IMG/VR virus record: IMGVR_UViG_3300032242_000494
Coordinates: 1-21,504 of that record
Length of the DNA: 21,504 bases
From: a virus
Reading direction: 5' to 3' (one strand)
Shown here: in pieces, positions 1 to 21,504 of the stretch
How the letters are laid out: every line of letters begins with the position of its first letter
Numbering within the stretch: position 1 is the first letter of the stretch
Program-made: the position numbers and the translations under genes
Notes under the pieces: model-generated
Databases searched by the model: none
The model's input: the letters and a program-made list of their open reading frames with translations, nothing else
Told to the model about the DNA's origin: nothing

Positions 1-1
1 T

Positions 2-2275
2 CGAATAATTGATTTCATTGGCAATGAAATGGACCGTCGTGTTAATAACGCTTCAGACCTCTCTCAAGAAATGGTTGCCGCATTAGGTGAGTATGCTGCA
101 GAGCTTGAATATGCACGTGACGAGCTTGAACGTGGCCCACCCCCTGAAGTGCAACGTGCAAACTTGCCTGCACAAGCGCCTGAGCGAGGTGGTCAAACAA
201 CTGAACGCATCACAACAGCAATTCAAACAGCATTTACACCAAACACAGATAGTCCAACTGTTGATGCTTGGTTAGCACAATATGGCAATGTGTTGGCAGA
301 CCAAATAGTCGAGTTTGAAAATGCAGGAAACAATACGGCTGAAGTTGCAAGTTTAATAGACAATGAAATACGTGGTCAGTTGCATAATCTATTACGTTTA
401 GATGAGCAACAAACAGGTCTTACAAGTGCTGAAAACATGATGGCACGCACTCGTCTTGAAACGGCAATGGGCAATATACGGTTTAACGTTATACCGCCTG
501 AGCGAGGTCTTGAACCGCTTGGTGAATTGCCTAATGACTTCTTTGAGCCTGATGCAACGCATCCAGCAAATCAACGCTACACAATGCAAAGTGCAATTGA
601 CATGGCACAAGAGTTGTTTGAGCAAGAACGAATTGATGCCAATAGCTTTGACATACGAAGTATTGAGGACTCAATTCATGCACTTCGTGAAGGCTTGTTT
701 GATGATGAGCGTATTCGTATGCTATCACCAAGAGAACAAGCATCATTCTCAGAAGATGTAGCATTCCGTTTACAGAACATGCTTGACGAGATGCGTGGTC
801 GACAAACTCAGCCAATGAGCTTAAATATGGCATATAACACAGCCGAAAGCTACTTTAATGAGTTACTAGATGACCTAGGTTCAGACCAGAGGTTTGCTGA
901 TCTTGATGATGACGTCAGAAACACCATGGTTGATGAGCAACAAAGAACAATAGCAGAGCAACTTAGAGAAAGTTTGTCCGATGACGACATCTTGCATGTG
1001 CTAAGACGGTTACGTGAAAATCACCCAATACCACATGAATATACTCAGACACCTGATAACGTATTTGGCATACAAGGTCAAGCATTGCCTAGGTCAAATA
1101 CTGCGCTTGAGCAACATTGGCGCAATAATATTTTTAATGGCACTTTAACTGGCAGGCAAACGCTTACACGTCTTAATAGCATCTTAAATAATACAAATCT
1201 AAGTGTAGGAGGCCTGGAATTATTGCGCAGTGTTGTGAATGATCCAGATTCTCCGCAGTTTAGAGGCACAGACGAAGAGACATTAGATCGATACAATGAT
1301 GATATTGATCGTGCAATCAGACAGCGTAACCCCGATGCCATTTCTGAGCGTGACAGAGTCTTGTATGAAGCGTTCAATGATGTTATAGACAATGCTATTG
1401 AAGAAGGCGCGCCTTTGCCTGACCCTACTGATGGTGAAGCATATGCTCAACTTATTTTAGATGATGAGATAGGTGGTGAGTTTACTGAGCTCACAACTGC
1501 GCAACGTAATCGTGTAGCTGACATTGTTAGACGATATGGTGTGGGGGCTACACTTACACCTGAAGGGCAGCGTTTCTTTGAGCAACCTGCGCAGCCAGTG
1601 CGCCCTGCGCCTGCCACCGCACCATATATGCCTATTTCGGCTGAGGTGCATGCAATGTCTGATCGAGCATTAACAGCTGACATGCCTGGTCAACTTGCTG
1701 TGCACAATATGTTTGAATCGCTTACTAATGTAAATTCGCCTGAAGAGCTTCAGAACATTGTAAGTCTCGTACGATCATATGCAATGGGTAGTTGGGAAGA
1801 CTTTTCACCTGAGCAACGTGAGTGGTTGGCACGTAACATTGAAGAATATATTCGTGACAATACGCCACCTGATACACCACCACCTGAAGGCCATAAGGAC
1901 GGTGGCTTGATTCGTACGTACCAAGCCGGTGGGTCAGTAAATGAGAACATTGATGAGTATGGCGAAGAGAATAATGCGCCATTAGATGACTTTGAGCGTA
2001 TGAAGTTGGAAAGATGGATGTCCAAGCATCCTGAGTTTCATGTAGACTCTAAAGAGTTTAATGATGACAACCCAGACGCTGAACGTGATGATGACATACA
2101 CGTCCCAAAAGCAAGTACTTTTGATGGTAAGCTACAAACACCATGGGATGATGATGAATGGGTGATGAGAAACTACATTCGCAAGCATCATATGGAGATG
2201 TTCGCAAACGGTGGTATAGTACACGAAACCCCGAGCCTAGCGCAAATGCGTGCTGCTCTTATGATGCGGAGTTAA
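2..2275 (+). CDS. Large acidic hypothetical phage protein, 5'-partial
   Basis: I do not recognise this family. The frame is open to the first base of the window, so the first in-frame ATG (position 29) is probably internal and the true start lies upstream. The visible 750 or so residues are rich in Asp, Glu, Asn and Arg and look almost wholly helical, with proline-rich breaks near residues 37-50 and 520-540 (counting from the ATG at 29). There are no cysteine clusters, membrane segments or catalytic motifs that I can name. The C-terminal 130 residues are hydrophilic and carry three Gly-Gly motifs: KDGGLI, QAGGSV and FANGGIV. The gene ends one base before the portal start, and the portal ribosome site (ggag, 2268-2271) lies inside it. 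An internal virion or ejection-type protein, or a large polyvalent protein, would fit the position, but this is inference only. Confidence 0.85.
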   Translation, partial: RIIDFIGNEMDRRVNNASDLSQEMVAALGEYAAELEYARDELERGPPPEVQRANLPAQAPERGGQTTERITTAIQTAFTPNTDSPTVDAWLAQYGNVLADQIVEFENAGNNTAEVASLIDNEIRGQLHNLLRLDEQQTGLTSAENMMARTRLETAMGNIRFNVIPPERGLEPLGELPNDFFEPDATHPANQRYTMQSAIDMAQELFEQERIDANSFDIRSIEDSIHALREGLFDDERIRMLSPREQASFSEDVAFRLQNMLDEMRGRQTQPMSLNMAYNTAESYFNELLDDLGSDQRFADLDDDVRNTMVDEQQRTIAEQLRESLSDDDILHVLRRLRENHPIPHEYTQTPDNVFGIQGQALPRSNTALEQHWRNNIFNGTLTGRQTLTRLNSILNNTNLSVGGLELLRSVVNDPDSPQFRGTDEETLDRYNDDIDRAIRQRNPDAISERDRVLYEAFNDVIDNAIEEGAPLPDPTDGEAYAQLILDDEIGGEFTELTTAQRNRVADIVRRYGVGATLTPEGQRFFEQPAQPVRPAPATAPYMPISAEVHAMSDRALTADMPGQLAVHNMFESLTNVNSPEELQNIVSLVRSYAMGSWEDFSPEQREWLARNIEEYIRDNTPPDTPPPEGHKDGGLIRTYQAGGSVNENIDEYGEENNAPLDDFERMKLERWMSKHPEFHVDSKEFNDDNPDAERDDDIHVPKASTFDGKLQTPWDDDEWVMRNYIRKHHMEMFANGGIVHETPSLAQMRAALMMRS

Positions 2276-2276
2276 T

Positions 2277-4808
2277 ATGGCAACTGAAATGCCGATCCCT
2301 CAAGACTTTGGTCGCTTTGTTGGACCCCAGTCAGATGAACAAGAAGACGTGCCTAATGAGTCAATCTTTGAGTTAACGGGTGGCGACTCAGATATTGAAG
2401 AAATGCCTGACGGCTCGGCCATAGTCAGAGACAAGAATCTAGAAGGCCCAGAGCAAGCACCTGATTTCTATGAGAACTTATCCGAGTCCATGGATAGTTG
2501 GGAGCTGGATAAGCTGGCTCTCAAGTATTTGGATCTTATTGAGAAAGACAAGGAAGCCCGTACTGAACGTGATAAGCAGTATGAAGAAGGCATTCGTCGT
2601 ACGGGTTTAGGCCATGACGCTCCGGGTGGAGCACAATTCCAAGGCGCCAGTAAGGTAGTCCATCCTGTTATGGCTGAGGCTTGTGTGGACTTTGCCTCAC
2701 GAGCCATTAAAGAATTGTTTCCACCTGATGGGCCAGTTAGAACCAAGATCATTGGTGAGGTCACAGACGCTAAGACTGAGAAAGCCGAGCGTAAACGTGA
2801 TTACATGAATTGGCAACTTACCGAGCAAATTGAAGAGTATCGTGATGAGCAGGAACAAATGCTCACCCAACTCCCGTTAGGTGGATCCCAATACCTTAAA
2901 CTTTGGTGGGACGAGGATAAGAAACGCCCTTGCGCCGAGTTTGTTCCCATTGACAACATTTACCTGCCTTTTGCGGCGGGTAACTTCTACACTGCTTCAC
3001 GAGTAACTGAGGTTCAAGACATTACGCAAGAGATGTTTGAGCTTCGTATGGCTACAAACTTGTATCGTGATGTGGAGATTTTTAAGGTATCTCAAGAGCC
3101 TGATGAGACCAAGTCAGAAAAAGCCAACAATAAGATTGAAGGCAAGAAGAGTTCTGAGGATAACATTGACGGCGTCCGCCGTGTGTACCACATCCAGACA
3201 TGGATGAACTTGGATGATGATAAGTTTTCAGGCGGAGATCGTGCGCCTTACGTGCTAATGATTGACGAAACATCACGTGATGTGGTAGGTGTATATCGCA
3301 ATTGGGAAAAGGGCGATGACACCATGGCTAAGCTCGATCATATCATCGAGTTTAAGTTCATTCCATGGCGTGGTGCATATGCTATTGGCCTTCCACACTT
3401 AATTGGGGGCTTGGCTGCAGCATTGACCGGTGCTCTTCGTGCTTTGCTTGACAGCGCGCATATCAATAATGCGCCAACTATGCTCAAGTTGAAAGGTGCT
3501 AAGATCAGCGGGCAAAGCACAAGCATCGAGCCAACACAGATTGCTGAGATTGAAGGCGCACCGGGTGTGGATGACGTTCGCAAGATCGCAATGCCTATCC
3601 CGTTTAACCCGCCCTCACCGATTTTGTTCCAAATGTTGGGCTGGCTTACAGATCAAGCCAAAGGTGTGGTCACTACTGCCGAAGAAAAGATTGCAGACGT
3701 CACAAGCAATGCACCGGTTGGTACTACACAAGCACTAATTGAGCAAGGCTCAGCGGTCTTTAGTTCAATCCATGCACGATTGCACACTAGCCAAGCACGA
3801 GTTTTGAAAGTTTTGGCCCGTTTGAACCGCTGGTACTTGGATGAGCAGGCCAAGGGTGAGATTGTCCGTGATATTCCTATCGTATCTACAGATTTTGATA
3901 GCAATACAGACGTTGTACCGGTTTCAGACCCACATATATTCGCGGAGTCACAACGTTATGCACAGATCCAGACTCTTGCCACACGAGCACAAGCCAATCC
4001 TGATCTCTATAATCGATTGGCTGTGGAAAAACGGATTCTTAAGCAAATCAAGCTTCCCGACGTCAATGAAGTTCTCCCTGACCCGCAAGATGTGAAAGAT
4101 ATGAACCCAGCTTTGGAGAATGTGTCCATGGCTTTAGGCAAACCTGCAGGCGCTTACCCCGCGCAGGATCATATTGCACATATGCTTACGCATCTTAGCT
4201 ATGGACTTGATCCTTTGTTAGGCGCCAGCCCAATTATGGCGCCTACATTCATACCACAGTGTCTTGAGCATGTAAAACAGCATTTGAACTTATGGTACCT
4301 TAACCAAATAGATACGTATGGCTCTGTGGCCCTCAAGAAGCCTCTGGATATCTATAAAGTAGCATCAATTACTCAAGAAGCGCAAAAGCTTATTGCCGGT
4401 GCATCACAACACGTTCATCAAGACAGTCAAGAACAAATGGCGCAGATTGGACAAACGGTCATGAAGATGATAGGGCAGTTGCAGCAGATGAAGCAACAGC
4501 AACAACCACAAGACCCCGCTGTTCAAGCTTTGGTACAAACACAAATGGCTGAGACACAGCGCAGAGCAGCACGTGATCAAGCAGAAATGCAACTTAAGGG
4601 TCAGCAATTACAAATTGATGCTACTTTGGAAACGCAAAAAATGCAAAGTGAAAGTCTACAGGCTACTGAGAAGAACCTTACGGACGAAAGAATTAAGTCG
4701 GCTGAGATTACGCGTGACGCCGCCCAACTGCAACATGAGCAACTGCAGACGGTCATCGATGCTCAAAATCAACTGCAATCTAACATTGGAGGACAAACAA
4801 ATGTCTGA
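2277..4808 (+). CDS. Portal protein (P22-like, podovirus type)
   Basis: The portal forms the dodecameric ring at one head vertex through which the terminase pumps DNA and to which the tail attaches. The 843-residue product has an acidic N-terminal 70 residues, then a helical region with the conserved block GASKVVHPVMAEACVDFA (residues 123-140) followed by RAIKELFPP, a signature I associate with large podovirus portals. The middle holds mixed alpha/beta sequence with many Trp and Pro. Roughly residues 700-843 are a long Gln-rich coiled coil that could form a C-terminal barrel as in P22 gp1. The protein is longer than P22 portal (about 725 residues). The start ATG at 2277 follows ggag at 2268-2271. 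The stop codon overlaps the start of the next gene. Position just before scaffold and capsid genes supports the call. Confidence 0.88.
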   Translation: MATEMPIPQDFGRFVGPQSDEQEDVPNESIFELTGGDSDIEEMPDGSAIVRDKNLEGPEQAPDFYENLSESMDSWELDKLALKYLDLIEKDKEARTERDKQYEEGIRRTGLGHDAPGGAQFQGASKVVHPVMAEACVDFASRAIKELFPPDGPVRTKIIGEVTDAKTEKAERKRDYMNWQLTEQIEEYRDEQEQMLTQLPLGGSQYLKLWWDEDKKRPCAEFVPIDNIYLPFAAGNFYTASRVTEVQDITQEMFELRMATNLYRDVEIFKVSQEPDETKSEKANNKIEGKKSSEDNIDGVRRVYHIQTWMNLDDDKFSGGDRAPYVLMIDETSRDVVGVYRNWEKGDDTMAKLDHIIEFKFIPWRGAYAIGLPHLIGGLAAALTGALRALLDSAHINNAPTMLKLKGAKISGQSTSIEPTQIAEIEGAPGVDDVRKIAMPIPFNPPSPILFQMLGWLTDQAKGVVTTAEEKIADVTSNAPVGTTQALIEQGSAVFSSIHARLHTSQARVLKVLARLNRWYLDEQAKGEIVRDIPIVSTDFDSNTDVVPVSDPHIFAESQRYAQIQTLATRAQANPDLYNRLAVEKRILKQIKLPDVNEVLPDPQDVKDMNPALENVSMALGKPAGAYPAQDHIAHMLTHLSYGLDPLLGASPIMAPTFIPQCLEHVKQHLNLWYLNQIDTYGSVALKKPLDIYKVASITQEAQKLIAGASQHVHQDSQEQMAQIGQTVMKMIGQLQQMKQQQQPQDPAVQALVQTQMAETQRRAARDQAEMQLKGQQLQIDATLETQKMQSESLQATEKNLTDERIKSAEITRDAAQLQHEQLQTVIDAQNQLQSNIGGQTNV
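4788..4793 (+). promoter_or_regulatory. Ribosome binding site ggagga for the 4801 gene
   Basis: The sequence ggagga lies seven bases before the ATG at 4801, inside the end of the portal gene. It decides that start against an upstream in-frame ATG at 4573. The extension from 4573 would run through portal coding sequence and has a shadow-like Arg/Lys/Leu composition. Confidence 0.7.
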
Positions 4809-5085
4809 AGCAATTAATGCGCATAAAAAAATGGCAATGGGTATTACCGAGGGTAATGTCATGAAAAAAGGCGGCAAAGTTCAAAAGTATGCCATGGGTG
4901 GTAAAGTAATGTCCGAAGGCGGAGTAGCAAACCTACCTGCAATGGGTGACAAACGAAACACTGGTGTTGACTTTAATGCCGGCAAGTCAAAGATTGCTAC
5001 CATGAAAAAAGGTGGCATGGCAAAAGGCCCAGGCTTGATGATTGCTATTGCGATGCCTAAAAAGTCATCTGGTCGAGGACGCTAA
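4801..5085 (+). CDS. Small basic Gly/Lys-rich protein with Gly-Gly motifs
   Basis: The 94-residue protein has no recognised fold or function. It is rich in Lys, Gly, Met and Ala. It carries MKKGGKV, AMGGKV, SEGGVA and MKKGGMA, so nearly the whole chain consists of short basic Gly-Gly segments. The C-terminus is very basic (PKKSSGRGR). The first of these motifs closely resembles LKKGGSV...AMGGI in the basic protein at 9855-10322, suggesting related or co-functioning proteins. The start at 4801 is set by a ggagga ribosome site. The gene overlaps the portal by 8 bp and the next gene by 1 bp (TAATG), so translation of the three is probably coupled. A small head-interior or portal-associated protein is possible, but that is position-based inference. 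Confidence 0.75.
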   Translation: MSEAINAHKKMAMGITEGNVMKKGGKVQKYAMGGKVMSEGGVANLPAMGDKRNTGVDFNAGKSKIATMKKGGMAKGPGLMIAIAMPKKSSGRGR

Positions 5086-5270
5086 TGCGCGTCAGCGATC
5101 TCATCGCCCGTATTAAAGTTGAGCAGGCCCAAATTACTACAGTTCTACAAGCTGGAACTTCAGTCAATTTTGAGTCTTATCAACGCTTAGTCGGGCACTA
5201 CCAAGGCTTGGATGAAGCTTTGAATATTATCAACCAACTTCTAAATGAGGATGACCAAGATGTCGAATGA
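5085..5270 (+). CDS. Small helical phage protein, function unknown
   Basis: The 61-residue protein looks like two amphipathic helices separated by a short link (SVNFESYQRLVGHYQGLDEA), with an acidic tail (NEDDQDVE). Small proteins of this pattern, with a 'FE-YQ-LVG' segment between two helices, occur near portal genes in aquatic phages as far as I recall, and none has a role I know. The start overlaps the previous stop by one base (TAATG), a typical translational coupling arrangement. The 3' end overlaps the co-chaperonin gene by 11 bp. No cysteines, signal peptide or membrane segment are present. Confidence 0.72.
   Translation: MRVSDLIARIKVEQAQITTVLQAGTSVNFESYQRLVGHYQGLDEALNIINQLLNEDDQDVE
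5247..5250 (+). promoter_or_regulatory. Ribosome binding site gagg for the co-chaperonin gene
   Basis: Three in-frame ATG codons lie at 5245, 5251 and 5260. The gagg motif at 5247-5250 is nine bases from the ATG at 5260, but would overlap or abut the other two. This favours 5260 and gives a product beginning MSNDIEQ. Confidence 0.55.
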
Positions 5271-5682
5271 TATCGAGCAAACGCTTGCAGAAGCGTTTCC
5301 AACTGTAGATCCACTAATGGCACCATATGGTGCGCGTATCCTTGTGCAGCTTCGTGCTGTCAAAGATAAAGTAACTGCTTCAGGAATTTACATTCCCGAG
5401 GAAACTAAAGAGACCGAGAAATGGAATACCATGATCGGCAAAGTGATTGCTATCGGACCCTTGGCTTTTCGCAAACGTGAAAGCATGGAACCATGGCCCG
5501 AAGGGGCTTGGGCTCAAGTAGGTGAATACGTGAGAGTTCCTAAATGGGGTGGCGATCGCTGGGAAATTGACTTTACGGATGAGAAAGGCATAGCAGGCAA
5601 ATGCTTGTTTACGTTTTTCAATGACCATGAGTTGATTGGCAAAGTCACGGGTGATCCTCGTGACATTAAAGCGTTTATCTAA
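5260..5682 (+). CDS. GroES-like co-chaperonin (phage-encoded)
   Basis: The 140-residue protein matches the GroES/Cpn10 fold pattern. A first strand (GARILVQLRAVKDKV, from residue 24) leads into a mobile-loop-like segment (TASGIYIPEETKE) with the hydrophobic tripeptide IYI at residues 43-45, where GroES has IVL for binding GroEL. Next come GKVIAIGP (like GEVLAVG), VGEYVRVPKWGG (like VGDIVIFNDG) and a final strand region, CLFTFFNDHELIGKV. It is longer than bacterial GroES (about 97 residues) and phage T4 gp31 (111 residues), mainly because of insertions near residues 68-88 and 100-115. T4 gp31 replaces GroES so that host GroEL can fold the T4 major capsid protein. The position between portal and capsid genes suggests the same role. 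Expression is probably coupled to the upstream gene by the 11 bp overlap. Confidence 0.85.
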   Translation: MSNDIEQTLAEAFPTVDPLMAPYGARILVQLRAVKDKVTASGIYIPEETKETEKWNTMIGKVIAIGPLAFRKRESMEPWPEGAWAQVGEYVRVPKWGGDRWEIDFTDEKGIAGKCLFTFFNDHELIGKVTGDPRDIKAFI

Positions 5683-5703
5683 GTTTTTGAAAGGAAAACT
5701 GCA

Positions 5704-6681
5704 ATGACACCAACTGAAAAGGCAGAAATGCATGTTGATGAGAACCAAGACGGCTCTGCCGTAGTTCAACTCTCTGCAGATCAATCGCCAAATGATATTG
5801 ATGACGACCATGATGAAGGTGATAACACACCTGAAACTGCGTCAAACGTAGATGATGGTGAAGACCAAGGCGTAAGCCCTGATCGTGAGGCAATTCGTGC
5901 CGCTCGTCGTGAAGAACGCCAGCTTAAGAAGCATCTTCATCGTGAAAAGGCTCGAGAGTCTAATCATCTAATCTCTGCCTTGCGTAAACAGAACCAAGCA
6001 TTGGCTGAGCGCATTGCAATTGTTGAGAAGCATACATCAGGTGCCGAGCTTGCACGTGTAGACAAGGCAATTGAAGATGCCAGTGTACAGGTTGAGTTTG
6101 CCAAGATGAAGATGCAAGAGTCAGTGAACTCACGTAATGGTGCGGAGTTAACAAAGGCACAAGAACTCTGGTTTGACTCACGCCGTAAGCTTGAGTCTTT
6201 GCAGATGATGAAAGACACTGCCACTCGTAGCACTCAACAATCACAACAGAATATACCCGATCCAGTTGTGCAAAAAATGGCATCAGACTGGGTCGAACGT
6301 AATCCTTGGTATGACCCACAAGGTAAGAACATTGAGTCCAGTATTGCGCAAAAGATTGACAAGCAACTTCATGAAGAAGGCTTTGATCCTGTTTCTGAAG
6401 ATTACTGGGAAGAACTCGATGGCCGTATGCAAAAATATTTACCGGATTCTAAAAGCCGTGTATATAATGCACCCACTGGTCAAACAGAAAGGCGCCGTTC
6501 AACGATGACGAGCTCAGGACGTGATAGCATGCCATCCGCAAAGCCGGGCGAGTTTATACTCAGCCCCGACCGCGTTGCTGCGATGAAAGAAGGCGGTTTG
6601 TGGGATAACCCAAAACTGCGTCAAAAAGCTATCGACAACTACCGTTCATGGGATCGTAACAATCGTAATCAAAGGAGCTAA
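5704..6681 (+). CDS. Probable capsid scaffolding protein
   Basis: Scaffolding proteins guide capsid protein into a procapsid and then leave or are degraded. The 325-residue product has the typical layout. The N-terminus is acidic and disordered (about residues 10-60, many Asp/Glu). A long charged coiled coil follows (about 62-175). A Trp-containing segment (SDWVERNPWYDP, 194-205) and a basic Ser/Arg-rich linker precede a short C-terminal helix region, EFILSPDRVAAMKEGGLWDN (283-302). The C-terminal end of scaffolds often binds capsid protein. Start ATG 5704 follows aaagga at 5690-5695. It lies directly upstream of two head genes and the capsid gene, the usual scaffold position. I see no protease motif, so maturation proteolysis is not evident here. 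Confidence 0.8.
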   Translation: MTPTEKAEMHVDENQDGSAVVQLSADQSPNDIDDDHDEGDNTPETASNVDDGEDQGVSPDREAIRAARREERQLKKHLHREKARESNHLISALRKQNQALAERIAIVEKHTSGAELARVDKAIEDASVQVEFAKMKMQESVNSRNGAELTKAQELWFDSRRKLESLQMMKDTATRSTQQSQQNIPDPVVQKMASDWVERNPWYDPQGKNIESSIAQKIDKQLHEEGFDPVSEDYWEELDGRMQKYLPDSKSRVYNAPTGQTERRRSTMTSSGRDSMPSAKPGEFILSPDRVAAMKEGGLWDNPKLRQKAIDNYRSWDRNNRNQRS

Positions 6682-6683
6682 TT

Positions 6684-7217
6684 ATGGATGACCGTTTAAA
6701 GAAAAATGTAAATGCTGGTCGCGAATCTCGTGCGCGTGAAGACGCCTCTCGTCGCGGCCCTGAAGAACATATGGTTTCTTCCGAGGAACGTCGCAGAATG
6801 TTCCGCTCGGAGTGGCTTCAAGAAGCGCTTCCGACTCCACCCCCTATAAAGGGGTTTCACCTGTGCTGGTTATCTACAACTAACCAATATGATCCTATCC
6901 ATAAACGTATGCGCATGGGCTATGAACCTGTAAAAGCTGAAGATCTAGAAGGCTTTGAACAATACAAGGTGAAAGCTGGCGAACATGCGGGATTCGTATC
7001 CTGTAACGAAATGGTTCTCTATAAGATGCCTGAGGAAATTTTCCAAGAGATTATGGCCGAAATGCATCACTATGCTCCTATGGATGAGCAAGAGAAAATT
7101 AAAGTACAACAGGATCAATTGATTGAAGCTTCTCGCGACAGTCATGGGCGCTCATTGGTGCAAGTTGAAAATGCCAGTCTATCATCTGATCGAAGTGTCA
7201 AAGCACCTCTTTTTTAA
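6684..7217 (+). CDS. Conserved phage head-module protein, function unknown
   Basis: The 177-residue protein starts with a very basic, Arg-rich 45 residues. A compact middle follows with the block CWLSTTNQYDPIHKRMRMGY (61-80), and a helical C-terminal half (EEIFQEIMAEMHHY...). I have a sense that this block is conserved in proteins lying between scaffold and capsid genes of aquatic phages, but no function is known to me. A single Cys at residue 61 and another near 110 do not form a zinc site. The ATG follows aaaggag at 6671-6677, two bases after the scaffold stop. A minor head protein or assembly factor is the most natural reading of the context. Confidence 0.75.
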   Translation: MDDRLKKNVNAGRESRAREDASRRGPEEHMVSSEERRRMFRSEWLQEALPTPPPIKGFHLCWLSTTNQYDPIHKRMRMGYEPVKAEDLEGFEQYKVKAGEHAGFVSCNEMVLYKMPEEIFQEIMAEMHHYAPMDEQEKIKVQQDQLIEASRDSHGRSLVQVENASLSSDRSVKAPLF

Positions 7218-7226
7218 GGAGCCTCT

Positions 7227-7841
7227 ATGAGTGCAACATCTGCTCCGTTCGGCTTACGTCCTGCGTTCCATCCTTCTGGTTTGGATCGTGCTCAGGCGCT
7301 GGCTGGCGGTATCGTCTCTGGTTATGCCACAGACATTTTAAAAGGCGCACCTGTGCGCTACAATAGCACTGCCGGCACATCTGTCGCCGCTGGTACTATT
7401 ACAAACGCTGCTGCTAGTGGCGCTTGGTCCGGTGCTTTTGCCGGTGTGGAATGGACTGATACAACAGGCCGTCGTCGTGTAAGTAACTACTGGCCTGCCA
7501 GTACTGCGTATACAACCGGTTCATGTATCGCTTATTTCTACAACGATGCAAACATCGTTTATGAAATCCAAACTGACGCAACTATTGCTCAAACTTCTTT
7601 GGGTGGCGAATACAACTTCAGTGCAAACACTGGCTTTACCGTAACTTCTGGCTCAAATACAACTGGCTTGTCAACGACAGGTTTAGGTGTATCTACAGCT
7701 GTGGCTGATGGTTCACAAGGTAGTATGCGTGTAGTTGATATTGCACCATACCCTGATAACAACTGGGGTGACTCCTATGTTATCGTTCGCGTTGTCAATG
7801 CACGTTCTCAGTACTTCGGTTCTGTGACTGCGATCGTTTAA
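7227..7841 (+). CDS. Virion structural protein, head decoration candidate
   Basis: The 204-residue protein is rich in Thr, Ser, Gly and Ala with alternating hydrophobic residues, as in beta-sandwich virion proteins. It opens with SAPFGLRPAFHPSG (residues 5-18), an opening I associate with small structural proteins encoded next to capsid genes, and it continues with SGYATDILKGAPV, a strand-turn-strand region. There are no cysteines or membrane segments apart from a single Cys near residue 104. The start follows aaggag at 7216-7221. Sitting 16 bp before the major capsid gene, in the position where small head-stabilising proteins are often encoded, it may coat the capsid surface. A minor head protein is the main alternative. 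Confidence 0.72.
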   Translation: MSATSAPFGLRPAFHPSGLDRAQALAGGIVSGYATDILKGAPVRYNSTAGTSVAAGTITNAAASGAWSGAFAGVEWTDTTGRRRVSNYWPASTAYTTGSCIAYFYNDANIVYEIQTDATIAQTSLGGEYNFSANTGFTVTSGSNTTGLSTTGLGVSTAVADGSQGSMRVVDIAPYPDNNWGDSYVIVRVVNARSQYFGSVTAIV

Positions 7842-7857
7842 TAGAAAGGAGTAAGCA

Positions 7858-8772
7858 ATGGCCGCTCCAATGCGCAGTACGGACTTTAGAAGTATTGTTG
7901 AACCAATTCTCAACGAAGCTTTCGATGGAGTCTATGACCAACGTGCCGATGAATGGTCCACGGTTTTCCGTGAACAAACAGGCATTCCACGTAACTACCA
8001 TGAAGAACCCGTCTTGTATGGTTTCGGTGCAGCGCCTCAGTTACCTGATGGCTCACCCGTTACCTATCAACAAGGTGGCGTACTCTTCTTACAACGCTAT
8101 GTCTACCAAGTCTTCGGTCTTGCTTTTGCATTGACCAAAGTGTTGGTTGAAGATGGCGATCACATCCGTTTGGGTCAAGTTTATGCCAAGCACTTGGCAC
8201 AATCTTTGGTGGAAACTAAAGAATTGCTGTGTGCTAACATCTTGAACCGCGCCTTCAACAGCTCGTATGTTGGTGGTGATGGCGTGTCGCTAATTAGCAC
8301 AGCGCACCCAATCGTAAGTGGTACAGTGTCTAATCAACTAAGCACTGCAGCTAACTTATCACAAACGTCACTCGAGCAAATGCTTATCCAAATCCGTCAG
8401 GCTGTGGATAACAACGGTAAGAAGATTCGTTTACAACCTACTAAACTTGTCGTTGCCCCCGGTAACGTTTTCCAAGCTGAAGTATTGTTGAAATCAGTCT
8501 TACGTACCGGAACCGCTAACAACGACATCAACCCAATTAAATCAATTGGTTTGTTGCCTGAAGGCGCTTCGGTAATTTCTCGTTTGACTTCTGCTACTAA
8601 CTGGTGGGTTGAAACCGATGCACCAGAAGGTATGAAGCTGTTGATGCGTCGCGGCTTAGAGAAGACTATGGAAGGTGACTTCGAAACTGATAGCATGCGC
8701 TATAAGGCTACCGAACGTTACATCCCAGGTTGGACTGATTGGCGTGCCATGTACGGCACACCTGGCGTTTAA
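7858..8772 (+). CDS. Major capsid protein
   Basis: This 304-residue protein should form the icosahedral shell. Its features fit an HK97-fold capsid protein, perhaps nearest the Mu gpT-like group. An N-terminal helical arm leads to an extended-loop-like stretch around residues 50-80 ([11 protein letters not shown]...TYQQGG). A long spine helix with charged residues follows (about 98-135), then the ISTAHP motif (146-151), a second helix (about 170-185) and a C-terminal beta region ending with [10 protein letters not shown]. It follows scaffold and decoration-type genes, has the strongest ribosome site of the region (aaaggag, 7845-7851), and is followed at once by a strong terminator, as expected for the most highly expressed virion gene. 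I see no N-terminal propeptide or fused protease. Confidence 0.87.
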
Positions 8773-8783
8773 GCCACCAAGTA

Positions 8784-8813
8784 GGGGAGGGGCTAAAACC
8801 TCTCCCCTTTTTT
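8784..8813 (+). terminator. Intrinsic terminator after the major capsid gene
   Basis: A nine-pair stem pairs 8784-8792 (ggggagggg) with 8799-8807 (cctctcccc), with one G-T wobble. It has a six-base loop and is followed by six T residues at 8808-8813. It begins 11 bases after the capsid stop codon. It would end or attenuate transcripts carrying the head module. Confidence 0.9.
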
Positions 8814-8832
8814 AAATCTGATCAAGCTTTTC

Positions 8833-8838
8833 AAGGAG
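8833..8838 (+). promoter_or_regulatory. Ribosome binding site aaggag for the 8847 gene
   Basis: The motif is eight bases before the ATG at 8847. It shows that translation starts after the terminator hairpin and not at an in-frame ATG at 8739, which lies inside the capsid gene. Confidence 0.75.
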
Positions 8839-8846
8839 AAGATCAA

Positions 8847-9842
8847 ATGCCTCAATTTTCAGACGACCTATTCTTAGGTTCCGCTCCTACCGCTATGGGT
8901 ACAGCTTCGTATCCTACAAGCGGTACTTTTACTGGCTCAATTGCAACAACCACTTTGACAATCACTGCTGTATTGCAAGGTGATCCTATTGCTATTGGTC
9001 AATGGGTTAACGGTACTGGCGTAACTGCTGGTACATACATTACTGGCTACGGTACTGGTACAGGTGGTGCTGGTACATACACCGTTAACGTATCTCAGAC
9101 CGCATCTAGCACAACCATCTACACACAAGGTCAAGCCATTCTAGGCGACCCTTCATTGATGCCATTAGGCATTGGCCCAATGGGTCGTGTCTACACGTTT
9201 GACGTTGTCCCTTTGACTGCAAACGCCGCAAACATTTGTGCATCACAGACCCCTGCCGCCGCAGGCGCACTTACATTGCTAACAACTAGCACATTGGGTG
9301 GCAAGCGTGTTACTCGTTCTGATGGTCAAACTGTTACTCAGTTAGACACTCCACGCACTTTAGTAGTGACAACTGGAACTGGTACAACTACTAGCTCAAG
9401 CATTACTATTACAGGTTGGGATCAATACGGTCAATCCATGAGTGAAGTTATTGTTTCTGGGACGGTTGCATCAACCGCAACAGAAGGCAAAAAAGCTTTT
9501 TACCAAATTTTGAGCGTTGTTGGTACTGCGGCTACTACATCAACAATTACTGTTGGTACAACTTATACCCTTGGTATTCCTATGCGCATTACTAACGGCA
9601 CATATTTATGCCACGTTGGGTGGGATTCTGGTTTTGCTATTGACACAGGCACTTTGAATGTCGCCGATACAACAAACCCAGCAACTACTACCACTGGTGA
9701 CGTACGCGGGACTTTTAAACCATCCACTGCCGCCAACGGTATTAAGCGTTTATGTCTCGGCATTATGCTTCCAGCTATTGCCGCAGGCCCAAATGCAACA
9801 CGTCTTGGCGCCGTTGGTGTAAACCAAAACTTAGTGTCCTAA
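8847..9842 (+). CDS. Threonine-rich virion structural protein
   Basis: The 331-residue protein is dominated by Thr, Gly, Ser, Ala and Val in alternating patterns typical of beta-rich virion proteins. Residues about 25-92 form a compact Gly/Thr module ([17 protein letters not shown]...[20 protein letters not shown]). I recognise it as a domain found inserted in many phage and prophage structural proteins. The remainder (about 100-331) includes [20 protein letters not shown] and a C-terminal [20 protein letters not shown] and may be the family-specific core. No membrane segment or enzyme motif is visible. It lies between two terminators with one small basic protein, so the pair may form a separate transcription unit. 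A capsid decoration or head-fibre role is plausible; a tail protein is possible. Confidence 0.72.
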
Positions 9843-9854
9843 TAGGAGAATACC

Positions 9855-10322
9855 ATGGGTGAATTTAAACTAATGCCAAAGATGAAAACCACTGAGCCTT
9901 CAGCTATTCTGAAGCTTAAAAAAGGTGGTTCTGTAAAGAAAGCTATGGGAGGTATTCTTCCGATGGCTGATTCTGAAAAAGGTGTACCTACTGCAGCTCG
10001 TCGCGGTGTTGCGCCTGCAATGCCTAAACGCGGTGCGTATATGGGTGGTATGCCTATGCGTTCAGAGACTGGGCCTGTGATGCGCAAAGAAGGTGGTGAA
10101 ACTAAAGCCACACAGAAAGCTGAGATGAAAGCCATTAAAGGCATAAAATCAGAGTTATCATCGCATGAAGGCAAGCCTGCCAGTAAAGCGCATAAAGGTT
10201 TAAAAACCGGCGGTGTTATCAATGGCTATAAGACAGGTGGTGTCACCAATGGCTATAAAACTGGTGGTATTGCCGAAGTAGAAGGCAAAAACTACAAGCG
10301 TGGTGGTAAAGCAAATTGCTAA
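9855..10322 (+). CDS. Basic Gly/Lys-rich protein with Gly-Gly repeats
   Basis: The 155-residue product is strongly basic and low in complexity, with no known fold. It has LKKGGSVKKAMGGI near residues 20-34, a Pro/Arg/Gly-rich middle (RRGVAPAMPKRGAYMGGMP), a Lys/Glu helix-like stretch (about 75-105), two nine-residue tandem repeats (KTGGVINGY and KTGGVTNGY) with a partial third copy, and a final YKRGGKANC. It shares the KKGG...AMGG pattern with the small basic protein at 4801-5085. The ATG follows taggaga (9843-9849) and the gene ends five bases before a terminator. A DNA-contacting internal head protein would suit the charge, but nothing in the sequence proves it. Confidence 0.75.
   Translation: MGEFKLMPKMKTTEPSAILKLKKGGSVKKAMGGILPMADSEKGVPTAARRGVAPAMPKRGAYMGGMPMRSETGPVMRKEGGETKATQKAEMKAIKGIKSELSSHEGKPASKAHKGLKTGGVINGYKTGGVTNGYKTGGIAEVEGKNYKRGGKANC
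10203..10271 (+). repeat. In-frame 27-bp tandem repeat, 2.5 copies
   Basis: Units 10203-10229 and 10230-10256 encode KTGGVINGY and KTGGVTNGY. A partial third unit (10257-10271, KTGGI) follows. The copies differ mainly at third codon positions, so they are not a recent perfect duplication, and selection seems to keep the peptide. Copy number could vary between related phages. Confidence 0.85.
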
Positions 10323-10326
10323 AACT

Positions 10327-10352
10327 GTAGGGGCTATGTGCCCCTACTTTTT
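10327..10352 (+). terminator. Intrinsic terminator before the 885-aa structural gene
   Basis: A perfect eight-pair stem pairs 10327-10334 (gtaggggc) with 10340-10347 (gcccctac), with a five-base loop and a run of five T residues at 10348-10352. It starts five bases after the stop of the basic protein gene and fills most of the gap before the next start at 10370. Confidence 0.88.
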
Positions 10353-10369
10353 AACAGAATAGGTGAAAT

Positions 10370-13027
10370 ATGTCGCAACTCGTTACGTACACTGGCCCAA
10401 GTAGCCAAACAGATAATCAATTACGCACACAGACGTCATCACGTTCTGCGGCATACGATCCAGTAGATAAACTGCGCGTATCGCAACCTCAAGCACTAAT
10501 TGATACCGACTTTGAATATGGTCAACAGCCAACTAAGTGGGAATCAATTAACCTACAAAACAATCGTCAGGGCGCGTATTACATTCCACAGGTATATACG
10601 ACTATTGACAATAGCGCGTCAAATAAAGGCATTCAAACTACAAATGCCAGCCGTACTGTTACGGTTTATATGACTGACACAAGTGCATATACAGTAGGTA
10701 TTCCAATTTTTATTCAAGGTGCAACAAACCCCAATTTGAATGGTTGGTGGTTAGTGAATACTGTAAACACAAATGCCTCTGTTGTCTTTTTAATTGATGC
10801 CAACGCTACAGCAACGACTAACGTATTTAACCCCGGTAAGACGTATGTGTACCCCGGTTATTTCTATAGCAACTGTGGATTTCAAGTAGGTTCAAACTGC
10901 ATTACTGCAAGCGCAACTACTACCCCACTTTGCACTACCACATATGCTCATGGTTTGAACGTAGGTGATTACATTTACATGATTGGTTTTGCGGGAGATA
11001 CAAACGTAAACGGCGCATGGATTGTTGCTACAACGCCAACTGCCAGCACTTTTACTTTCACAACTGCTGTAGCAGTAACCAGCCCAACAAACAGCGCAGG
11101 TCAAGGAAACGTCTATATGCGTCCTGCTGGATGGGTTGAGTCTCGTCCATACGATGGCGGTGTTGCGTTCTCTGCTGGAGGAACAATTACCAACCAACAG
11201 TTAATTCGTCAGACACGTCGTTATTTCCGCTATCAGTCTGGTAAAGGTATCCAATTCTCAACTGGTTCTTCACTTCAGCCAACATTGTTCCAACCTGTTT
11301 TGACAGCTGCAGGAACCACTGTAACGGTAACAACTTCTGCCCCCCATAACTTGGCTGTTGGTACAACAATCCAAGTTTCTGGTGCAACTCCAACACAATA
11401 CAACGGTACTTTTACAATTGGTTCTGGCGGCTTTACCAAGACTACATTTCAGTATTCAACTTCTGTAATTAACACACCGCCATCAACTCCAGCGACTGGT
11501 AACTCAATTCGAGTAAACCCAACCATTTGGTATGGCGCACAAAACTCAGTTGGCATTTTTGACCAGCAAAACGGAATTTTCTTCCAATATGATGGTCAAC
11601 AGTTATACGCAGTGGTTCGTAATTCAACTATTCAAACTGCTGGATACGTTCAAGTTACGCAGGGCAACGCAACGGTTACTGGTGTTGGTACAAACTTTAC
11701 AACAGCGTTGACGCCTGGTCAGTTCTGCGTAATCCGTGGGCAGTCATATCGTGTTATTGCTATTGCAAGCGATACGTCGTTAACTATTGCGCCTGAATAT
11801 CGTGGCAACTCATACAATTCAACGAACTCGCCAAACGGCGGATACATCATGTCTGTAACAACAGACACAAAGTATCCACGTTCTACTTGGTTTGATCCTA
11901 TGGATGGCACAGGCCCATCGGGTTACAACCTTGATCTGTCGCGTATGCAAATGTTCTACATCGACTACTCTTGGTACGGTGCAGGCTCAATTCGTTGGGG
12001 CTTCAGAGGTCAAAGCGGTGCGGTAACATATTGCCATCAAGTACAGAATAATAACCTTCAATACGAAGCGTATATGCGTTCTGGTAACTTGCCAGCGCAC
12101 TATGAGTCTTCTGGCTTGACGCCAACTACTTATTTGACTTCTTCAATTGGTACTGGTGACACTACTATTCCCGTAGCGGATACTAGCCAATTTAATTCAA
12201 GTGGCACTGCAAAAATTACTGGAAGTGGCGCGGCTGGTGTTGTTGAATACGTTACCTACACGGGCAAAACTTCAACATCACTTACTGGATGCACCCGTGG
12301 TGCTACTGGGGGATCTGCGGCTACTGCGTTTACCTATAGCGCAACAGCGTTTGTCACTGTTGAGTACGCTACCCAAGACTCTGTACCTTCAATTTCGCAC
12401 TGGGGCTCATCAGTCATTATGGATGGTCAGTTCAACGATGATAAATCGTTGATTTTCAACTATGGAATGACAACTCCATTGACGGTCTCTACTGCTGGCT
12501 CTTACGCTTTAATGGCAATCCGTATTGCGCCTTCTGTAGACAACGGAACAACTAGCACTCTTGGTTTGAAAGAAAATATCAACCGTATGCAGTTGCAACT
12601 TGACTCGGTGTCAATCATTGCATCTACTTCACAAGTTTTAATTAACTTGATTTTAAATGGTCGTCTTGCGGCGGCGTTTTCTGGAACTGGCGCTGTGACG
12701 TCTTTTGTTTCTCCTCAGCAACTTGCTGGTGGATTTACTTCCTCATTGGCGCAGATTGCGGTAAATGGAGCGACAGGGACAACCGCAACTATTACAGGTG
12801 GCGAGTCATTGGCGGCGGCTTACGTTCCAATCGGCATCAACACTTTGGATTTGAGTAACGTGCGTGACTTGGGTAACTCAATCTTAGGTGGTGGTGTAAA
12901 TAACACTGTGCCAACTACGCAAGCAGGTTTGTACCCAGACGGCCCAGACATACTTTATGTTGTTGCAACTACAACAGGCGCTTGTTCTATTCAAGCGCGT
13001 TTGTCTTGGAAAGAAGCTCAGGCTTAA
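10370..13027 (+). CDS. Large mosaic virion structural protein
   Basis: The 885-residue protein begins with KLRVSQPQALIDTDFEYGQQ (34-53) and WESINLQNNRQGAYYIPQVY. I associate this N-terminal block with virion structural proteins of cyanophages and other aquatic phages. Inside it I see three copies of a beta module with a 'VG...I...G......NG.w.V' pattern (about residues 108-143, 194-231 and 326-362). There is also a 'GNATVTGVGTNFT...ALTPGQFCVIRG' module (431-456) and a 'TTIPVADTSQF...EYVTYTGKT...LTGCTRGATG' module (about 595-648). The core seems to resume between and after them (WFDPMDGTGPSGYNLDLSRM; HWGSSVIMDGQFNDDKSLIF). No enzyme motif is seen. A tail, baseplate or neck-appendage role is likely from context, but the exact location is unknown. 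Confidence 0.75.
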   Translation: MSQLVTYTGPSSQTDNQLRTQTSSRSAAYDPVDKLRVSQPQALIDTDFEYGQQPTKWESINLQNNRQGAYYIPQVYTTIDNSASNKGIQTTNASRTVTVYMTDTSAYTVGIPIFIQGATNPNLNGWWLVNTVNTNASVVFLIDANATATTNVFNPGKTYVYPGYFYSNCGFQVGSNCITASATTTPLCTTTYAHGLNVGDYIYMIGFAGDTNVNGAWIVATTPTASTFTFTTAVAVTSPTNSAGQGNVYMRPAGWVESRPYDGGVAFSAGGTITNQQLIRQTRRYFRYQSGKGIQFSTGSSLQPTLFQPVLTAAGTTVTVTTSAPHNLAVGTTIQVSGATPTQYNGTFTIGSGGFTKTTFQYSTSVINTPPSTPATGNSIRVNPTIWYGAQNSVGIFDQQNGIFFQYDGQQLYAVVRNSTIQTAGYVQVTQGNATVTGVGTNFTTALTPGQFCVIRGQSYRVIAIASDTSLTIAPEYRGNSYNSTNSPNGGYIMSVTTDTKYPRSTWFDPMDGTGPSGYNLDLSRMQMFYIDYSWYGAGSIRWGFRGQSGAVTYCHQVQNNNLQYEAYMRSGNLPAHYESSGLTPTTYLTSSIGTGDTTIPVADTSQFNSSGTAKITGSGAAGVVEYVTYTGKTSTSLTGCTRGATGGSAATAFTYSATAFVTVEYATQDSVPSISHWGSSVIMDGQFNDDKSLIFNYGMTTPLTVSTAGSYALMAIRIAPSVDNGTTSTLGLKENINRMQLQLDSVSIIASTSQVLINLILNGRLAAAFSGTGAVTSFVSPQQLAGGFTSSLAQIAVNGATGTTATITGGESLAAAYVPIGINTLDLSNVRDLGNSILGGGVNNTVPTTQAGLYPDGPDILYVVATTTGACSIQARLSWKEAQA

Positions 13028-13028
13028 T

Positions 13029-13574
13029 ATGCCAAGTAAATCACCTGCGCAACATCGGTTGATGGTAGCTGCCGCTCACACAAAGGGCGGCTTTGGTGGT
13101 GTGCCTCAAAAAGTCGGCAAAGAGTTTGCAAAGGCTGATGAGGGTAAAAAGTTTAAAAATGGTGGTTTATATGACAACATTCATGCAAAACAGCAAAGAA
13201 TTGCTCATGGCTCTGGTGAAAAGATGCGTAGAGTTGGTAGCAAAGGCGCGCCAACGGCTGCAGACTTTAAGGCAGCGGCAAAAACAGTAAAGATGTCTAA
13301 AGGGGGAGATCCTGTGCTTTCTGTTAGTAGAGGGGAAAAATTACCCACTAATCGCGGAGCAGGGTTGACTCAGAAGGGTCGAGACAAGTTTAATAACGCA
13401 ACCGGTAGTAACCTTAAAGCCCCACAAGCAAAGGGTCCACGACATGATAGTTTTTGTGCTAGAATGAGTGGCATGCCGGGGCCTATGAAAGATGACAAGG
13501 GTCGTCCAACTCGTAAAGCTGCATCTTTAGATCGTTGGCATTGCTCAACAGGTGGCAAAATTAAAGGCTGGTAA
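13029..13574 (+). CDS. Basic three-module protein with DUF6321-like C-terminus
   Basis: The 181-residue product seems to be built from three short basic modules. Residues 1-38 (SKSPAQHRLMVAAAH...VGKEFAKAD) resemble small DUF3008-like phage proteins. Residues 43-85 contain NGGLYDNIHAKQQRIAHGSG and a KGAPTAADFK stretch. Residues 110-172 (LTQKGRDKFNNATGSNLKAP, then SFCARMSGMPGPM...KGRPTRKAASLDRWHC) match my memory of the DUF6321 pattern. It ends GGKIKGW. Cysteines at 143 and 172 are too few for a classic zinc site. The start at 13029 is chosen because the upstream in-frame extension lies inside the previous gene. The first base of the ATG is two bases after the previous stop. Function is unknown; the high positive charge could favour DNA or acidic-protein contact. 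Confidence 0.75.
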   Translation: MPSKSPAQHRLMVAAAHTKGGFGGVPQKVGKEFAKADEGKKFKNGGLYDNIHAKQQRIAHGSGEKMRRVGSKGAPTAADFKAAAKTVKMSKGGDPVLSVSRGEKLPTNRGAGLTQKGRDKFNNATGSNLKAPQAKGPRHDSFCARMSGMPGPMKDDKGRPTRKAASLDRWHCSTGGKIKGW

Positions 13575-13577
13575 AAC

Positions 13578-14636
13578 ATGAGCACAAGCGGTACTGTTGG
13601 CCAAACTGTTATATCAGTCCAAAACATGATCGACCATGGGGCTCGCCGTGCTGGTAAACTAGCCGAAGAGCTTACAGACGAGCAGGTACTATCTGCAAAA
13701 GATAGTCTTTGGTTTTTGCTATCAAACATGGCAAACCGTGGTATTCAATACTGGTGTATTGTTAAAAATATTATGGGTATGCAGCCAGAGCAGCAAACAT
13801 TTTATTTGCCAGTTGGTACTGTAGATATTTTGAATGCTAACTATCGCACGTTAACTACAAATACTACCAACGCATATTCTACTTCTGGTACTGCATCTAA
13901 CGCATTTAATGGCATAGGCACTTCCGTTTGCCAGTTAACTAATAACACTGGATCGATTGGCATTGCACCTACTTCTGCATCGCCTGTCTACATTGCATCA
14001 ATTGGTATTTTGCCTGCAATTACAGGCTCTGTAACAGTTGTGCTGCAGTATTCACAAGATGGCATAACTTGGGTAACTGCTCTTTCTCCCGGTGCCGTAG
14101 ATTGGTCAAGCAATGTATGGTTATACTATGATTTGCCTGATAGCTCTAATGCAGGCTACTGGCGCATTCAGCAAACTGCTGGGGCTAATATGGGTGTGTA
14201 TCAAGTGGTTTTTGGTAGCAACCCCATGGAAATCCCCATGGCTCGTATGAATCGAGATGACTACGTTAACCTCCCAAATAAGAGCTTTACAAATAATTAC
14301 CCATTGCAATACTGGTTTGATCGAAACATTCCACAACCTGCAATGTATGTTTGGCCTGTGCCTGCAACGTTTTCACCTCAAATCGTGGCATGGTGCCATA
14401 GGCAAATTCAGGATGTAGGTGATCTCAATGGCGAGCTGGAAATCCCTCAGCGATGGTATCTGGCCATTCAGAACATGTTGGCGCATCAAATGTCTATGGA
14501 ACTTCCAAACGTGGATATGACACGTATTCAGTATTTGGAAAGCCAGTCTGAAAAGTATTGGAACATGGCGGAGCAAGAAGAGAGGGATAAGAGCCCAATC
14601 TATTTTGCGCCTAACATTAGTCCGTACACACGATGA
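13578..14636 (+). CDS. Head-tail connector, P22 gp4-like, with inserted discoidin-like domain
   Basis: The 352-residue product has an N-terminal helical part (VISVQNMIDHGARRAGKLAE...AKDSLWFLLSNMANRG) and a C-terminal part typical of gp4-type tail accessory or connector proteins: DDYVNLPNKSFTNNYPLQYW, then MYVWPVP, a RWYLAIQNMLAHQM helix with a Pro-Asn-Val-Asp turn, and EQEERDKSPIYFAPNISPY. In P22, gp4 binds the portal and helps close the filled head. Between these parts, residues about 95-213 look like a separate beta domain (TVVLQYSQDGITWVTAL; GYWRIQQTAGANMGVYQVVF), close in pattern to F5/8 type C (discoidin) carbohydrate-binding domains. The gene overlaps the next by 4 bp (ATGA). I am fairly sure of the connector core and less sure of the insert. 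Confidence 0.72.
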   Translation: MSTSGTVGQTVISVQNMIDHGARRAGKLAEELTDEQVLSAKDSLWFLLSNMANRGIQYWCIVKNIMGMQPEQQTFYLPVGTVDILNANYRTLTTNTTNAYSTSGTASNAFNGIGTSVCQLTNNTGSIGIAPTSASPVYIASIGILPAITGSVTVVLQYSQDGITWVTALSPGAVDWSSNVWLYYDLPDSSNAGYWRIQQTAGANMGVYQVVFGSNPMEIPMARMNRDDYVNLPNKSFTNNYPLQYWFDRNIPQPAMYVWPVPATFSPQIVAWCHRQIQDVGDLNGELEIPQRWYLAIQNMLAHQMSMELPNVDMTRIQYLESQSEKYWNMAEQEERDKSPIYFAPNISPYTR

Positions 14637-14905
14637 GCAAGTGGCTTGACACTCGCGGCAACACTACGCTAACCATTGCGGTCTGCGATAGGTGTAAAAT
14701 GAAGCGAGCATATGATTGCTTATCACCGGACATCAACTACCCGGGGTTAAGAGTTTGTGATGAGGGTTGCGCTGATGAAAAAGACCCATATCGTTTGCCG
14801 GCAAGGCAAACAGAGCGCATTACGTTGCGGTTTCCTCGACCTGATGCAAATCTGGATGATTTGTCAGGCCCAGGTATTCCGTATGGTGGATTAGTTGAGG
14901 AGTAA
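14633..14905 (+). CDS. Small zinc-knuckle-like phage protein
   Basis: The 90-residue protein has CDRCKM (Cys 18 and 21) and VCDEGC (Cys 42 and 46), giving a CxxC...CxxxC arrangement that could bind one zinc ion. A conserved-looking tail (DPYRLPARQTERITLRFPRP) follows. I recall small proteins of this kind, with 'VCDRCG...LRVC', among tail genes of many aquatic phages, usually annotated only as structural or hypothetical. ATGA overlap with the connector gene implies coupled translation and perhaps matched amounts. There is no membrane segment. DNA binding is possible for a zinc knuckle, but the location among tail genes argues for a structural or assembly role. Confidence 0.75.
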   Translation: MSKWLDTRGNTTLTIAVCDRCKMKRAYDCLSPDINYPGLRVCDEGCADEKDPYRLPARQTERITLRFPRPDANLDDLSGPGIPYGGLVEE

Positions 14906-14907
14906 CA

Positions 14908-15831
14908 ATGGCAGCAACAGGCTTTACGCCGATTCAACTCTACTACAGCACGACTGCGTCTCAACAGCCGTTGGCGGCTAATCTTGCGTCTGGTGAATTG
15001 GCTATCAATATTACTGATGGCAAGATGTACTACAAAGACAACACTGGTGCTGTCAAGGTCATTGCAAATGCGTCTACAGCGTCGGGGAGCTTGCCAGGCG
15101 GTGGTACGGGTACTGTTGTCTACCAAAGCTCCACTGGTGTTACAGCCTACCTGACTCTTGGTACAAATGGTTACTTGTTGACTGCTGGCGCCACTGCACC
15201 ACAGTACTCTAATCCCGCAACCTTTACCGTTGGTAATGCAACCGTTGCTACAAACTTAGCAAGTGGTTCTGCATATCAAATACCTTATCAGACTGGTTCA
15301 AGCACAACAGCGTTTACGACCGCGCCAACTACGGCTGGTACGGTGCTTGGATGGAATGGATCTGCATTTGCTTGGGTATCAGCGCCCGCCGCTACATCTG
15401 CTACTAATTTGGCTGGTGGTGGTGCATATACGGTTGTATATCAGTCATCAGCAGGCACTACAGCGTATTTAACAAATGGCACAACAGGTCAAGTGTTGAC
15501 TGCAAATACGGGTGGGGCTCCAACATGGGGGTCTATACCATCTTCAGTAACTTCTTTTCAAACATCTTTAAGTGGCTTAACGCCTAGCACATCAACAACA
15601 GGCGCGGTTACGCTTGCGGGCACTCTTGGCACATCATCAGGTGGTACAAACTCTACTGCAACACCCACGGCAGGCACTATTGCGTATGGCACAGGCTCTG
15701 CATATGCGTTTACTACCGCAAGCACAATAGGCTATCTTTTAACAAGTGGTGGCTCAGGAACGCCCACATGGACAGACCCAACATCATTTGGTACATCAAA
15801 CGGTAAGTTGTACTTCTTTGGACAATTTTAA
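14908..15831 (+). CDS. Tail fibre-like protein with internal repeats
   Basis: The 307-residue protein begins with a head domain, PLAANLASGELAINITDGK (21-39) then YYKDNTGAVKVI. This pattern is common at the N-termini of phage tail fibre proteins and probably anchors them to the particle. The rest is Thr/Ser/Gly/Ala-rich and contains four related 40-residue units (about 64-103, 118-160, 168-210, 253-291) sharing 'Y...YQ(S/T)..GTTA(Y/F)LT..T.G..L......PTW'. It ends with GKLYFFGQF. Start ATG 14908 follows gaggag in the end of the previous gene. The protein is short for a complete fibre, so it may be a connector fibre or the attachment part of a multi-protein fibre including the 971-residue protein downstream. 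Confidence 0.75.
   Translation: MAATGFTPIQLYYSTTASQQPLAANLASGELAINITDGKMYYKDNTGAVKVIANASTASGSLPGGGTGTVVYQSSTGVTAYLTLGTNGYLLTAGATAPQYSNPATFTVGNATVATNLASGSAYQIPYQTGSSTTAFTTAPTTAGTVLGWNGSAFAWVSAPAATSATNLAGGGAYTVVYQSSAGTTAYLTNGTTGQVLTANTGGAPTWGSIPSSVTSFQTSLSGLTPSTSTTGAVTLAGTLGTSSGGTNSTATPTAGTIAYGTGSAYAFTTASTIGYLLTSGGSGTPTWTDPTSFGTSNGKLYFFGQF
15097..15780 (+). repeat. Four degenerate protein-level repeats in the fibre gene
   Basis: The units correspond to residues 64-103, 118-160, 168-210 and 253-291. Units one and three share VVYQSS.G.TAYLT.GT.G..LTA almost exactly. DNA identity is only partial, so these are old duplications kept for fold reasons, probably stacked strands of a trimeric shaft. 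Confidence 0.7.
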
Positions 15832-15840
15832 GGAACGAAC

Positions 15841-16149
15841 ATGGCATCAGGAACACTAGGTCAATCAAACCTTGCGGCGGCAACAAACACCACCGTATAT
15901 ACGGCAGGTGCTACTCCTACCACTTTTAACGTCTCAATGACAAACAGTTCAGGATTTCCTGTTGCTGTGAACTTGGCTATTGCGGCATCTGCAACGCCAT
16001 CGGCTAGTGAGTATCTTGAGTACCAAACGGTGATACCAGGCAACAGCGTCTTGGAGCGTGGTGGTTTGGTTGCCACATCTGGTAAATTAATCGTAGCCTA
16101 TGCAACTAGCACTGGTATAAGCGTCAACGTCTATGGATATGAGGGCTAA
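15841..16149 (+). CDS. Small beta-rich virion protein
   Basis: The 102-residue protein has alternating Val/Thr/Ala/Ser strands throughout: NLAAATNTTVYTAG, FNVSMTNSSGFPVAVNLAIA, EYLEYQTVIPGNSVLERGGL and LIVAYATSTGISVNVYGYEG. This is the pattern of a compact beta-sandwich found in small structural proteins beside tail fibre genes of many phages. No function is experimentally known to me. The ribosome site aagga overlaps the previous stop codon, ten bases before the ATG. The gene is flanked by two fibre genes and followed only three bases later by the next start, so it may be a fibre accessory, tip or decoration protein. Confidence 0.72.
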   Translation: MASGTLGQSNLAAATNTTVYTAGATPTTFNVSMTNSSGFPVAVNLAIAASATPSASEYLEYQTVIPGNSVLERGGLVATSGKLIVAYATSTGISVNVYGYEG

Positions 16150-16152
16150 AAA

Positions 16153-19068
16153 ATGACACGTTCTATACAACAACTCCCAAATAACTCAGGTTCAACAAGC
16201 GTTACTGAAGTTTATACAGCCACAGGCTTCAATGCTGGTGACCCTGTGTACTTTCAAAATGGTGACTATAAAAACCCTGCCAATTTGCCTGCACCAAGCT
16301 CTGTAAGTTTTAACTTTAACTATCAAGCACCATACAACCCAAATGGTAATGGAGGAAGTATTTCCCCCATGTTTAGTTTTACTCAATTACAAGCAGGTTT
16401 TGGTGGCGGTTCAAATAGGAAATTTACTTCTCTTTTGACCAATGGAAATTTTGTTCAAGTTTGGATTAACCATGCAAATGCTACTGCAAACGCAAATTGC
16501 CCATATTTTAGGATTGTTAACTCAAGTGGCACTGTTGTAGTAAGCCCAACCGTAATATCAACTATATATACTGCATCTTATTCAGCAATTAGTGTTGTTG
16601 CTTTAACAGGTGGTGGTTTTGCTGTTGGGTGGACAAACAGCGCTGGTGGAACATCAGGCTGTGTCAACTATGCAATTTATAGCAATACAGGAAGCGTTGT
16701 AACAGCGGCAACACAAGACACCACTTTTACTACATCAAATAGCTATTGTGCTATTGAGATGACCGCTTTAGCTAATGGTGGTTTTGCAATTGCGGCTAGA
16801 TTTACTACTAACGTTATATGGTTTAGAGCTTATGGCTCTACTGGCACAGGCGCATTTGCTGTAACAAGTTCTGGATTAACAGCATCGGGTGCAAACGCGG
16901 CTTTTTCTTTTGGTTTTACTTCAAGAAGTGACAGTTCTATATTTATTGTTGATCGTTTAAGTAATACTGCAAACCAATACGCTCTCTTTAGTTCTGCTGG
17001 AGCAACAATAGTTGCCGCCACTACTTTTAGTTTAACTGGTAGTTTTGTTCTTCAATGTTCCCCAGATGCATCCGTATTGACAGATGGAACAACCATTGTT
17101 ATTGCTTATTACAATATAGCTAGTGGTACGACAGCTTATCCAGCACTAAGATTTTTACCAACTGGTAATACATTAGGTTCAGAAATTGTTGGTATTCCTC
17201 AAGCAAATAATTCTGCTCAATATTCTTACTCTGGTAATTACATAGGTGTTTATGTAACTACTGGAAATAACATCTTTTTGATCTGGGCCGATTCTTTCGG
17301 AAATATGCAATATGCTGTTTATAACTCATCTGGTACTTGTATTAGTGGATCAAATAGCACGGGAGCAATACCTAATTTAATACCTGGTGCATTTGTGCCT
17401 AAGAGTAATCGAATAAGTTTTGTTGAGTCAGGCGGTTTTGTAAATGCATATTGGTCTTCTTCAAGTTATCAACAACAAGCAATACAGCAATTTTCTGTAA
17501 AAATTAATTTAACAACTTATCAAATTGTTCCAATTACTTCAACAACAATAACGGCATCTACTGTTACTGGACAACCCGTAGGGGCACTTGTTCAGTCTTC
17601 AGTAAATCCAAATGGTGTTGGGTATTACACAACATCATCATCGTCATCAGTAGTAACAAACACTCCAACTACCATAAGTGGATCTACTGTTATTAATAGT
17701 GCGAGTTGTGATTCTATTGCAAGTTGTTCATTACCAAACGGTGGTTTTGTCATAGCGTACAAAACTACATCTGGTAATGTTGTTTCGGCTAATGTCTACA
17801 GTTCATCAAATTCACTTATAATTACGGTTGCCGTTGCTTCTAGTGCTTTATCATCTTCTGTTTTTGCTGTAAAAGTATGCGCTTTATCTGGTGGTGGTTT
17901 TGTTGTGGCTTATGCCACTAGTTCAACAGTAATTACTGTAAAACTTTATTCTTCGGCTTATGCATTAAGCGGTACTACAACAATCACACAATATAGTTTT
18001 ACTACTAATTATCAATTCGATATTTGTGGATTGCAAGGTGATAACTTTGCTATTGTTTTTAGTAACGATGGAACAAATGGAGCTGTAAGAGTTTATAACT
18101 CAGCCTTATCAAATATATATTCATTGGGTTTTTCGGGGACACCTACAGGTTTTTCTATTGCAGGTAATTCTTTTGGTGGGTTTGCGCTTGCTTATTTTTC
18201 TGGTGGTCAAGGTTATTTTCGTACGTTTGTGCCAATAAGCACAAGTTCATGGGCGCCAGTAACAGTTGGTAATTGGTCTACGGGTGCTTATGTTCAAGAC
18301 CCACAACTTTGTGCAACTCAATCTGGTGCATATGTTGTAACTAGTTATACAAGTGGAGCGCCATCATATGGGATGTTTAATGATAGTGGACCCAATGATG
18401 TTCTTTATACAGGGGCACTAAGTTCTTGGCCTCCTGGCTCTGGTGCAGGTGACCCAACTAGCTATCCTATGATGGGTATTGGTTTGACTGGTAATGGCAA
18501 TATAGTTATTGCAACTTCTTATTCAGGAACTGCTTTGGGTATTATTGGTGGTTTATCAGCGCAATTTACATTTTCTACTGGACAAACTATACCTTGGCAA
18601 CTTTCAAGTGTTAGTTATGGTGTGGTCCCATTATTTTCTAATAACACATACTCTATAGCTACTATTGTGACTGGTTTAGCATCCCAACCACGAGTTACGC
18701 CTCTTACTGGTAACAATTGTTTAATTACTTTTAAAGATACTAGCAATTATCCCGCATTCATAGTTGTTAGTGGAAGCTCTAGTTCTACAGCATACTCAGT
18801 GGTAGCAGGTACAACTGTTTCATCATTGGTTCCAGTTGCATCCATATCAAATTCATCTACTGTAGGAATTGCTGGTGTATTTGCTGGAGTTGCTTTGACA
18901 ACTGCATCGGCGGGCTCTACGGGTCAAGTGGCTATTAATGGCCAAGCTTTATTAGGAAGTTCATACACAAGCACAGCAACTGGGGCTTTTGATAGCACAG
19001 GTAATGCCGTAAGTGGAGTCAAAGGAACCTTTAACGGTAGAAGTGTTAACTTACAAGGAAATACATAA
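16153..19068 (+). CDS. Large fibre or receptor-binding protein, beta-propeller-like
   Basis: The 971-residue protein has an N-terminal segment (TEVYTATGFNAGDPVYFQNG, 18-37) resembling attachment regions of fibre proteins. It then has at least seven repeats of about 50-70 residues centred on 'L.GGGF.V.W/Y' followed by an 'A.(V/I)Y...G' strand. Clear copies are at LTGGGFAVGW (151-160), ANGGFAIAAR (207-216), DGTTIVIAYY (311-320), NNIFLIWADS (372-381), PNGGFVIAYK (528-537), SGGGFVVAYA (579-588) and GDNFAIVFSN (629-638). Such repeats suit one or two beta-propellers. A separate C-terminal domain (about 895-971) contains GQVAINGQALLGSSY and GVKGTFNGRSVNLQGNT. There is no signal peptide, collagen repeat or glycosidase motif. 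Local base composition looks more AT-rich than the capsid genes. It overlaps the glycine-rich gene by one base. Confidence 0.72.
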   Translation: MTRSIQQLPNNSGSTSVTEVYTATGFNAGDPVYFQNGDYKNPANLPAPSSVSFNFNYQAPYNPNGNGGSISPMFSFTQLQAGFGGGSNRKFTSLLTNGNFVQVWINHANATANANCPYFRIVNSSGTVVVSPTVISTIYTASYSAISVVALTGGGFAVGWTNSAGGTSGCVNYAIYSNTGSVVTAATQDTTFTTSNSYCAIEMTALANGGFAIAARFTTNVIWFRAYGSTGTGAFAVTSSGLTASGANAAFSFGFTSRSDSSIFIVDRLSNTANQYALFSSAGATIVAATTFSLTGSFVLQCSPDASVLTDGTTIVIAYYNIASGTTAYPALRFLPTGNTLGSEIVGIPQANNSAQYSYSGNYIGVYVTTGNNIFLIWADSFGNMQYAVYNSSGTCISGSNSTGAIPNLIPGAFVPKSNRISFVESGGFVNAYWSSSSYQQQAIQQFSVKINLTTYQIVPITSTTITASTVTGQPVGALVQSSVNPNGVGYYTTSSSSSVVTNTPTTISGSTVINSASCDSIASCSLPNGGFVIAYKTTSGNVVSANVYSSSNSLIITVAVASSALSSSVFAVKVCALSGGGFVVAYATSSTVITVKLYSSAYALSGTTTITQYSFTTNYQFDICGLQGDNFAIVFSNDGTNGAVRVYNSALSNIYSLGFSGTPTGFSIAGNSFGGFALAYFSGGQGYFRTFVPISTSSWAPVTVGNWSTGAYVQDPQLCATQSGAYVVTSYTSGAPSYGMFNDSGPNDVLYTGALSSWPPGSGAGDPTSYPMMGIGLTGNGNIVIATSYSGTALGIIGGLSAQFTFSTGQTIPWQLSSVSYGVVPLFSNNTYSIATIVTGLASQPRVTPLTGNNCLITFKDTSNYPAFIVVSGSSSSTAYSVVAGTTVSSLVPVASISNSSTVGIAGVFAGVALTTASAGSTGQVAINGQALLGSSYTSTATGAFDSTGNAVSGVKGTFNGRSVNLQGNT

Positions 19069-19799
19069 TGGCAGTCCCTATTCAATCTCAAATTTATAAC
19101 CCAATTTCTGGTGTTTTTGGCATCGGGCAAATGCAATTCTTTTCTTCGGGGGGGACATGGAGTGTGCCACCTGGCGTTGCAAGGGTTCGCGCAAGATGTT
19201 GGGGTGGTGGTGGCGCCAATAATGGTGGTGCAACTGGTGGTGGTGGTGGTGGTTTTGCTCTCAAAATAATTTATGACTTAACTGGTGTAACTTCTATTGC
19301 TGTTACTGTTGGTGGTGCTGGTGGCACTTCATCATTTGGTTCTTATGTATCTGCTACTGGTGGTGCAAGTACATCAACTACAAGCGCAGGTGGCTCTGGA
19401 TCAAATGGCGATATCAATTACTCTGGTGGAGTTGGAAACAGTTCTGGTGGTGGTGGTTGTGCTAGTATTTTTGGAAACGGTGGTGGAGGCGGTATAAACC
19501 TCCCATCTTCTGGTGGCGCAGGTGGTGGATATAGCGCGGCAAGTCAAAATGGCGCGGCAAATGGTTTTTTGGGAACTGGAAGTTTGTATAACAATACTAC
19601 TACTTATTTTGGGGTTCCCGCAGGGTCAGGATTAAATCCATTTTCAATAGATTTTATTGGTACTGGAGGCGGAGGCGCTTATGTTGTAATTCCTATAAAT
19701 GGTGGCGGTGGGGGCAATCAACTTGGTGCATTTCCAGGCGGTGGCGCGGGTACAGGTGGCGGAGTCGGAACTTCAGGTTTAGTAATTGTTGAATGGTAA
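19068..19799 (+). CDS. Glycine-rich adhesin-like tail fibre protein
   Basis: The 243-residue protein starts with a short attachment-like segment, then WSVPPGVARVRARCWGGGG (31-49), the opening of the phage glycine-rich domain family. Long Gly-rich stretches follow, broken by Ala, Ser, Asn and Thr (GGATGGGGGGFALKI, VGGAGGTSSFGS, GGGGCASIFGNGGGGG, GGGGGNQLGAFPGGGAG). It ends in a short strand, TSGLVIVEW. In phage S16 the gp38 adhesin folds such stretches into packed polyglycine II helices at the fibre tip and uses the loops to bind receptors. The position right after a large fibre gene, with a TAATG overlap, matches that gp37-gp38 order. A C-terminal fibre domain encoded separately is an alternative. 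Confidence 0.75.
   Translation: MAVPIQSQIYNPISGVFGIGQMQFFSSGGTWSVPPGVARVRARCWGGGGANNGGATGGGGGGFALKIIYDLTGVTSIAVTVGGAGGTSSFGSYVSATGGASTSTTSAGGSGSNGDINYSGGVGNSSGGGGCASIFGNGGGGGINLPSSGGAGGGYSAASQNGAANGFLGTGSLYNNTTTYFGVPAGSGLNPFSIDFIGTGGGGAYVVIPINGGGGGNQLGAFPGGGAGTGGGVGTSGLVIVEW
19148..19154 (+). repeat. G7 homopolymer tract in the adhesin gene
   Basis: Seven G residues encode the end of Ser27 and Gly28-Gly29 of the glycine-rich protein. Slippage by one base would shift the frame and remove the glycine-rich body. Confidence 0.8.
19236..19253 (+). repeat. In-frame (GGT)6 microsatellite in the adhesin gene
   Basis: Six consecutive GGT codons encode six glycines. Gain or loss of units would change the length of a glycine stretch without breaking the frame. 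Confidence 0.85.
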
Positions 19800-19812
19800 A
19801 AAGGAAAAAATT

Positions 19813-20001
19813 ATGTTTGCCAGAATATCAAACGGGGTCGTACAAGAAATAGTAAAGCCAATAGATGGTTTTTCTATTGAACAATGTTTTTCTCCTCAAA
19901 TCGTGGCTACCTTAGTTGGTTGTTCATCAGAAGTTCAACCAAACTGGACATACAACGCTGAAACTGGTGAGTTCACAGCGCCACAGGAGCACCAAGCATG
20001 A
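19813..20001 (+). CDS. Small protein downstream of fibre genes, function unknown
   Basis: The 62-residue protein reads MFARISNGVVQEIVKPIDGF, then a helix-like FSPQIVATLVG and a C-terminal WTYNAETGEFTAPQ. Small proteins of this pattern ('ARI.NGVV.EI', '...W.Y...T..F.AP') are common after fibre genes in many phages. Some are annotated as tail fibre assembly-like, but I cannot show that function. The start at 19813 is chosen over an in-frame ATG at 19786 because aaaaagga lies just upstream of it, while 19786 lies inside the glycine-rich gene. It overlaps the next gene by 4 bp (ATGA). Confidence 0.72.
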   Translation: MFARISNGVVQEIVKPIDGFSIEQCFSPQIVATLVGCSSEVQPNWTYNAETGEFTAPQEHQA

Positions 20002-20150
20002 AGCAAGCAATAGTCTCTGAAGAGGCTTTAAACGCTGTCATGGGTTACTTGGGCACTCGCCCATACCAAGAAGTGTTTAAGTTAATTGCTGACGTTCAAG
20101 CTAGCGCAAAACCTTTTGTTGAGCCTAAAACCGAAACCCCATCGGAGTAA
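19998..20150 (+). CDS. 50-residue phage protein, function unknown
   Basis: A short open frame starts with an ATGA overlap and encodes MKQAIVSEEALNAVMGYLGT, then RPYQEVFKLIADVQASAKPF and an acidic Pro/Glu-rich tail. It forms two likely amphipathic helices joined at 'RPYQEV'. I recall short phage proteins with 'LNYLA.RPY.EV..LI..' in the same place after fibre genes, which supports a real gene despite its length. The start is preceded by caggagcacc (19984 onward), a usable ribosome site. The stop is three bases before the next gene. No role is known. Confidence 0.72.
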   Translation: MKQAIVSEEALNAVMGYLGTRPYQEVFKLIADVQASAKPFVEPKTETPSE

Positions 20151-20153
20151 GGC

Positions 20154-20348
20154 ATGGAAAGCATAGAAAAAGACTTTGCTGTACATGAAGCGGTATGCGC
20201 AGAGAGATACCGTGTTATCTCTGATCGCTTAGAAAGTGGCAAAGATCGTATGGCACGTATTGAGTACATTCTCTATGCGGTAATTTTGGCCGTGTTGTTT
20301 GGACCAGGCGTTGCTAGCGAGTTTGTCAAGAAACTTCTAGGAATCTAA
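20154..20348 (+). CDS. Small single-pass membrane protein, holin-like candidate
   Basis: The 64-residue protein has a charged N-terminal helix (SIEKDFAVHEAVCAERYRVI...RLESGKDRMARIE) followed by one hydrophobic segment, YILYAVILAVLFGPGVA (about 39-55), and a short tail with two Lys residues (FVKKLLGI). The N-terminus has no signal-peptide character, so the charged part probably faces the cytoplasm. Small single-pass proteins with this 'HEAVCAERY' start recur in phage lysis or tail-end regions. Some act as holins or antiholins, but this one is not proven. A ribosome site (ggag and aagg, 20144-20151) precedes the ATG. The next three genes also encode membrane or coiled-coil proteins. Confidence 0.7.
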   Translation: MESIEKDFAVHEAVCAERYRVISDRLESGKDRMARIEYILYAVILAVLFGPGVASEFVKKLLGI

Positions 20349-20352
20349 CAAT

Positions 20353-21072
20353 GTGGATCCCTTTAGCCTCTTACTCTTGGCGCAAAGCGCAGTCTCCGCT
20401 ATCAGGACGGGATGCGACATGCTCCATCAGGGGCGGATGGAGATCGAAGGGGCTAAGAAGACTGTTGAGCAAGCTATTGGTGACGTCAAAGCTATCAAGG
20501 GTGTATGGGATTGGTTCGTCGGGCTTTTTAAGTATACAGTCCCAGAAAATAAGTATACAGACTCCCCCAAGCCTGTGGCGCAAAAGAAAGTTGCCAAAGC
20601 CAAACAGTCCTATGAAGAACTTGAATTCAAACTTGTCAGTGAGGTCGGGGCAAATCTTGGAGTACTCTTTGACACGCAACAAGCAATTGCAACCCACTAC
20701 CTTGAACTAGAAGAAGAATCTAAAACCAACTACAACCCAGAACAGAACACTAGCAAGAAAGCTATAGAGCGTGCGTTGATTGAGTTGCAGTTGGAGAAGT
20801 TGATGGATCAGGTGCGAGAGGCTATGGTTTACGCGCCAGCAGAGTTGAAAGACTTGTATAGCCGATTCTTGAAGATGCACGCTCAAATTGAACGTGAACA
20901 AGAGTGGGCAAGGGCAGAGCAGATTCGCATGGCTAGGCTGGCTAGGTGGCGCAAGGAACAGGACGAGATTAAGTTCATTGAGTTAACAAGTGGGGTAGTT
21001 GCCGTGGTATTTATATCTTCATTCTTTGGGTGGCTCATGTGGGAAATACAAAACTTGTCTGGTGGGTTTTGA
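20353..21072 (+). CDS. Membrane-anchored coiled-coil phage protein, GTG start
   Basis: The 239-residue protein opens with an amphipathic or hydrophobic segment (MDPFSLLLLAQSAVSAIRTG). It has a long helical middle rich in Lys and Glu (about 30-55, 80-125, 135-205), and ends with a basic stretch (RMARLARWRKEQ) before a transmembrane segment, SGVVAVVFISSFFGWLMW (213-230). I recall aquatic phages having a protein of similar layout, an N-terminal helix with C-terminal basic coiled coil and membrane anchor, near the lysis genes, without known function. The start is GTG at 20353, two bases inside an out-of-frame ATG (ATGTG). The GTG frame gives the protein-like sequence. The likely ribosome site is agga at 20338-20341, which is rather distant. 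The 3' end overlaps the next gene by 34 bp. Confidence 0.75.
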   Translation: MDPFSLLLLAQSAVSAIRTGCDMLHQGRMEIEGAKKTVEQAIGDVKAIKGVWDWFVGLFKYTVPENKYTDSPKPVAQKKVAKAKQSYEELEFKLVSEVGANLGVLFDTQQAIATHYLELEEESKTNYNPEQNTSKKAIERALIELQLEKLMDQVREAMVYAPAELKDLYSRFLKMHAQIEREQEWARAEQIRMARLARWRKEQDEIKFIELTSGVVAVVFISSFFGWLMWEIQNLSGGF

Positions 21073-21203
21073 TAGGCGTGGCAATATGCATAATTGTTGG
21101 AGTTACTTCGATGGCATACGTAGAAACCCTATACATGAAGGCCCAACTCAAACAAGAGATCAAAGAGTTGCGTAAATTGAAACGTGAACTAAAGGAAAAA
21201 TAA
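21039..21203 (+). CDS. Small membrane protein overlapping upstream gene
   Basis: A 54-residue frame with a GTG start at 21039 encodes MGNTKLVWWVLIGVAICIIV and GVTSMAYVETLY, then a very basic helix (KAQLKQEIKELRKLKRELKE). One N-terminal transmembrane segment (about 8-25) followed by a charged coiled coil gives an inner-membrane spanin-like or holin-like outline, but it is short for an i-spanin. The start is uncertain. TTG at 21069, GTG at 21078 and ATG at 21111 are in the same frame, and none has a strong ribosome site. I favour 21039 because it gives a complete membrane segment. It overlaps the previous gene by 34 bp and the next by 1 bp (TAATG). Confidence 0.55.
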   Translation: MGNTKLVWWVLIGVAICIIVGVTSMAYVETLYMKAQLKQEIKELRKLKRELKEK

Positions 21204-21504
21204 TGCTGACCTTACTTTCAACACTGCTGTCATTCCTCATGGGTGGCTTGCCCAAGTTATTAGAGTTCTTTCAAGACCGTGCTGACAAACAGCATGAGCT
21301 TGCGTTAGCGGCTATGCAAACTGAGCGTGAACTGACTTTAAAAAAAGCAGGCCTAGAAGCCCAAGAACACATTGAGGCTATCCATCTGGATGAGGTCAAA
21401 GTTAATGCTGACATAGCCCAGACGCAGTTTGCCTTACAAGAGCGCCAAGCGTTGTACGCCCATGACATAGAAATCAGCAAGGGTGCGTCTCAGTGGGTAA
21501 TTAA
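21203..21504 (+). CDS. Coiled-coil protein of probable lysis region, 3'-partial (holin-like)
   Basis: The frame is open to the last base, so at least 100 residues are visible. It starts with a hydrophobic segment, MLTLLSTLLSFLMGGLPKLL, followed by FFQDRADKQHELALAAMQTE and a long charged helix, and breaks off in ALYAHDIEISKGASQWVIN. From memory, phage proteins with this start and a 'GASQWV' segment continue into C-terminal transmembrane helices (...RPVITY...) and resemble three-TM holin-type proteins, but those helices are outside the window. It overlaps the previous gene by one base (TAATG), and the upstream sequence aaagga gives a ribosome site. An alternative is a tail- or membrane-associated structural protein. 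Confidence 0.6.
   Translation, partial: MLTLLSTLLSFLMGGLPKLLEFFQDRADKQHELALAAMQTERELTLKKAGLEAQEHIEAIHLDEVKVNADIAQTQFALQERQALYAHDIEISKGASQWVI

Follow-up and report, generated by a model that had tools for sequence, protein, structure and literature searches.

Why a short Gly-Gly element should recur in otherwise different proteins of one phage is the question raised by the window analysed here. The window corresponds to an entire virus record (21,504 bases), itself probably a fragment, and carries the head and tail-start genes of a tailed phage from fresh water, all listed ones lying on the plus strand (Table 1). The preliminary description had reported the element in a large acidic protein and in the products of three further genes, referred to here as 4801, 9855, and 13029. 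All motifs it had listed lie in frame and at the positions given for them, and 9855 contains two more (YMGGMP at 10038 and KEGGET at 10086). The capsid protein of the window shares 86% identity with MW202545 (Manatee Spring) and 78% with Caulobacter phage RW, and a set of 80 related IMG/VR loci was retrieved via this protein. When solved structures were searched by sequence, neither the capsid protein nor the adaptor protein had a usable relative among them.

Table 1 Genes of the window and the Gly-Gly elements located in them
Feature	Position	Strand	Description
Large acidic protein	2..2275	+	C-terminal 757 aa, net charge -71; slot directly upstream of portal
KDGGLI	1895-1912	+	Large acidic protein
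QAGGSV	1922-1939	+	Large acidic protein
Doubled motif KDGGLIRTYQAGGSV	1895..1939	+	9-residue distance between the GG pairs, also seen in 4801 and 9855
ANGGIV	2204-2221	+	Large acidic protein
C-terminal bipartite tag FANGGIVHETPSLAQMRAALMMRS	2201..2274	+	GG motif and putative helix; end includes stop codon
Portal	2277-4808	+	
Gene 4801	4801..5085	+	Basic, predicted disordered 94-aa protein encoded between the portal and GroES genes; GG motifs conserved at three sites
Doubled motif KKGGKVQKYAMGGKV	4864..4908	+	4801
KKGGKV	from 4864	+	4801
AMGGKV	from 4891	+	4801
SEGGVA	from 4912	+	4801
KKGGMA	5005..5022	+	4801; both Gly invariant in 39 homologues
GroES-like	5245-5682	+	
Scaffold-like protein	5704-6681	+	
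KEGGLW	6586-6603	+	GG near C-terminus of scaffold-like protein
Major capsid protein	7858-8772	+	Phage_capsid_4/Mu gpT type
YQQGGVLF	8068-8085	+	One conserved motif-shaped site in major capsid protein
Gene 9855	9855..10322	+	155-aa basic protein, largely GG motifs
Doubled motif KKGGSVKKAMGGIL	9918..9959	+	9855; GG pairs 95-100% conserved
KKGGSV	from 9918	+	9855
AMGGIL	from 9942	+	9855
KTGGVI, KTGGVT, KTGGIA	10203..10274 (starts 10203, 10230, 10257)	+	9855; 9-residue spacing, GG 93-100% conserved
C-terminal KRGGKA	10296..10313	+	9855; GG 90-92% conserved
Gene 13029	13029..13574	+	181-aa basic protein, N-terminal phrog_16759-type module and C-terminal DUF6321; doubtful motif carrier
KNGGLY	from 13155	+	13029
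SKGGDP	from 13296	+	13029
STGGKI	from 13545	+	13029
Tail adaptor counterpart	13578-14636	+	Counterpart in one relative annotated as tail adaptor

We counted the pattern (K/A/R/Q)xGG(not G or P)(V/I/A/L/M/T/Y) and compared its frequency with that in shuffled sequences. When local composition was kept, 0.17, 0.40, and 0.31 motifs were expected for the window large protein, 9855, and 4801, in which 3, 7, and 3 were found, respectively, whereas the window protein of 13029 showed no enrichment in the same type of shuffle (1 versus 0.31 expected, P = 0.26). Across homologues, the excess over composition shuffles amounted to 13.4-fold for 4801 and 14.5-fold for 9855, and it was still 11.7- to 13.3-fold when shuffling was confined to 20-residue blocks; the last 120 residues of the large-protein family likewise showed an 11.7- to 13.3-fold excess over such block shuffles. 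The observation is real, and could be confirmed in part: the claimed recurrence in four proteins holds for the large acidic protein, 4801, and 9855, at about 12-fold over shuffles rather than at the chance frequency that would speak against a motif, and does not extend to 13029. No motif excess over shuffles was seen in the families of the portal, GroES, adaptor, and tail fibre proteins, and in the capsid family the excess came from one conserved site only. The capsid proteins of the three long relatives likewise each contain this YQQGGVLF-type site.

Conservation of the Gly pairs, which the preliminary description had named as a check, was borne out for most pairs of the large protein, 4801, and 9855. 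The three conserved pairs of 4801 reached 100/77%, 100/100%, and 100/100% in 39 homologues, and of the eight pairs that the window copy of 9855 contains, seven were 90-100% conserved in 59 homologues; the EGGVA pair of 4801 (8-18%) and a previously unlisted MGG at residue 64 of 9855 (19-27%) were poorly conserved. Residues G737 and G738 of the large protein (window numbering) were nearly invariant in an alignment of 33 relatives with a mean column identity of 10%. At the conserved GG positions of 4801 and 9855, two to four synonymous Gly codons (GGC, GGT, GGA, GGG) were used, indicating that selection acts on the protein. Conservation also reached beyond the Gly pair to positions -3, -2, and +3, yielding the common logo (Y/M/F)-(K/A)-x-G-G-x-(V/I/A), with V preferred at +3 and K frequent at -2 and -1. 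Motifs are often doubled, with a preferred spacing of 8-9 residues across families, and the 9-residue spacing is found in the large protein, 4801, and 9855 of the window. Separately, the N-terminus of 4801 carries the element IN.HK..AM, (near-)invariant in 29 aligned homologues and as strongly conserved as the GG pairs.

For 13029, the pairs 45/46 and 92/93 were 81-90% conserved and the pair 175/176 only 29%, so that this part of the original claim is weak: sites are conserved while the motif is not enriched. The protein matches DUF6321 (PF19846, 71.1 bits versus a cut-off of 28.5, residues 109-170), and its conserved GG pairs may simply belong to its own protein family. It should be removed from the motif set or kept only as doubtful. 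Its N-terminal module reads MPSKSxxQHRLM...VGKEFxxAD; each of the two modules matches families that join it to other phage proteins, and DUF6321 is absent from some relatives.

The large acidic protein is cut by the window edge, so that only its last 757 residues were seen, and it stops one base ahead of the portal start. Relatives in this slot, hereafter called leads, are 700-2400 aa long; annotated ones are large proteins between terminase and portal, such as the protein annotated as PcfJ-like in phage DSL-LC04. Domains detected in slot relatives comprise PcfJ (7), ART-PolyVal (4), LPD23, GH108 lysozyme, and others, while the edge-cut 757 residues of the window gave no effector or LPD domain and no family match above cut-off. 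In position and size, though with the window copy cut, the slot proteins agree with polyvalent proteins, large multidomain proteins beside portal or terminase genes that carry ART-PolyVal, LPD, or lysozyme domains and that Iyer et al. (2017) proposed to be packaged in heads and injected (PMC5512222). The passages considered here name no Gly-Gly tag, the words 'glycine' and 'sequence motif' are absent from the text of the paper, and it makes no mention of PcfJ.

The placement of the motif in these proteins is mostly terminal: 62 of 82 non-redundant slot proteins carry it within the last 60 residues, whereas it occurs in 8.1% of 60-aa windows elsewhere and in 2.3% of shuffled sequences. Six of the remaining 20 have a near variant, and about six resemble terminase genes of phages without a lead gene. 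More than 20 leads, including the window protein, end in the bipartite tag GGxV..PS(L/I)(D/E)QMRxxLMMRxK, the second part of which reads PS(L/I)(D/E)QM(R/K)(Y/F)(A/E)LMMRxK or a near form. Without their last 60 residues, 119 of 210 pairs of tag-bearing leads had no BLAST similarity and 41 further pairs had less than 25% coverage, i.e., the slot proteins bear the element at the terminus of otherwise unrelated cargo, as capsid-targeting signals do. ART-bearing relatives in many contigs have the GG motif too, with at least five different C-terminal sequences, among them KKRRGGLTAMSR, FAEGGSVQAYDADRIDAIVNQFM, and FKAGGTVSGLS.

Of the functions raised in the preliminary description, a docking tag for one partner fits best and is partly supported, because unrelated proteins share one logo, the large proteins place the motif C-terminally, and it is carried by proteins of the virion module or proteins predicted to be injected. 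We tentatively favour, at somewhat short of even confidence, that cargo of the virion interior carries the motif as a short linear docking tag, recognised by a common partner and acting in packaging. Beyond the recurrence, conservation, shared logo, C-terminal placement, and carrier type established by computation, we infer that the carriers lie inside the virion, that the motif binds, and that it sorts cargo in packaging. The tag, (Y/M/F)(K/A)xGGx(V/I/A), would sit on flexible tails or linkers of proteins that the phage lineage places inside the virion. Its chief user would be the large polyvalent protein between terminase and portal, usually GG-ended whatever its enzymatic cargo, and in the subgroup of the window the GG motif would be followed by the short putative helix PSxxQMRxxLMMR; 4801 and 9855, with multiple copies, could act as multivalent partners or be internal proteins packaged alongside the cargo. 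While the head is being assembled, one common partner in the procapsid interior (portal, scaffold, shell interior, or the multivalent GG proteins) would recognise the motif, and the cargo would be retained and later ejected with the DNA. Several points go against a docking tag. Leads also carry GG motifs between domains, which a pure C-terminal packaging tag does not predict; in one lead (L278), NSG replaces the C-terminal Gly pair; the tag-like element of the close relative MW202545 is internal; and the ejection proteins of T7 and SU10 are free of the motif.

Four other readings find less support in our ranking. The GG motif could instead bind DNA or other nucleic acid, with basic GG proteins coating or neutralising packaged DNA and cargo riding the genome. 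The strongly basic charge of the 4801, 9855, and 13029 proteins (+13, +19, and +24, respectively), the frequent K next to the Gly pair, and the K- and H-rich 9855 homologues fit this explanation, but what the sites have in common is the Gly pair with hydrophobic residues at -3 and +3, a large number of sites in leads and ejection proteins are not basic (FAEGGSV, YAGGGIA), and lead tails are nearly neutral (0.015 per residue), making DNA binding unlikely. Some 9855 homologues are extremely histidine-rich next to their GG motifs (L029:5173-6345, L017:12042-13127), which may reflect metal binding or a pH response. A contig binned into the beta-proteobacterial genome Kiruna2_bin-0444 (L218) has the same head module and a 9855-type protein, possibly a hint at the host or a co-binned phage.

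In three long relative contigs, the motif was nearly limited to leads, 4801, 9855, a tape-measure-like ejection protein, and the one capsid site, with isolated single matches in replication and early genes. The ejection protein, whose profile match is to tape measure proteins, carries the GG motif mostly 95-111 aa from the C-terminus in its homologues. In tape measure and ejection proteins, a motif of this shape directly precedes the C-terminal domain GPGTGxSDxIPAMLxxGEYVF, which is itself absent from 4801, 9855, and the leads. This recurrence in ejection-type proteins and predicted injected effectors would suit an action after ejection, in which the motif binds a host factor or membrane or aids passage through the ejection channel. 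However, family searches found no known effector domain in 4801 and 9855, and the ejection proteins of T7 and SU10 lack the motif; we regard post-ejection action as distinctly unlikely. As a separate matter, the motif is not a general requirement for ejection, given its absence from the T7 and SU10 proteins, and a universal ejection signal was judged less likely.

Annotated phages varied in the slot. MW202545, DSL-LC04, and Pelagibacter phage HTVC027P have large slot proteins bearing GG motifs, and neither a large slot protein nor a GG-repeat protein was found in Caulobacter RW, Roseobacter CRP-902, and Alcaligenes QDWS535. In Planktothrix phage Pag-Yong1, the large slot protein is missing, but one protein has a doubled C-terminal motif. 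A DNA scan of IMG/VR for the paired form GGxVxKYAxGGxV, as in the doubled motif of 4801, detected at least 120 viral contigs, all with the match in frame within open reading frames. Among the matches listed, the proteins form at least 55 groups that show no BLAST similarity to one another. Those members that are annotated are tape measure, PcfJ, and virion structural proteins, and many of the proteins have KKYASGGSVSSASKRADGIAQRGKTKG or a similar sequence some 34 residues before the C-terminus. Across 84,980 genomes of bacteria and archaea, the paired form matched three times: once in this phage type, once in a tape measure protein, and once by chance. A widespread C-terminal tail, KxGGxVKKYASGGSVSSASKRADGIAQRGKTKG with variants, occurs on many unrelated proteins of uncultured aquatic phages (L118, L113, L168, and others); two carriers of such a tail had no match in the annotated phage collection, against which the 4801 protein and short consensus peptides gave nil or very weak matches.

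One tail on many unrelated proteins is also what would be seen if the motif were a flexible hinge or low-complexity element with no particular partner that recombination of tails had distributed among phage genes, and AlphaFold models of 4801 and 13029 are of low confidence (mean pLDDT 55.7 and 52). A purely low-complexity origin, one of the options first raised, is nevertheless improbable because of the 12-fold excess over local shuffles and the invariance of the Gly pair despite synonymous codon change, and the preferences for V at +3 and Y/M/F at -3 and the C-terminal placement also stand against it. Proteolytic processing at GG, splitting polyvalent proteins or maturing head proteins, is very improbable: double-glycine cleavage is known from other systems and the motif often lies between lead domains, but small carriers (9855 homologues) have up to about 20 copies, a C-terminal cut would release merely 11-30 residues, family searches of the window turned up no separate prohead protease family among the genes from portal to adaptor, and conservation extends to -3, -2, and +3.

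The putative docking tag can be set beside known ways of loading a head. The T4 capsid targeting signal is processed by the prohead protease; for the GG tag, in contrast, no protease was found between portal and adaptor, and its function here is putative. In T4 internal proteins and P1 DarB, a short sequence directs cargo into the head before ejection (PMC9024508), and the GG motif may be analogous in sending cargo into the head, although the T4 and P1 signals differ in sequence and the motif here is mostly C-terminal in large proteins and repeated in small ones. SU10, like T7, has a short-tailed virion with internal proteins that are ejected (PMC9509320), in which the window phage is predicted to resemble them, yet without a GG motif on these proteins, unlike the carriers described here. 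Searching literature full text for the motif peptide strings identified no relevant paper.

How effectors are selected for packaging and injection is understood in just a few model phages, such as T4, P1, and N4. It is conceivable, though doubtful, that the GG tag serves a large group of aquatic tailed phages as a general, previously undescribed code for loading cargo. Polyvalent effectors, tape measure or ejection proteins, and small, basic, multivalent hub proteins would then carry it and together form an interchangeable system by which the virion is stocked with proteins for injection. Should the GG element act as such a signal, injected proteins would become predictable from sequence in many uncultured phages, and one simple mutational test would be available.
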